Source of the DNA: Stentor roeselii
Taxonomy: Eukaryota > Ciliophora > Heterotrichea > Heterotrichida > Stentoridae
DNA: 64,000 nucleotides
Direction: 5' to 3'
Assembly: GCA_006503475.1 (NCBI GenBank)
Contig: RSEH01000170.1
Span: 42,209-106,208 of the forward strand
Below the pieces are notes generated by a model. It was not told the origin of the DNA. It did no database searches and saw only the letters and a program-made list of their open reading frames with translations. Below are positions 1-64,000 of the stretch, one piece after another. A program made the position numbers and the translations under genes. Within the stretch, counting starts at the first letter, position 1. Each line of letters opens with the position of its first letter.

Positions 1-873
1 CAGAAATTTCAAAGGCGATCCTCTAGGTAATACAGAAGAAGAACTACTTCTTTCAGTATCCGGGTAACTGGGCTCATTGTAATACCCCCCAGGCAACCTT
101 TGTCCCATTTGTCGAATTTTTCTTTTTTCCATTTCCTTTTCCAATATCTGTTGATTAAGAGCCTGTCCATACAAATCCCTTTCAAAACTTCTTCTTTCCC
201 TTTCACTATTTTCAATAATTTTCAAATAATTACTTCGAGTATCAAGTTCATCTCTGTAAAGTTTCCCTTCATTTTTCAATCGATTTTTATAATTTCTCTT
301 TTCCTGAACCTGCCTATTCAAAACATTAGCATTTTCCCTTTCCGCAATGATTTGATTGATTTTCTTCTTAAACTCGACTTCCTGTGACTGAAGTTCTCTT
401 AACTTAGCAGCTTCCACAGCCCTTACTTCATCAACTTTACTTTGAAATTCAAGATCAGGGCTTTTGCGATAAGCACTTATCTGAGCTTTTTCGAAGTTCG
501 CTGAAGCTTTAACGATTTCTTTATAAAAATCCTGATGTCTTTTGTTGTAATCTTCCCAACTTTCTTTCTTTCGACGAGGGTCAATTAAAGAGTAACGACT
601 TGAATTTACTTTATCAGTAGAGACTGATCTGCTTGTTTCAGGATAAGGAAGTTTCGACGGAAGGTATTTTGTTGAGATTTGTTTTTCTATTGAATTTTTC
701 AGAATTTCGAAGACGTCTTGGAAGTCAAGACCTTTCTTTAAAAAATCTTCTACCTGGCCTAAGGCCTGGTCAATATAAATTTTTTTCTAAGGAGGAAGTA
801 CGTCGTATCCAAAGTACTCAAAAAGTTGTTTTTTAAGAGAATCCTTCCGTCTTTGAAAGGGCTGGTCACTCAT
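1..873 (-). CDS. Coiled-coil protein, 3' end beyond window
   Basis: The gene starts at the ATG at 873-871 (MSDQPFQRRK) and stays open to the left edge, so the C-terminus is missing. A TAG after 29 codons is removed by a 15-nt intron at 787-801 (GTACTTCCTCCTTAG). After splicing the frame reads KKIYIDQALGQVEDFLKKG and continues as a charged helical protein rich in Glu, Lys, Arg and Gln, with a Ser-rich stretch near the edge. There is no Met between the splice site and the distal helix, so a later start is unlikely. The start codon is only 13 bp from that of the divergent neighbour. I do not recognise the family; a cytoskeletal coiled-coil role would be a guess. The intron is odd because it has no internal A to act as branch point. 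Confidence 0.75.
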
Positions 874-886
874 AGTTTATACTATA

Positions 887-3277
887 ATGAACTCCTTGAT
901 TCCAATCAAACTTTCACTGTCAGAGTTTTCTCCGAGTGAGTTTCAGTTCGAAGAACTTGGCCTGCAAGTCACTTTCAACCATGTGACGACTTCTTTCAAA
1001 GCGCCCTTGGGCGTTTTATCAATGCAGCTGGTGAACTTCCCGATGGTCTCTGTCTTGTACTTTAAATTCGTTCTTTGGAGCAAGGGGCAAGTCGTGTTCG
1101 AGTCAATCGCCTCGATTCAAGACTTGCATACGAATAAGTCTCTTGAGCAGGTCCTCATCTTGACAAGTCCTGAAGATAATGACAACTCAGAAAAACCTCG
1201 TCAATTGGAAAGAAAGAACTCAATTCGATCATTGGGGACTGTCAAGGTCTTCATTGAAAAAGAAGATACGGAAGTTAAACATTGCCAACTTTGTCCTGTT
1301 TTTGAAAATTTCAGCACTGTCAGTGAACGGGCCTTGGAAATCATTGTTGAGGTTAATAAAGGAAGTCAGCATACTTATTCGAGGATTGAAGAACTTAGCA
1401 TGGAAATACATGAACTTTATCAGAATAAGGAAATTACTCAGGAAAGGGTTAAAAATATTAGATGTTTGCTTATTGGAGTTAATGAAAAACTTAAACTACT
1501 TGAACTTTATAAGGAAAGATATGAACAGGTCGTTTTTCAGATTGAAGAAGAACAGAAAAGTAGGGAAAATATGCAGGTTTCTTTTAAGAATGCTTGTAGT
1601 GAATTCTTGGTTAATAAAACGGCACTTGAAAATCAGGTTGTTGTTCTTGATAGGAAAATTAAGAGTCTTACTGAGAAGAACTTGAGGCTTGAGAATATTG
1701 ATAAGGTTTATAATGATTTCAAAACCAGCAAAGAACTCGAGATAAAATCTCTAAAAGCCCGCATAAAAGAATTAGAAAAAAACGCCATTCCTCATTCAAT
1801 AACCCAAGAGCTCGTAACAACTCTTCAAACCAACTCAAAATTCCAAGAAAACGTTGGAAAAATGCAGAAAACCGAGTTCGACAAGGTAGTTCAAGGTTAC
1901 GATTCAGTTCTAAGCCAATACCAAGAGTCTCTAAGTACTTTAAACCACGAAAATCTTTCACTAAGCCAAAGTCAAGAGCGTCTATCAAGACTCAACAGTG
2001 AGTTACAAGGTCAAAACGATTACTTGACACGAGAAAACCTTGCTTTCAAGTCCAGACTACTTGAAAGTGAAAAGCGACTGGCTTACATCAACGAGTTAGA
2101 AGACCGAATGAGCAACATTAAAGAACAGTCAGAAAAAGTCAAGGAAGATTATCAGGTTCTTAGAGAACAAATGGACAAACTCTCTAAAAGGTATCATGAA
2201 GGCACCCGAGGACTTTTCGCTGATAAGCGATCGTTGATGGAAAGTAATAAGCAGCTGTCAGAAGACAATGCAAAACTAAAAAACGATCTCAATAAAATCA
2301 ACTCAGAACTTCTTAATTTGCAAAGTCGAGGAAAAGATGGAATTTTTGGAGTTGAAACTGGAACTTTTACATTTTTAAATTCACAGAATATTAAACTACT
2401 TAAAGATATTAAAGACTTATGTGAAGTCTCAAATCGAATTGAAAGTGAAATGTTGAAAGAGTTTTCGTTGGTTATTAGGAATATTGTGGAAGTTTCAGGA
2501 AAGTATCTTATGTTGCAAAGACTTCAAAGCAGGATTTTAATGGTTTTGAAGGATAAAGATCTGGAAAATAATATTTTAAGAGATTTGATTGCTAAGGTTC
2601 AAATGGGAAGACCTGTTTATGTACCTGTTAGGGGAGACTTCATTGATAATCAACTTGCGAATTTTCTTAATTCGAGTGAAAAGGTCGTTGAAGTTCCTTT
2701 TGTTAGACTGGAACCTGGAGTTTATTTGTTTGGTAGCAAAAGAGTTGTTTTAAGGGTTGAACAACTGGGGATTGTCAGTAATTTTTAAACAGTTCGTGTT
2801 GGAGGAGGGTTTTTAAAACTTGAAGATTTTATTGAGAACCAGTCCTTAATCGAAGTCGTAAAACAAAAAGACCGAGAAGAAAAAGCCATAACAGAATGGA
2901 ACGACAGCAAAGACCTAAAATTCAAAGAAGATCTAAACCAAGCTCAACTTTTCGAATCCAAATCGAAGCTCCTAAAAGACCGGACAAGTGAAGACTCCTC
3001 ATTTAAATCAATAGAGTCCCCAGATTCGAGATACCCTCGATTTTCAACAGGTGGAGATTCCTTAGTAATGAGTCCAAGGTCAAACTTCAACGCAAGCATC
3101 GAAGTGACTCGCATGGCGAGTCCCAGTTCAGCAAAAGTCCTTCCAGACTCAAAACTTTCAAGTCCCAAAGTATCCCTGACAGGGCGCAACTCGATATCAA
3201 GCACGAAGACGGTGATCCTGTCAAAGCCGAAACCAAAGCAAGTCCTAAAAAAATCATCAATTCGCAAAGGTCCTTAA
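887..3277 (+). CDS. Coiled-coil protein with GAS2-related (GAR) domain
   Basis: 791 aa once the 15-nt intron at 2778-2792 (GTAATTTTTAAACAG) is removed; unspliced, the frame stops at 2788. Order: a beta-rich N-terminal region, about residues 1-100, possibly C2-like; a long coiled coil, about 170-560; a GAR domain, about 605-650, reading PGVYLFGSKRVVLRVEQL then, across the splice, RVGGGFLKLEDFIE; and a Ser/Pro/Lys-rich tail. GAR domains of the GAS2/spectraplakin family bind microtubules, and the RVGGG(W/F).L..F core is clear. Likely role: microtubule binding or cross-linking in the cortex or basal bodies (inference). It is divergent from the preceding gene (13 bp) and the next gene starts 17 bp after its stop. 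The C2 call is weak; the GAR call is firm. Confidence 0.85.
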
Positions 3278-3294
3278 ATTAATTATTAATCTAA

Positions 3295-4362
3295 ATGGAA
3301 GACATTCAAAGTAGACTTCCTCAACTTTTCCTTCAAATTCAAGAAGACCAAAGTGAAAAAAACTGGGAAGAAATAAAAATTTCTTTTGAAAAACTCGCTT
3401 GGCTCGCACAGGACGATTCACTTTCAGCAGTTAGGGGATTTTTAGAGGTGGTTGATAGAAATGCTTGTAAAACTTTGATTAATGGAGAAGACTTCTCGAT
3501 TTGCATGCTTCCAGCAGTGAAAAACTGGGTAAATTGCTTGGTGTTCAGAGAGACACAAAAGACAAGAAGAAAAGAACTAGTTTCTTATATTTTCGAACAA
3601 ATTCCTAAAATGCAATTTTTTAAAATAAGCAAAATGCGAGTCCAGTCGCCCTGTCCTGACCCTTATGAATTAGTTTCAAATGTTGTTGAGACTTTTAAGT
3701 CTCTTCGAGATTTCCTGATGGTAGCTTGCATGCACATTTCAAATAAATTCGAAAAACTCTACAAAAAGTCAGTGAAAACTTTCATCAATAACACCTTTTC
3801 TCATGAAGTGGCTTTGGTTGTTGAGTGTAACTTTTCTACTCAGAATCAAATAAAAGAACTGGTCTTTGAGTTCAGTAGTCGGCCCAGTTGTCGACCTGGA
3901 ATGCTTGGAATCACTGGACAAGTCAGTAAAAGTCTTTATTTTGGAATACTTGAAGGTGAGTCTCGTGAAGGGTTTGGAAGGATTTCTTTGGTGAATGGAG
4001 AAAAATATGAAGGGTTTTGGAAAAATGATACTTTTCATGGAGATGGACTTTATCTTTGGAATAAACATGAATGGTTTAAAGGAAATTTTTTTAATGGATT
4101 TATGCATGGAAAAGGGATGAAAAGGTTTAAAAGTGGAAATGTTTATGTTGGGGAATTTTTTAGGGGAAAAATGCATGGAAGTGGAAAAATGGACTTTAAG
4201 AATGGAGATTTTTATGATGGGGAATGGAGCAATGACTGTATGAATGGACCTGGAAGTTATTTTTGGGCTAAAAGTGGTGATCGCTTTTTTGGGATTATGA
4301 AACAGGATGTGAGGATTTCTGGAGTTATTAGTTTGGAGAATGGGGAAGAGTATAAGGTTTGA
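3295..4362 (+). CDS. MORN-repeat protein
   Basis: 355 aa ending in TGA. The N-terminal two-thirds is helical and unrecognised. From about residue 215 there are five to six MORN repeats, for example GFGRISLVNGEKYEGFWKND, FHGDGLYLWNKHEWFKGNF, MHGKGMKRFKSGNVYVGEF and MHGSGKMDFKNGDFYDGEW. MORN arrays commonly act as membrane-proximal or ciliary scaffolds. It lies 17 bp downstream of the GAR-domain gene on the same strand. The specific role is unknown. Confidence 0.88.
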   Translation: MEDIQSRLPQLFLQIQEDQSEKNWEEIKISFEKLAWLAQDDSLSAVRGFLEVVDRNACKTLINGEDFSICMLPAVKNWVNCLVFRETQKTRRKELVSYIFEQIPKMQFFKISKMRVQSPCPDPYELVSNVVETFKSLRDFLMVACMHISNKFEKLYKKSVKTFINNTFSHEVALVVECNFSTQNQIKELVFEFSSRPSCRPGMLGITGQVSKSLYFGILEGESREGFGRISLVNGEKYEGFWKNDTFHGDGLYLWNKHEWFKGNFFNGFMHGKGMKRFKSGNVYVGEFFRGKMHGSGKMDFKNGDFYDGEWSNDCMNGPGSYFWAKSGDRFFGIMKQDVRISGVISLENGEEYKV

Positions 4363-4643
4363 ATAATTAAGGATAATTGTTATGTGGTTTTATGTGAAGA
4401 ATGAATAATTAATAACTATAATCATTAGCTACTCAAGGTATTTTATAATGCTTAATTTTAAATAACTACTTGAAAATAATGACTAAATTTCCATTTAAAA
4501 TTCAATTAAGATACTTATAAGTAAATTAAGATACTTTCTCTCTTCATAATAAATCATATTAAACTTATCATTATACTTTCTTTCTTTCATAATAAATTAT
4601 ATTAACTTTCTCTCTTTCATAATAAATCATATTAAACTTATAA
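4363..4643. repeat. Convergent intergenic spacer with short imperfect tandem repeats
   Basis: The spacer between two converging genes is AT-rich. Three imperfect copies of a roughly 30-42 base unit start at about 4532, 4574 and 4604; each contains ACTTTCTxTCTTxCATAATA followed by AATxATATTAA. A shorter duplication (AATTAAGATACTT) lies at about 4504 and 4524. No RNA gene is seen. Confidence 0.55.
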
Positions 4644-6119
4644 TTAATCCTTCTTACTAGTTTTCATCCTAGCAAGTTTTCTGAAGTCTTTATATTTATC
4701 ACCAACAAGACACCTGATTATATGAGTAATTCCAACATTCTTAGTAGTTTCTGGGTTATAATTCCCAACAACCCGCTTAACTTCTTCCATCATTAAGCTG
4801 GCAACACTCTCTTTATCATTTTTCAGTTGATTTTTCAAATGTTTGATTTCGTCATATCGATAAACAGAGTTTTCATTTTCATCAGTCTTTCCAAACTGGA
4901 TAATTTCACTGCTATCAAGTGAAAGCGCTTTAGTCCTTCTCTTAATATCCCTAAGTCTGCCCTGAACGATATCGAAAAGTTCCTTCGGACTTTTGGTGAA
5001 CCCGGAGTTCATATGATCTTTTTTTATCTCTTCTCTAAGCTGGTCAAGTCTTTTTTGTAAAAAAGTTGATTCCAAGTCCTTTTCCGCCATAAACAGTAAA
5101 AAATGAGAAGACTCATCATCAAGGTACCTCGGAAAAGCCGATACAGGTACAGCTTGTTTCATTTTCCAAAGAGACTTGATAGTCCACCTGATTCCATCTT
5201 CCCTTAAGTCCATTCCTTCTTTCAAGTTCATGCAATAAAAGTTAATAAGAGAGTCTTGCAAGTCTTTCAGTTCTTTTTGGCAATTTTTTTTATGAGTTTG
5301 ATAAGAAATAAGCAAAAGGTTCATATTTTCCAGTTCATGGGTGGACTTTTCTATGATTTCGATGTGATGAGCGTGAAGTTCTCGCTTTGCTGTTCGAAGT
5401 GCTTCTTTCACGATGAAGTATTGACGCTCTTCGCTCACATCTGGATGCTTTTTCTTCCCTTTGAAGGAATGCATTGAAAGGGTTAGGTTTGTTTCATTGC
5501 TCATTATTTCAGTCATTTTTTCTTCGTAAAGTTTTGCCTCTCGCTGACGCTCGGATTGTGCTAGTTTTATTTTTAATTTGTAGTTTGTTAGAAATTCGGA
5601 TGTTTCTTCGATGTCTTGGGACATTTTCTTCATTCGGCTTAGCAGACCCGCTTCGTAGTCTTTGTTGGATTCAGTGAACCTGATCATTTCCTGTTCAGTA
5701 TCTTTAGATTTTCCCTTTTCCTTACTAACCAAAGATTGAAGTGCGATAACAAAATTCGGGTTTTCATCAAGTTTAACAGGAGAAGGTTGATTAGACTTTA
5801 CATCATGATTCAAGTTAGTATAAGACCTTCGAAATGTGTATTTTCTTGATAAAGGAGACCTGCCAACGCGATGAGGAACTTTGAACTCAGAGAGTTTCAA
5901 GACTGATTCCATCTCATCATTTTCAGTTGTTCTTTTATGCGCAGTTAAAGACTTGAGTCTCCTTCCTCTTAAAATAGATTTCAAGTCTTCCAAGTTGGTC
6001 AAGTAAATCTTGGAACTGGACTCTTTAGTAAACCCTTCGGATTCCATTAGGAAACTTGGAGGTTGCACTAGGATGTCGTCGTTCGGAAGGTAAAGAGGCT
6101 TCAGTCTTATATTTCGCAT
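4644..6119 (-). CDS. Coiled-coil protein of unknown function
   Basis: 491 aa with no intron visible. The N-terminal 120 residues are basic and Ser-rich (probably disordered); the rest is helical with coiled-coil character. A central segment, GMDLREDGIRWTIKSLWKM followed by AFPRYLDDESSHFLLFMAEKD, resembles a block I recall from many uncharacterised ciliate proteins (memory, not a search). No enzyme motif. It is divergent from the next gene with 80 bp between start codons. Function not assigned. Confidence 0.8.
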   Translation of the reverse strand: MRNIRLKPLYLPNDDILVQPPSFLMESEGFTKESSSKIYLTNLEDLKSILRGRRLKSLTAHKRTTENDEMESVLKLSEFKVPHRVGRSPLSRKYTFRRSYTNLNHDVKSNQPSPVKLDENPNFVIALQSLVSKEKGKSKDTEQEMIRFTESNKDYEAGLLSRMKKMSQDIEETSEFLTNYKLKIKLAQSERQREAKLYEEKMTEIMSNETNLTLSMHSFKGKKKHPDVSEERQYFIVKEALRTAKRELHAHHIEIIEKSTHELENMNLLLISYQTHKKNCQKELKDLQDSLINFYCMNLKEGMDLREDGIRWTIKSLWKMKQAVPVSAFPRYLDDESSHFLLFMAEKDLESTFLQKRLDQLREEIKKDHMNSGFTKSPKELFDIVQGRLRDIKRRTKALSLDSSEIIQFGKTDENENSVYRYDEIKHLKNQLKNDKESVASLMMEEVKRVVGNYNPETTKNVGITHIIRCLVGDKYKDFRKLARMKTSKKD

Positions 6120-6199
6120 GGATTTATAACTGAATCAACTCGGGCAGTTATAGTTTGATATGGATTTCAAGATGAATTCGAAGTCCTAGCGCATAAAGA

Positions 6200-8014
6200 A
6201 TGGAAAATGAAGAAGTTGAACGACTTGAAAGAAGAGAGGGTAAAATATTTAAGGAGTCTTTTGAAGGGGATATCAGGAGAAGAAGTGGCGATACTGATAA
6301 TCAGCTGGTGGATTTTCTTAATTATAGAACTGAGATTTCTGATAAAGTGACCGAAGATAATCTTTTAAATTCTCATGAAATAGCCAAAGAATCAAAACTA
6401 ATGATTCAAGAATCCAACGAAAATAATTCAACAGAAAAAAAATCCCAAAACTCAGAAAACTCTCCACATCCAATAAAAGTTCAAGACATTGAAAAAAAAT
6501 CACTAAAGCCCAGTTCCAAAGACCCCGATAAAAAAAAATCCAAATCAAAAAACCAAGCGACTCACGAAAATATTCTAAAATTCTCCGACTTCTCAAAAGA
6601 GCTAAAAGAACTTCCAGAAAAGTCACTTAAAGAAATTCCATTTTCCGAAGAACTTACCCAAAAAGACTACCAAAGAAAAAATTCAGATTTTTTCGAACAT
6701 TCAGAACAATTCGAGTCGATTTTCAACTCCGAAGTGAAAAATCCAGTTTATCCTCAGTAATAAAAAATAAGGTCCAAGGGTGAAAATTCATTAAAAGTTG
6801 AAAACCAGAGTTTAAGGTTTGAATTACTAGAAAAAGACGAGACAATAAAAAAGTTAAGAAAAATCATCCAAGAGTAAAAAATACTCAGTCATAAAAATGA
6901 TTCAGTTTCAGTCCTCCAGTCACGAGTTAACACCCTGATTGAAGAAAAAGTAAAACTTACATATGAGAATGAACGCCTTTCAAAGACCCTCAAAGAATTT
7001 TCAGCGAAAATCGAAAACTATAAAAAAATCATAGAATCCAATGACTCGACTCACAAAAAAAGAGACTCTCAACTCGAGTCTCTTATGAACAAAACAAATT
7101 CATTAAAAACAGAGAATCTTTCTTTAAAAAATGAACTTCAAAAGAAAAACTCAGTCATTGGCAGTCTGCAAAATGAACTTTTAGAACTAAAACCATTGAA
7201 AGACTTGAAAAATCTTCCAGAAAAACACTTAAAAGTCGTTGAAGACTACAGAAAAATGATTGAGTCGAAAGATAATGAGATAGGTTTGTTGAAATCGGTA
7301 ATTAAAAATAACCAGACAGGATCAGTTCTTGTCGATAGCTTGAAAGTACCGGCGAAACTTCCTCCGATCAAGGGAAATCGCGCTACTTTTTCGCAGAAGA
7401 ATATTTTAAATGCGAAAACTGGATTTACAGTCAAATCTGGCACTCAAGATTATAGCAAAACTTATGTTCATGATAGAGATGAGGGAAAAATGAGAATTGA
7501 TAGGGATTCAAGAGAAAATCGAATTTTAGAAGAACGGAAAGAAAGAGAAGTTAAGGAAGAACAGGAAAAAATCAGGGAGAAGGAAGAGGAGGAGAGAATT
7601 AGGGCGAAGGAAGAGGAGGAAAAAATCAGAGATAAGGAAGAGGAAATGAGGAAAATTTATTTTGAAGCTGAACTGATGGAGAAGGAAGATGAACTTACTA
7701 AAAATTTTGAATTTTGGATAAGGCAAAACGAATTGGAAAAAGAAAAAGAAAGGCAAGAGATTGAGAATGATTTGATGGCGATTGAAGACAGCATGATGCA
7801 AGAATTTCTTCAAAATCTTGAAAACCTAAGAATCCTTCAAGAAAAATCTCAAAAAGAAGAACAAGACCGTCTAAATCTCGAAAAGCAACAAGAAGAGTCC
7901 AAAAAGCTATTCGAACCAAAAAAACATCTAAAACAAAAAGAACCATCATCAAATCCAAAAGGCCATTCCAAGCAAGGTTCAAATCCAAAACCAAAAAAAA
8001 AAATGATTAGTTAA
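6200..8014 (+). CDS. Long coiled-coil protein, two introns
   Basis: About 594 aa after removing two 15-nt introns: 6757-6771 (GTAATAAAAAATAAG) and 6874-6888 (GTAAAAAATACTCAG). Both would otherwise give in-frame stops, and the three exons join in frame into one charged protein. The N-terminal part is acidic and polar; the middle and C-terminal parts are almost continuous coiled coil, with an Arg/Glu/Lys-rich stretch of the type RILEERKEREVKEEQEKIRE at about 7520-7660. The C-terminus is very basic (PKPKKKMIS). Its stop codon overlaps the stop of the convergent kinesin gene. No named family recognised. Confidence 0.85.
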
Positions 8015-10041
8015 ATACTACTCCCAATTCTTAAATTAAGAAAGCTTGGTGCAGGTATTCGAGTTGGTTTTTCATTCATATTCGGTGAATTCAGAAAAGT
8101 GAGAGTCGGACTATGACTAACAACTCTTCCAATTTCCTTGATATTCAAATGAATCAAGTTTCTACTTTTTGTCTTAGTTTTATCAACTTTTGCTTTTCCT
8201 CTAACTTCACAGCTTTTTTTCCCTTCTCGGTTGATTGGGTCGAAGAAGTTTTTTCCTCTGGATTTCATTTTTTCATTGAGAACTTTTATTTTGTTGTCCC
8301 TGTCTTTGACTGCGATTTGATAGGACTCCAGGTCTCTGTGAAGTTTGTCTAGAGTTCTCATCAGGGAACTTTTTTCAGCTCTTTCTTTTTCGAGAAGGTT
8401 TAATGTTCTTTCAACTTCTTGGGTTTTTAGGTTTTTACGGATAAAAAAACCTAGATCTACTGCTTTCACTCTTGATGCTAGGTTCAATGTGCATACTGTT
8501 TCGCTTAGACTTTCATTACTTGGACTACAGTTGATAATCATTGTTACTACACTTTGACTACCTCCTAAAGTACTTTGAAGTAATTTAGTAAGCTGTGAGT
8601 TTCTATAAGGAACATGTTTTTGTTTATTTTCCAAAGCCGAAATAACATCCTGAAGTGCAGAAAGTGACTTATTAATATTCAAAGCCTCTTTCAAAGTCTC
8701 TCCCTTGACATTCGATTTGCCAACCCGTTCACTTCCAGCAAGGTCGACAAACTGTATTTTCCAAGTGAAATCCCCATAAAAAATAATTGTATAAATCGCA
8801 TGACTTCTTGAGCTTCTCTCATTACAATCAGTGAACTTAGTAGTCCTCCTCATCATCGACTCTTTGATAGTTTCAAGTGCCTTATCAGCCCAGACCCTTC
8901 CAAGTTTGACTTCAAAAATATCAGCATTATCCTTATTCTTACAAGGCGACTCACTTAAGCTCTGCCCTGCATTTTGACAAGGGTTAAGATTATGAACCTG
9001 TTCATTATAAACCTCGATACACTGAACAGAAACATCAACATCTTTGATATTCGCAAGCGTAGCAATTGACTTCTCAATCATCGAGTTCATGGTATATGTC
9101 TTGCCAGAGCCTGTCTGTCCATAAGCCAAAATACAAGCATTTTTTCCATTTAAAGCAGCAAGTACCCCATCATTGACCTGTTTAAACATCTGGTCCTCGT
9201 CCTGATCAGGGACGACAATATTTTCAAAGTCAAAAGTTTTGACTTCTGCCCTTTGTTTGTTTTCCTTTATTGAAATCTTGTTTGAGTGAATGTGAAAATT
9301 CGCCTTGTCCCAGGTCTCAGCCTTCAGAGGAGGACGGACCCTGATGACGACTTTAACAGACTGAGAACAGTCATTTGACTCCGATGAGTTCTTCCTCGAA
9401 TGACCCACTGAAGCGTTTCTCGAGGCAGGCTTCGAAGGGTTCCGCGACTGAGGCTTTGAAGGAATAGAAATCGTTTCATTTAAAACAATTTCTTTCTTTG
9501 CAGGCTTTTCTGGTCTTTCAGCTAATATCATGAGTTCTTGCTTCACCTCGTTAAGTTGGTCAGTGAGTCTTCGCATTTCTTCATCTTTTTTGCAGGAAAG
9601 TTCCTCGATTTCTTCTTTGAATAAAATGGCAGTTTCTTCAGCGGTGTAGAGTCTTTCTTCTAGTTCTTGCTTGGAGTACTCCAGGATGCGACTTGTTTGT
9701 TCCCATTGGTCGTTTAGGACTTCCAGATCGCGTTTTTGTAACTCGTAGTCTTTTAGCTTTTTTTTTAAGGTTTCGCATTCGACTGTGAGTCGAAGGACTT
9801 CATTTGACTCGAAGGTGAATTTTTGTAATAGAGAAGAGTTGGTTTTTTCGAGAGATTCTAATTTTTCTTCTAATTGTGAAAGCTTTTTTAGAAGCTTTTC
9901 GATTTCTTTGTCTTTGTCTTGGACTGAGTGCTCGAGTTCTTCGATTAGTTCGTGGGTTTGGGATATGTATCTATTTGGAAGTTACTCATCGTAGTCGGTT
10001 TTAAGATCTTTGTATTGGGTTTCGAAGTTTACTGATGACAT
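8011..10041 (-). CDS. Kinesin with NudE-like N-terminal coiled coil
   Basis: 671 aa. The start ATG is at 10041-10039 and a 15-nt intron (GTAACTTCCAAATAG) at 9971-9985 removes an in-frame TAA; without it the gene would seem to begin 150 codons later. Residues 1-170 are coiled coil. The part YELQKRDLEVLNDQWEQTSR then LEERLYTAEETAILFKEEIE aligns by eye with the NudE/NDEL1 core (ELEQ.NDDLER... then FE.RLNQAIERNA.LESEL). A Ser/Lys linker leads to a kinesin motor at about 223-530: VKVVIRVRPP, P-loop GQTGSGKT, switch I NERSSRSH, switch II DLAGSE. The post-motor ASRVKAVDLG resembles kinesin-14 types; a coiled tail follows. NudE proteins bind LIS1 and dynein, so the chain could link dynein regulation to a kinesin (inference). 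Confidence 0.9.
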
Positions 10042-10144
10042 TTAAATTATAAGCTTTTGATGATAGTCTTGGATATCTTGGGCATTTTTTTTTCTTTGGA
10101 GAGGATGGCTTGAGAGGGTTTTGGGGTTGGGTGGAATAGGATCA

Positions 10145-10155
10145 GGGTGTTAGGG
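10145..10155. promoter_or_regulatory. Telomere-like word in the 5' flank of the kinesin gene
   Basis: GGGTGTTAGGG is an exact 11-base match to the terminal telomere repeat, about 110 bp upstream of the kinesin start. Read on the gene's strand it is AAACCCTAACACCCT, inside a G-poor C/A-rich flank. It resembles plant promoter 'telo boxes', but no function is shown here. It could be chance, a relic of chromosome healing, or a promoter element. Confidence 0.3.
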
Positions 10156-10470
10156 TTTATGAGATTTTAGAGAGTTGGAGTGAATGTCTTTGAAAACTAC
10201 AAAAAATGTAAAATTGTATCTTGTGGAAAAGGAAGGTATAAATATGAGTTCGGGAAATTAGGTTTAAAAGGAAAGATTGAAGATGTTATGGAATTTTTTA
10301 GTTCAAAGTATCTAGAAATTCTCCAACTTAACTTTAAACCTTCCAAGGTAATAGAATCATCTTCATTTTCCTAATAAACCTCCACGAACCTAAAAATTTC
10401 AAAAGCTAATCATTCAAAAGTACATTTAATCCAACAACCAACCTCTTCTCAATCCTTCTATTAAACTAAA

Positions 10471-10662
10471 ATGGAATCAGAAAAACGAATCGAAGAACTG
10501 CGACGTCTAGGCCAAGCCAGTGGAGGAGATCCAAACGAAATAATCGAGTCAAGTTACTGGTCAGGCTTTCAAGAGACCTGGTCTTCCGGTCTATCAGAGG
10601 GTCATTCAGCCGGTCGTTCAAAGGCATTATCCGAGTTAAACATTTTCATTCCAAAGCATTAA
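10471..10662 (+). CDS. Small protein of unknown function (63 aa)
   Basis: ATG at 10471 after an A-rich leader; stop TAA at 10660-10662, one base before the stop of the convergent MORN gene. The product is charged and Gly/Ser-rich (ESSYWSGFQETWSSGLSEGH). Base composition matches the neighbouring exons rather than the AT-rich spacers, which supports coding. No family recognised; it may be a conserved micro-protein or a false call. Confidence 0.5.
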   Translation: MESEKRIEELRRLGQASGGDPNEIIESSYWSGFQETWSSGLSEGHSAGRSKALSELNIFIPKH

Positions 10663-10663
10663 A

Positions 10664-11842
10664 TTAACTTATAAGAGTTTGCACTTTCTTTCCATTCTGC
10701 CAAGTGCCTTCCTTGGTGATTCCATTGGCACTGGTATAACTTCCCTTTCCATCCTGTTTGCCTTCTTTCCAGAACCCTTCATACTTTCTTCCATCTTTCC
10801 AAGTAAATACTCCGAATCCATGTTTTTTATCATCAAGATACTCTCCTTCATATCTCCTTCCATCAGCCCAAGTGAAAGTTCCTTTTCCATGCATTTTATT
10901 ATCTTTCCACTGTCCAATATACTTCCTTCCGTCACTCCAGAAATAAGTGCCATCTCCATGAATATTATTCTGAACAAAATTCCCTTCATACCAGCTTCCA
11001 TCAGCCCATTCAAATCGTCCAGTTCCATGTTTAAGTCCATTTTCATATCTTCCAGTGTACTTTGCACCGTCAGGCCAAGTTTCAGTCCCTTCTCCATGTT
11101 GCTTGTCATTTTTCCAGAACCCTTCATACCTTGCGCCACTAATAGACCCTTCATCAGGGGCACCTCTGACCTTGACTCCATAATTATGAATGTAAATTCC
11201 GAAGCCATTTGCCCTGTCATTTTCCCAGTCGCCTTCATAAACATCTCCATTAGCGTGAATGAGTCTTCCTTTGCCGTTTGCCTTGTCATTTTCCCATTCA
11301 CCTTCATATACTGACCCGTCGCTCCAATGTTGGGAGCCGTGGCCTTGTCGTTGATTTTCGCTGTTCCATTGTCCAGTGTAAATCGCGTTGTTTTCCATGT
11401 TGACTGCTCCTCGCTTGATTAATGATGAAGTTTTGGGCGCTGGATACCTGAATGCGCCGAGTTTTGCCATTACTTTCAATGTGGAAGTGTTGGAGTAGTC
11501 CGGCACTTGGCTTGGAGGGATTTCGGTAATTAAACGACGGGGATTCATTGGAAGGGAATTTTGAGAGACTAGAGACGTGTGAAGGGGTTGAAGGCTTTGG
11601 AAGGATTTTATGTTTTGGACTTGCTTTCGGTCGATGTAGCCTCGGAATAAAGACTGAAGACTGATTAGGTCGCTTAGTTCTAATTTCAGCTCCAGGTAAG
11701 ATGAATTCGCTTCTTGAAGGGAACGGTTTGAGAGGATCACTGCTTGAAGCATGTTGTTGTCGATCGCTTGTCCTGTGTTGTCGTGGACTAACTGCTTCTC
11801 GTCTAGGTTACCTCCGTGAATGCATGAACAATTGCTGCCCAT
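10664..11842 (-). CDS. Lipid-anchored IQ/MORN-repeat protein
   Basis: 392 aa. It starts MGSNCSC: Gly2 with Ser6 fits N-myristoylation and Cys5/Cys7 fit palmitoylation. An IQ-like motif ISLQSLFRGYIDRKQ lies near residue 60. From about residue 150 to the end run eight to nine MORN repeats of the strict type YEGEWENDKANGKGRLIHAN, DGRKYIGQWKDNKMHGKGTF. This architecture is common in ciliates and fits a plasma-membrane or cortical scaffold responding to calmodulin (inference). It converges on the small gene with 1 bp between stop codons. Confidence 0.92.
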   Translation of the reverse strand: MGSNCSCIHGGNLDEKQLVHDNTGQAIDNNMLQAVILSNRSLQEANSSYLELKLELSDLISLQSLFRGYIDRKQVQNIKSFQSLQPLHTSLVSQNSLPMNPRRLITEIPPSQVPDYSNTSTLKVMAKLGAFRYPAPKTSSLIKRGAVNMENNAIYTGQWNSENQRQGHGSQHWSDGSVYEGEWENDKANGKGRLIHANGDVYEGDWENDRANGFGIYIHNYGVKVRGAPDEGSISGARYEGFWKNDKQHGEGTETWPDGAKYTGRYENGLKHGTGRFEWADGSWYEGNFVQNNIHGDGTYFWSDGRKYIGQWKDNKMHGKGTFTWADGRRYEGEYLDDKKHGFGVFTWKDGRKYEGFWKEGKQDGKGSYTSANGITKEGTWQNGKKVQTLIS

Positions 11843-12073
11843 TTTTAAATATTACACAGGATTATGAACTTGTTTCGATACAACGGTTTTGGTTTTTAAG
11901 TAGGGTTGGAGTTAGAGGGAGTCGTTTTGATTAGATGGGATTAGGTGTGATGATGGATTTAGATGTTTTAATGGGTTGGGATTTTGGAGGGTAAGGTTTT
12001 TGATGTTTGCATGGGTGGTTTATCTATAAAAAATAAACTCAATAATTAATAATCCTGAACCTCATTATTCTCC
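11843..12073. other. Spacer with strand-asymmetric 5' flank
   Basis: On the strand of the downstream MORN gene this flank is rich in C and A and nearly free of G, like the flanks at 10042-10170, 19310-19521 and 29740-29891. The portion next to RPC4 is a short 3' flank. No RNA gene or ORF is supported. Confidence 0.4.
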
Positions 12074-12799
12074 CTACACCTTCGGAGCAACTACCAGCTG
12101 CGATTTAACAGGTCCTAAAACAACTAAATCCTCAGCAATCCTAGCAACTTCCTGATAAAAAGTGCTCTGAACTCCATTAAAAACATTAAAAACCTGATCC
12201 TCAATAACCATTTCAATTTTTCCACTTTTATAAACCCTCATCTTCCCAACCTTTCCAAATCCCTGAGCCGGTAGTAGATCAGGTAGCTGCACAATGAACA
12301 AATTTCCATCTTCCATCTTTCGTTCATCACTTTGGTTGTTCTGATTAAAAAAAGGCAGAGTAAGAGGAGCATACTGATCAACTTCCATTGAGCTAAGCCA
12401 GGTATTTTCAGATCTTTCTTTTTCCTGATTTTTCACAATTTTATCCAATCCACTTTCCCCAGCAAGTCGAAAAGCGACTTTTTCAGGTTGTCTTTTAAAA
12501 GTTCTGGAAACAACAGTCCTAGGGTCTTGATTAGAATGTGAAATAAGAACTTTTGACGATAAAGAATGAGAAATTTCACTGAAACTTGAACTTCTAGGTC
12601 TTTCCGCTGCTAGTTCTGAGGACTTTTTCCTTGCAAGTTTTTTAGGAATTCGAACAGCGGCCGTATTCGGCAAGAACTTTTTCTTGGGTGTTAAAGACTC
12701 AGGCCTGAATGACATGATTGACTGAAGTCTTTTCGGCATCTCTTCTTCGGATTGAGTCCTAAATTTTCTATTTGCTGAAAAACGTGACTCAGGGTCCAT
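12074..12799 (-). CDS. RNA polymerase III subunit RPC4 (RPC53/POLR3D)
   Basis: 241 aa from the ATG at 12799-12797 (MDPESRFSANRK). An upstream extension of the frame has only an earlier internal ATG near 12867 and would overlap the divergent gene. N-terminal KKKFLPNTAAVRIPKKLARK matches the RPC4 entry motif (KxFxPN...R.). The C-terminal RPC4 core is clear: LFIVQLPDLLP, then GKVGKMRVYKSGKIEMVI, then VLGPVKSQLVVAPKV. RPC4 pairs with RPC5 in a TFIIF-like module of Pol III, acting in initiation and termination of tRNA and 5S transcription. It is shorter than the human protein (about 400 aa), mostly in the linker. Confidence 0.88.
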   Translation of the reverse strand: MDPESRFSANRKFRTQSEEEMPKRLQSIMSFRPESLTPKKKFLPNTAAVRIPKKLARKKSSELAAERPRSSSFSEISHSLSSKVLISHSNQDPRTVVSRTFKRQPEKVAFRLAGESGLDKIVKNQEKERSENTWLSSMEVDQYAPLTLPFFNQNNQSDERKMEDGNLFIVQLPDLLPAQGFGKVGKMRVYKSGKIEMVIEDQVFNVFNGVQSTFYQEVARIAEDLVVLGPVKSQLVVAPKV

Positions 12800-12808
12800 G
12801 TTGAGATT

Positions 12809-15688
12809 ATGAAATACTTCATGGTTTCCAACTACAGACAACAGATAAACCAGAATATTCAACATCTGGTTGAAGAACTCATTAAAAGTGAAACTGGACT
12901 CTCGGTACTGTCGACGTAGGTCAAAAGTAGAAACTTTCGAATTGCTAAAGACTTTTGTTTGAATAACCTCAACAGTCACCAGTTCCAAGAACCGGATTCA
13001 CTTAAAGTTAAGAGACATTTAACAGGTCTTGTTCAAAAGTTAAGAGTTAATTCTCAGATTACGAAAGCGAAAAGGTTGCAAGAGTTAATTGAAATGTTTG
13101 AGGAAAAGTCAAGTTCTGAATATAAATACTCGAAAATCTGGCTTTTAAGTCTAGTTTCGACTTCTCCTCTGCATAGTGAGATTATCTTTGGAAGTCCTGA
13201 TGAAGCCCAGCTTCGTATTTGCCATGAGGAAGAAATCAGCCTTTCGGATACCTCGTCTTTAGACTGGGAGGAGTCCTCTGAAGATGAAGAGATTCCTGAG
13301 GAAAAGGAAGAACGATTTGTTATTGTTGAAAGGCAAACTCCTCAAGACGCTCCTTCTCCTGATGACTCGGAAACTGAAGAGATTGAAGAAGGTTTACCTG
13401 ATGAACAAGGAAGGTGTTATGATAACCCTTGCACATTAGCGGACCAGTTTTACCAGTCATTATGTAGAAAAAGTCGACAAGGCAGTAAATCACTTATACT
13501 GCCTTGGCCATACACTCGAGTTACAGAGCGCGAAATAATAGACAAGATTTTTCCAATGCTTTTAGGCCTTAGCAACAATTTCTTCGAATTTGATTCAAGG
13601 TCTAATTCATTTCAGTCTCTATTGCAACTTGAAATATCTCATCTTACTCCAAGTTCTCTTTCAAATTTCTTATCTTTTTTCATGCAACTTTCTAGTCTTC
13701 TTATCTCCCTTCAGCTGAAAGCTGATGATCTAGGGAAAGATCCTTGCATTGCCTTTCAATATCTAGGCTTTACCTGCAATGAAATTTTATCTGAATTCCG
13801 GAAAACTATTCTTAGTATGCAAGACGAGTTTTCAGTGCAAACAGGAGGATTTTCTCGAGAATCTCTTCAAAAGTTCCCAGGCAAGTCGATTACTTTGATC
13901 AGTCTTCGAAGTGGTTTATGTTCAATGCTCGAGCAAGGGAAACTACTGCAAGAAGTGACTGAAAAGCTGGAAAATGACCCTGTGTTAAAGACTTGTTCAT
14001 TACTTGACCATTTGTTTTCATTGATTCAGTTTAACTATTCACTGACAGACCATTCTTCTTTTTCTATTTTTGTGAGACTTTTTCTAAGCTGCCTTCGCCC
14101 TTTCATCAGTGACTTGACCAGATGGCTCACTCAAGGCACTGTCAATGGTCTAGACCCAGGCTTTATGATAGAAAAATCCCCAGAAAGCACTTTACTCGTC
14201 GATGCCTGGCAATTGACATTCAAGTTAAGAAGTGCTTCAAACAAAGAAGTCGTTCCAAGTTTCATGAAAGGAATAAAAGATCAGGTGTTAACTGTGGGTA
14301 AAAACATGATGCTTATCAGAAAAATCGAAGAAAATATCTTAGATCATGTACTGCCCCCTGCTTCAGATTTACTTATGGGCCTAGAAAAACTGGTGATTTC
14401 GAAGATTTTTCAGGAATGCGGACACTTTTTAAACCATTCTCCTTCGAAAGAGACTTTGATGGTCTCTTCAATCAGGTGGGACAGGAACGTTCCTCAGCCG
14501 GTTCAGTTGAAAGAGATGAGACTTGCTTTTGAATTCGGACTTCGAAGTGAAGACCAGGCTGAATATGGTGAAAGGACTGGGAAGACTGAAGCCTTTAACA
14601 TTGGGGATATCATGAAGCCCAGTGAGTACCTGATTGAAAAGTACCAGCCTTGTGTTAACTTTGAAGAGTCTCCTGCGTATATTGTTAAATCTTGGACTTC
14701 TTTCAAACATGTCTTAGATGAGTCCATCGCGAAGCCGGTGACTCAACTGCATACTGATACTTGCTCTTATATCTTAAAGATTCTCAATGAAAAGTTTCAC
14801 CTTGATCGATACTTTAAAGCGATTCGAGAGGTCTTTTTACTTGAAAACGCTGAAAACATGCGTCCTTTATTGAAGTTTATCAATAAAACTCCTGATTTGT
14901 CAGCATGTAGGAATAACTCTTATGATCTCAGGAATAGTTTTCAAGAATGTCTCAAAACGACAAGCAATAAAGACTTGGCTAGTTTTTTTACTTGTGAGAT
15001 TCGACAATGTGAACCTAGTAGAAGTCCTATTGACTCAATTGAACTTTTAAGTATTAGTTTCGCTGCTCCAACACCTTTGGACATCTGCTTTGATGAGAAC
15101 TCGATTAAGATGTATCAGAAGCTTAACACCCGGATACTTCAAATTAAAAGGGCTGTCTTTTGTGCTAAAAATATGAAGTGGAGGTCGAGGAATGCTTTGG
15201 GTTTTGGACATTCTCATCGAAAATTTATGCTTTTTCAGAAAAAACTTATTCATTTTAGTAGTTGCTTTGAAGAATATGTTTTGCAGGATGTTCTTCATTC
15301 TTTGGCGATTTGGTTTCTTAATGAGAAGAATAAGGTTAAGAGTATTGATGAACTTAGAGCACTTCATAGTGATTATCTTGAAAAAGCTATTGAAAGGTGT
15401 CTTTTAAGTCATAAGAAAAGTCCTTTGAGTGCTGCTGTTAATGCTGTTTTTGTTGTTTGTGTTAGGTTTTTTGAATTGATGAAGAAAAATGAAAGTGAGG
15501 AGTTTGAAAGTATGGAATGTAAGATGGTCTTCGAAGACTTAGAGCAAAATTTTGAGACAGCGAACCGAATTCTCTTAAACGTGTTATCCAAGAGTTTGCA
15601 CAACAAGCGCCAGCTGAATTGTAATCCTTACTTAGACCTAAACAGCTACTTCACCTTGAACTTCAACCGATTTTACATGTTTGACTGA
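12809..15688 (+). CDS. Gamma-tubulin complex component, GCP5-like
   Basis: 954 aa after removing the 15-nt intron 12905-12919 (GTACTGTCGACGTAG); the first exon begins at the ATG at 12809 (MKYFMVSNYRQQ). Stop is TGA. The spliced N-terminus NFRIAKDFCLNNLNSHQFQE and the acidic DWEESSEDEEIP segment parallel GCP5 of animals. The following Spc97/Spc98 (GRIP) domains run from about residue 190 (VTEREIIDKIFPMLLGLSNN) to the C-terminus (SIDELRALHSDYLEKAIERC, NPYLDLNSYFTLNFNRFYMF). GCP4/5/6-type subunits form the gamma-TuRC, so the protein should act in microtubule nucleation at basal bodies. Only 9 bp separate its start from that of RPC4. Confidence 0.88.
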
Positions 15689-15706
15689 TTAACTTAGAAT
15701 ATTACA

Positions 15707-17041
15707 TTAGCTATCTGTTTGAAGTTTATCCAGCAAAGCCAATTTGGCTCTGATAGTATTGATGATCATTTCATTGACCTCTTCGCCAGTTTGAATGCCT
15801 TTCTTGCTTTTAAACTTGAGGTCATCCAGTCGAAGTTCTTTTCTTTTAGCCCGTTGTTCAATGAATTCAGTTTTTTCGATAATTTTTTGGACCTTCGCTT
15901 GACTGAGTTCTCTTTGATTCATCCCGTTGAAGATATCATCAAAAACTTGTTTATCGTCTTTTTCATTAATTTCCCTTCTCTGTCGAAACTCCGCGATGTA
16001 GTCCGGCACGATTTTAACCTGCTCTGGAGTCATTTCTTTCCTTTTTCTTGTTTTTACCTCTTTTTTTACCTCGTTTAAATGAAGTTTCGAATTTAACTCA
16101 AATAAATTTTCACCACTTTTCGAAGAGTTTAAACTTTTTTTACTCAAAACTTTTTTTTCTTCTGTTTCAGGAATGAACATTTCTTTTACCAGCTTTGAAT
16201 ATTGAAGCCTTTTTTGGGCATTTATAATTTTTTCTTCCCTGCTTTTTTCAAGGTCTTCTTTGGCCTTTCTGTCATTTTCCAGAACAGCTTCAGTGAACTT
16301 TGAAGAAAAATGGTTTTCATTCTGGACCATTTCGTTGATTTTCTGCTCTTTTTGTTTTTTTCTTCGATAGTCTTGGATTTTTTTAAGTTCGTCGTGTTTC
16401 TTGCAATGCTCTGCAAGTTCTTCTGGGTCAAGTGGCTTAAACAAGACATGTTTCTTTGCAAGTTCAGCTTTTTGAAGTTCCAGCTGAGGCAAGACCCTTG
16501 AATTTTTGTAATTTTCTTCAATTTGCTTGAAAAGTGGTTTTTTGAAGGACTTCCTGACGAGGTCTCCTTCGAGATCTTCATTAAAATGTTTTCTGAATTC
16601 ATTTTTTCTCATCGATTCGAGGTTCTTTTTGTTTTTTTCTTCAAAAAACATAAAGTTCTCGATTTTATTCTTTTTTAATTCTTCAATTTCCTGAAAAAGT
16701 CGAAGTCTGAACTCTTTTTCCCTTTCTTGAGTCTTTTTTTGTCTAAGACTTCTTTCATATGCGATTTTTTTAGTAAATTCTTTGCATTCTTCCGCCTTTT
16801 TCCTAGCTTCTTCTTTCATCTCAAGTCTTGTTTTCGTTTCAGGCTTGGGAGGAGAGAATTCAGGAGAATTTCCTGTTTTTGACTTGAACCTAAGTCTTTT
16901 ATCAGGAAAAGAAATAAGAGAAGAACGTATTTTGCTTTGAACCATCAAAACCGCAGAAGAAGTTGAAAGTTTTACACAGTCCTTTGTAAGTGACGGCAGA
17001 GACAGTGAGTCAATCATTAGTTGTAAATAATTGCCGGCCAT
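15707..17041 (-). CDS. Highly charged coiled-coil protein
   Basis: 444 aa, no intron visible. After about 60 residues the protein is almost all Lys/Glu-rich helix. A recognisable block is KKPLFKQIEENYKNSRVLPQ followed by LAKKHVLFKPLDPEELAEHC. Similar blocks occur in uncharacterised ciliate and flagellate axoneme-type proteins as far as I recall; I cannot name the family. It begins 9 bp after the stop of the upstream LRR gene and converges on GCP5 (18 bp between stops). Confidence 0.82.
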   Translation of the reverse strand: MAGNYLQLMIDSLSLPSLTKDCVKLSTSSAVLMVQSKIRSSLISFPDKRLRFKSKTGNSPEFSPPKPETKTRLEMKEEARKKAEECKEFTKKIAYERSLRQKKTQEREKEFRLRLFQEIEELKKNKIENFMFFEEKNKKNLESMRKNEFRKHFNEDLEGDLVRKSFKKPLFKQIEENYKNSRVLPQLELQKAELAKKHVLFKPLDPEELAEHCKKHDELKKIQDYRRKKQKEQKINEMVQNENHFSSKFTEAVLENDRKAKEDLEKSREEKIINAQKRLQYSKLVKEMFIPETEEKKVLSKKSLNSSKSGENLFELNSKLHLNEVKKEVKTRKRKEMTPEQVKIVPDYIAEFRQRREINEKDDKQVFDDIFNGMNQRELSQAKVQKIIEKTEFIEQRAKRKELRLDDLKFKSKKGIQTGEEVNEMIINTIRAKLALLDKLQTDS

Positions 17042-17050
17042 TTAGCTAAT

Positions 17051-19309
17051 TTACAATAAACCTGAAATCAAACTTTTGCATCTTCGAGAGTTTCGCACTT
17101 GCAGGACTGGAATTTGACTTTGAACCTCTTCGACTTTATGACAAGATTTCGAGTTTTTCCTTCGAAATTTTGATTTAATTTTTTCGATCTCCTGGCTTCG
17201 CTCAGTGATTTTCTGGATCATGAACTTCTTCGAGGTTTCTTCGTTGTTTTTGAAGTGGGTCGCGATTTCGAGTTCGTTGTTCAGTTTTTTTGAAATTTTT
17301 GATTTTTCGAGTTTTTTTGATTCTATGGCGAGTTTTAAAAGGTTTCCTTTTTGAGTTTTACTTTTTTCTTCAAGGCGAGAAATTTCGATATCTTTGATTT
17401 TTAGGTTCAAGGCTTGTTCTGTGATGATTCTTTCGTTAGTGATTTTGGTTTTCTAAGTGATTTTTACGTAAATCAAGCTGTTTAACTCGTCCATTTCAGC
17501 CACTAATAAAGTTTTTTTGTTTTTTAATTTGTTCTGTTCGTCAAGAAGTTCCATCATTTGTTGTTGTTCGAGTTCTTTTAAGTGTTTTAACTTGAAGCCT
17601 TTTTCACTGACTTTTTCTTGAACCGAGTTTTTTTCTTTATTTAAACTCATGAGTTTAAAGTGAATATTTTCAAGGACTGAGTTATCAGAGTAGATCTTGT
17701 TTATCGCTTGTTTCAATGCAGGAACTTCTTGTTTTTTCTTAAGTTTACAGTTATTTCTCGCCTTTTCCTTGATTTCTCGATAGACCTTCACACTTATCGG
17801 GTTGAAGTCAAGATCGACTGCGAGAAGCGTATTTTTTTTCCTAATGATTTCATTTAACACCCTGCCGAAGTCGTCTTGAATGAGGTTCTGCTTTAATGAA
17901 AGAGTTTCAAGAGTTTTATGATGATTTATTGATTTGATTAACGTGATGGCTCCTTTACTTCTGATCTTGTTGTTTGTTAAAATCAGTGATTTCAAGACCT
18001 GGTTCTTATTCAGACCGACAGCGATGTCTTCACAACCTGAGTCTTGAATAAAGTTATTTGAAAAGTCAAGTTCTTCTAATCCGAAGTTTCTACTCAGGCC
18101 TTCTGAGATCCCTGCAAGGCTCTGTCTGTGAAGAAGACAACTTGAAAGGACTAGTCGCTTTAAACTTGCATTTTCGTATAAAAACTCGAGAAACTCATGA
18201 GAAAGACCTTTTGACAAGTTATTTTTTGACAGGTCTAAAGATTCTAGAATTGAGTTGTTTTTAAGTGATTTGAATAGAAAAGAGGCTCCTTTGCTGCTGA
18301 TTGAGTTCTCGCAAAGAACCAGGCGGGTCACTGGGCAGTACTGTCCAAACCCGAAACTGAGAAAGACTGAGACATAATCCGCACCTTCATCTCCAAGCTT
18401 GTTGAAAGAGAGGTTTAAATATTTTACCTCAGTGGTTGAAAGGACTTTTGATAGTTTTTCAACACCCTTCGCACCAAGCGAGTTTCCTGAAAGATCCAAA
18501 GAAGTTAAATAAGTGTTTTGGTCAAGACCTGAAATCAGGAAATCAAGACCTTCTGAAGTGACTCCTGTACTTGAAAGGTTGAGAATCGCCAGGATTTTAC
18601 TTTGTTTAAGCAGTAATGAAAGACTTTTGCATCCATGAGTTCCTAGCCTATTTCTATGAATCTGACCTTTAGAAGCCAAATCTAAACTTGATATACTTTC
18701 ATTGAAAACTAGTTCTTTTAAGCAACTTTCCATTCCTCGCTCAGATATATCGTTAGAAGATAAGTCTAGATGTGAAATGCAAAGAGAACTTTTTAATGAC
18801 CTCATTAATGACAGGGCGCCTTCATCTTTTAAGTGATTTTTGCTTAAAAGTAAAGAACAAAAGTTTCGGTTTTCTGAAAGAATCGTTCCTAGAATGTTGG
18901 CTGTGTTGCTTCCAAGACCCAGACCTGTCAAGTTTAGTTTTCGGTCTTTTAGGTTTGAAGCACAGTAATTAAAAAAACGCTTTTCTTGGTCTTCTGTTTC
19001 GCTTATTCCTAAGTCGTAACATTTTGCTTTGAATAGATTTGAAAAGTCATCTTGAGAGATTTTGAGAGACTTTTGGGGAAGGACTTGAAAGTCCTTTCGT
19101 ACTGTTGATGCTGTTCTTGGACGGGATAGAAAGTTGCAGGAGTCTTTTTGGAATGATAAGCTTCGGCTTTGGTGCTTGCGAGGATTTTCTTTTATGGAAC
19201 AGGTGGAGGATCGTAGACCAGAGGAAGATTGAAGGAAGTTACTTAGCTGATTATTAGAACCATACAAAGCCTCTTCAAATTTATCCCAAGTTTTCCCATG
19301 TTTTTTCAT
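17051..19309 (-). CDS. Leucine-rich-repeat (RNase-inhibitor type) coiled-coil protein
   Basis: 747 aa. A 15-nt intron at 17453-17467 (GTAAAAATCACTTAG) joins the main frame to a 126-codon second exon. About residues 110-480 hold ribonuclease-inhibitor-type LRRs: LSLLLKQSKILAILNLSSTG, TYLTSLDLSGNSLGAKGVEK, SILESLDLSKNNLSKGL, VLKSLILTNNKIRSKGAITL. From about 520 to the end it is coiled coil, and the intron lies inside it. The architecture suits a scaffold or interaction protein; comparable LRR-coiled-coil proteins occur in cilia (inference). Its stop is 9 bp before the next start on the same strand. Confidence 0.88.
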
Positions 19310-19521
19310 TTTTAGACAAGAAGTTCAAAATCCAAAAGACACCAATCCAAAACCCTCAACTCCAAAATAACCATAAACCAACCAAAATCCAAGCCCTAAA
19401 AACATTTTCCTAAAAATCAATTCCAAACACCTAAATTCACTCTTAAACCCCTATTTCTTAAAGAAAATCAGCTAATTTAGTTCCATCTTAATTAAAATCC
19501 TTACATCTGAGCCTCAAATAA
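19310..19521. promoter_or_regulatory. C/A-rich, G-poor divergent promoter region
   Basis: This spacer lies between divergent starts. On the + strand it is dominated by A, C and T with very little G (AACCCTCAACTCC, AAGCCCTAAAAAC, AACCCCTATTTCTT), as in the flanks of other genes here. The strand bias follows the CDPK gene. Promoter function is inferred from position and recurrence only. Confidence 0.35.
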
Positions 19522-21009
19522 ATGGGAGCCTTATGTTCCGGTTCAATTCAAACCCTTCCATCAACTCCAGGTCACTCTCCAGTTCTAACCTCAAAAGACG
19601 ACCTTCAGTTCAGTCCAAGTCTATTCGTTCAAGAAAACAAAGACTCATTCTTCACAATTTACGAACTTCACGAGAAGCCCATCGGTTCAGGAGCCTTTGC
19701 CGAGGTCTGGCTTTGCGACCACAAGCGAAGTGGAGAGACAAGAGCAGTGAAAATTCTTCACAAGTCAGGAATTTCAGAAGAAGAAGTCCGTATTCGTTCA
19801 GTTTTCTTAGAAGTAGAAATTTTGAAAACTTTAGACCATCCTAATGTTTTAAAAGTTTTTGAGTACTTTGAAGATGACCAGGATTATTACATTGTTATGG
19901 AATTTTGCCCTGGAGGTGATTTGTTTGATAAACTTGAGTCTGTCGGGACTTTTAATGAAAAATTCGCTGCACGGGTCATGAAATTGTTACTTAATGGACT
20001 GAGTTACTTGCATAGTCGACGAGTTGTGCATCGTGACATAAAACCAGAGAATGTTCTTTTGATTAATCCGAGTTTCGAGGAATTCAATTTAAAAATCATT
20101 GACTTCAACGTCGCGACGAAGAAGACTGACAAGAAACTCTCTGGGATTTCAGGGACTACTGACTATATGGCACCTGAGGTCTTTCGGGGAGTTTATGATG
20201 AAAAATGTGATATTTGGAGTGCAGGGATCGTTCTTTACTTGATGATGTCCAGTTGTCTACCCTTTCCCTGCCCTAATGATGAAGAGGCTGAAAAAAACAT
20301 CTGCAATGCGAAGTACACCTTCCCTGATGAGTTCTTCGCTGAGGTCTCGAAAGACTGCAAAGATTTAATCAACAAGCTTCTCACGAAAAACCCGAATTCC
20401 CGCCCTTCCGCTGTAGAAGCCTTGAAACATCCTTGGATCACTCGGAACTCTCCTGATCGATGCGATTCAGAAGTACTTACCAGGACTTTAACTAAAATGA
20501 AAACAATCAACAAAGCAGGGAAGTTGAAAGAACTCTTCACGACTTTCATCATTTCTCAAGTCGGATACTCTGAGGCGACTAGAAAACTTGAACAAGTTTT
20601 TTCAAAAATAGATAAAAATAAAGACGGCGTTATCAATTTTCATGAATTGACAGAAGTCCTTTGTTTGGAGATGGACAAAGACCAGGCTAAAAAAATCGCA
20701 TTTGAAATAATGGAAAAAATGGACTGTGATGGAAGTGGAGAAGTGGAATATACTGAGTTTCTTAGAATTGCAATGGAAGAAGAAACTTTACTTAGCAGAG
20801 AAAATCTTAGAAAGGCTTTTTATTATTTTGATAAGGATAAAAGTGACTCTATTGAAAAAGATGAGTTGGTGATTTGGCTTAGTTCAGGTCATATCATTCC
20901 TGAGAATATCATTCAGGAGCTGATTGACGAGGCTGATATCAACGGCGACGGCAATATCGACATTCAAGAATTCGAAGAACTTTTAGCTTCCAAGCTGGAA
21001 ATAGATTAA
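19522..21009 (+). CDS. Calcium-dependent protein kinase (CDPK), lipid-anchored
   Basis: 495 aa. N-terminus MGALCSGS predicts myristoyl plus palmitoyl anchoring. Kinase domain about 47-308: GSGAFAEVW loop, Lys77 in AVKIL, HRD at 170-172, APE at 217-219. The metal-binding triad reads DFN (194-196) rather than DFG; Asp is kept. After a junction region come four EF hands: DKNKDGVINFHE, DCDGSGEVEYTE, DKDKSDSIEKDE (position 6 is Asp, not Gly) and DINGDGNIDIQE. This is the complete CDPK plan (kinase, autoinhibitory junction, calmodulin-like domain), expected to phosphorylate membrane-proximal targets in response to Ca2+. Confidence 0.95.
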   Translation: MGALCSGSIQTLPSTPGHSPVLTSKDDLQFSPSLFVQENKDSFFTIYELHEKPIGSGAFAEVWLCDHKRSGETRAVKILHKSGISEEEVRIRSVFLEVEILKTLDHPNVLKVFEYFEDDQDYYIVMEFCPGGDLFDKLESVGTFNEKFAARVMKLLLNGLSYLHSRRVVHRDIKPENVLLINPSFEEFNLKIIDFNVATKKTDKKLSGISGTTDYMAPEVFRGVYDEKCDIWSAGIVLYLMMSSCLPFPCPNDEEAEKNICNAKYTFPDEFFAEVSKDCKDLINKLLTKNPNSRPSAVEALKHPWITRNSPDRCDSEVLTRTLTKMKTINKAGKLKELFTTFIISQVGYSEATRKLEQVFSKIDKNKDGVINFHELTEVLCLEMDKDQAKKIAFEIMEKMDCDGSGEVEYTEFLRIAMEEETLLSRENLRKAFYYFDKDKSDSIEKDELVIWLSSGHIIPENIIQELIDEADINGDGNIDIQEFEELLASKLEID

Positions 21010-21074
21010 TTCTATAGAAATCGATAAATTCTAAGTAATAAATGGAAGATTCACTGAATGATACTCTATAATCG

Positions 21075-22460
21075 ATGAACTTTAGATTCAACCAAACCGA
21101 AAAAAACACTGCGGAGTGTATAACAGGTTTCAATAAGCGAAATACTTATGAAACATCAGTGAGACTAAGAAAAAACTTAAAAAATCAAGAAATTTCAAGA
21201 AGATTTCAAAGTTTCAAAAAAAATATCCAGACCGCCAGCTTATCCCAGCAAGTCTTTTCAAGTGACAACCAAATTCTTTCCGATCAAATTAACACCCTAG
21301 AACTTCAGCTGCTTAAATCAAACCCCGACTACCAAGAATTAATCGCTTCAGGCACAATTAACACCCTGGCAAATCATTTGCAGGTCGTGAAAAACTCTGA
21401 AGAATTTCAAGCAATTATTACAAATCTTGTAAATTTTTCCACTGGGCCCAAGTTTTGCTCGGAGTATCTTGAAAAAATGAAGGTTATTCAAAGTGTTATT
21501 AAAAAAATGGAACTTGTTGAATATTTGGAACTTGCTGGATGGGTTGTGTTGTTTTTTTCGAATTTGATTACAAGTTTTGATGGGTTTTTCGCTTTTATGA
21601 AAGCGGATGGAATATTAAAAGTGAAAAATTTTGCTCAGAGTTTTGGGTTTGGTGGAGATATTTTAAAGTATATCGGGTGTCTTTGTTACAATTTAAGCTT
21701 TTTTAGCTCGGAATTAGGAGAATTTGACGGGAAAATCATGTTGAGTCTTATTGATAAGTGCATAGAATCAGGTGATCAACAAGAAATGATGGTTGATACA
21801 CTGTTTATGATTGTTGATAACCCTTCTACTGTTCAATTCACTGAAGTTATTATTAGTTTTCTTCTTGATACCTTCAGTCACTCTGAAGACCCGAAAAAAA
21901 TAGCTCTTTTGATGAAAATCATTGAAAACTCTTCAGTTAATTCTTTTCATTTATACAACAAAGAAGAGTTTTACCAGATCTGCCTAAATGTAGAAAAAAT
22001 CCTGAGTTATTCAAAGCTCAGAATAACAGTTTACGAAATGCTTAAAAGTCTCTTAAAACACGAAGAAAACGCTTCAATTGTCTTGAACTCCAACTTTTTT
22101 TTAGAACTTTCAAAAGGTCTCTGCTTGAATGACTGTGAAGTTCGATTAGCAAGTCTCAAGTTTTTTAAAAAACTGTTTAAATCTTGGTACTGTTCTAATG
22201 AAGAACTGTCCTTAAACTGCAACTTTTACAGTGATTTTTTCACAGGTTTCGAAAAAATTCACTGTCCTGACGAAATTTACTTGAATCTTAAACTGCTTCG
22301 AACAATTTTAAGCATTCCAGGATTATTAACCTCCATGAATGTCCTTCACGGTGACTCATTTTCTGACTTTATATTAGAACTGATCAGTAAATTTTTGACA
22401 CATCCAAACACTTTCATAGTAGACGAGATGATAAACATTCAAGAGTTACTTACCATTTAG
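21075..22460 (+). CDS. Divergent importin-alpha/armadillo-like protein
   Basis: 461 aa, mostly alpha-helical repeats. The N-terminal segment ETSVRLRKNLKNQEISRRFQ resembles an importin-beta-binding arm, and the next block (QILSDQINTLELQLLKSNPD) resembles the first ARM repeats. Later repeats are poorly conserved, and I cannot see the NLS-pocket Trp/Asn ladder. It could be a degenerate karyopherin alpha or another ARM/HEAT protein. It lies 65 bp downstream of the CDPK and 24 bp before the next gene, all on the + strand. Confidence 0.6.
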   Translation: MNFRFNQTEKNTAECITGFNKRNTYETSVRLRKNLKNQEISRRFQSFKKNIQTASLSQQVFSSDNQILSDQINTLELQLLKSNPDYQELIASGTINTLANHLQVVKNSEEFQAIITNLVNFSTGPKFCSEYLEKMKVIQSVIKKMELVEYLELAGWVVLFFSNLITSFDGFFAFMKADGILKVKNFAQSFGFGGDILKYIGCLCYNLSFFSSELGEFDGKIMLSLIDKCIESGDQQEMMVDTLFMIVDNPSTVQFTEVIISFLLDTFSHSEDPKKIALLMKIIENSSVNSFHLYNKEEFYQICLNVEKILSYSKLRITVYEMLKSLLKHEENASIVLNSNFFLELSKGLCLNDCEVRLASLKFFKKLFKSWYCSNEELSLNCNFYSDFFTGFEKIHCPDEIYLNLKLLRTILSIPGLLTSMNVLHGDSFSDFILELISKFLTHPNTFIVDEMINIQELLTI

Positions 22461-22484
22461 TTTAATAGAATAAACAGTGTAAAA

Positions 22485-23447
22485 ATGAAATCTGAAGCAA
22501 AACTTCCAGGGTTCTCCAGTGCATTGTCAAAAGAACAGTCAATTCTTTACGACTACTACTGCTATAAAGACCTGTTAAGCTTCGACTACGTCTTCAGCAG
22601 CAAAGATCTTGAAGTTTCTTTAGACTCCTCATTCAAAAAAATAAACTCAATCAGATCCGGGCTGAATTTCGACTTGACAAAGAAAGGGTTCACTTCAAGT
22701 CTATCCTTTGACAGCAAGAGTCCTCCTTCAATGACCTTGCGTTTTCCGTCTAAAAAATTCAATCTTTCAAGAGTCTCAAAGTCTTTTTTCAGTCAAAACT
22801 CATTCATAAGGCCAAGTCTTCAGCTGAGTCTTTCATCTTCAAACAACCAGTACCGTCCTTCTGCGACTTTATCAGCAGCAGTCAACAGCAAGTCTTTCAA
22901 GGCGAAGTTGAAAGCGAATGAAAAGCGACTGACAGGAAACTGCACCTTTGGACATGCTGAGATGGGAGGAGGGGTGAAGACCAGTTTTTCTTTAAAAGAC
23001 TTCGCTTTTGTTAATTACTCAGTTTTGGCTTGGTACTGTGAAGAACTCATGAATGTGAAACTTAATTATACTGGATATTTCAAGGATTCTTTGAAGAACA
23101 GGCTCAATGCTTACTTTTTTTATCAGATGTTTGGAGATATCGCCTTTGCAGCAAAGTTTACAACGGATCTGAAAAATAATAACTTGGTACTCATCGGGTG
23201 GGAAGGGACTGTCGATGAAAAAACCTGCTGGAAAGTTAGAGTTAATAACAAAGGAAAAGCTGCTTTTGCTTTTAATGCCAAACCACTTCCGAGGACTAAG
23301 ACAAGGGTTTCTTTTGAGGTTAATTTCAGTGATTTTAGTAAGTCTAAATTCGGGACTTACTTCAGCTTTCATGCCAAGCCGGAAGGTGGTGAGGAGGAGG
23401 TGAAGAAGATTGAAAAGACTACGAATAACTTAGAATTTAACTTTTAG
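22485..23447 (+). CDS. VDAC/porin-like mitochondrial beta-barrel protein
   Basis: 320 aa with alternating hydrophobic and polar residues, no helix-forming repeats and many short strands. N-terminal KLPGFSSALSKEQSILYDYY and the C-terminal series VRVNNKGKAAFAFNAKPLP, then KTRVSFEVNFSDF and KFGTYFSFHA, resemble the last strands of eukaryotic porin (Porin_3). Length is slightly above VDAC (about 280 aa), with an extra acidic tail. It would form an outer-membrane channel. Tom40 or an unrelated barrel are alternatives. Confidence 0.6.
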   Translation: MKSEAKLPGFSSALSKEQSILYDYYCYKDLLSFDYVFSSKDLEVSLDSSFKKINSIRSGLNFDLTKKGFTSSLSFDSKSPPSMTLRFPSKKFNLSRVSKSFFSQNSFIRPSLQLSLSSSNNQYRPSATLSAAVNSKSFKAKLKANEKRLTGNCTFGHAEMGGGVKTSFSLKDFAFVNYSVLAWYCEELMNVKLNYTGYFKDSLKNRLNAYFFYQMFGDIAFAAKFTTDLKNNNLVLIGWEGTVDEKTCWKVRVNNKGKAAFAFNAKPLPRTKTRVSFEVNFSDFSKSKFGTYFSFHAKPEGGEEEVKKIEKTTNNLEFNF

Positions 23448-23540
23448 CTTAATAAGATCTTTAGAATTTTATTATTTAGCAAAGATTATTGAGACTTTCT
23501 TGAGTATTAATCAATTTGATTAACTAACTAATGATATCAG

Positions 23541-25772
23541 TTATTCAGCACCTGCTATGCAAACTTTGATTTCATTAGGCCGGTCCCCAAGGACCTTCGC
23601 GATTTCATCCTGGTCAAGAACTTCTTTTTGCATCACTTCATAAGCCAAAGCATGAAGCAGTTCTTGTTTCGCTCTCAGCAGGTCTAAAGTTAGACTTTCA
23701 CATTTTTCAAGTAATTTTGAAACCTCTTTCTCTATAGTCTCTCGACGATTATCGCTACTTTGTCTGTCAAAATCAAAGTAATGACCTGCGCAAGTCATTC
23801 CGAACTTTTCAACGATGTTGAAAGCGATTTGAGTCGCTTTTTTCAAGTCATCTGCTCCAGCACATGTGACTTTGTTGAAAGCGATTTTTTCAGCGACTCT
23901 TCCAGCTAAGCTCATGCAAATTTTTTCTAAAAGTTGCTCTTTTGTTAGAAGCTTGTCTTCGATGTACTGGTCTTTGCTGTTGGGTGACTTGACTCTGGGT
24001 AGGACTGAGATGTTTAGGACTGGATCGTTTGATGAGAGGAACCAAGCAGCGATGACATGTCCCGCTTCATGATAACTAACAACATTTTTTTCCTTCATAG
24101 TAAATTTTTTCCCATTTTCCTGCCCCAAAGCAATTTTTTGTGCAGCTCTATTAAAATCCTCAATGCCAACAAACTCCTTCCCGCCTCTAGCAGCATAAAT
24201 CGCTCCTTCATTACACAGTAAACTCAAGTCAGCTCCAGAGAACCCAGAAGTGATTTTCGAGATCCTTCTACAATATTCTTCCAATTCAAATTCTGGTTTC
24301 AAAGCCAATCCCTTCAAATGAACATTTAAAATCTCCTGTCTTGCCTTAACATCAGGAAGACCCAAGTCAATAACCCGATCAAACCTTCCAGGTCTAAGCA
24401 AAGCCTTATCTAAAATATCCTGTCGATTCGTAGCAGCCAAGACGACAACTGACGAGTTCTGATCAAATCCATCCATTTCAACCAACAACTGATTTAAAGT
24501 AACATCAGCTTCTTGATTTGAATTCAAATTCGTCTCTCGTTTCCGCCCGACGGCGTCGATTTCATCAATAAAAATAATCGACGGAGAGTTTTTTCGAGCA
24601 GTTTCAAATAAATCTCGCACTCGACTTGCCCCGAGCCCAACATACATCTCAACGAACTCACTTCCAGAAACCGGGTAAAAGGGGACCCCTGCCTCTCCAG
24701 CAGAAGCTTTAGCTAAAAGTGTTTTTCCTGTCCCAGGTGGTCCTACCAGAAGAGCACCTCGAGGAAGTCTTGCTCCAAGTTTTTGAAATTTTAAAGGATT
24801 TTTTAAAAATTGAACAAATTCTAAAATTTCTTGTTTTGCTTCTGAAAGTCCTGCAACGTGTTCAAATTTTTTCTGGGTTTTTGATTCAGTTTTGAAGGCT
24901 TGGAAGACTTTTTTTGAGTATTTGTCGAAAAACTTTCGGCCGAATTCGTTTGGCGACCTGTTTTTTATCAGCCAGAAGATGACTGGAACGACGAAGAAGT
25001 ATAAGATTATTGGTTTGGAGTAGGAAAGAAAAGAACTTGCGTGATGGACTACTTCAAACTTTTCCTCTCCTAAATCAGTCAATTTTTGACTGTCAAGTGT
25101 CTCGAGGAATGCTTTTTCATCAGAAATTCGAATTCGGCCTAGATGCGCTCCGGACTGGTCAAAAAGAGAAGCTTCCACTTTTTGTGGTGATTGAGAAGTT
25201 ATCTGCACTTTTTGCAGGTCAGGCGAATTCAGGATCTCCTCGAAAAAGTGCTCTTCAGAAAAGGTCTTGAAAGACATTTCTTTGTATGCATCGTAAAATT
25301 CTTTGAAAATCATTGAAACTGGAATAATGAAGAACCAAATGTAACGTTCTCGGTTGAATATTGAGTCAAACTTTGATCTTAAGAAGGTTTTCAGAGAATT
25401 TAAAAAGTTTTTGTTGGGATTTGAAGAGTTTTGCTTTTTGTTATTTTCATGGCTTTCGTCTTGAGTTGTGGACTTTGGAGTTTCTGATGATGGCTCTGAA
25501 GGGATAGGCTCTGGATTTGATTGTTGCACTGATTCAGTCTTTGGCTCGAGGGGATCTGAACCTTTTGTCAGGAGTTGGTCAGCCTTTGGATTAGAATTTT
25601 CTAGGTCTTCATCTTCTTTTTGCGAAAAATTCACATTTTGATGAGAATGTTTTACATCGGATCTGACTTGATTTATTGACTTTAGTAAGTTTTCATAGTC
25701 AGTTGTCGGTTTTTTATTGGAAAATTGCCTTTTTATTGATTGGGATGATAGAATGAGTAATTTCCTGAACAT
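23541..25772 (-). CDS. Mitochondrial m-AAA metalloprotease (AFG3/YTA10 type)
   Basis: 743 aa. N-terminus [20 protein letters not shown] is a plausible mitochondrial presequence. Two membrane segments flank a small domain at about 148-165 ([12 protein letters not shown]) and 252-268 ([15 protein letters not shown]). AAA domain: Walker A GPPGTGKT, Walker [10 protein letters not shown], second-region LLVEMDGF and [20 protein letters not shown]. The M41 protease domain has the zinc motif HEAGH. Two membrane spans and the [20 protein letters not shown] context fit the m-AAA rather than the i-AAA branch. Role: quality control of inner-membrane proteins. Stop is TAA. Confidence 0.95.
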
Positions 25773-26170
25773 TTTTTATTTTCCATTCAATTTTAGGGAT
25801 TTGTTGTTTAAATTACTTAAGACGAAAGATATCTTTTTTGTGGATTTCAGGAAATTTTAACAGGGTCTTGAGATGAAGTTTCATCGGAAATTTTTAAATT
25901 TTTTCCTGGCCAACCAACCTTTTTATTGATTTTTTTGATCAGATACATTTCTTAAGAGGTTATTATTCATAATTCGCAAATATTTCTTAGTCTTAGTTGC
26001 CAAAAACCCTTTTCTACTGACTACATCTAAACTTGTTGAAATTTTTTCTTGCCTTAATGACTCATGAAAACTAATCTTTTTTCTTTTCTTATTTTTCGTT
26101 GTAAAGACTCGCTTTTAAGTCTTCAGAAGTGTATTAATTTAGCATCTTTCTCATTCGAAATAATACAGAA
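25773..26170. other. Divergent spacer, nothing recognised
   Basis: About 400 bp of AT-rich sequence between the m-AAA start and the SSNA1 start. No ORF, RNA gene or repeat is supported; it should hold both promoters. Confidence 0.5.
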
Positions 26171-26503
26171 ATGGCTTATAAGGTAAAGTCCAATTAGGAA
26201 AAAAATCTCAATGTTTACAGTGAACAGCTCGTCAATCATCTAGGAGACTTAAAAGAAAAGAAGAAAAACCTTGAAACTCAAATCTCGACTTTTCTTGATG
26301 AACAAAACTCACTTGAAGAAGAAATGAAAAGACTTACTGAGAGATTGGCAGAGCTGAACGGTAATGGCTAAGAAGAAAGCATTGTTCAAAAGAATGAAGC
26401 TAAGGTTCAGTATATGGCCGCTATCACTGAAACTGAAGCCAACTACATGAAAGCTTTACAAAACTCGCAGAATTCTTTGAAAGTACTTAAAAAAGGGAAA
26501 TAA
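26171..26503 (+). CDS. SSNA1: SSNA1/NA14 (DIP13) microtubule and basal-body protein
   Basis: 100 aa in three exons. Introns of 15 nt at 26183-26197 (GTAAAGTCCAATTAG) and 26361-26375 (GTAATGGCTAAGAAG) hide the gene from plain ORF calling. The spliced protein is one helix: NVYSEQLVNHLGDLKEKKK, then MKRLTERLAELNESIVQKNE, then AAITETEANYMKALQNSQNS and LKVLKKGK. It parallels human SSNA1 (NELVKCIEEL...[24 protein letters not shown]...[24 protein letters not shown]) over its full length. SSNA1/DIP13 forms fibrils, binds and branches microtubules, and locates to basal bodies. The next gene starts 67 bp downstream. Confidence 0.92.
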
Positions 26504-26570
26504 CTGTGAATTGATTTTAAGTTAATCCTTCAAATAAACTTAATATATCGTTTTTAGTTTGGAGGAAAGA

Positions 26571-28280
26571 ATGAAACACTTAACCACTCGATCCTTTCTT
26601 ATAATGGACTTATCCGACATCCTAAAAAAACACGAGGCAAGTAAAAAGGATAGTTTTTATCACCAGCAGTCCTCAATAACATCCGCGAATTCCTCAGCAG
26701 TGGGTAAACTGATCGAGTCCTTATCCCTAAGCTCTCTTTTTCTTCTCCGTTCCCTTCACCAAGAGCTGACGTTAGAAAAGTCATCAGTCCAACTAGCAGA
26801 CTCTTACCTGATCGACCACATCGACACGAACTTAGCCCTTCTCTCAGAAGGTTCCTACTCAAAATTAAAGTACGACAAAAACGTAGAACTAGGTTTCACG
26901 CATCAAAAGAAGATGAAAGGACTTCTCGAGTACTTTTTATGCAGCATTTTAAAGTGGCTTCTTTCCAACAACATCACAGTCGAAGAGTTCAACGCGCTTT
27001 ACCAGCACTGGCTGGAAACTTACGAGATTCAAGACTTGAGTCAAATAAAAAGTTCTCAAGAAATCAATGAAGTCTTTACTTTGTTTCTTGCAATTGAAGA
27101 AGGTCCTGAATTTCTTTTTGCTTTGCCTGAAAAACTTGAGTTTATGTTACAGGTTTTAAACTTACATCATTTTTCAGTCATTTCTAAAAAATTCGGACTT
27201 TTTGATGACTGGGACTTTAAAGCTGATGAGGTCTTCGCCATGCTGGACTCGGAGAATAAAGCGCATCTTGATGGGGAAAATGTGCAGTTTTTAGTCCTTG
27301 CTTTGATTTTACCTGAAATTAAGTCGTTAGAGCCGATAATGCTGAGAAAGCAAACACATTCTATGTTGATAGAAATGTTTTCAACAAATGGAATCGTTAC
27401 TTTAAAGTGCTTTAAAAATTACCTGGTTCATAAAGGTTGGACTAAAAAAAGTGACTTGGAAGATTTACAGGAAAAGTTGATGAAGGTGAAAAAGGTTTGG
27501 AAAAAAGTGAAAATTTCAGTGATTCGAAAAGAATGTGAAGACCTTTCAGACTGCGCATTACTCACAGGCTGTCGGTCTTTTCCTTCGATTTGGTCGCAGT
27601 CCATCAGTTTGTCGATGACCTCTTCAATAAAACGTGATTTTTATTCAGACTGGGAAAAACTCCAGAAGTTTTTAAAGTTCTCAGCTTGGTCATTAGGATG
27701 TACATCAAGTGCAGGGAACAAGGGGCAATCCTTCATCAAAGGAACTTATTTAAGAGACATTCCTGAGTTTGCTGTTTATTTGATGAACAATTTCCTTGAA
27801 TTTGAAGGACAGTTTCATACAAGTGTCAGCCTTGCAAGTATCAATCAACAGACAATGTGTCGCGTTTCGGGAGATTCTAGATTTCAGGCAATTCACAGGT
27901 CTTTGGTTAACTTTGACAGAATAATGAACGCGGTTATTTATGAGATTATTTCAAAGTATGAATTCGCGCAGAGGAACTTGAATAATGTAAAAACTTCTGC
28001 TGTTTCTTTAACTGCTACTTTGAATTCTACTGGAAAAACTGAGGGCAGTGGAAGAAGTGTTAGTCCTAAGGTGGTTAAAAGTGGAAGTAAAAAAAATAGT
28101 CCTATTTCTGTTTCTGTTAAACTTATTAATCAGAATCGAATACAGAGGAATAACTCGAGGGTTAGTAATCGGAGTAAGTCACCTGGGTTCAATGTGGAGA
28201 GAGGAATGGTTAGAAGTAGAAGCCCGGTACTGGGAAGACTGGAAAGTTATGATAAGGTCATGGAAAGATTGAAAAAGTGA
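26571..28280 (+). CDS. Unknown helical protein with basic Ser-rich tail
   Basis: 569 aa from the ATG at 26571 (the frame is open 12 bases further upstream but without an ATG). The main part is helical, with one EF-hand-like segment (VFAMLDSENKAHLDGENVQF) near residue 215 that lacks most Ca2+ ligands. The C-terminal 100 residues are Ser/Arg/Lys-rich (NNSRVSNRSKSPGFNVERG), with several SP sites that could be phosphorylated. Stop is TGA. No family recognised. Confidence 0.8.
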   Translation: MKHLTTRSFLIMDLSDILKKHEASKKDSFYHQQSSITSANSSAVGKLIESLSLSSLFLLRSLHQELTLEKSSVQLADSYLIDHIDTNLALLSEGSYSKLKYDKNVELGFTHQKKMKGLLEYFLCSILKWLLSNNITVEEFNALYQHWLETYEIQDLSQIKSSQEINEVFTLFLAIEEGPEFLFALPEKLEFMLQVLNLHHFSVISKKFGLFDDWDFKADEVFAMLDSENKAHLDGENVQFLVLALILPEIKSLEPIMLRKQTHSMLIEMFSTNGIVTLKCFKNYLVHKGWTKKSDLEDLQEKLMKVKKVWKKVKISVIRKECEDLSDCALLTGCRSFPSIWSQSISLSMTSSIKRDFYSDWEKLQKFLKFSAWSLGCTSSAGNKGQSFIKGTYLRDIPEFAVYLMNNFLEFEGQFHTSVSLASINQQTMCRVSGDSRFQAIHRSLVNFDRIMNAVIYEIISKYEFAQRNLNNVKTSAVSLTATLNSTGKTEGSGRSVSPKVVKSGSKKNSPISVSVKLINQNRIQRNNSRVSNRSKSPGFNVERGMVRSRSPVLGRLESYDKVMERLKK

Positions 28281-29891
28281 GGTTAAGAGAATGTAGATTA
28301 TTAATGATGATCGTCATTGCATGATTATATATTTTTTTGTTTGATAAAATTAGGATTTGGGTTTTAATAGTTATTAAAGTTTTATTATTTGGGAATAAAC
28401 TGGTTCTTAGTAGAAGATTTGATGATCACATCTTTTATATAAATTTCAGTTACAACTGATAAGTTCAACGAGATCATAGCCAGTGGTTTCTTACATCAGT
28501 GGCAGCTCGTGATTTTTCTACTTCTACTCATTTCAATTCATTTCAAGTTATTTTATATCCAAAGGCATTTCGCAGAAAACCGTTAACATTCAAAAAGCCT
28601 TTCCAATTAAGGCTAATTCACAAAACATATCCTTAAACTAGAAAATTTCTTCAAAAGCGAGAAGGCTATGTAACTTCACAAACAATAAATAAATTTATAG
28701 GATGTTCATGAAATCTAGATGTTAAATCATGATGAAAAGCTATTGAATGCAAGGATTTTTACAGGGATTTGAAGGTGGAGGTTTTTGGCTTGAGCGATGG
28801 TGAAGACATGAAACAAGGACCACTCTAGGTTACACTGACCCTTTATCCCTTCGCTCTCAAATCTTTCACCAGCATATTCGAAATACAAAATCAAGACTTT
28901 TGCCTGACCATTAAAAAAAGCATTTAAACAGATTCTGAAAGAAACTTATAAATAAACCGAAAGACTCTATTTGTTCTATCTTCTCACTTTAAGGTACTAT
29001 GAAACAACTTCCATATAAAACTTACCCAGAAATAGTTCTTGACCTTCCGGGTTTAAAAGGACTGAACTTTTAAAAGATGATAATTATGCAGTCTTCAAAT
29101 AATTTTACTAGTTTATTCAGTTTTTCATGCTGAGACTTCAACTCAAATCGTTAATCAATATCATTACCTGGTTTTAGTACTCTAAACCACATATTAGCTG
29201 ATAAATAAAGGAAAAGATTTATGTTACTTGGAAAAATGTTTGGCATGGATTCGAATCTTGCTTTAGACCTGTACAGATAGCACTTGATATGCTTTAGACC
29301 TCACAGTGGTGCAGTGGAAAAATGGTTTAAGTATACCTAATGATGATAAAGTGTTTGTGCATTTAATATATTTGTATTTAGCAAGTTCTCTCTGTTATTT
29401 TTCGGGTCCTCAGTAAAGACTTTATCGGTTTTTAACGTATAGTAAGATATGATTAATTGATGATAAAAATCATCCTAGTATGAAAGAAGTAAATGCTATA
29501 AAAATCGTAAAACCATTAAAAAGAAAACCTAACTTTACGATATTTTTCTTCTACAATGATAATCATTAGAAAAATATTTATCAAAGAAAAATGTAAAATG
29601 CTCAAAGATAGGTTCAAAAAACTATTAATCTATAATGAAGCATTTTATAATACAATTATATTCATTTTCCTGTTAATACATAAAACAATAATATTCATAA
29701 AATTTCACATAAGTAAATGATTTTCCCTGACAGCAATCCAAACTTAATTTCCTTAACCCTAAAAAGAGAAGAAAAATACACTTAACCATCAACCCCTCTA
29801 CAACTTTCTTGTTCCAAACTTTCAATAAACAATCTCAATCCTTCACCAATAATCCTTAATTCCTCAATCAAAATCTCTAAAATCCTAATAA
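28281..29891. other. AT-rich 1.6-kb gap with short coding-like remnants
   Basis: No intact gene. A few stretches read like coding sequence broken by stops: 28451-28585 (+), a membrane-like stretch HQWQLVIFLLLLISIHFKLF; 28772-28927 (+), broken by one TAG and containing VTLTLYPFALKSFTSIFEIQ; and 28999 (+), a 19-codon frame. They may be relics or chance. The last 150 bases before 29892 are C/A-rich and G-poor like other 5' flanks. A TTCGAAT word near 29252 does not fold into a tRNA. Confidence 0.45.
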
Positions 29892-30785
29892 ATGCTAAAC
29901 CTAAAATTCCTAATGCGATGCTGTTGCGACAACTCTCCAAACGAAGAAGAAAAAATAGAAAAGCATCTAAATTCAAAAAGAGACTTAAAATCCCTAACAA
30001 ACCACCAGTCCCTCCCAAACAGTGAAGGTAAAAACCACGACGAAAGCATAGTAGCAGCTCCTTTTCCACTCCAAGGCATCGACACAATGGCCTACCCACG
30101 TCTCCTTCTAAAAATCATAGAAAGTACAGTCCTTCAAAGTGGTTTAATCCTAAAAATAAACGCAAGTGGTCTCGAAAACTCAAAAAGAAACAAATCTGAC
30201 TTCAAAACATTTATCGGCAGTCAGTTGTGTGAAAAGGGTGAAATCCTGAACGATTTCATAATAGAAGAAGAATCCCAAGGAATGGGAAAGCAACACCTTC
30301 TAATCCGTTTTCAAGTCAACACAAACAAGTACACAATAAGCGACTTAGGCGACGGCACCGGGACCTTCGTGAAGATCAGCAGTGACTTGCTTCTGAAAGA
30401 CGGGTATATCATTTCTTTCGGCAACTCACATATGAAAATAAGCGCTGGGGTCGCTGGGCATGTCTGTGACGACAAACTCGCCATAAAGTTCTTGGAAGGA
30501 CCGAAAGCGGGTGAAGAGTTTTTCTTTTCACCTCATGATGAGGTGGTGCTTATTGGAAGGATGACTGACTGCAGGATAAAATTTGAAGATTCGAATATGA
30601 GTCGATATCAGTGCAACGTCGTTTTTCATCAGGGAAGGGGCTGGGTGTTAAGAGACGGGGCGAACAACAAAAACTCTACAAATGGCACTTGGATCTACGT
30701 TGAAGAGGAATTTGAAATCGTTGATAAAATGCTTTTTAAGGCTGGGAAGACCTTGTTTGAAGCGACTTTAGAGGAAAAATGCTAA
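29892..30785 (+). CDS. Double FHA-domain protein
   Basis: 297 aa from the first ATG; a second ATG at 29913 (MRCCCDNSPNEEE) is as likely, because the bases before it still look like C/A-rich flank. Two FHA-like domains: about 105-190 (FIGSQLCEKGEILNDFIIEE then KYTISDLGDGTGTFVKI) and about 215-290 (VVLIGRMTDCRIKFEDSNMS then RDGANNKNSTNGTWIYV). The second keeps the GR, S and NGT positions, but the usual SxxH reads SRYQ. FHA domains bind phosphothreonine peptides. Cys-Cys-Cys near the N-terminus could be palmitoylated. The flippase gene follows after 34 bp on the same strand. Confidence 0.82.
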   Translation: MLNLKFLMRCCCDNSPNEEEKIEKHLNSKRDLKSLTNHQSLPNSEGKNHDESIVAAPFPLQGIDTMAYPRLLLKIIESTVLQSGLILKINASGLENSKRNKSDFKTFIGSQLCEKGEILNDFIIEEESQGMGKQHLLIRFQVNTNKYTISDLGDGTGTFVKISSDLLLKDGYIISFGNSHMKISAGVAGHVCDDKLAIKFLEGPKAGEEFFFSPHDEVVLIGRMTDCRIKFEDSNMSRYQCNVVFHQGRGWVLRDGANNKNSTNGTWIYVEEEFEIVDKMLFKAGKTLFEATLEEKC

Positions 30786-30819
30786 AATAGTTCCATGAGT
30801 AACTTAAAGCCACATAATA

Positions 30820-33800
30820 ATGAATATTTCCACTGCTCATAAACAAGAACTTGACAACACCCAGATGGAGAATATTTACCTGGAGACATACTCCAAGTCA
30901 CCCCTGAAACAATCAAGCTTTGATAATGCAAGACTTGTTTCAAACCCATTAGCAAGTGACTTGAAGTTCCTTCCAAATACAATCTGCACCTCGAAGTACT
31001 CTTTACTTACCTGGGCTCCTAAAAGTCTTCTTCTTCAATTCCAAAGAGTAGCAAACATCTACTTTTTAATCATTTCAGTCCTCTCAGCGCAGTACTTTTC
31101 TCCTAAAAACCCTTTCACCATGGCAGGGACTTTTGGAGCAGTTTTAGTTTTCACCATGTTCAAAGAAGCTTATGAAGACTGGGCTCGTCACAAGCAGGAC
31201 AACCAGATAAACAACATGAAATGTCGAAGAATCTCGAAAATCACGAAAAACATTGAAGAAGTTTTAAGTCGTGATATAAAAGTGGGAGATATTTTATATG
31301 TGGGTCAAGATGAGTTCTTTCCAGCAGATCTGGTTTTTTTATCATCGAATGACCCGAAAGGTCTGAGTTTTGTGAATACGATGAACTTAGATGGCGAGGT
31401 GAACTTGAAGGAAAAAACATCAGTGACTGCCTTTGCCAAGATGACAGATCCAGGGAAGATAATAGAGACGATCTTTGAAATAGAATGCGATCAGCCAAAC
31501 ATCTCACTTGTGAAGTGGAACTGCAACATGACAGTCAACGGTCATGAGAAAGAGCCTCTAAACATGAAGCAACTTCTACTAAGAGGCTGTTCATTGCAAA
31601 ACACCGAGTTTATCTTCGGTGTAGTGATCTACACAGGACACGACACAAAAATAATGCTAAACAGCAAGAAAGCTCCAAGTAAGTCCAGCAATGTTCTGAG
31701 AAAAATGAATAAAATCCTATACAGTGTCTTTGCTTTTCAACTTTTTCTCTGTCTTCTTCTCGCCGGGCTGAGTATTGAGTGGATGGACCAAGAAGTTGAC
31801 CGTCATCCGTACTTAGACCTGTCTGACGGTGACAAGGGTCTTGCTTACTTCATCCAAGTCTTGACTTTTCTAGTCGCTTATTCCCATCTCATCCCTATTT
31901 CTCTCTACGTCGCTCTTGAAGTGCTTAAACTTGGCCAGGCCTTCCTCATCAGCCAGGACCTTTCCATGTTTTTCAACGACAAGCCGGCGGCTTGTCGCTC
32001 TTCTGACCTCGTCGAAGAACTTGGACAAGTCGAATTCGTCTTCAGTGATAAGACAGGAACTTTGACTTGCAATGAAATGGAGTTCAGAAGATGCTCGATC
32101 AATGGAATCGTCTACGGCTCTATGAAAGAATCATTCGCTGCTGAAGGGTCAGAGATCAAAAGAGTTTTTGACTCCTCAGGGCACTCAGAGAATGGAAAAG
32201 TCAGAAAATTCTTTGAATTCATGGCAGTTTGTCACTCAGTCTTCCCAGCACTTGACAAGAACTCAGGCGAAATCGTCCTCCAAGCGTCTTCTCCTGATGA
32301 ACTCGCTCTTGTCGACGCTTCAAAAAAAATCGGCCTTGCTTTTTTTGAGAGGTCTGAAGGAAAAGTGATGATAAAAGACTCAAGTTCAGGAAAAGTGATT
32401 TCTTGGGAAGTGCTGGTCGAGGTTCCTTTTAACTCGGATCGTAAAAGAATGTCAGTCATTGCCAGGAATAGTTCAGGGCAGGTGCTGTTGATGACCAAAG
32501 GCGCTGATTCGATGATGTTGCCCTTGCTGCAGGCCTCGATGCAGAAGGACCAGTTGTCAGGGACTTTGCTTAATTTCGCAGTGGAAGGCCTGAGGACCTT
32601 GGTGATGGGTCAGCGGGTTCTGAGTCAGGGCGAGTTCGAAGCCTGGCACAGTCAATGGAAAAGGGTTCTCCTCGGCAACGACCCTAACAAAGAGTCGAAA
32701 CTTGATGACCTCGGCGCCAGCATTGAAAAAAATTTAGAATTCGTTGGATGCTCGGCAATTGAAGACAAGTTACAAGATGGAGTCCCTGAAGCCATCGCCC
32801 TTCTCATGTCAGCAGGCATCAGGGTCTGGGTGTTAACAGGTGACAAGGAAGAAACCGCAATTGAAATAGGAAAATCTTGCAATTTACTTCAGTCACATAT
32901 GGAAACTATTAAATTGTCTTCGAAGTCTTCGGAAGATATAAAAAATAAACTGGAAAAATATGATTTAATGCACAAGTTAAAAGCAACTTCTTTCCCTGAC
33001 CTGGAAAAAAAGAAGAAAAAACTACCGAAAAAACTTGCGATTGTCATTGATGGACTTACTCTGACCTGGGTGTTAGAAGACTCTGAACTAAAAAAAACGT
33101 TTTTTAATCTTGGGTTCTTGTCAGCTTCTTGCATTTGTTGCAGAGTTTCACCCGCTCAAAAAATGCAAGTTGTCCAACTCGCCAAAAGCACTGGACCGTG
33201 GGTGACCCTGTCAATCGGAGACGGGGCGAATGACGTTTCAATGATTCAAGAAGCGCATATCGGCGTAGGGATTTCTGGAAAAGAAGGAGCCCAGGCTGTT
33301 CAAGCTGCTGATTTTTCATTTTCTCAGTTTAGGTTCTTGACAAGACTACTTCTGGCTCATGGCCGATGGGCTTATAAGAGGATTTCTTGGTTCATTTGTT
33401 ATTATTTTTACAAGAATATTGCAGTTGTTTTCACTGAAATTTGGTTCGCTTTTTTTAATGGCTTCAGTGGTCAGATCTACTTTCTTGACTGGCTTCCGAT
33501 GCTTTATAACTCGTTTTGGACCTCTTGGCCTTGCATGGTCGCGTTTTTGGTTGAGCAGGATGTTAATGCTGAGAGGAGTTTGAAGTACCCGGCACTTTAT
33601 GCTGCTGGGCAGCGGGGAATGTATTTTAATGTGAAAAGGTTTTGGATTTGGGTTGTTTTAGGAGTTTGGCATGGCACTTTGAGTTATTGGATACCGGTTT
33701 ATACTGGGTTTTATCCCTTGACTGATGATGGAAGTGTTAAACATTTGTGGTGGGTTAGCACGGTTTCTTTTAGTCTTATTATACATATTGTCACTTTGAA

Positions 33801-34125
33801 GCTTTTCCTGGAGAATATGCATTGGAACTTGTATAGCATGTAAGATTTATTTAGATTCACAGGTATATTCAGTGTTATTATTTATTACTCTAGTATTTTA
33901 ATACTAAATTCAGACTCTATTAGTAAACTAGTACAAAACGAAGCTAGAGGAGTTGTAAACGACATGCTTAGTACTGGCTATTTTTGGATTGTAATTCTTG
34001 TTGTTCCTATGTTTGCTTTAATTCCTGATTTTCTCATGATAACGTGTCAAGCTGTATTCAGGCCAACACCAGTTGACTATCATCGAAAACTAGCGGTTCA
34101 TCCAAACAAAGCATTTATAGAATAG
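30820..34125 (+). CDS. P4-type ATPase, phospholipid flippase
   Basis: 1096 aa after removing the 15-nt intron 33840-33854 (GTAAGATTTATTTAG); unspliced, the protein would lose its last membrane helix. Motifs: actuator loop NLDGEVNLKEK (usual P4 form DGETNLK; Thr is Val here), TM4 PISL in LIPISLYVALEVLK, phosphorylation site DKTGTLTCNE near residue 410, nucleotide-binding SPDELALV, hinge GDGANDVSMIQEAHIGVGI. The second exon gives TM10 (GYFWIVILVVPMFALIPDF) and the family-typical C-terminal RPTP.D. Predicted function: ATP-driven transfer of phospholipid from outer to cytosolic leaflet, usually with a CDC50 partner. Stop is TAG. Confidence 0.95.
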
Positions 34126-35614
34126 TTAAAATATCTTAAATAATAATTCTTTATTGTTTCGTTTGTTTTCCCTTGTTTTTATGGTGATGAAATCTTAAAA
34201 ATTATGGAAAATTGAATTAAACCAAATCGATTTTTTTAAATTTTTTTGTTTTCCTTTTGTAGAGTAATGATCAATTCATCAATTGATCAAAGATTTGAAT
34301 ATAATTCTCATTCTATTTTTAATAATTAAACATCAAGAATAAATATTAGCATATTAATATATTTCATAATTTTATTTTAGTTTAAAAAGAGACAAATTAG
34401 TTAATATCAAGAAGTTTAAGTATATTATGATAAATCCAGTGTAATTTAAAAGTCCATCTTAAGCCTTAGGTAATACTCGAAAATAACCCAATATTATCAA
34501 AAGCCAAATAAATGAATAAGAGTTAAATCTAAAAATTTCCTCGATTTTCAGAACAATTTCTGAATCTTCTTATGTTGAAATTAGATACTGAAAACAGCAC
34601 ACACCACATTTAACTTCCTAATATCCTTAATTGCAGATGTTATCACTCCAACCAGAAATTTCTTCACAATCATCTGGGATCCAAAATTAATGAATGCATT
34701 CCGCGGAGTTCCTCAGCTCGTAGCACCCTTTGCAGGAAAGAAATGATTTCTTGCTTTTCAGATGCCTGACAAGTTGAGTGAAAAATTCAAGCCGTTCTAT
34801 TATTAAAAATACTCTGAAATTTGATTGGTAGGTTTAAAATTCAGGGACTGTCAAAATTTTCAGTCTTTGCCAGTTATATGTAATGATCCTTATTTCTTCA
34901 CTCGTGTAAGTCTTCAGCATCCTTCATGCTTAAAATCCTCTGAAGTGCTAGGGTCACAGAAATAATTTCAATTGTGGAAGGAGTAGCTTCTTTTCGTATT
35001 CTTGATGAGAAATGCATTTTTCTACTTGTTAAGATATCCTGGATAATATTTGTTTGAACGAAGAGATCGTAATGATTTATGTTGCAATTACATACAGAAG
35101 TGATTAAATCTCATCACATTTTGAATTTTCAAGTACACGAAATTTATGTATCGGGTTAGTTAATGAACAGAATCATGCGTTTTACTTAAATTCTTTTACA
35201 TTACACTCTTCATCGCATATTTTTATTAAAGAAGGGGCAAGGAAGAAGTTTAGGAGAGGCAGGAATGGATATTGTCTGACTTAAAGATCACTAAGATTGA
35301 TAGTCGAATACAAAGAGTTGTTTGTTGTAGGTCTAAGTTGATAATGCCAAGTCTTTAAATGCAGGAATCTAAACTTAGATCGCTTTTGAGTAGAAATTTC
35401 GATATAAGATAAATTAAATCATTTTTATTGGGTTGAGGTTTTAATAGAAAATGGTTGATAGTGAGATTCAACACTGACAAATACGGATGAAAGAATTGAG
35501 AAGAGATTTTGATTTTTTGATAATTAAATTTTCAATGAAGTTAATTAGTGGGCGGATTTGATGAACTTTAAACCAATATATTAAGTGTTTATTATCTTTT
35601 TTATATTGGCGAAT
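34126..35614. other. AT-rich 1.5-kb gap with a coding-like relic and a perfect hairpin
   Basis: No intact gene. 34627-34806 (+) reads like a protein C-terminus: IIWDPKLMNAFRGVPQLVAP then, after one in-frame TGA at 34744, MPDKLSEKFKPFYY and a TAA. No GT-AG intron of 15-16 nt removes the TGA. On the minus strand, about 34904-35020 also reads as 39 open codons (EATPSTIEIISVTLALQRIL). A perfect 9-bp inverted repeat with a 4-base loop lies at 34268-34289. No RNA gene recognised. Confidence 0.45.
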
Positions 35615-36760
35615 ATGGGTCTAACTTGCAACAAACTTCAATCAGAAAACACTCCTTCTAAATCTTTAAAAACGACTGAAACATGGGCGAAGTCAGGAGG
35701 TTACGTCTTTCGACCAGCATTCCAAAACGAAATTTCCGAATCATCATACGAGAAAATTCAATTATGCTACAACATGAATTGGAGAAAACAGGAAAGTTCA
35801 ATGAAACGACGTTCCTCATACCGAGAAATCCCTTCAATCGATGAAACCTTCCTAGAGAATTTCCGAGAAAACATCCGAGAGTAAATCCCACATAGAGGAG
35901 TTCCTGACAGACTAGCCCGAGAAGTGATAAGAAAATTATTTTCACTCTACCCGAACGACCAATACTGGAAGATCCTGAAAGACAGTTTCGAAGTAATTCT
36001 TAAAAAGGGAACAATTCCAGACACCTTCTTTTCAGTCCCGACGTTCAGTTCAATCACTTCATTAGAAGAAGCAGTGCCGAAGTTTTACATAAACTCGACA
36101 GGAATAATCGCATTAAAGCGTACTTTGTGGGCACTTCACAAAGAATTCGAAAGTGTCAACTTTTGTCCTCAGCTGCCTTCTCTTATTTCCTTGCTTCTTG
36201 TTTACATGAATGAAGAAGAAGTTTTTTTACTTTGCTCTAAACTTCTCAAGGACAATAAAACGATTTTAATTCAAAATAAGGAAAAGTTTGGAGATTTTGT
36301 TAGACAAACAGTGAATGGAATCATCAGAACTGTTTTGGAACTTTCGGAGAGAGGAAAAGAACTGAATAAGATTGTTGCTGATGTTGTCAGGAAAATGTTT
36401 ATTGGGTACTTTCGAATCAACTGTCTTTTAAGACTCTTAGTCGCTGTTTTAACTGAAGGAATCGCCTTTGTTGGCAATTTTATTTGTGCGGTTTTTAATC
36501 GATTTTTAAGAGATGAAAGGATTTCTTCGTTGAAACTTCAGGAGCAGGTTAAAGTTTTTACTTTTTCTCTCCACGACATTGATTCGTTAGTTGCCCAGAG
36601 TTATAAAATAAAGATTTATGAGAAAGATCAAGCTCGTTGTTGGACTTTGTTCGAAAATCGCAGCTTTTCGGATAAAGCTGCTTCTGAGTGCTTAGGCGAA
36701 GAAATGGTAAATCATGAATTGTTAGACCAAGTTGAGAAAGTGACTCAAGACAAGTCTTAG
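35615..36760 (+). CDS. Lipid-anchored TBC (Rab-GAP-like) domain protein
   Basis: 376 aa after removing the 15-nt intron 35881-35895 (GTAAATCCCACATAG). The start is taken at the ATG at 35615 because MGLTCNK fits myristoylation and palmitoylation; the open frame upstream has no ATG. The splice joins FRENIRE to GVPDRLAREVIRKLFSLYPN, a TBC entry motif (R.GVP...R...W). Further TBC-like blocks: GIIALKRTLWALHKEFE and FCPQLPSLISLLLVYMNEEE (usual YCQGM..IA..LL..M.EEE.AF). The arginine-finger motif IxxDxxR is absent and the Gln-finger region is altered, so GAP activity is doubtful. Confidence 0.72.
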
Positions 36761-36915
36761 AATTTGATTCAATATTTAATTCTCAGAATGATATAAACTT
36801 AATAATATTTAGTTTTCGAGAAAAACCAGAAAAAGTTAAATTCAATTAACTATTCCTCTCTTAAAATAACATAAAGTTCTTTAAATCATTATCTTAAACA
36901 CCAGTTATTATCTAT

Positions 36916-37377
36916 CTACTTCTTCGGAGGACTCATAGAAGTAATTTTGCTTGAATAAGGACTTTTGCCAGTCATGGTAATATAATTACTAGCGTATTTA
37001 GTCTCAGCACAAGAAGGTTTCGAATGATTCCAAGTAGGTCTATACCTAGGCTGCTTATATTTTACCAAATCCGCATCCCATCCGACTTCTTGATTACTTG
37101 TTGCCGGGAAGGTATTTTTCGCTTTAGGAATAGCAGTGGCCTTAAGCAGTCTATCTTTCATATCATGTGTGAGTCCTTCATCGTAGTTGTTGTCCACTCG
37201 AAGCAACTCAGTTCGGTTAGGTTTTTCAGTTAAAAGCACCACTGCTTAAGTCTTACAACTATTCGGGTTCAAGGTGAAATTTTCATTTATCCTTGAAAAT
37301 TGCATTTCCTTTCGAATCGCTTCGTTGCGCCACGCGTGTTCTTCTGTCGGGTTCATTTTTCTCTGAGGTGAAGCCAT
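36916..37377 (-). CDS. CFAP144/FAM183-like ciliary protein
   Basis: 148 aa in two exons; the 15-nt intron is 37242-37256 (GTAAGACTTAAGCAG). Start is the ATG at 37377-37375 (MASPQRKMNPTEEHAWRNEA). Key blocks: RKEMQFSRINENFTLNPNS, then, across the splice, LVLLTEKPNRTELL, then PKAKNTFPATSNQEVGWDAD. This follows the FAM183 pattern (E..F..NP...L..KP ... P..K...P.T.NQEYGWD). CFAP144 is a microtubule inner protein of axonemal doublets. Identification is by eye. It is head-to-head with phosphomevalonate kinase, start codons 8 bp apart. Confidence 0.75.
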
Positions 37378-37385
37378 TTTTATAT

Positions 37386-38483
37386 ATGCTGGCTGAAAGT
37401 CACGGAAAAGTCTTGATTCTTGGAGGGTATCTGGTGCTTTTTCCTCAGTACTTTGGACTTGTTTTAACATGCTCTAGCAAGGTCAGTGCAATGTTGAAGC
37501 CTGTTCAAGGAGAAGACTTCAGTGTTTGTGTCAAGTCCAGACAGTTCAACTTGTCAAGTGAGTTCAAATCAAGTCCTTTTCAAGCTCTTTCAGAATCCAA
37601 TGTTTTTATTCTAGAGTCACTTAAAACTGCCTTTTACTTCATTTCTCAGATGAACAGTATTCGACCTGAAAGACTTGAAATTGAAGTTCATGGCGATGAA
37701 GAGTTTTACACTTGTGGAAAAACTGGACTCGGCTCTTCAGCTGCCTTGAGCACTTCGCTTGTGAAGGTCTTGATGAACTATCACGGAATCACTGACTTGG
37801 CCTTGATTCACTTCGTGGCGCAGGTGAGTCATTTCAGGGCACAGGAGAAAATTGGAAGTGGCTTTGATGTCTCTGCTGCTGTTTATGGCTCGATTTTATT
37901 CAGAAGGCATATTTCTGCCCTTGTTCCAAGACTTCTTGATAACTTAAGTGTTGAACAGGGTGAACTTCTGGAGGAAGTGCGAAAGTGGCCTGCTCCTCAA
38001 CAGTTCCGCCTTCCTCAAGGCTTTCAGGTAGTTCTTTGTTGCAATGAACAGTCAGGGGCTAACACCCGGATTCTTGTTAGAGAACTTTTGAAATGGGTTG
38101 AAGGGAATTTCGGGTATTTTGATCAGATGCAAGGATTTATTCAGGAATTTTTGAAGCTGGTTCAGGAAGAAAAGATTTTGGAATTAAGGGAATTGTCGAG
38201 AAAAGTTAAGGAATTGTTGAAAGTTATTAGTCAGTTAAGTACTGTTGAAGTCTTGCCTGAAGATGTTAAGATTGTTATGGAAAAAGTTGAGGAAAATTTA
38301 CAGGATGTTGTGTTTTCGTCGGTTCCAGGAGCTGGAGGGTATGATGCTTATTATTTTATTGTTTTTAAGAGGACTTGGGAAGAAGCTAGGGATTATCTGT
38401 TGTCTGGGTTTCCTGATTTGAAGATATTGAATGTTCGGTGTGGTGTATTTGAGACTCTCTCTAATAATGCCGAGTTAATTTAG
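37386..38483 (+). CDS. Phosphomevalonate kinase (GHMP family)
   Basis: 365 aa from the ATG at 37386. MLAESHGKVLILGGYLVLFP matches the ERG8 N-terminal motif (GK.L..GGYLVL); the open frame upstream would overlap the divergent gene. GHMP phosphate-binding motif GKTGLGSSAALSTSLV near residue 115; C-terminal SSVPGAGGYDAYYFIV is the third conserved motif. The enzyme converts mevalonate 5-phosphate to the 5-diphosphate with ATP, in the mevalonate route to isoprenoids. It is shorter than yeast ERG8 (451 aa). Stop is TAG. Confidence 0.88.
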   Translation: MLAESHGKVLILGGYLVLFPQYFGLVLTCSSKVSAMLKPVQGEDFSVCVKSRQFNLSSEFKSSPFQALSESNVFILESLKTAFYFISQMNSIRPERLEIEVHGDEEFYTCGKTGLGSSAALSTSLVKVLMNYHGITDLALIHFVAQVSHFRAQEKIGSGFDVSAAVYGSILFRRHISALVPRLLDNLSVEQGELLEEVRKWPAPQQFRLPQGFQVVLCCNEQSGANTRILVRELLKWVEGNFGYFDQMQGFIQEFLKLVQEEKILELRELSRKVKELLKVISQLSTVEVLPEDVKIVMEKVEENLQDVVFSSVPGAGGYDAYYFIVFKRTWEEARDYLLSGFPDLKILNVRCGVFETLSNNAELI

Positions 38484-38661
38484 TATATGCAAGAATTCTT
38501 TTCAAAATCTTGAATCATTTACTTTACAATAATTCGATATTATTAATAATCCTTCATTCAACCTACTAAACCTGAATAGCTCACTTTTCATTAAATTAAA
38601 TCTATCTAAAATCTTAGAAATGCAATCCTTAAAAATCCTTTATTAAATACCCCTCTAAAAT

Positions 38662-39165
38662 TCACTTCTTTCCAAAAATATTCATTTTTTTTCCCTTATT
38701 CAAGTTGACAAGGCTAGTGCTTGAAACAACAGCTACTTCACTACTCACATCCGTCGTTGTTTTCATGAGACTTTTCCTAGTTCCTTTACTAAAAAAACTA
38801 GAGCCGAGGCTAAAAGTGTTTTTGCTATGAACAAACTTTGGTGTGGTAACCTTTTCAGTCGTCTTTACTGGCGTGAATTCGCCTTGGATTACCTTGCTTT
38901 GCAAGCTTTGCTTCAGTTCTTCAAAAAGATTACTCGACTCTTCGGTGTATTGGCTTAAAAATGTTTCAGTCATTGAATTTACCTTCAAGATTCGATCTCT
39001 TGATTTGTGATGATTCTGGATTTTTAGATTAGGGTCAAGATTTTTTGAGTTTGGATGAGGAGTTAGTTCTTTTGTGACGTTCTTGAATTCCAGAAATACT
39101 CGCATGATATTTTTATGGAAAATTTTGTTGAGGAGAGTTAAATATAATTTCCTTTCCTTGTCCAT
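38662..39165 (-). CDS. Small basic protein of unknown function (167 aa)
   Basis: Intronless frame starting MDKERKLYLTLLNKIFHKN. Short helical N-terminus, then a polar Ser/Thr/Lys-rich region and a basic C-terminus (KGKKMNIFGKK). No domain recognised. Composition is more GC-rich than the flanks, which supports coding. Confidence 0.7.
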   Translation of the reverse strand: MDKERKLYLTLLNKIFHKNIMRVFLEFKNVTKELTPHPNSKNLDPNLKIQNHHKSRDRILKVNSMTETFLSQYTEESSNLFEELKQSLQSKVIQGEFTPVKTTEKVTTPKFVHSKNTFSLGSSFFSKGTRKSLMKTTTDVSSEVAVVSSTSLVNLNKGKKMNIFGKK

Positions 39166-39533
39166 GATTTTATAGTTATTATTAGAAAAGCAGCAAAAGT
39201 GTGATTTTTCTATTCATTAATACTTAGATATATAATAACAATTCTATTTTATTCATGACAATTAATTTCAGCTCAGACTTGGTAAAAGGTTTAATCAGTA
39301 AATTCTGATCATCATCCAAATTTCACCTAATCATCAATCTCAAGATACTTAAATGATTCAATATCCATTCTAGCAATATCCACATATTTTCTCATAAAAC
39401 TAAAATTCTATCTCTATAATCAGATAAACCGCGAGGCTAGAATATTTAATGAACTTTAAAATTAAAATCAAAATCATCTACTTTTCCTTCTTCCATCCAA
39501 ATTTCCTAAAGTCTTTATCCATAATTTTATAAA
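39166..39533. other. AT-rich spacer, nothing recognised
   Basis: Between two minus-strand genes. No ORF, RNA gene or repeat is supported. Confidence 0.5.
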
Positions 39534-40427
39534 TTAAATCTCAGAATAAAATTTAATCCAAGGGTTTTCCAGTGCTTCATTTGCGCTGATTCTTTTCTTC
39601 GGATCTAATTCTAAAAATTTGCTGACTAGTTCTAAAAGTTCTTTGCTTCTTCCAGTAAATTTTTCAGCGCTGATCTTGAGAGTGCTGTAGTCAGGCCTAC
39701 TGTGATTTCCTGCTTTCCTACATCGATAAGGAAAATGCCCAGTAGCCAATACAAACAAGACCACTCCAGCACTCCATAAATCAACTTTTTCATCATATGG
39801 TCCACTTCCCACTTCGGGCGCCATGTAAAGCGGAGTTCCACAGACTTCATCTGGCATGTTTGTATTAACAAAGTATGCCAGACCGAAATCTGCAATTCTG
39901 AGACTGAAACCTTCAGAATTTTCTAGTAAGATGTTTTCTAATTTCAAATCACGATGGATGATACAGTTTTCATGAAAATAAGCAAGCGCTGACAAGACTT
40001 GGTGCATTATTTTGGCCAGGTCGTTTTCATTAAAGTATTTAATGCTTTTTAATTTTTTCGATAAATTTCCACCTTCACAGTAAAGACTCGAAATATAATA
40101 AGAACTCGAGTCTTCAAGCATTTCGAAGCATTTCAAAACATTCGGATGATCCAATTTTTGAAGGATCATGAATTCAGTCGAGCAGCAGCTACTCATAAAA
40201 CTCTTTTTAATGATCTTTAGAGCTCGGTATTCATTGGCTGGGCGATAGAGACTGAGTAGGACTTCGGAAGATTTTCCAGTGCCCAGTAGACGGATCGTGA
40301 TATAATCATCAAGATTGGAGTTTTGAGACTGAATATCTTCGCTTTTGAGATGGATAATCCTTCCTGTGGTTTTTTGAATGTGGTACTCGTTCTTTTTTTG
40401 AATCCTCTGGCAAGGAATGCATCCCAT
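39534..40427 (-). CDS. Lipid-anchored Ser/Thr kinase, CAMK-like, paralogue 1
   Basis: 297 aa. N-terminus MGCIPCQ predicts double acylation. Kinase domain about 42-295: ATP loop LGTGKSSEVLL, where the third Gly of GxGxxG is Ser; Lys71 in ALKIIKK; HRD 158-160 followed by LKLEN (usual LKPEN); DFG 180-182; APE 203-205. The domain is closest in feel to CDPK/CAMK kinases, but there is no junction or EF hand; the protein ends right after subdomain XI (ENPWIKFYSEI). It shares most of its sequence with the kinase at 46227-47114 on the opposite strand. Confidence 0.93.
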   Translation of the reverse strand: MGCIPCQRIQKKNEYHIQKTTGRIIHLKSEDIQSQNSNLDDYITIRLLGTGKSSEVLLSLYRPANEYRALKIIKKSFMSSCCSTEFMILQKLDHPNVLKCFEMLEDSSSYYISSLYCEGGNLSKKLKSIKYFNENDLAKIMHQVLSALAYFHENCIIHRDLKLENILLENSEGFSLRIADFGLAYFVNTNMPDEVCGTPLYMAPEVGSGPYDEKVDLWSAGVVLFVLATGHFPYRCRKAGNHSRPDYSTLKISAEKFTGRSKELLELVSKFLELDPKKRISANEALENPWIKFYSEI

Positions 40428-41197
40428 TTTTATGTTTATTAAAAAGGCTTTAGTAGTTAATTAAGGTTTCATATGTACTAAGGTTACCACTACTGGTTAC
40501 TTGTTTAATTTTTATTTTAAGATTTAAGTAATATTTTAAAGGCCTTTTCTCTCTAATTGAAAGAGTTGTATGTTGAATAAGTAATTATAATAAGCAAGAA
40601 TTAGTTCAAATTGTTCTTTCTTAGTTTTTATTAAAACAAAAATCAAGATTTTTGAGAAACAACTTATGGAAATATTTTTTCGATATTTCTTCTATTTTTT
40701 GAGCTTTAATGAAATCTTTGTCTTGCTCTTTCATGTATTTTGAAGTTATTTGAAACATGACACATTTTATTAAACTAAGTATAATTGATCAGAATTGATT
40801 CGAAATAAAGATCTTAATTATTGAGCTCGTTTTAAGAGGCCTTTGATAAATTTTTACTCTCTTAGGATACTTTTGAAGCAAAATAGTTATATGGTCTATT
40901 TTTCTTAGTTTTTAAAATAGTTTTTTGATAAAATGTTTTCTAACTAAAAGAAATATAAGTTTTCGAGGACTATAATTCAAAATTAATGTTAAATATTCTA
41001 GAGAATGGCCTTAAATCATAAAGCAATAATCACTGTTGAATAATTTCAAATTTCACTCTATTATATCTAAAGTTAAACTCACTTATTTATACTTAAAACA
41101 ACTTCACTCTAAAATGATGATCCTCCTTCCAACGATAATCCTCTTTCCCGAACTCGAATGATCCATCCCCTCCCTTGAATCTTTCACGTCCATAAAA
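40428..41197. other. AT-rich divergent spacer, nothing recognised
   Basis: 770 bp between a minus-strand kinase and a plus-strand unknown gene. No coding stretch or RNA gene is supported. Confidence 0.5.
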
Positions 41198-42058
41198 ATG
41201 ACTCAAAACATGCAGAAACTTTCACTAAAGCCCACAAACCAAGACCCCAACAATGCAGACTCAACAACATCACGATCATCTTCAACAATAAAGGCGAAGC
41301 TTCTTCAAATGGCTAAAACCTTATACAACGCGAAACTGATTCCAGACCAGTTATCGAAACTTGAAAAAGAAGCGCTAAGAGGAGAAGGAGCTTCAGTCCC
41401 TGAGTCAAGACCAGCAGCGAAAGTCCTGAAAAAGCCAGACATGCTGACTTCGATCTTGAAATCAGAGCACAAGGCAAGCAACCAAGGGACTCAAATAGTC
41501 AGACTTCCAAAACTTCCCTTTGGCCAACACAAGTCTTATAACGAAGAACCTTTATTTAAAGCCAGTCATTTCATTGAACAGGCTGGGGCTGATTTGACGA
41601 GTGAAAAATTGAAGGAATTGGAAGAAGTTACTAGAAAATTTAGGTTGTTTGAAAAGAAATTCAAAGGAAATAAGAAATCTAGACTCAAATCGGCGAAACT
41701 TGTTTTAAGTGCTTCGAGTCGTTTTCAAGTTTATGATATGGGACCTGGAGAACTTGTTTGTGATAAGCAGGAGGGGATTATGGAGTATTATGATAGGGAA
41801 AAACAGGTTTTTAAGGATGTTGTTGAAAAAGACTTGGCTTTTCACTTTAATGTTGATAAACCTAGTCCTAAAGAAAAGTACTTGCTCAGAAAAACTATTG
41901 ACTTTAGAAAAACTCAAGAACTTATGATAAGGCTTTTACCGGTTCATGAGGAAAAAGAATCAAAACTGTCTGATTTTTATACTGGGAAATATTCAACCCT
42001 TTTTCAAGAGACTTTTAATGAAAATAGCAGAAATCTTGGGAGGAGACTTTCAGTGTAA
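41198..42058 (+). CDS. Protein of unknown function (286 aa)
   Basis: Starts MTQNMQKLSLKPTNQ; polar, Ser/Thr-rich N-terminal 50 residues, then a basic helical region (LEEVTRKFRLFEKKFKGNKK) and a more ordered C-terminal part (YYDREKQVFKDVVEKDLAFH). No catalytic motif or repeat. No family recognised. Confidence 0.75.
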   Translation: MTQNMQKLSLKPTNQDPNNADSTTSRSSSTIKAKLLQMAKTLYNAKLIPDQLSKLEKEALRGEGASVPESRPAAKVLKKPDMLTSILKSEHKASNQGTQIVRLPKLPFGQHKSYNEEPLFKASHFIEQAGADLTSEKLKELEEVTRKFRLFEKKFKGNKKSRLKSAKLVLSASSRFQVYDMGPGELVCDKQEGIMEYYDREKQVFKDVVEKDLAFHFNVDKPSPKEKYLLRKTIDFRKTQELMIRLLPVHEEKESKLSDFYTGKYSTLFQETFNENSRNLGRRLSV

Positions 42059-42308
42059 ATTGATCTAATAAAGAATTTATTTTGTTTTTGATTAGAGCCT
42101 TAGTGTTATAATATTTATAACCTTGTTGACCAATTTGAAGTATATTTTTTTATTTATCAGAAGTTTATATTTTTTATAACTGAAATTAAACTAATGAAAT
42201 TTCAGTTCTATTCATTCAAAGTTCATCTATAACAACTGAATTCATTAAAATTTATTAATGGAATGAATACAATTATTTGTAATTAGTTTTTATTTACATA
42301 AATTCAGT

Positions 42309-43103
42309 TTAATTAACTAATTCTTTACACAAGTTTTCAAATACACTTAATTTCTCTGGACTAATTTGGGTCAGGCAGCAACTGCATTTACCACTTTTCG
42401 CAATGTAAAAAGAGCATCTAGTACAAAACAGATGATTTTTACAGATCCTAATGCAGCATGGTATCTCAATTTGTTTACATTCATGACATTCTCTCTTTTC
42501 TTTCTCTAAGATCTTTAAATCTTTCCTGCAGTATCGACAGAAAGTTCTGCCAGATGATTTTAGCATTCCCGTGCAATTAAAACATTGACAGTTGCATAAA
42601 TCATTATTGAAAACATAAGGAAGACTGTAAGACATTTTACAAACTCGGCAACTTAATAATCGTGGTTTAATAATATTTGATTTCCTGCTTGAGACTTTAG
42701 CTATTTCTTTTTTCACAATAGGTTTTTCTACTGATTCATTAAAATATTTTCCAACTTTCTGTTTAGTTATCTCTTTTGATTTAATATCGACAGACCCATC
42801 AGTTATTTTATCACATTGAAAACTTTTATTCTCTTCCTCAGGCCGATCCCCAAGGAAGATTCCTTCATTCGTTAAGTTTTTTAATATACTGGACTGTGAT
42901 CGAGTAAGAGGTAATGAATTATCTTTTTCAAGTCCATTGTTGATATTTTTGCTGATGTCTCCTAATCCTTCTAGATGATGAAATTCAATTTTTCGTTTAC
43001 TGAATCTTTTGTATTTCTTAGGACGCTTCTGCTCAGTAGGCTCATCCAGAGCTTGCTTGTCTTGAGGATTAAACATCAGAACTCCTGATTTCACTGAAGC
43101 CAT
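42309..43103 (-). CDS. Cysteine-rich zinc-finger (RING-like) protein
   Basis: 264 aa. The first 150 residues are charged and probably disordered. The C-terminal 110 residues contain two Cys-rich blocks: CRVCKMSYSLPYVF...CNCQCFNC...CRYCRKDL and CHECKQIEIPCCIRICKNHL then FCTRCSFYIAKSGKCSCC. Spacing is treble-clef/RING-like with one His, but does not fit a standard RING cleanly. It could be a zinc-binding ubiquitin-ligase-type module (inference). Confidence 0.75.
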   Translation of the reverse strand: MASVKSGVLMFNPQDKQALDEPTEQKRPKKYKRFSKRKIEFHHLEGLGDISKNINNGLEKDNSLPLTRSQSSILKNLTNEGIFLGDRPEEENKSFQCDKITDGSVDIKSKEITKQKVGKYFNESVEKPIVKKEIAKVSSRKSNIIKPRLLSCRVCKMSYSLPYVFNNDLCNCQCFNCTGMLKSSGRTFCRYCRKDLKILEKEKRECHECKQIEIPCCIRICKNHLFCTRCSFYIAKSGKCSCCLTQISPEKLSVFENLCKELVN

Positions 43104-43240
43104 TAGTCAATTATTAAACAGAATTATTACTTGATGAAGCTAAATTAATCCCTTACTTTCTTTGCTTCGCCTATTAGGCTAAGTTAGTGTGCTTAAGGTA
43201 AGAGTAAGGAATTGAATATTTTGAAGGTGGAGATTTATAA

Positions 43241-43915
43241 ATGTCACTTACAGTCTATGTGGATATGCTTTCAGAGCCTTGTCTCAGTGTTCTTGCTTAT
43301 CTGAAACTCAGTCAAGTCGAATTCCAAACCTCGAATGTGAGTCTTGGAAAACAAGAACATCTTACTGAAGAGTTCACCAAAATCAACCCTTTTCAAGCTG
43401 TTCCAGCAATTTCACATGAAGGGTTTTATCTCAATGAAAGTGCTGCGATTGTCACTTATGTTGCTGAAAGTTTGAACTTGGATAATCAGTGGTATCCTAA
43501 GGACTTGAAGATTAGGGCTAGAATTAATGCGTATTTTCATTGGCATCATCAAGGGGTCAGGCAAAAACTTGAAGAACATTTGATGAAAAAGATTTTCTTG
43601 CCGATGTTTTATGGGGCGAGCCATATGACTCAAGAGGAAGAGGATGAGGTCAGAGCCAAAACTCTTGCTTGTGTTGATGATTTCGAATGGATTTTATCGG
43701 ACTCTGGGTATGCAGCTAGGACTCAAACTCCGACCATAGCTGATATCTTTGCATTCAATGAGTTTAACAACCTGAGAAATGTCGGTGTATCGTTGAAAGA
43801 TGGATCTCGTATGAAGAAGTGGTTTGATGAAATTTCAAGTCTGGAAGTTCTGCAAGAATTGCAAGTTCATTGCGTGGCTTTCTACAACTCTCTCAAACCT
43901 AATGGAGATAATTAA
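43241..43915 (+). CDS. Glutathione S-transferase, theta-like
   Basis: 224 aa. Thioredoxin-fold N-terminal domain: MSLTVYVDMLSEPCLSVLAY, with Ser near residue 11 as the likely catalytic residue as in theta-class enzymes; KINPFQAVPAISHEGFYLNE gives the cis-Pro, and NESAAIVTYVAE the ES glutathione-binding motif. An all-helical C-terminal domain has TPTIADIFAFNEFNNL. Complete length for a GST. Expected role: conjugation of glutathione to electrophiles or peroxide detoxification. Confidence 0.92.
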   Translation: MSLTVYVDMLSEPCLSVLAYLKLSQVEFQTSNVSLGKQEHLTEEFTKINPFQAVPAISHEGFYLNESAAIVTYVAESLNLDNQWYPKDLKIRARINAYFHWHHQGVRQKLEEHLMKKIFLPMFYGASHMTQEEEDEVRAKTLACVDDFEWILSDSGYAARTQTPTIADIFAFNEFNNLRNVGVSLKDGSRMKKWFDEISSLEVLQELQVHCVAFYNSLKPNGDN

Positions 43916-46226
43916 GAAATGAGTAGAAATAAGACTAGGTTTTAAAAGAAGGTGTAAAAATTAATTATGGGATTAAAGTAAATCCAGAGTTAGCGTAAAC
44001 CTCTATCAATAAATAACTGTGTTCAATATTGTATTTGAACTATTTATTATTTGTTTCTGTTGAATGATGTAATTTAGGAAATTAAATAGACAGGGAATAC
44101 AGAAAATTTATCATATCTGATTATTATAAAATTAACAAAATATTATAGTATAAAATTTTAATGTTATGAATCTATATCATTATTGTCAAGTTCACAAATT
44201 TATCAGCAAACTTTGACATTAATTTGTTTTATTGTTATTTCATAAAATAAAGTAATTTATGACTGTAAAAGAAAATAATTTTAAAACCAGAAATATAAAT
44301 AATCAAATGAACATAATTAAAAAATCAAAAAATTAAAAGAATAATTAGCATGCCAGTACAATTCTAACTATAAGTATTCAAAAAGTTTATCAAAACAAAT
44401 TTATCTAAGAACTAAATTCAAATCAATCTTTGACCTTATATAAATGTATAAATCAGTAAAATAAAACAACTTCTTCTAATTAATTTCCTAAACCCTCATC
44501 ATATATCAAAATCTAAATAAGTTTGGTAATTCATAATCACAAAAAAGTCACTGTTAGGGTATATTAGATCTCGGCTGTAAAATGATAAATTTATCAGATT
44601 TTGGCAAACTGCAAGTTGAGTCTTACTTATTAAATAAACTTTCTTTATTTTCAATTAACTTCCTCGAAAAGTTTTTCTTGCATTTAATTTGTTTGATTTT
44701 TTTTTTCAAATTTTTACGATTTGCAAGTAATCTAGGTGAAAGACTTATTTAATTAAAAGAGTTTTTAATGTTGTTTCACTTGATCGATGAAAGTATTCCA
44801 GGTCTTTTTCTGAAAATTTCAGTCTCAGCTTAACTAATTTTTCGATTTTCTTGGATTACTATGATCGAAGCTTTGGCGTGAATTTAGATACTTTAGTTTA
44901 AGGGTAAAGGAGTAGGAGATTGCTTTAAAATTTAATATAGAGTCAAAATCAAAGTGTTGTAAAAATTGATCATGTATGCAAATGGGCTGAGGAATAAAAG
45001 ACTGATAAAATGTTGGGTTGATTATATAGGGAGTGAAAGAATAATCATTCGTATAATCGGCTTAATTAAAATAATTTTATATGATAAAATCATCTGAACT
45101 ATATTCAATTCAAAGATTCTTCTAAATTTGTATAAATAAACACTTAAATTAGTAAGCTAATACGATAATTTATCCATGTCCACTTTGATAAATTTTTTTA
45201 TAAAGCAGTCTAATTAATAATCTTATTGTAATATTACCAGGACATAATTTTTAACTATGATTTAAAGATCCTCTCAAGCCCATTTTGTGAATTGAAATAA
45301 TCAAGATACCAAAGTCCTTCTTCAGTTTAGTATTCATTATCGGTATCACATGATTCTATTATCATGTTTGAGGTTTGATATCTTAAACGTTTTTTTTAGA
45401 TTACTTCTATGATTATGAATAGACTGATATTATGGAAAATTAATCAAGTTGTCAAAATGTTTATATCAGTGAAAATTACTTAAAATTATTTAAAGCTAAA
45501 TTATATCTTTTCATATAATTCTTGATTACCTAAATCTAATGAATGATTCAAGAGTTAAATACTAGATCCAAATTTCAAGTTTTTGATTTTGATAAGGATT
45601 AAAGTTTTGGTTTAATGTTTTGGTCTAATATAAAGACACATGAATTTATCTTGTTCAATCTTTATCATATTATCAAAAGTATTAGTCAGATTGGTAAATT
45701 TCGATAGATTTTCTTATCAGAACACTTAATTTATCTAATTTAAGTTTTATTTGCGTTATTTCATAGAATTACAATTTTACTATAAGAAACTCACTCAGAA
45801 AACTGCAGTTTTCTAATCCTTAGAAACTTTGACTGATTTTTATCTGAGATTTAGTGATAAAAGCTGATTTCTAATAATATTTCTTGAGTTTGTTGAGTTT
45901 TTTACAAATTAATAGAATGAAATATTCTACCACTAAAACCAAAACCTTTATGGTTCTCAAATTTAGAGTTCCACTTATGATTGAGTGAAGATATTAATTG
46001 AGGATCCGATAATTATGTTTCCTTTGTCAGTATAGACACTTGAAAAGCTTCTCAGAAGGTTTTTTTAAATAATCCCTTTACGAGTTTTAATATTTAATCC
46101 TTCACTAACTAAGATTCCAAATTTTAATTTTTTGTGACTAGAGGATTTGTTTAATCTTTTCTAATTCAAACTTGGTGAAATTAAACTATTTTCGATTGCC
46201 ATCATGATGAATGGTCTAAATTATAA
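43916..46226. other. Large AT-rich gap (2.3 kb) without genes
   Basis: No open frame of 60 codons on either strand and no recognisable RNA gene. A perfect 14-base palindrome, TGATAAATTTATCA, lies near 44582. It includes the 5' flank of the second kinase paralogue. Confidence 0.5.
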
Positions 46227-47114
46227 ATGGGTTGTTTCCCAAGCCAAGCCAGACAAAAAAATTCCACAAGCCTTCTTCAAACGAAGGGAAAGTCGAGTTT
46301 TATCCTAAAAAACTCATCTAATTCCCAATCTTCCTCAATCCTAGATGACTACGTCTCAGTTTCATTACTTGGAACAGGCAAGTCATGCGAGGTCCTTCTA
46401 AGTTTCCACCAGCCCAGCAAAGAGTACCGAGCTTTGAAAATCATAAAAAAAAGTCAGTCAAATCTTTATCTGACATCTGAAATCCGCATTCTAGAAATGC
46501 TAGACCATCCAAATATCTTGAAATGTTTTGAAATGCTTGAAGATTCTCATTCGTTTTACATATCAAGTTTTTACTGTAAAGGTGGGAGTCTTTCGGCAAA
46601 AATGAAGGAAGTGAAAACTTTTGCAGAAATCGACTTGGCATTCATAGTAAAGCAAATTCTTTCAGCAGTAAATCATTTTCATGAAAAAAAAGTTATTCAC
46701 CGTGACCTCAAACCTGAGAATATTTTATTGGAAAACAAGGAAGGATTTGAGTTGAAAATCGCTGACTTTGGACTTGCATACTTTGCGAATGGTCAACTAC
46801 CAAATAACGTTTGTGGAACCCCTTCTTATATGGCACCTGAAATCGGTCTTGGGGAATATGATGAAAAAGTTGATATATGGAGTATCGGAGTCATCTTATT
46901 TGTTTTAGCTACTGGGAAATTACCTTTTAAATGTAAGAAGAATGAGCTTGGAACCAGGGCTGAATATAAAGATTTGAATTTTGAAGATTTTGTGTTTTTT
47001 GAGAGGAATTTTGATATGCTTAAACTTTTAAGCGCAATGCTCGTTGTTGACCCTAAAAATAGGATTAGCGCGAAAGATGCTTTAGAGAGTGCATGGATAA
47101 AAAATTTGTGTTGA
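46227..47114 (+). CDS. Lipid-anchored Ser/Thr kinase, CAMK-like, paralogue 2
   Basis: 295 aa. N-terminus MGCFPSQ predicts myristoylation with Cys3 palmitoylation. ATP loop LGTGKSCEVLL again lacks the third Gly; catalytic Lys in ALKIIKK; HRDLKPEN; DFG in IADFGLAYF; SYMAPEIG. Like its paralogue at 39534-40427 it stops after the kinase fold with no EF hands. Shared stretches such as LDHPN(V/I)LKCFEMLEDS and YDEKVD(L/I)WS(A/I)GV show a fairly recent duplication followed by inversion. Confidence 0.93.
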   Translation: MGCFPSQARQKNSTSLLQTKGKSSFILKNSSNSQSSSILDDYVSVSLLGTGKSCEVLLSFHQPSKEYRALKIIKKSQSNLYLTSEIRILEMLDHPNILKCFEMLEDSHSFYISSFYCKGGSLSAKMKEVKTFAEIDLAFIVKQILSAVNHFHEKKVIHRDLKPENILLENKEGFELKIADFGLAYFANGQLPNNVCGTPSYMAPEIGLGEYDEKVDIWSIGVILFVLATGKLPFKCKKNELGTRAEYKDLNFEDFVFFERNFDMLKLLSAMLVVDPKNRISAKDALESAWIKNLC

Positions 47115-47551
47115 AATACTCAACATCCGAATAATTTTAGCTAATTTATCTTAAGTTAACAGTTACGTAACTTCTTGAAATTTTAGAAATATTTTTGGTC
47201 TGTTTTACAGGATTTGACTGTTTCAGAGATTCTTAGCATAGATCTCTGAGGAATTTTAATCAGCATGGTACAAAAAAATTTTAATAAATGTAACCATTTT
47301 TTGAATTAGTTTATGGGATCTATTGAAAAAATAGCATCCTTAAATAGATAATCTTATGAGAGAAGACAAAAGTTATATGGTTTCGAATAGAATATTTCAA
47401 TAACAAATTAAAGTTAGATTCGAGGCATGATGATAATTAATAGAATATTCTACCAATACTTAAAGATTACAGTAAAAAGCTTACAAATTAAACCAATTAA
47501 AAAAATCCATAAAAAATAACATAATCCTCAATACAACCATAACTATTAAAA
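47115..47551. other. AT-rich convergent spacer, nothing recognised
   Basis: About 440 bp between two converging genes; no feature supported. Confidence 0.5.
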
Positions 47552-50224
47552 TTATTTGATTTTCGAGTCAAAATGGACAGTTCCTTCTCCAGGATTATAA
47601 GTATACTTCATCGGAATAGGTTTCAAGTTCAAATTACCCTGAGAATCAAGAAGAATTTCCTTCAACTTCTCATCAATCTCATCAGCAGGCGCGTGCAATT
47701 TGGCCTTAAGCTTATCAACAGCATACTTATGACTAGTAACCCAACTTTTAATGCTTTCCGCAGTGAGATTATACCCATATTCCTTAAACTTCTCATACTT
47801 CGCCTTGATTTTAGTGAAATGTGTGTTAAACTCTACATTCTGATGAATAGCTTTATTTTCTTCAAGTTCAATATGAGAATTATGATCAACTCTCAGTTTT
47901 TCAATAGTGAAGTTCTTTACAAGAGCCTCTGAAAGTGCCAAAGCGCCAGGGTTCCCAATGTTATTCCCCGCGATGTCAATTTCCACGATTTGATGATTGG
48001 TCCTGATAAGATCTGCCAGGTAAAAAGCTGCCTGATTCGTGAGTCCATTTTTTTCAATACTAAGAATTGTGAGTTTTTCCAAAGTTTTCGCCACAAGACA
48101 CAATTCTTTCGCTCCTTCATCCTGCAAGTCAGTATCTCCAAGTTGAATGATTTCCAAGTCCTTATTTCTCACAAAGGCCTTGCAAAGCTTTTCTACCAAC
48201 AACGGGCCGAGTTTTACTTTTTCCATTCGAAACTCAGTTAATTTCGAATGCTTCGTCAAGGCGTCAATAAACGAATTCAAAGTTAACTCAACAGAAGAGT
48301 CAGACTTGCTGTTGTCATGACGTGAGTTGATCGGATTTCCTGATAAGTTGATGGCAGTTAACGAGTGGTTTTTTTCCAGAAATAAAGAAAGAATTCTCAG
48401 ATCTTCTGAAAATAATTCCTGTTCATGCAAGTCGAGAATCGTTATATCTTGAGTTTTCAACGCGTGCAGCGGCAGGTAGCCTGAAAAAAGCTGAAGGTTC
48501 GGAATTTTCGAGTCATAAACAAATTTAAACAAGTAGTCCAAAGCAAAATCACTTATCTGGAAACCTCGCAGGTCACAAGTGTGGTCTTTGTGGAATATCT
48601 CAGGATTCGCGGGGAGGTGTTCAAGACTTTTCATCAGTTCAGAAGGGATTGAGTCAAGAAGTGTTTTTATTGTTATTAATTCTTCTCGGGCTGATGCGAT
48701 GTCGGGGAATCTTTGAGATGAAGAAACTGCTAAAATTTTCATCAAGAAGGCGCACATTCGATTTGAAATAACGAAATCTTTTAAATTGTGAGGAGGGTCC
48801 CATTTTGATAGAATGTCTTTTGGAAGATCGTGGAATTGGGTCTTTGATGAGAAGTCGAGTGGAGGCTCGCCTGTTATTGCGAGGTATAAAAGAGAGCCGA
48901 TGCTGTAGAGATCTCCTTCTTTTTTTATGTCTTTCTCTGGGACCCTTGAGGTCTTGCGGTACTCTTCTGCTAGTTCTTTATGCTCTGGGAAGAGAAAGTC
49001 CTCGTCTCTGAAGGTTGTGTCGAACATGTCTTCTCGTAATTGTTGGAAGTATGGACTGACTGAGCCTACGATATTTGGTGGGTCCCAAATTGCAAGTTCC
49101 AAATCAAGAAACGCAAGTTTTTCAATATTCCCCTCAATCAAATAAACACTAGTAGGATTAATATTTGAGTGAATAACTCCAATTTTATGCAATTTCTCCA
49201 GTTCCTTCAAAAGGTTGAGTCCAAGGTTGATGACTTCTTTTTCCGACAAGCAAGGTTTCATCCACTTGGAATAAAGCGGTTCAGTTCGAAAGCGTTTCAA
49301 ATATTCCTTCAAAGTCATTTTTTCAATTTCAATGACAGAAATTCTTTTATAAAGCAATCCTCCAGGTAATTCCCCAAATTCAGTGATAGCTTCACTGCTG
49401 ACCTTATTCTTCAACACAATCTCTCTGAAGTAGTTCTGCCTGAAGTTCTTATCCCCTTGAATGCCAGTCACATAAATAAGCTCAAAAGTGTATTCATCCG
49501 AGTCGTTCAGCATAGGCTTGACTTTAAGCAGAGCATGTTTATATTTTTGTTTATAAATCGAAGAAATATTCTTAATAACATCAGGAACATCAACAATTTC
49601 ATACTTTCCCAAAAAAAGACTTCCCATTTGCAGATATGAAATCACTGGAAACGGGTTCTCCACGATGATAGTTGAAACTGTCCTTAGAAATCGATAACTT
49701 TCTTGGAAAATCTCTGCAAATTTGTTACACTCGCTGATAATCGCTGATTTGAAGGTGATTAAATCGATTGACTCACCTGCGCATTTTTCTTGGGTGAAGG
49801 ACTCGAGATAGGAACGATTGATGGGAGGCTGTTGAATGGAACCGATTTCACATAAAGCCCGCATCGACTTTTCCATGCAAACGACGAACTCAGGCTGAGT
49901 CATCGTTGACTGCTCGTCGAAACAGTACAAAGCGAATAAAGTCTTAAGCCGATCTTCAAGGTTCCCGTTGCTTAAGATAAGAAGATTAGTGAGTAAGTCA
50001 ATCGCTTCGATTTCCTCGCCTAGGTCGTAGTATTTCTTGTAGTTGATTTTGACGTCGTCATTCTGGATAATCGCTTTTTGGAATTCATTCGGGGTCATTT
50101 TTTCCGGGTTTCTCAGTTTTTTCCACCGCATGCAAAGAGTGTGGATCTTTTCAGAGGACACGTTGTGCTTTGCAAGAGTGTCTGATTTGAAGTTCGGGTA
50201 AAGCACATCAAGACAGTTTCCCAT
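47552..50224 (-). CDS. EF-hand-like / pseudokinase / LRR protein, lipid-anchored
   Basis: 890 aa. MGNCLDV predicts acylation. Residues about 10-170 look like a calcineurin-B/recoverin-type helical pair domain without good Ca2+ loops (LKTLFALYCFDEQSTMTQPE). Residues about 190-545 are kinase-like: GVIHSNINPTSVYLI stands where HRDLKPEN is expected and FLDLELAIWD where DFG is expected, so both catalytic Asp positions are lost. Residues about 590-790 carry RI-type LRRs (LTILSIEKNGLTNQAAFYLA, IVEIDIAGNNIGNPGALALS). A helical tail follows. The combination suggests a membrane-attached scaffold rather than an enzyme. The upstream transporter gene stops 23 bp before its start. Confidence 0.85.
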   Translation of the reverse strand: MGNCLDVLYPNFKSDTLAKHNVSSEKIHTLCMRWKKLRNPEKMTPNEFQKAIIQNDDVKINYKKYYDLGEEIEAIDLLTNLLILSNGNLEDRLKTLFALYCFDEQSTMTQPEFVVCMEKSMRALCEIGSIQQPPINRSYLESFTQEKCAGESIDLITFKSAIISECNKFAEIFQESYRFLRTVSTIIVENPFPVISYLQMGSLFLGKYEIVDVPDVIKNISSIYKQKYKHALLKVKPMLNDSDEYTFELIYVTGIQGDKNFRQNYFREIVLKNKVSSEAITEFGELPGGLLYKRISVIEIEKMTLKEYLKRFRTEPLYSKWMKPCLSEKEVINLGLNLLKELEKLHKIGVIHSNINPTSVYLIEGNIEKLAFLDLELAIWDPPNIVGSVSPYFQQLREDMFDTTFRDEDFLFPEHKELAEEYRKTSRVPEKDIKKEGDLYSIGSLLYLAITGEPPLDFSSKTQFHDLPKDILSKWDPPHNLKDFVISNRMCAFLMKILAVSSSQRFPDIASAREELITIKTLLDSIPSELMKSLEHLPANPEIFHKDHTCDLRGFQISDFALDYLFKFVYDSKIPNLQLFSGYLPLHALKTQDITILDLHEQELFSEDLRILSLFLEKNHSLTAINLSGNPINSRHDNSKSDSSVELTLNSFIDALTKHSKLTEFRMEKVKLGPLLVEKLCKAFVRNKDLEIIQLGDTDLQDEGAKELCLVAKTLEKLTILSIEKNGLTNQAAFYLADLIRTNHQIVEIDIAGNNIGNPGALALSEALVKNFTIEKLRVDHNSHIELEENKAIHQNVEFNTHFTKIKAKYEKFKEYGYNLTAESIKSWVTSHKYAVDKLKAKLHAPADEIDEKLKEILLDSQGNLNLKPIPMKYTYNPGEGTVHFDSKIK

Positions 50225-50247
50225 TATTCTAACCCATTAACTAGCTA

Positions 50248-51297
50248 TTAAAAGTTCATGTCACTTTCACTAAGTCTGTACTTTTCTAAGATTTTACTTC
50301 TGTAGTAGTGATAAATCGAAACTGTTACAATAGCAAGTGCGCAGCCGAAAGACATGGTAAACTCGAAGTCATAGTAAACAATGCTGAAAATAGCAGAAAT
50401 AAACATCGAGACTGTCAAGGAAATCACATAAACAATATTGTCCAGGTACTTGAAGATGAAAGAAAGGCTAACACCCATTGAACTCTGGGCTAAAAGGACC
50501 ACAAAAGCCCTTCGGTCAAACCCTCCGAAAAGTCCTTCATCGCCTAAAGTCCCTGCATCTGAGAAGATCAGCCAAAGGAGGTTGACGATGATTCCATAGA
50601 TGTAAAGCACTGAGTTTTGATAGAAAATACTCAGCTCCTGAGTTTTCTTGTAGTTTATTTCTGTGTATATACTTGATGCTGTGCTGCACGTGCACATCAG
50701 CAGAAGGATCATAAGACCCAAGAAGTTATTTTCGCCTTCTTTCGGCTCTGAGTGGTTCGTCGGTGTTGCAAGCAGAGCGCCGCAGGTCAGCATCATCAAC
50801 GCCAACCATTGCAAGTCACTTAATTTCTTGCCCATCATGAAGCGGTAAAGGACTCCAGCAGTGAGAATGCGAATATTTCCGAAAACATGAAAAAGCGCTG
50901 GGTTGATGTAGGACATTCCGATGTAGACTAAAGTGTTTGACGCACCGTAAAGTATCGCTGGCACCATGAAGTGAAGAGACTGGTTAAATGAAAGGTTGTG
51001 AAGAAGATGACGCTTCGCAGGAGCTGTTGTGAAGTACTGGATCATGAACACTGAACTACAGAATATCAACTTAGCTACTTCGACTAGAACCACCATTGTC
51101 GTCTTGTTCCAACTGTAAGAACCGTCAGAATTTTTGGAACCGGCAATTGCTAAGGGCTGCCAACTTTTAATACCTATTGCAAGAAATAGCATCAGAAGGT
51201 ACATTGATGTCGAAACTTCTGAATCGCTTTTTGATGTTGGAGGTGGAATTGAAGGCTTTACTTTAAGGTCGTCATCATCGTCTATGCGTTTCTTCAT
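50248..51297 (-). CDS. Nucleotide-sugar transporter (SLC35A-like)
   Basis: 349 aa with about ten hydrophobic helices. The cytosolic N-terminus KKRIDDDDDLKVK is followed by MYLLMLFLAIGIKSWQPLAI. Family-typical blocks: AILYGASNTLVYIGMSYINP, ALFHVFGNIRILTAGVLYRF and LFGGFDRRAFVVLLAQSSMG, matching the CMP-sialic acid/UDP-Gal/UDP-GlcNAc group. Substrate cannot be read from sequence. Expected location is Golgi or ER, importing activated sugars for glycosylation. Confidence 0.88.
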   Translation of the reverse strand: MKKRIDDDDDLKVKPSIPPPTSKSDSEVSTSMYLLMLFLAIGIKSWQPLAIAGSKNSDGSYSWNKTTMVVLVEVAKLIFCSSVFMIQYFTTAPAKRHLLHNLSFNQSLHFMVPAILYGASNTLVYIGMSYINPALFHVFGNIRILTAGVLYRFMMGKKLSDLQWLALMMLTCGALLATPTNHSEPKEGENNFLGLMILLLMCTCSTASSIYTEINYKKTQELSIFYQNSVLYIYGIIVNLLWLIFSDAGTLGDEGLFGGFDRRAFVVLLAQSSMGVSLSFIFKYLDNIVYVISLTVSMFISAIFSIVYYDFEFTMSFGCALAIVTVSIYHYYRSKILEKYRLSESDMNF

Positions 51298-51464
51298 ATT
51301 TTCTGACTATTTATTGGCTGTTTTGAGGATTTTTAGTTAAAGAAGATGAGAAGTGTGGTTTTAATTTTAGGGATTGTTTAGTTTGGGAAACTTAAGTTTT
51401 AAAAAAGATCATCTCAATAAAATAAATATTTAAAAACATTTAAAGTTAGGTTGGAATTATTCAT

Positions 51465-52889
51465 CTAAAACTTAGTATTTACATCCTTCAGAATTTTCAA
51501 CTTAGAATTTTCAATGACTTGTTTCAATAAGTTCGGATTTTTTATATAAGCCAAAAACGCCTCCTTTTTAGTGTCCGACATCTGAGTGCTGAGGTCAGAA
51601 GTCAAAGTACTATTAACAACCTCCATAGTAGACTCTTGAACCCAGTTGTCCTTATGAATATCAATATATTCTTCCTTAAACATCAAATACTTTCCAATGT
51701 CCTTCATCCTGATTTCAATCAAATAATCTGGGTCACTTTTCATCTTTTCCATCAATTTCTCAGTGAACTGTTCAATCATCCTTCTGTTGAACCTCGATTC
51801 ATATAAATACTGAGTCCTTTTTTCACAGTCAGGTAAACTTTTTCTATTCAAGCTTCTTGAAGATGACCTCGAACTTTGCAGTTGACGAGATGTCCTTTCA
51901 GTCCCTGTTGCTGGAGTTATCGATCGACTTGACTTCGCTGAAATTTGAACTTTTTTATCAACTTTTTTGATGAAACCTTCTGGGGACTGACTTTTTATCA
52001 TTTTGTGAAATTCGAAAATTTCGCTGATTAGATGAAACAGATCCGGAAAGTCGGGGTCTTTCTTTGTCAAAGAAAAAAGTTGAAGAGATTTTGGCCAGGC
52101 TTCTAAATAAGGGTTACTTGAAGATCCGGAAATTTTTTTCATGGTTTCAGGAAGTTTTCGGATGTTCTGCACGAACTTTCCTGGGTTTGAAGAGTAGTCT
52201 AAAAAGAGCTCCCATTTGTTGTTTTCGTTTCTTGGAATTGAGCTCTGCAACGTGCTGTCGATATCTGATAGCATCAAAAGCAAGATCCAGGTATTTGATA
52301 CCAATTCCTGTCTTCCAGAAAGTTTGCGAAGTGCCTAAATATCACTTACTTTTACTTTTTTGATAGTAAACTTGGATATCGAGATGCCAAGCACACATTC
52401 AGCTTCTGTCAAACTCATTCCACTCCGAATGAGCGGGTATTCAAAACTTGCAAGCCCAACAATTTCTTCAAGATAAGGAGTCAAAACATCAGGAAAGTTG
52501 TTATGTTTACCGACATACCCATGAAGTTCACTTAAAAACTGGACCATTTTGCTGCATTCATTTCTGATCTTCAATTCGAAGAAAAGACTTCCGATTTCAA
52601 GTTTCATCAAATTGTCGATTTCCGCTCCGATTTTGCAACACTTCCAAAGTTCTATGAGAAAACCTTGCATCCCGTTGATTCTCTGAGTTTTTTCTTCAGG
52701 CTTTTTGACAATCGTCTTGTTCAAATCTTTTTCGACCAAAGGACTTGCCTTTGAAAGAAGAGTTGTTTTGTTGAACATCTTCCTGCTCGCAAGGCTGTAG
52801 TTTGTGGGGCTGTCTTTATAAAGGGCCTTTGCGAGAAGTTTTCTTCGTGTGAGAGGAACTATTGATTCGTCGGGGTTGAAATTTTCCAT
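51465..52889 (-). CDS. Protein of unknown function, one intron (469 aa)
   Basis: Two frames, 52335-52889 and 51465-52334, are joined by removing the 15-nt intron 52335-52349 (GTAAGTGATATTTAG); the splice reads TIKKVK then ALRKLSGRQELV. The N-terminal half is helical (GFLIELWKCCKIGAEIDNLM), followed by a Ser/Arg-rich linker (SSRSSSRSLNRKSL) and a C-terminal helical segment. No catalytic motif or family recognised. It starts 33 bp after the stop of the next gene upstream. Confidence 0.8.
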
Positions 52890-52922
52890 GTTTAAATAAG
52901 TATAACGTATGAAGAATTCAAA

Positions 52923-53348
52923 TTACTTAAATTTCCTCAAACTTGCGGGAAGCTTATTTTTCATTATCGAGTTGAACTTTTCATGAACCACTTTGTAATC
53001 CTTTATTATTTCTTTTTGATCCTCTTCGCTATAGTCTGTTGGTTTCGACCAAATGTCGTTCAGTAGCATCTGTCGTTTCACGCTAAGTGACCGGATTTGA
53101 CAGTTTTCTTTTTCTTGGCTTGACTTTTCAAGGATCTTTTGGTAAACCCGACTAAGTGATGGAGATATTCGAGCCTTAGTCTCAGATGTTTGAGCAGGTT
53201 GTTTTTTTAACGTTTTCAAAATATTTTGTTTGTTCCTAAAGGGAGAAGTGTTTGTGTAGTTCTTTGGAATATGAAGGTGTTGACGGTTTATATCTGGAAG
53301 TTTGGCTAGAAGTTCAAAGTCTAAGGATGAATTGTGAGATTTTTTCAT
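52923..53348 (-). CDS. Small basic protein of unknown function (141 aa)
   Basis: Starts MKKSHNSSLDFELLAKLPDI, is polar and Lys/Ser-rich, with a short helix at the C-terminus (IIKDYKVVHEKFNSIMKNKL). It sits 33 bp upstream of the next gene on the same strand. No domain recognised. Confidence 0.72.
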   Translation of the reverse strand: MKKSHNSSLDFELLAKLPDINRQHLHIPKNYTNTSPFRNKQNILKTLKKQPAQTSETKARISPSLSRVYQKILEKSSQEKENCQIRSLSVKRQMLLNDIWSKPTDYSEEDQKEIIKDYKVVHEKFNSIMKNKLPASLRKFK

Positions 53349-53850
53349 ACTTTGATTCTAGATTCGATTTATGGAATTTGAGAGGGTTTGGAAGAAAAAT
53401 GTTATGATCAAATCTTTTCGAAATCTAATCAATTATTTCTAAAGTGATTAGTTAATGCTTCATATTAACATTTAGAAATGTTGAAAAGGACAAAATTACG
53501 TGATTAGATTAGAAACTACATTTGTGCATTTAATTTGGTTAAGATATAGTATTTAAGGTTATTAAGTCAATAAAATTATTCTAAGTACGAAATTAAAAGA
53601 GCATCATTTTTTTCCTAGTTGTCTTAATATATATACTTAAAAGTTCAGCAATTCACCAATATATAAACATCTAGTTATTGTCTTTTGATTACTTGAAATT
53701 TTTCTATTGATTTTATTTCAAATTCCACTCGAAAATTGTCTTATTGATACTAATAAAAACTAATTTTCATTCCTAATTCTACAAAGTCTATTCATCTTAA
53801 TATAAACAATCAAAACTAAACTATAATATTCGTCTTTAGTCTTAATTAAC
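53349..53850. other. AT-rich spacer, nothing recognised
   Basis: 500 bp between two minus-strand genes; no ORF or RNA gene is supported. Confidence 0.5.
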
Positions 53851-54210
53851 TCAATCATTCTTGAATTGAACTAGTCTCATTAAACCTTTTTCGAAATTTC
53901 CACTATCAAATTGCAATTTTAGCTGAGATCTATCTGGTCTTGCAAGGAACTCTTGGCTGATCCTTGTTGCTTGCTCAATTATTTCTTGTTTCTTGAACTT
54001 TTTAATATCATTCCTTCTAGTTCTGAACTCTTGGATGCTTTCACCAGTCGAATCAAGATCTTTTTGATATTCCATCTGGACTTCTTTAGAAAGAGAGTTA
54101 TTGCAATGCTCTACGTAGCCTCTATTTACACTCGACTCATAGTTCAGGGTTTCACCGACGATTTCGTCTTTTTGTTTTTCTCCAAAAACTTGACACTGCT
54201 TGCAGCCCAT
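53851..54210 (-). CDS. Small lipid-anchored protein (119 aa)
   Basis: MGCKQCQ gives Gly2 for myristoylation and Cys3/Cys6 for palmitoylation, the same start as the kinase paralogue MGCIPCQ. The rest is charged and helical (RNDIKKFKKQEIIEQATRIS). No domain recognised. A membrane adaptor is plausible (inference). Confidence 0.72.
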   Translation of the reverse strand: MGCKQCQVFGEKQKDEIVGETLNYESSVNRGYVEHCNNSLSKEVQMEYQKDLDSTGESIQEFRTRRNDIKKFKKQEIIEQATRISQEFLARPDRSQLKLQFDSGNFEKGLMRLVQFKND

Positions 54211-54683
54211 TATTAAAGCTTTTAAGATTTGTCATTTGGGATTGATAAACCTTGTTTAATTAATCAATGAAGAACTGGACTATTGCTTATTTTTTGTTTT
54301 GGAATGTTAAGTACCTCTAGGCACTTAAGTGAGTTTAGGCCAAATAATCACAATTTTCAACTTTTATTACAAACCTACTGAAGTTTAAATTATTCCCTAA
54401 AGACTAAAAGTTGATTCAAATGTTATTTTTTCAATTTTTATCTTCAAAAAACATTAATCGAACTTTAAAAAGAAGATCCAAATATGAACAAATCCCCCTA
54501 ATCATGACCAATTTCATAAAAATCTCTATTCAATGACTCTAAACCCGAAGATCCTTATCAATCCTTGAAGCAAGGGATAAAAATCAAGTAGTCTCCAAAC
54601 AAATAAATATCTTCCAAACCAACCAACCATTAGCATCACTTTTGACTCACCAAATCCAGTAACCCTTCTCATCCTTAAATTTA
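54211..54683. other. AT-rich spacer, nothing recognised
   Basis: No coding stretch is supported. An open frame at 54526-54735 on the minus strand lies partly inside the RING gene in another frame and is not a gene. Confidence 0.5.
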
Positions 54684-55538
54684 TTAAATAAAAACCTCCC
54701 TGGCTTCCTTGATTGCTTGCTTGCAAATCGGACAACTCCTAGGTGATCTTCTTTGATTGATGACTTTCGAAAGGACAATTTCCAAGTTTTGAGTAGTGCA
54801 CTCTTTACAGGCGACAACATGGCCACAAGGTAAGAAAACAATGCTCTTGGGGTTAGTGCAGCACAGAAGACATTCACTGCTTCCCAGTTCCAGCTTCACT
54901 GCGACCTTCTGCACTGTCTTGACAGGAGTATTTCTTTTTTGGACTTCTTCAATTTTTCTGTCCAGCTGGAGGTCTTGCGTTAAAGCCTGGAATTGCCAGC
55001 TCGATGCATGTTGTTTGAAGAATTCGTAGAAAATGTTAGTCTCCTGATATTGCTTCGTCAGAAAGATCTGAGAAAGTTGAAGGTTTCTCAAATAGGTCAG
55101 AGCGTTTTGTGACAGCTGCATCAGTTCATTGTAGCCGAATTGAAATACTTCTAATGTGCGACCAGAGTTGAAACGAGGGACACTCATATTGTCATTCTGG
55201 TCGAAGATAAGGTAAATGTAATCGGCGTTCTCGTCGATAAGCTCGGCCACCAAAATTCCACCAGGGGACGTTCTTTGTGCCAGAGTCGAGAGAAAATGAT
55301 GCTGGTAGTCGGAGAGGTAAACCTGGTTCGGGATTTCCAGCTGGGCGATGTACCTTTCAATCATCGGAATCAGACAAATCATCGGGTACTCATTCAAGTA
55401 TACAAATCTTTGAAAGTAAAGAGCTGAAATCGGGGCTGCTCTCATGAAGTTCTGCTGTGAGTAGAACTTAAAAGAATAAGTTGAAAACATAAGTTCAACT
55501 TCAAAAGGAGTCTGTCCTTGGTAAAAGTACTCTGCCAT
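54684..55538 (-). CDS. RING-finger protein (probable E3 ubiquitin ligase)
   Basis: 284 aa. The N-terminal 210 residues form an unrecognised helical/beta domain. The C-terminal RING-HC finger is complete: CLLCCTNPKSIVFLPCGHVV then CKEC, and CPICKQAIKEAREVFI at the very end, a C3HC4 pattern of the IAP/MGRN1 type. C-terminal RINGs of this type recruit E2 enzymes. Substrate unknown. Confidence 0.88.
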   Translation of the reverse strand: MAEYFYQGQTPFEVELMFSTYSFKFYSQQNFMRAAPISALYFQRFVYLNEYPMICLIPMIERYIAQLEIPNQVYLSDYQHHFLSTLAQRTSPGGILVAELIDENADYIYLIFDQNDNMSVPRFNSGRTLEVFQFGYNELMQLSQNALTYLRNLQLSQIFLTKQYQETNIFYEFFKQHASSWQFQALTQDLQLDRKIEEVQKRNTPVKTVQKVAVKLELGSSECLLCCTNPKSIVFLPCGHVVACKECTTQNLEIVLSKVINQRRSPRSCPICKQAIKEAREVFI

Positions 55539-56733
55539 TTAATTGTTTAAAACCATTGATTTGATAATCCACCCGGGACGAAGATAGTTAGCCCGAAAAT
55601 CTTAAAACTTTAAAAAAAGTAAAAAGTTTTATGAAATCGGAAGTTCTTATTTACTTTAAATTTGATTCCTATATATATATCGAGCGTATTGCCTCAATAG
55701 AATTTGAGAACAGAATTGATGTTAACAGCCGTTTTACTTGAGGGTTGTTATTAATATTAATAATTGAAATTCTACAGAAAGCAACAAACAATTATTAGAA
55801 AACTTGCAGTTTGAATGTAATTGTAAAACGATTTTTTCTGGTTTTTTGAAGATTTTTTGTTTTTTCATTTTCTATTCTTTAAGTGAGAAACTGCTTTTTC
55901 TCATGAGTTTTTTATGTTCAAGATGGACTAACTGTTGTTTCCTTGGATTTTTGTTATGAGGAAGCTGGTGGTGTCTACTTTTTTTGCTTAATATTAAAAA
56001 ATGGAATGATTGGAAGATAGTAAATCTTTTTGATTTTTATGAAAATCGTTTTGTTTTATTGCAACAATAAATCAATGAGTGTTTATCGCTTAATAAACTT
56101 GCGATTTAAAAAGTGAGAGGACAGAAGACTATGGAAAATTAACTGGGTTTATCAAATATTCATCGGATTTTCAGCCTAGATTTCAAAATTTTGTTTTTTT
56201 TTTTAATTTTATTTCTGAGGATTCGTTTAATTAAAAGGGTTTATCTTTATTTGTTTGATTGTAAGAAACTGAAATTGATTTATCAAGATCCTTTAAATGA
56301 ATTTATACAAATTTTATTTTCTAAGAATATTTTGGTAAGTAAATCAAGAAAATAAAAGAATGTGATTTGGATATTGATTAATATTATTTAGACAAGAAGA
56401 ATATATTTTGTGATTTTCAGTAAGCAAGTAATTTAATTACTGTCATTTTTGGGCATGCATTCAAATAAATATGGTACTAATTATTTCTAATATCATAAGA
56501 ATTTAACAAATTTACTTAATTTTATTACCTTTATAGGTGAATAATTGAAGCTTCCTAATTTATTAATTATCAGCATCCTTAACTACCTTGAGATTAATAT
56601 TATGCATCTATTTAATATGAATTTTTTTCAATGAACCAAAGCCAGTTAAAATAATTATATTTTATTGTTCTTGCCAATTTTAATGAAGAAATTACGAAGA
56701 AAAAAATGATATAATAAATTTTAACTTAACTAT
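55539..56733. other. AT-rich 1.2-kb gap
   Basis: No open frame or RNA gene is supported; includes the 5' flank of the RING gene and the 3' flank of the next gene. Confidence 0.5.
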
Positions 56734-57849
56734 TTAAAATTCTCTAAAGGAGTATTTGATTCTCATTTTGTCGTTAGGAGTCTCAACTTTTTCAAAAGTA
56801 TTCTTTTCAAAATTAAGATTTTTTCTTTTTGTCTTCGCAATTTTTTCAGATAAAGCTTTTTGCTTTAGCCTAAAAGAATACAAATCTTCAGCTTTTTTTG
56901 CTTCCTTTTCGAATTTCATGATTCTCTCTTCGATTTCTATTTCCCTAAGCTTCATTTTTTTAATTTTTTCAAGTGTTTTATAATAATCATATATTCTCTC
57001 CTTATTTTTCTTGTTTAAATCATTACCTTTGACCACTGCATCACTGAGGAAGACTTTTTTCTTAATTTTTTGTTCTTTTTCAATCAAGGTCTGACTCTGA
57101 ACCTTTTTCATGAAAAGTTTTCCGTCTTCTTGATTTTTTATTCTTGTTTCTGCCTGAAGCACTTTTTCATCAAAATTGAACATTTTCAAGTCACTTTTTT
57201 TTAATGGTTTTCCTTCTAAATTAGCCTGCGAGGTTTTTTTCCTTAAAATTTTGATTTTTTTGTTCGACTCTCCATCGAGCAACTTTTCCCAGTTTTCATC
57301 TTCATCAAGTTTAATTTTATATTTGAATTTTTCGTTTTGGATGAAGTAAACAGGGTCTTCTTTAAGCATTTCGTATTCAGTTGAAGTAAGTTTTGATTTA
57401 AGAGCAGTTCTAGGAGTAAGAGGTGCTTCTTTTTCCCTTTTTTTCGTTTTGATATTGCCGTACTTGTCGAATGACGAGTTGAAAGAGACATCTTCAGCTT
57501 GGAGCAGTTCTTTTCCAAGTTTTTCTCTAATCCTGTTGATTGAGTCGATTTTTTTCTTTTTTTCATTTACAAGCAATTTCAAGTCTTTTCGACTCATCGT
57601 CTTGCAAACTGTTGGAAGGTTGTTTAGGATGCAGTTCACTTTTGCTCTTAGAGTTCGACGATCTCGTCTGTCTTGTTGCACGAAACTTGGAACTCTGCTG
57701 TGAGATTGAAGAGGTCTCGGAGATTGGCTTAAAATTGGCTTGAGCTCATTTACTTGAGATGAGAATTGTCCTTCACTCACATACTTTTTCAGTATCTTAT
57801 CTGCTGTTTTGTCGATTGTAACGAGGATGCTAACTACTTCAGGATTCAT
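56734..57849 (-). CDS. Coiled-coil protein of unknown function (371 aa)
   Basis: Starts MNPEVVSILVTIDKTADKIL. A short N-terminal helical region is followed by a very Lys/Glu-rich helical body (KTLEKIKKMKLREIEIEERI). No motif or family recognised. It is the last intact gene before the telomere, about 6.1 kb from the end. Confidence 0.78.
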   Translation of the reverse strand: MNPEVVSILVTIDKTADKILKKYVSEGQFSSQVNELKPILSQSPRPLQSHSRVPSFVQQDRRDRRTLRAKVNCILNNLPTVCKTMSRKDLKLLVNEKKKKIDSINRIREKLGKELLQAEDVSFNSSFDKYGNIKTKKREKEAPLTPRTALKSKLTSTEYEMLKEDPVYFIQNEKFKYKIKLDEDENWEKLLDGESNKKIKILRKKTSQANLEGKPLKKSDLKMFNFDEKVLQAETRIKNQEDGKLFMKKVQSQTLIEKEQKIKKKVFLSDAVVKGNDLNKKNKERIYDYYKTLEKIKKMKLREIEIEERIMKFEKEAKKAEDLYSFRLKQKALSEKIAKTKRKNLNFEKNTFEKVETPNDKMRIKYSFREF

Positions 57850-58224
57850 TTGGTTTATTTCTATTCGGACTGAGGAGTTTATGATTTTTTGGGACTGTTA
57901 ATGATTAGGGCTGTGAAGTTTAAGAAGATTCATTGGAAAGTTTAGTAAAGGGTTTTTAGGAAATATTGAAGGGAAAAATTGTAATACTAGAAAATATATC
58001 TAAAACTAAGAAGGTATTAACATAGATTTTTTATCTTATAGGACAATCAAATCTAATATAGTTTGGGATTAGTTAATAAAAATATCTGTATTAGGGAAAC
58101 TATGATCGGTGTTTCATGCTACTGCGCTAATCTCGTATTTATTATATTGATGCAATCAAGAGGAGATGGTTTGTGTAGGCAGGGTTTTAATATTGAAATG
58201 TGTGCATCTTCGAATTTTCTCCCA

Positions 58225-58551
58225 ACAGATAGATTCATCTTTCCTAACTGCCAAGCAGTGATTTTTTAACCTTTGGGATGTATCTGAGCCTCAGATGTGC
58301 GAGGGTACCCTAGTTTCGTGATGAGCTACTCATTTACCAATCAGACTATCACCCAAATTGACCTGTGGAAAGGCTGAATGACGGAAAATACGATAGCCAG
58401 GTCTACACCCTCCGAAGATGGTTGACGAAAAAGTCACTTCACTGCATCTCAAGGCTTTTCAAGCGGAACTGGCAGTCTTCTCAGCTTAGAAGGCGCAGTA
58501 TATGGAGTAAATGTTGATGGTCCTTACCCAAAGCAGGAGTGTAGTTATTAA
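58225..58551 (+). pseudogene. Decayed 3' end of S-adenosylhomocysteine hydrolase
   Basis: Pieces in shifting frames follow the order of the enzyme's last 110 residues: TDRFIFPN (58225), FGMYLSLRCA, PSFVMSYSFTNQTITQIDLW (58309), GKYDSQVYTL (58383), KMVDEKVTSLHL (58415), VNVDGPYPK and final SY plus TAA at 58549. In the intact family these read VDRW.FP, EGRLMNLGCA, HPSFVMSCSFTNQV.AQLELW, GKYEKKVYVLP, LDEKVA.LHL and VEGPYKP.HYRY. At least four frame shifts and stops (TGA 58375, TAG in the next block) break it, so no working protein is made. Weaker similarity may extend upstream to about 58060. The living copy must be elsewhere. Confidence 0.85.
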
Positions 58552-59993
58552 GTAGTCAGTCAGAATGTTTAATAATTGGTGTTGAAAATTAGTATTTGAA
58601 TGCAGTTATATGTATTAATATGGATATCAAATGGACAAGAGCTTTCACGCTTGATGATAACTGGAAAGTCTCTACTCTACCCAACGGCCTTAGAAGCTGG
58701 CTATTAAGATAAAATCTTAAGGAGTTTAGTGAATTGGCTTATGAAGTCAGCCTTACATCTTGGCATGATTTGCAAGTGCAATTGTATCACAGAAGTATCA
58801 AATTTTAAGCTAAAAGTAAGAATTAATTATAGCTATTCTGATATCACTGCTTAGTTTCTGTCTTGGCAACAACACCTATATTAAGCACTGTCCTCAAGGA
58901 ATCCCTTAACAAACTACCGCAAAAAATGCAGAGTTTGCTTCTGGTCAATCTTCTTTGATAATGAATTCACATTAACTTCATTCATTTTTATTCAACTCTT
59001 GATCAAAATACAATAGAACAAGCATATAGACATCCGAACTTGTTTCTAAGTGAGAACTTCAGATACATTAATCTCATGGTTATTAATGAAAATGAACATC
59101 TTTTTACTAGAAATTAAATAATCTTCATACTAGAATTCAATCTAATTCGCAAAGAAATTCAAATGAAATTCACAGAAAATTCTATCAATATTTCAAAAGA
59201 TATCAATGAATATTTTGAAAATGTCTTATACAACTTCGAGGTTAATAAATTAAGTAAAATTTACATTCGAAAGCATTTTTAAAAGGATTAAGAAATAATA
59301 TTTATATACTAAATGCTGATATTAATAGTGCAGCTTCAGTTAGCAAGGAATAAAAAAATTAAATCATAAAATTCCTTTTATCTGAAATTTTATTTTAATG
59401 TGAAAATTTTGATTGTATTACTTACCAAAAGGTTAGAAAATTTCCTAATTTTAATGAAAGCCTATTTAGTTTTTCAAATCCGAGCGATTCTTCGGGAGAT
59501 ATTTACCTAAAATATTTATGTGGGACTTGATCTTCATCTAGATGTCAATAAAAATGCTTATTAAAATAATTAATGGCCTTTACAGCATTTTTCTGGCGAT
59601 TTTTCCATTTTTGTTTAAATTTATTGGAATAATTTGTTGTATTTACTTCCCAAAATATTTTGTTACATTATTTGCTGTCTTCTTTTATTATCAATTGTTG
59701 ATATCATAATATCTGTTTATTAAATACATTTTATTTTGATAATATAGTTTTGACAATTTAATATGAATACTTTTCATAATATGTTGTGATAAAAAACTCA
59801 GTATTTATCGCATTCGGGGATTTAATTCAAATGCTATAAAGATAAAATGGAAGAAACCTTTTGATATATTATAATGGTTATATTCATATCAAAGCTAAAA
59901 AAATTGAAATACTTTTTCTATTTATATTATTATTTTCGAGAAAGGAAACTTAAATCAAGGAAGTTCTTGTATCATTTGAATTCCATAATTATC
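58552..59993. other. Subtelomeric AT-rich sequence with possible further relics
   Basis: No intact gene. About 58619-58710 (+) reads WTRAFTLDDNWKVSTLPNGL before a TAA; the VSTLPNGLR part looks like an M16 peptidase start, but the match is too short to name. About 59164-59345 (+) shows broken coding-like text. The rest is AT-rich. Confidence 0.4.
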
Positions 59994-61022
59994 CTAGTTA
60001 ATACCTAATTTATTCGCATTTAAACCATAGCAATTTATAGTATTGTCACTTAATCCAGAGTAGATACTCTTGCAGTCTGTTGATATACCCACATATTTTA
60101 TCCATAATTTTTCTCTTATCGATACGATAGTCTTTTCTTTATCAAAGCTCAATACATTAAGCATCCAATCTTGCCCACCAGATACAATAATTTATCATTT
60201 TCAGATATCTGTATTGCCTGAATTTCCTTTTTATGAGCTAGAAACTTGTATTTAGCTGATAGATTTAAAACATCCCATACGATTACTGTTCTATCAGCAA
60301 ACCCAGAAACTAGAATTGTATTTGATTTATTTATTTTCATACAAGTAACTTTAATTTTATGTCCCTTTAATTTCGATGCAAACCTTTCTCAGTTAATGAA
60401 TAAACATCGATATTTTTCTTGTTCACAACAAAAAATAGTCTTCCATCTAATGTAATTTCTGTGCAAATAAATTTATCGCATTCCAATTGAAATTCATATA
60501 ACAACTCAAAAGGATATAAAGAATATCGATGACATCTTTTATTTTTTATTCTAATCAAAGTATTTTCGGCAAGAACAAGTAGAGGGTCATTATCAAAATT
60601 CTTTTGTTTTTCGAATAGAGTAATTCTTTTATACTCAATGCCATATATATATATAAATTTTTCACTTATAAATGATAATAAATTTCTTGGATTTGATGTA
60701 AAGAAAATGTTGCTAGATTTAAAATTTAGCTCTGCTGTTGTATTAAGATAGCCAAAAGTATTTTGCATTATATTGATCTTTTGATTTGATTTATTAATTA
60801 TAAAATCTTCATGGAATTTCAACCATTCATATCCACTTTCATAATTAACAGAAATGTTAAAGTAAAATCGATTGATTGTGCTGATTCGCATAATTTACAG
60901 AGAAATTTGTTTTGCAAAATAATTTTTTCAATAGTATAACTCTTAGTTTGACATTTCTGACAGCATTTTAATATATTTTTGAAATCTGATTCACAATAAT
61001 AATTAGCTTGAAAAAAAATCAT
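59994..61022 (-). pseudogene. Decayed zinc-finger / WD40-repeat gene
   Basis: Reading from 61022 down: a Cys pair region (CCQKCQ ... CKLCES), then in a second frame NISVNYESGYEWLKFHEDF and a beta-propeller-like stretch, then in a third frame a clear WD40 repeat LKGHKIKVTCMKINKSN plus SGFADRTVIVWDVLNLS, then after another shift GQDWMLNVLSFDKEK and SGLSDNTINCYGLN, ending TAG at 59994-59996. At least three frame shifts separate these, and none fits a 15-16 nt GT-AG intron. It is either a pseudogene or a region with base-calling errors; the AT-rich subtelomeric setting favours decay. Confidence 0.6.
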
Positions 61023-63955
61023 GTTTGGTGAATACAAGCCACAGATATTGCATAAATATTTTGCTCATTATCTATACCTGATAAAAGGAATATGCAGACA
61101 TGAACTTTATCCTCAAAAGATATTCATTATTTATGAAAACTGATCGGCAATTAAACAAATAACCAGACCCTCAGAGCGAGACCAGACTGCTATTGTGAAA
61201 ATATAGCTAAAATAAAGGCCATTTTTATTGTTAAGAACTGAAAGCACCCCATGTACTTTAAAGGCAATGGCTCATGATTATTAGGCTAATAAAAAAGCGT
61301 TAAGACTTTCATTTTGATACACTCACAAAGGTTCCTCCTTATTTTAAACAACTTTTTAAAATATCATCAATTACTGGGTAATATAAATCTATTATGTTGT
61401 AAAATATAGATCTCATGCGAAAACCGTCAATATTGGAATAGCTATTCCATAATATGCACAATATGAATTATTTTTATTAAACATCTGAAAATACTGTACA
61501 ATAAACATCATACGAAACTAAAAGAGTTTTCTTGAATTATATGAAATTGTAATATATTTATTGAATCAAATCGAATGATAAACTTTTTCTTATTTTCTAA
61601 TCTTGAGTCATGGCTTTCTAGTTAAATATCTTACTCTATATCGAATCAGTATGAATGCATTCTCTTATATATGAATATCAGAGAAACTAGTAATTAATAT
61701 CATGAATTCCTAATAGTCTAAAAAAATGTTTTATTTGTTAATTATTAATATAATTTAATAGCATTTAGGATCTATCTTGAAAGCAAAAAATAATGATTTC
61801 CATATAAAGATGATGATCTTATAAATCCGAAAAATTATTTAGAATCAAGATTAATGAAGGTATAAAAAATAGATGATTTACCTATAAGGATAATTATGAA
61901 GTCAATGCTTCTAAATTATAGACTTAAGCCATTAATTATTATTATCACATGGTTTAAACATATTATTTACCTCTTAATTGTATTCAAAAAAATTTCACCC
62001 TATCGAAATTAGATTAAAATTGTTATTTGAGATTATATATTTAATATTTTTCTATCTTACCCAATTCTAAGTTTATCATATTTTCTCCTATTTACTTGAA
62101 TAATTACAAGATTATACAAAAAATTAAATATATCTATTGTGAAGTGATGCAAAAATAAATTTTTTCACTCAAATTTTACATTCATAATTATAAAATTTTC
62201 TCTCAACCTGAGTCTTAACAAGAACTTATTTAATTTACTCAGAATTTTATTCATCATAATAAAAGAATCACCCACATCGATAGTTTTCGATGATTCGATA
62301 TTAATTTCGAACACTTTCAAGATCTCAATGTTGAACATATTCTCCCAAACTAAGTCTTCATCGATTACTTATAAACTCCTTTTAAATATTCATAATATTT
62401 GCTATTTTAGTTCCGGTTAATAAAATTTTAATACCTTTAGTTAAATAGAAATCACCAGTCATCATAATTCTGTGATGCATTTTTTTATATTTTGACTCAC
62501 TCTAGAGTTAACAATATCAGAATATTTACAGTTTTAAGTACAATGATTCTTATATTATATTTGATTATTACGTTGTTTTTATTAATATAGAAGTTAGAAC
62601 AAGATTTCTTCAAGATTTTGGCGGTGCCCATTATGAGTTAGTCAATTTTTTTTACAAAAACATCGGTTTATGTTATATTAATATATTTTCGGCAGAGATC
62701 ACTTTTAATTCTAAAACTCTTCTGATAAATATAGTCTCAGTTATTATAATTTTTCGTTTGAATTGAAAAAACTTAAGGTTGATATTGATTTTTCATTATA
62801 CTATACTCTAATGCCTAGGAAAAAATGATTAAGTTTCCCTCTTTAGAAGAATTCTTTAAATGGAGTACTTTAATAGTTAGAATTATGTTCAGCAAATCAG
62901 TCATTGTCTGAAAAAAAAAATATAATGCTTTGATGATTATGAAAAAAGTTTTTTTTAGGATTTCATGCAATCATGAAATAGTATTATCCAATTGATATTC
63001 TCTATTCCTTTAGAATCTTAATTTATATAAGTGGACATTACTTATTCAAGGTAGATAGATTGAAAAGACCTGTTAAGCGAATAATAAGAATTCGATAATT
63101 ATCTATTGATGGATTAAATAGGAAGTTTAGATAATTAATGAAAAAAGGTTCATGAATTATAGAAATTTTAGCTATATTAGTTTAAAATATATCAATTGAA
63201 AAATCACTAAATATAAATATCCATTTGCATGGCAATTTTTTTTTAATCTGCAAATTATGTCTAGTTCTATTTAGATATTTTTTAATTAATATAAGTACAA
63301 GTTAGATTCAAATGATTATTGAATCATGATTATTTTATTTCTCTCTTTTTGATCTTAACTAACATTAAGACTCTCTTCAATTCAAATAATCTAAGCTTAT
63401 ATAATATCTTTTATTAGTACTTTAGCACATTATTAAGAGATAATCCTAAATTTATGATTCAAGATAACTTGTATTATGAATTATAAAGATACTGAATTTC
63501 AAAGGGGAATTAATATATATAAAAAAGCATAAGACAATAGAAAAATATTAGAAAGAATTTAGATAGCGATGATTGACGAATTTTAAAAAAGATTTTATGA
63601 AAGAATATTATCTTTGTAACAAATAGAATTACTCAATGAGTTGATAAAATTTTAATTATCAAATATTACGGCTCTCAATAAAACCAAAGGCAGTAAATTA
63701 TTTTAAAATATGTACAAAGTTGTTCTTTAATTAATGTGCTAATACGAATTTTAAAAATAGAGTTGAAAAATATTTTTAAATGCGAAAATGGTTAAATTTA
63801 AATAGAGAAGCAATAAAAAGAAAGGCCTTTGCTAACTCATAAAATATATATATTGATTACGATTAAAATACTTTTTCAGTAATAAATTAGTGGGTAGAAA
63901 AACTTCACTAGAATTGATAGTACATTTTTTTTAAAATTTAAGTTTAATTGATTAC
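61023..63955. other. Subtelomeric AT-rich region without genes
   Basis: Nearly 3 kb with no open frame of 60 codons, no recognised repeat family and no RNA gene. It borders the telomere directly. Confidence 0.6.
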
Positions 63956-64000
63956 TAGGGTGTTAGGGTGTTAGGGTGTTAGGGTGTTAGGGTGTTAGGG
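63956..64000 (+). repeat. Telomere, (TGTTAGGG)n
   Basis: Five exact copies of the 8-base unit TGTTAGGG fill 63961-64000, preceded by TAGGG at 63956-63960. The G-rich strand runs 5' to 3' to the window end, as expected for a right chromosome end. The complement, CCCTAACA, is the heterotrich (Stentor) repeat as I recall it. Confidence 0.95.

Follow-up and report, generated by a model that had tools for sequence, protein, structure and literature searches.

A family of kinesins joined to a NudE-like coiled coil in the ciliate Stentor roeselii

This work describes a gene of Stentor roeselii in which a coiled coil related to NudE precedes a kinesin motor in a single chain, together with a family of similar genes in the same genome. 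Profile comparison shows homology between these coils as a family and NudE, a kinship carried by the family profile and not by the sequence of this one gene alone. We assign a probability of roughly 0.55 to the reading that the chain unites a LIS1/dynein-binding NudE coil with a kinesin-14-like motor and would place LIS1/dynein at microtubule ends. The parts themselves are known; what is new is the covalent order of NudE coil, kinesin motor, and EB1-type tail, its expansion into a family, and the existence of members with degraded motors. No report of a NudE–kinesin fusion, of its expansion, or of such degraded members was found among the titles and abstract openings listed in searches of open-access literature. 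Separate adaptor proteins ordinarily connect kinesin motility with the control of dynein by NudE/LIS1. A covalent fusion that has expanded into a family offers a direct handle on the coupling of opposing microtubule motors; the family would naturally test the idea of a kinesin that carries or places LIS1-dynein, and it adds candidate noncatalytic kinesin heads outside yeast Vik1/Cik1.

Gene model and domain order

The window, meaning the whole stretch of 64,000 nucleotides that was analyzed, lies within contig C82; the assembly comprises 522 contigs and 44.4 Mb. The gene occupies positions 8011 to 10041 of the minus strand and runs from ATG to TAA. Conceptual translation of the unspliced frame encounters one internal stop, and excision of a 15-nt intron (GTAACTTCCAAATAG; 9971 to 9985, minus strand) within the coil region restores the frame. 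The coordinates, strand, and intron proposed in an earlier sequence-only reading proved right: once 9971 to 9985 is removed, a protein of 671 aa ending at TAA is obtained. Introns of 15 nt and use of the standard code are traits of Stentor-like heterotrich ciliates, and the genes that we read in this genome likewise combine 15-nt introns with long frames in that code. Four paralogs (C104, C323, C460, and C476) carry a 15-nt GT..AG intron at nearly the equivalent place in the coil; C14 and C146 have no intron there and an uninterrupted frame. The introns in four paralogs and the read-through in two support the gene model.

The 671-residue protein consists, in order, of a coil of about 170 residues, a disordered linker of about 50 residues, an intact kinesin motor, a second helix, and a tail. 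Boundaries were drawn in part from an AlphaFold model of the window protein, which was built from exon 2 only with 6 family sequences and has a mean pLDDT of 66. The NudE-like coiled coil (residues 1 to 170; 9517 to 10041, minus strand), with the intron inside it, is supported by a search of the Protein Data Bank (PDB) with a profile of eight coils and by the model, in which residues 21 to 170 form a single long helix. It is followed by a Ser/Pro/Arg-rich linker (residues 171 to 222; 9361 to 9516, minus strand) that is predicted to be disordered. The sequence-only reading had the coil running directly into the motor; this part must be amended, as the model places the roughly 52 low-confidence residues of the linker between them. 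After the motor, the model shows a further helix (residues 536 to 593; 8248 to 8421, minus strand) and then a disordered tail.

At gathering thresholds, Rfam matched nothing in the window. On the plus strand, a Glu/Lys-rich, highly charged frame (7085 to 8014), with no Pfam match at an E value of ≤0.001, is convergent with the kinesin gene and overlaps its end by 4 bases. Other neighbors are a MORN-repeat protein (10664 to 11842, minus strand; six stretches passing), an RNA polymerase III RPC4-like protein (12074 to 12988, minus strand), and a gamma-tubulin complex component (12959 to 15688, plus strand). The listed frames of the latter two overlap by 30 bases at the given start codons.

The coil and its family

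Taken by itself, the window coil is too diverged to prove kinship with NudE. Its identity to NDEL1 is 21%; NUDE_C is absent among the 24 Pfam families listed for the coil (E ≤ 1) and among the 20 listed for the whole protein (E ≤ 10), and NDEL1 is absent among the 8 PDB matches of the protein (E ≤ 1). The profile of eight paralogous coils, on the other hand, retrieved NDEL1 (2v71) as the top match among 177,635 distinct PDB sequences (E = 5.4e-15, 58.7 bits). The alignment is colinear over the coil (profile positions 6 to 169 against 21 to 187), and the best unrelated protein, BST2, reached 26 bits; two further NudE entries stand lower in the same search (2v66, 23.7 bits; 7e1t, 20.5 bits). The claim that the first 170 residues resemble NudE/NDEL1 is therefore borne out by the family profile but not by the window sequence alone. 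In common with NudE/NDE1/NDEL1 (2v71), the fused family has a colinear coil of about 165 residues that keeps the E119/R130 pair and, in several paralogs, an N-terminal QSKELE-type segment; it differs in that the C-terminal half is replaced by the kinesin motor, second helix, and tail.

The search for further fusions covered this one genome. The window coil as the query returned 22 rows and the C323 coil 31; in the latter search a gap follows the first 12 rows (2.4e-6 for the 12th, 0.013 for the 13th). One more candidate, C344, was dropped (E = 0.014, with two stops inside the match). In all, the coil occurs in 12 genes: the motor is intact in 7 of them and degraded or lost in 4, and in 1 the coil is free-standing. 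Across the 7 intact members, mean identity is 45% in the coil, 21% in the linker, 53% in the motor, 54% in the post-motor helix (residues 526 to 595), and 29% in the tail, so that the coil is held nearly as tightly as the motor. A tree of the coils, from which C50 was left out, is short and without resolution and is of no use for comparison with the motor tree.

In the four genes C130, C153, C324, and C50 (L038, L039, L040, and L041, respectively), the coil is kept but the P-loop, SSRSH, and DLAGSE are gone. The family motor profile still matches C130 (4e-23), C153 (5e-12), and C324 (3e-10), with part of each score falling in the post-motor helix; no motor is detectable in C50 with this profile. 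A model of C324 built with just two degraded sequences is weak, at a mean pLDDT of 55; kinesins still appear within its first 30 PDB matches, at low TM-scores. These four genes are possible pseudo-kinesins comparable to Vik1/Cik1. The free-standing gene (near C128:55995-56681; L042, C128:53500-59500) encodes 224 aa with one 15-nt intron and without motor motifs. Its first PDB match is NDEL1 (E = 0.0027), and as a query it finds the fused coils (C323 at 1.8e-9).

Motor class and tail motif

That the gene encodes a complete kinesin motor, as the sequence-only reading had stated, was confirmed. PF00225, the sole strong Pfam domain of the window protein, matches residues 229 to 523 (E = 2.8e-71, 240.6 bits), and the P-loop GQTGSGKT (residues 303 to 310; 9097 to 9120, minus strand), SSRSH of switch I at residue 405, and DLAGSE of switch II at residue 428 are all readable. 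The motor domain as a whole (residues 223 to 525; 8452 to 9360, minus strand) was assigned by Pfam, PDB, and tree comparisons, by which the family motors are nearest kinesin-14, yet without its neck. In a PDB search with the motor profile, the best 11 distinct sequences are all of the KIFC3, KCBP, or Kar3 type, with KIFC3 at 237 bits versus 208 for the best other protein, a kinesin-1. In a 25-row tree, the seven family motors form one clade (100/100), and a branch with 99/98 support separates 11 other kinesins of this genome from the family and the kinesin-14s; the exact placement of the family is weak (62/48), and its branch of 1.64 carries a long-branch warning. A Foldseek search of the window model, which does not tell kinesin classes apart, gave KIFC3 first, and the best 50 PDB matches are kinesin motors except for the axoneme entry 7n61.

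The LRGNIRV-type neck, which we take to be the kinesin-14 neck motif, is absent before the window motor, where SVKVVIRVRP stands instead; LRGNIRV or LRGKIRV is present in three other kinesin-14-like motors of this genome (L052, L054, and L056). Relative to KIFC3, KCBP, Kar3, and Ncd, which include the nearest solved motors and lie on the same side of the 99/98 branch, the family replaces the rigid neck by a disordered linker and has a helix after the motor. Kinesin motors form a very large set in this genome, with 122 matches scored out of 167 candidates.

The low-confidence C-terminal tail contains TRIP (residues 655 to 658; 8053 to 8064, minus strand), an EB1-type [ST]xIP motif. Such motifs occur in the tails of 7 of the 11 long members, compared with a mean of 0.6 and a maximum of 5 in 5000 rounds of shuffling; since the members are related, these are not seven independent events. 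The tails without it are those of C460, C476, C50, and C130, the last of which has IRIP instead. EB1-domain proteins are present in the genome (7/7 rows over the cutoff), and the tail sequence suggests a candidate motif for EB1-dependent end tracking.

Proposed function and competing explanations

In the mechanism that we propose, the NudE coil would stand where the stalk of a kinesin-14-like motor would be. It would dimerize the protein and bind LIS1 as NDEL1 does, and perhaps the dynein intermediate chain too. Motor and tail motif would place this LIS1 load on microtubules, probably at or toward EB1-marked ends, and one chain would deliver or hold dynein-LIS1 there. Members with degraded motors may pair via the coil with intact ones or act as static holders. 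By its domain content, a single chain may in this way couple dynein regulation to a kinesin.

The residues of the coil bear on this proposal. According to PMC10511499, which uses a coil fragment of residues 1 to 195, E119 and R130 of Ndel1 matter in LIS1 binding. Their equivalents in the window protein are E102 and R113, within the motif LEVLNDQWEQTSR (residues 101 to 113; 9688 to 9726, minus strand). Throughout the family the pair sits in LExxxDxxxxxxR, with the glutamate in 12/12 coils and the arginine in all except C146, which has lysine. A profile search found two full LIS1 genes, C273 and C407 (2 of 8 rows over the cutoff), both of which keep the residues that presumably correspond to human R316 and W340. 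A Dynein_IC2 profile search of the genome gave no match, though no control matched either.

For dynein itself, the same source states that N-terminal glutamates are required (PMC10511499), and PMC9771362 describes the NudE coil of a fungus as a dimer that binds the dynein intermediate chain. A QSKELE-like N-terminal segment is present in C323, C476, C460, and C14; in the window protein it is altered, and the glutamate cluster is partly lost. At the position of NDEL1 E48, which we take to be a dynein-binding position, the window protein has isoleucine, and C323, C460, and C476 have glutamate. The window copy is also the only one of eight aligned coils with the heptad insertion TNSSLLQ (residues ~62 to 68; 9823 to 9843, minus strand). 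With the N-terminal motif placed by hand and C153 and C324 left out, the spacing from that motif to the LIS1 motif is 75 residues in eight members, 82 in the window protein, and 79 in free-standing C128. NDEL1, counted on aligned letters, also has 79, equal to C128 and different from the fused members.

The ground for the proposed mechanism is its closest working parallel, the plus-end transport of dynein by Kip2-Bik1-Bim1-Lis1 in yeast. In PMC4046564, Kip2 is an SxIP-bearing kinesin coupled to dynein through Lis1, the arrangement that is proposed here for the fused family. Kip2, EB1/Bim1, Bik1, and Lis1 are, however, separate proteins in that account, whereas the fused family has one polypeptide; in addition, Bik1 and Lis1 carry the coupling in yeast, and Kip2 moves toward plus ends and has its SxIP on the N-terminal side of the motor. 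Kinship with kinesin-14 suggests that the family motors may move toward minus ends, against the direction of Kip2, although the kinesin-14 neck is absent. Kar3 with Cik1 or Vik1 offers a second likeness, a noncatalytic head beside an active kinesin-14, to be compared with C130, C153, and C324; the available text of PMC4338441 describes no LIS1-type NudE coil there, and pairing of active with degraded members in the present family is a guess. Only tentatively, and doubting that it holds in full, we extend the proposal to a single-chain, end-targeted dynein loader combining motor, EB1-binding tail, and LIS1-binding coil. Active and inactive heads, drawn from seven catalytic motors plus several pseudo-motors, may then pair in different combinations through the NudE coil and so set where and how LIS1-dynein is placed in a large, patterned cell.

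The best-surviving alternative, which we consider unlikely but with a real chance of being correct, is that the coil was captured as a dimerizing stalk only and lost LIS1/dynein binding, leaving an ordinary microtubule-sliding or spindle kinesin. The low identity of the window coil to NDEL1 (21%) and the partial loss of its N-terminal glutamates fit such a history, as does a free-standing NudE, C128, for the classical job. Yet the E/R pair persists in 11 of 12 coils, those of the four genes with degraded or lost motors included, and coil identity is close to motor identity (45% and 53%), where more drift would be expected of a mere stalk. It is improbable, in our estimate, that the family serves to sequester or anchor LIS1, with the coil competing with dynein for LIS1 while the motor or pseudo-motor parks LIS1 on microtubules and damps dynein. 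Competition of Ndl1/Ndel1 with dynein for Pac1/LIS1 is treated in PMC10511499, and the four members without catalytic motifs retain the coil; a passive anchor, though, would have no need of the motifs that seven members keep.

We reject as very improbable the explanation that the likeness to NudE is generic coiled-coil similarity and the gene a kinesin-14 with an ordinary stalk. The decoys that bear on it number 1085: 500 heptad-block shuffles, 500 heptad-register shuffles, and 85 windows of the genome's other kinesins. With the eight-coil profile, NDEL1 scores 59.2 bits versus 21.6 for the best decoy; when the window sequence is left out of the profile, the two scores are 62.4 and 24.2. The sequence-only reading was to fall if generic coils matched as well as NudE; the family stands clearly apart from them, but the window coil alone came close to that outcome, with NDEL1 ranking first by less than 1 bit (12.6 versus 11.8). 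With the coils taken singly, NDEL1 precedes all decoys for 8 of 12; for the other four its rank is 2 (C128), 3 (C153), 32 (C50), and 321 (C324).

Pfam NUDE_C was of little use as a test of kinship. Most of this profile falls in the C-terminal half of NudE, and only its positions 3 to 64 of 177 are matched in the best member, with none in the window protein; the rest of it has no counterpart in the fused genes, where the motor follows the coil. NUDE_C matches 3/8 coils at E ≤ 1 (best, 1.4e-5), and a genome scan gave three rows, all below the cutoff: fused gene C323, the best genome-wide (22.2 bits), C396 (16.9 bits), and C476 (16.3 bits). That C396 scores like C476 would suit a generic coil; as C396 is unrelated and still scores above a fused gene, the profile by itself separates poorly. 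C396 is a long coiled-coil protein with neither kinesin motifs nor the LE..ND motif. Its frame (C396:8448-11630, minus strand; L010) spans at least 992 aa and has a globular end with a GxxxxGKT-like stretch (YNKGKTF).

Least credible of all, and likewise rejected, is an artifact, either two neighboring genes or a join made in assembly: conservation of the linker is low, but one open frame passes through coil, linker, and motor, and the same order recurs in six diverged paralogs on other contigs. When C14 was used to search for the nearest motors, C146 (72%), the window gene (61%), C323 (55%), C476 (54%), C460 (52%), and C104 (50%) were retrieved, and the next, C28, had 38% identity and 160 bits, down from 353.7 bits. 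With C14 itself, these closest motors make up exactly the set of seven that are intact and joined to the coil, which argues that the fusion is no mis-join of two genes.
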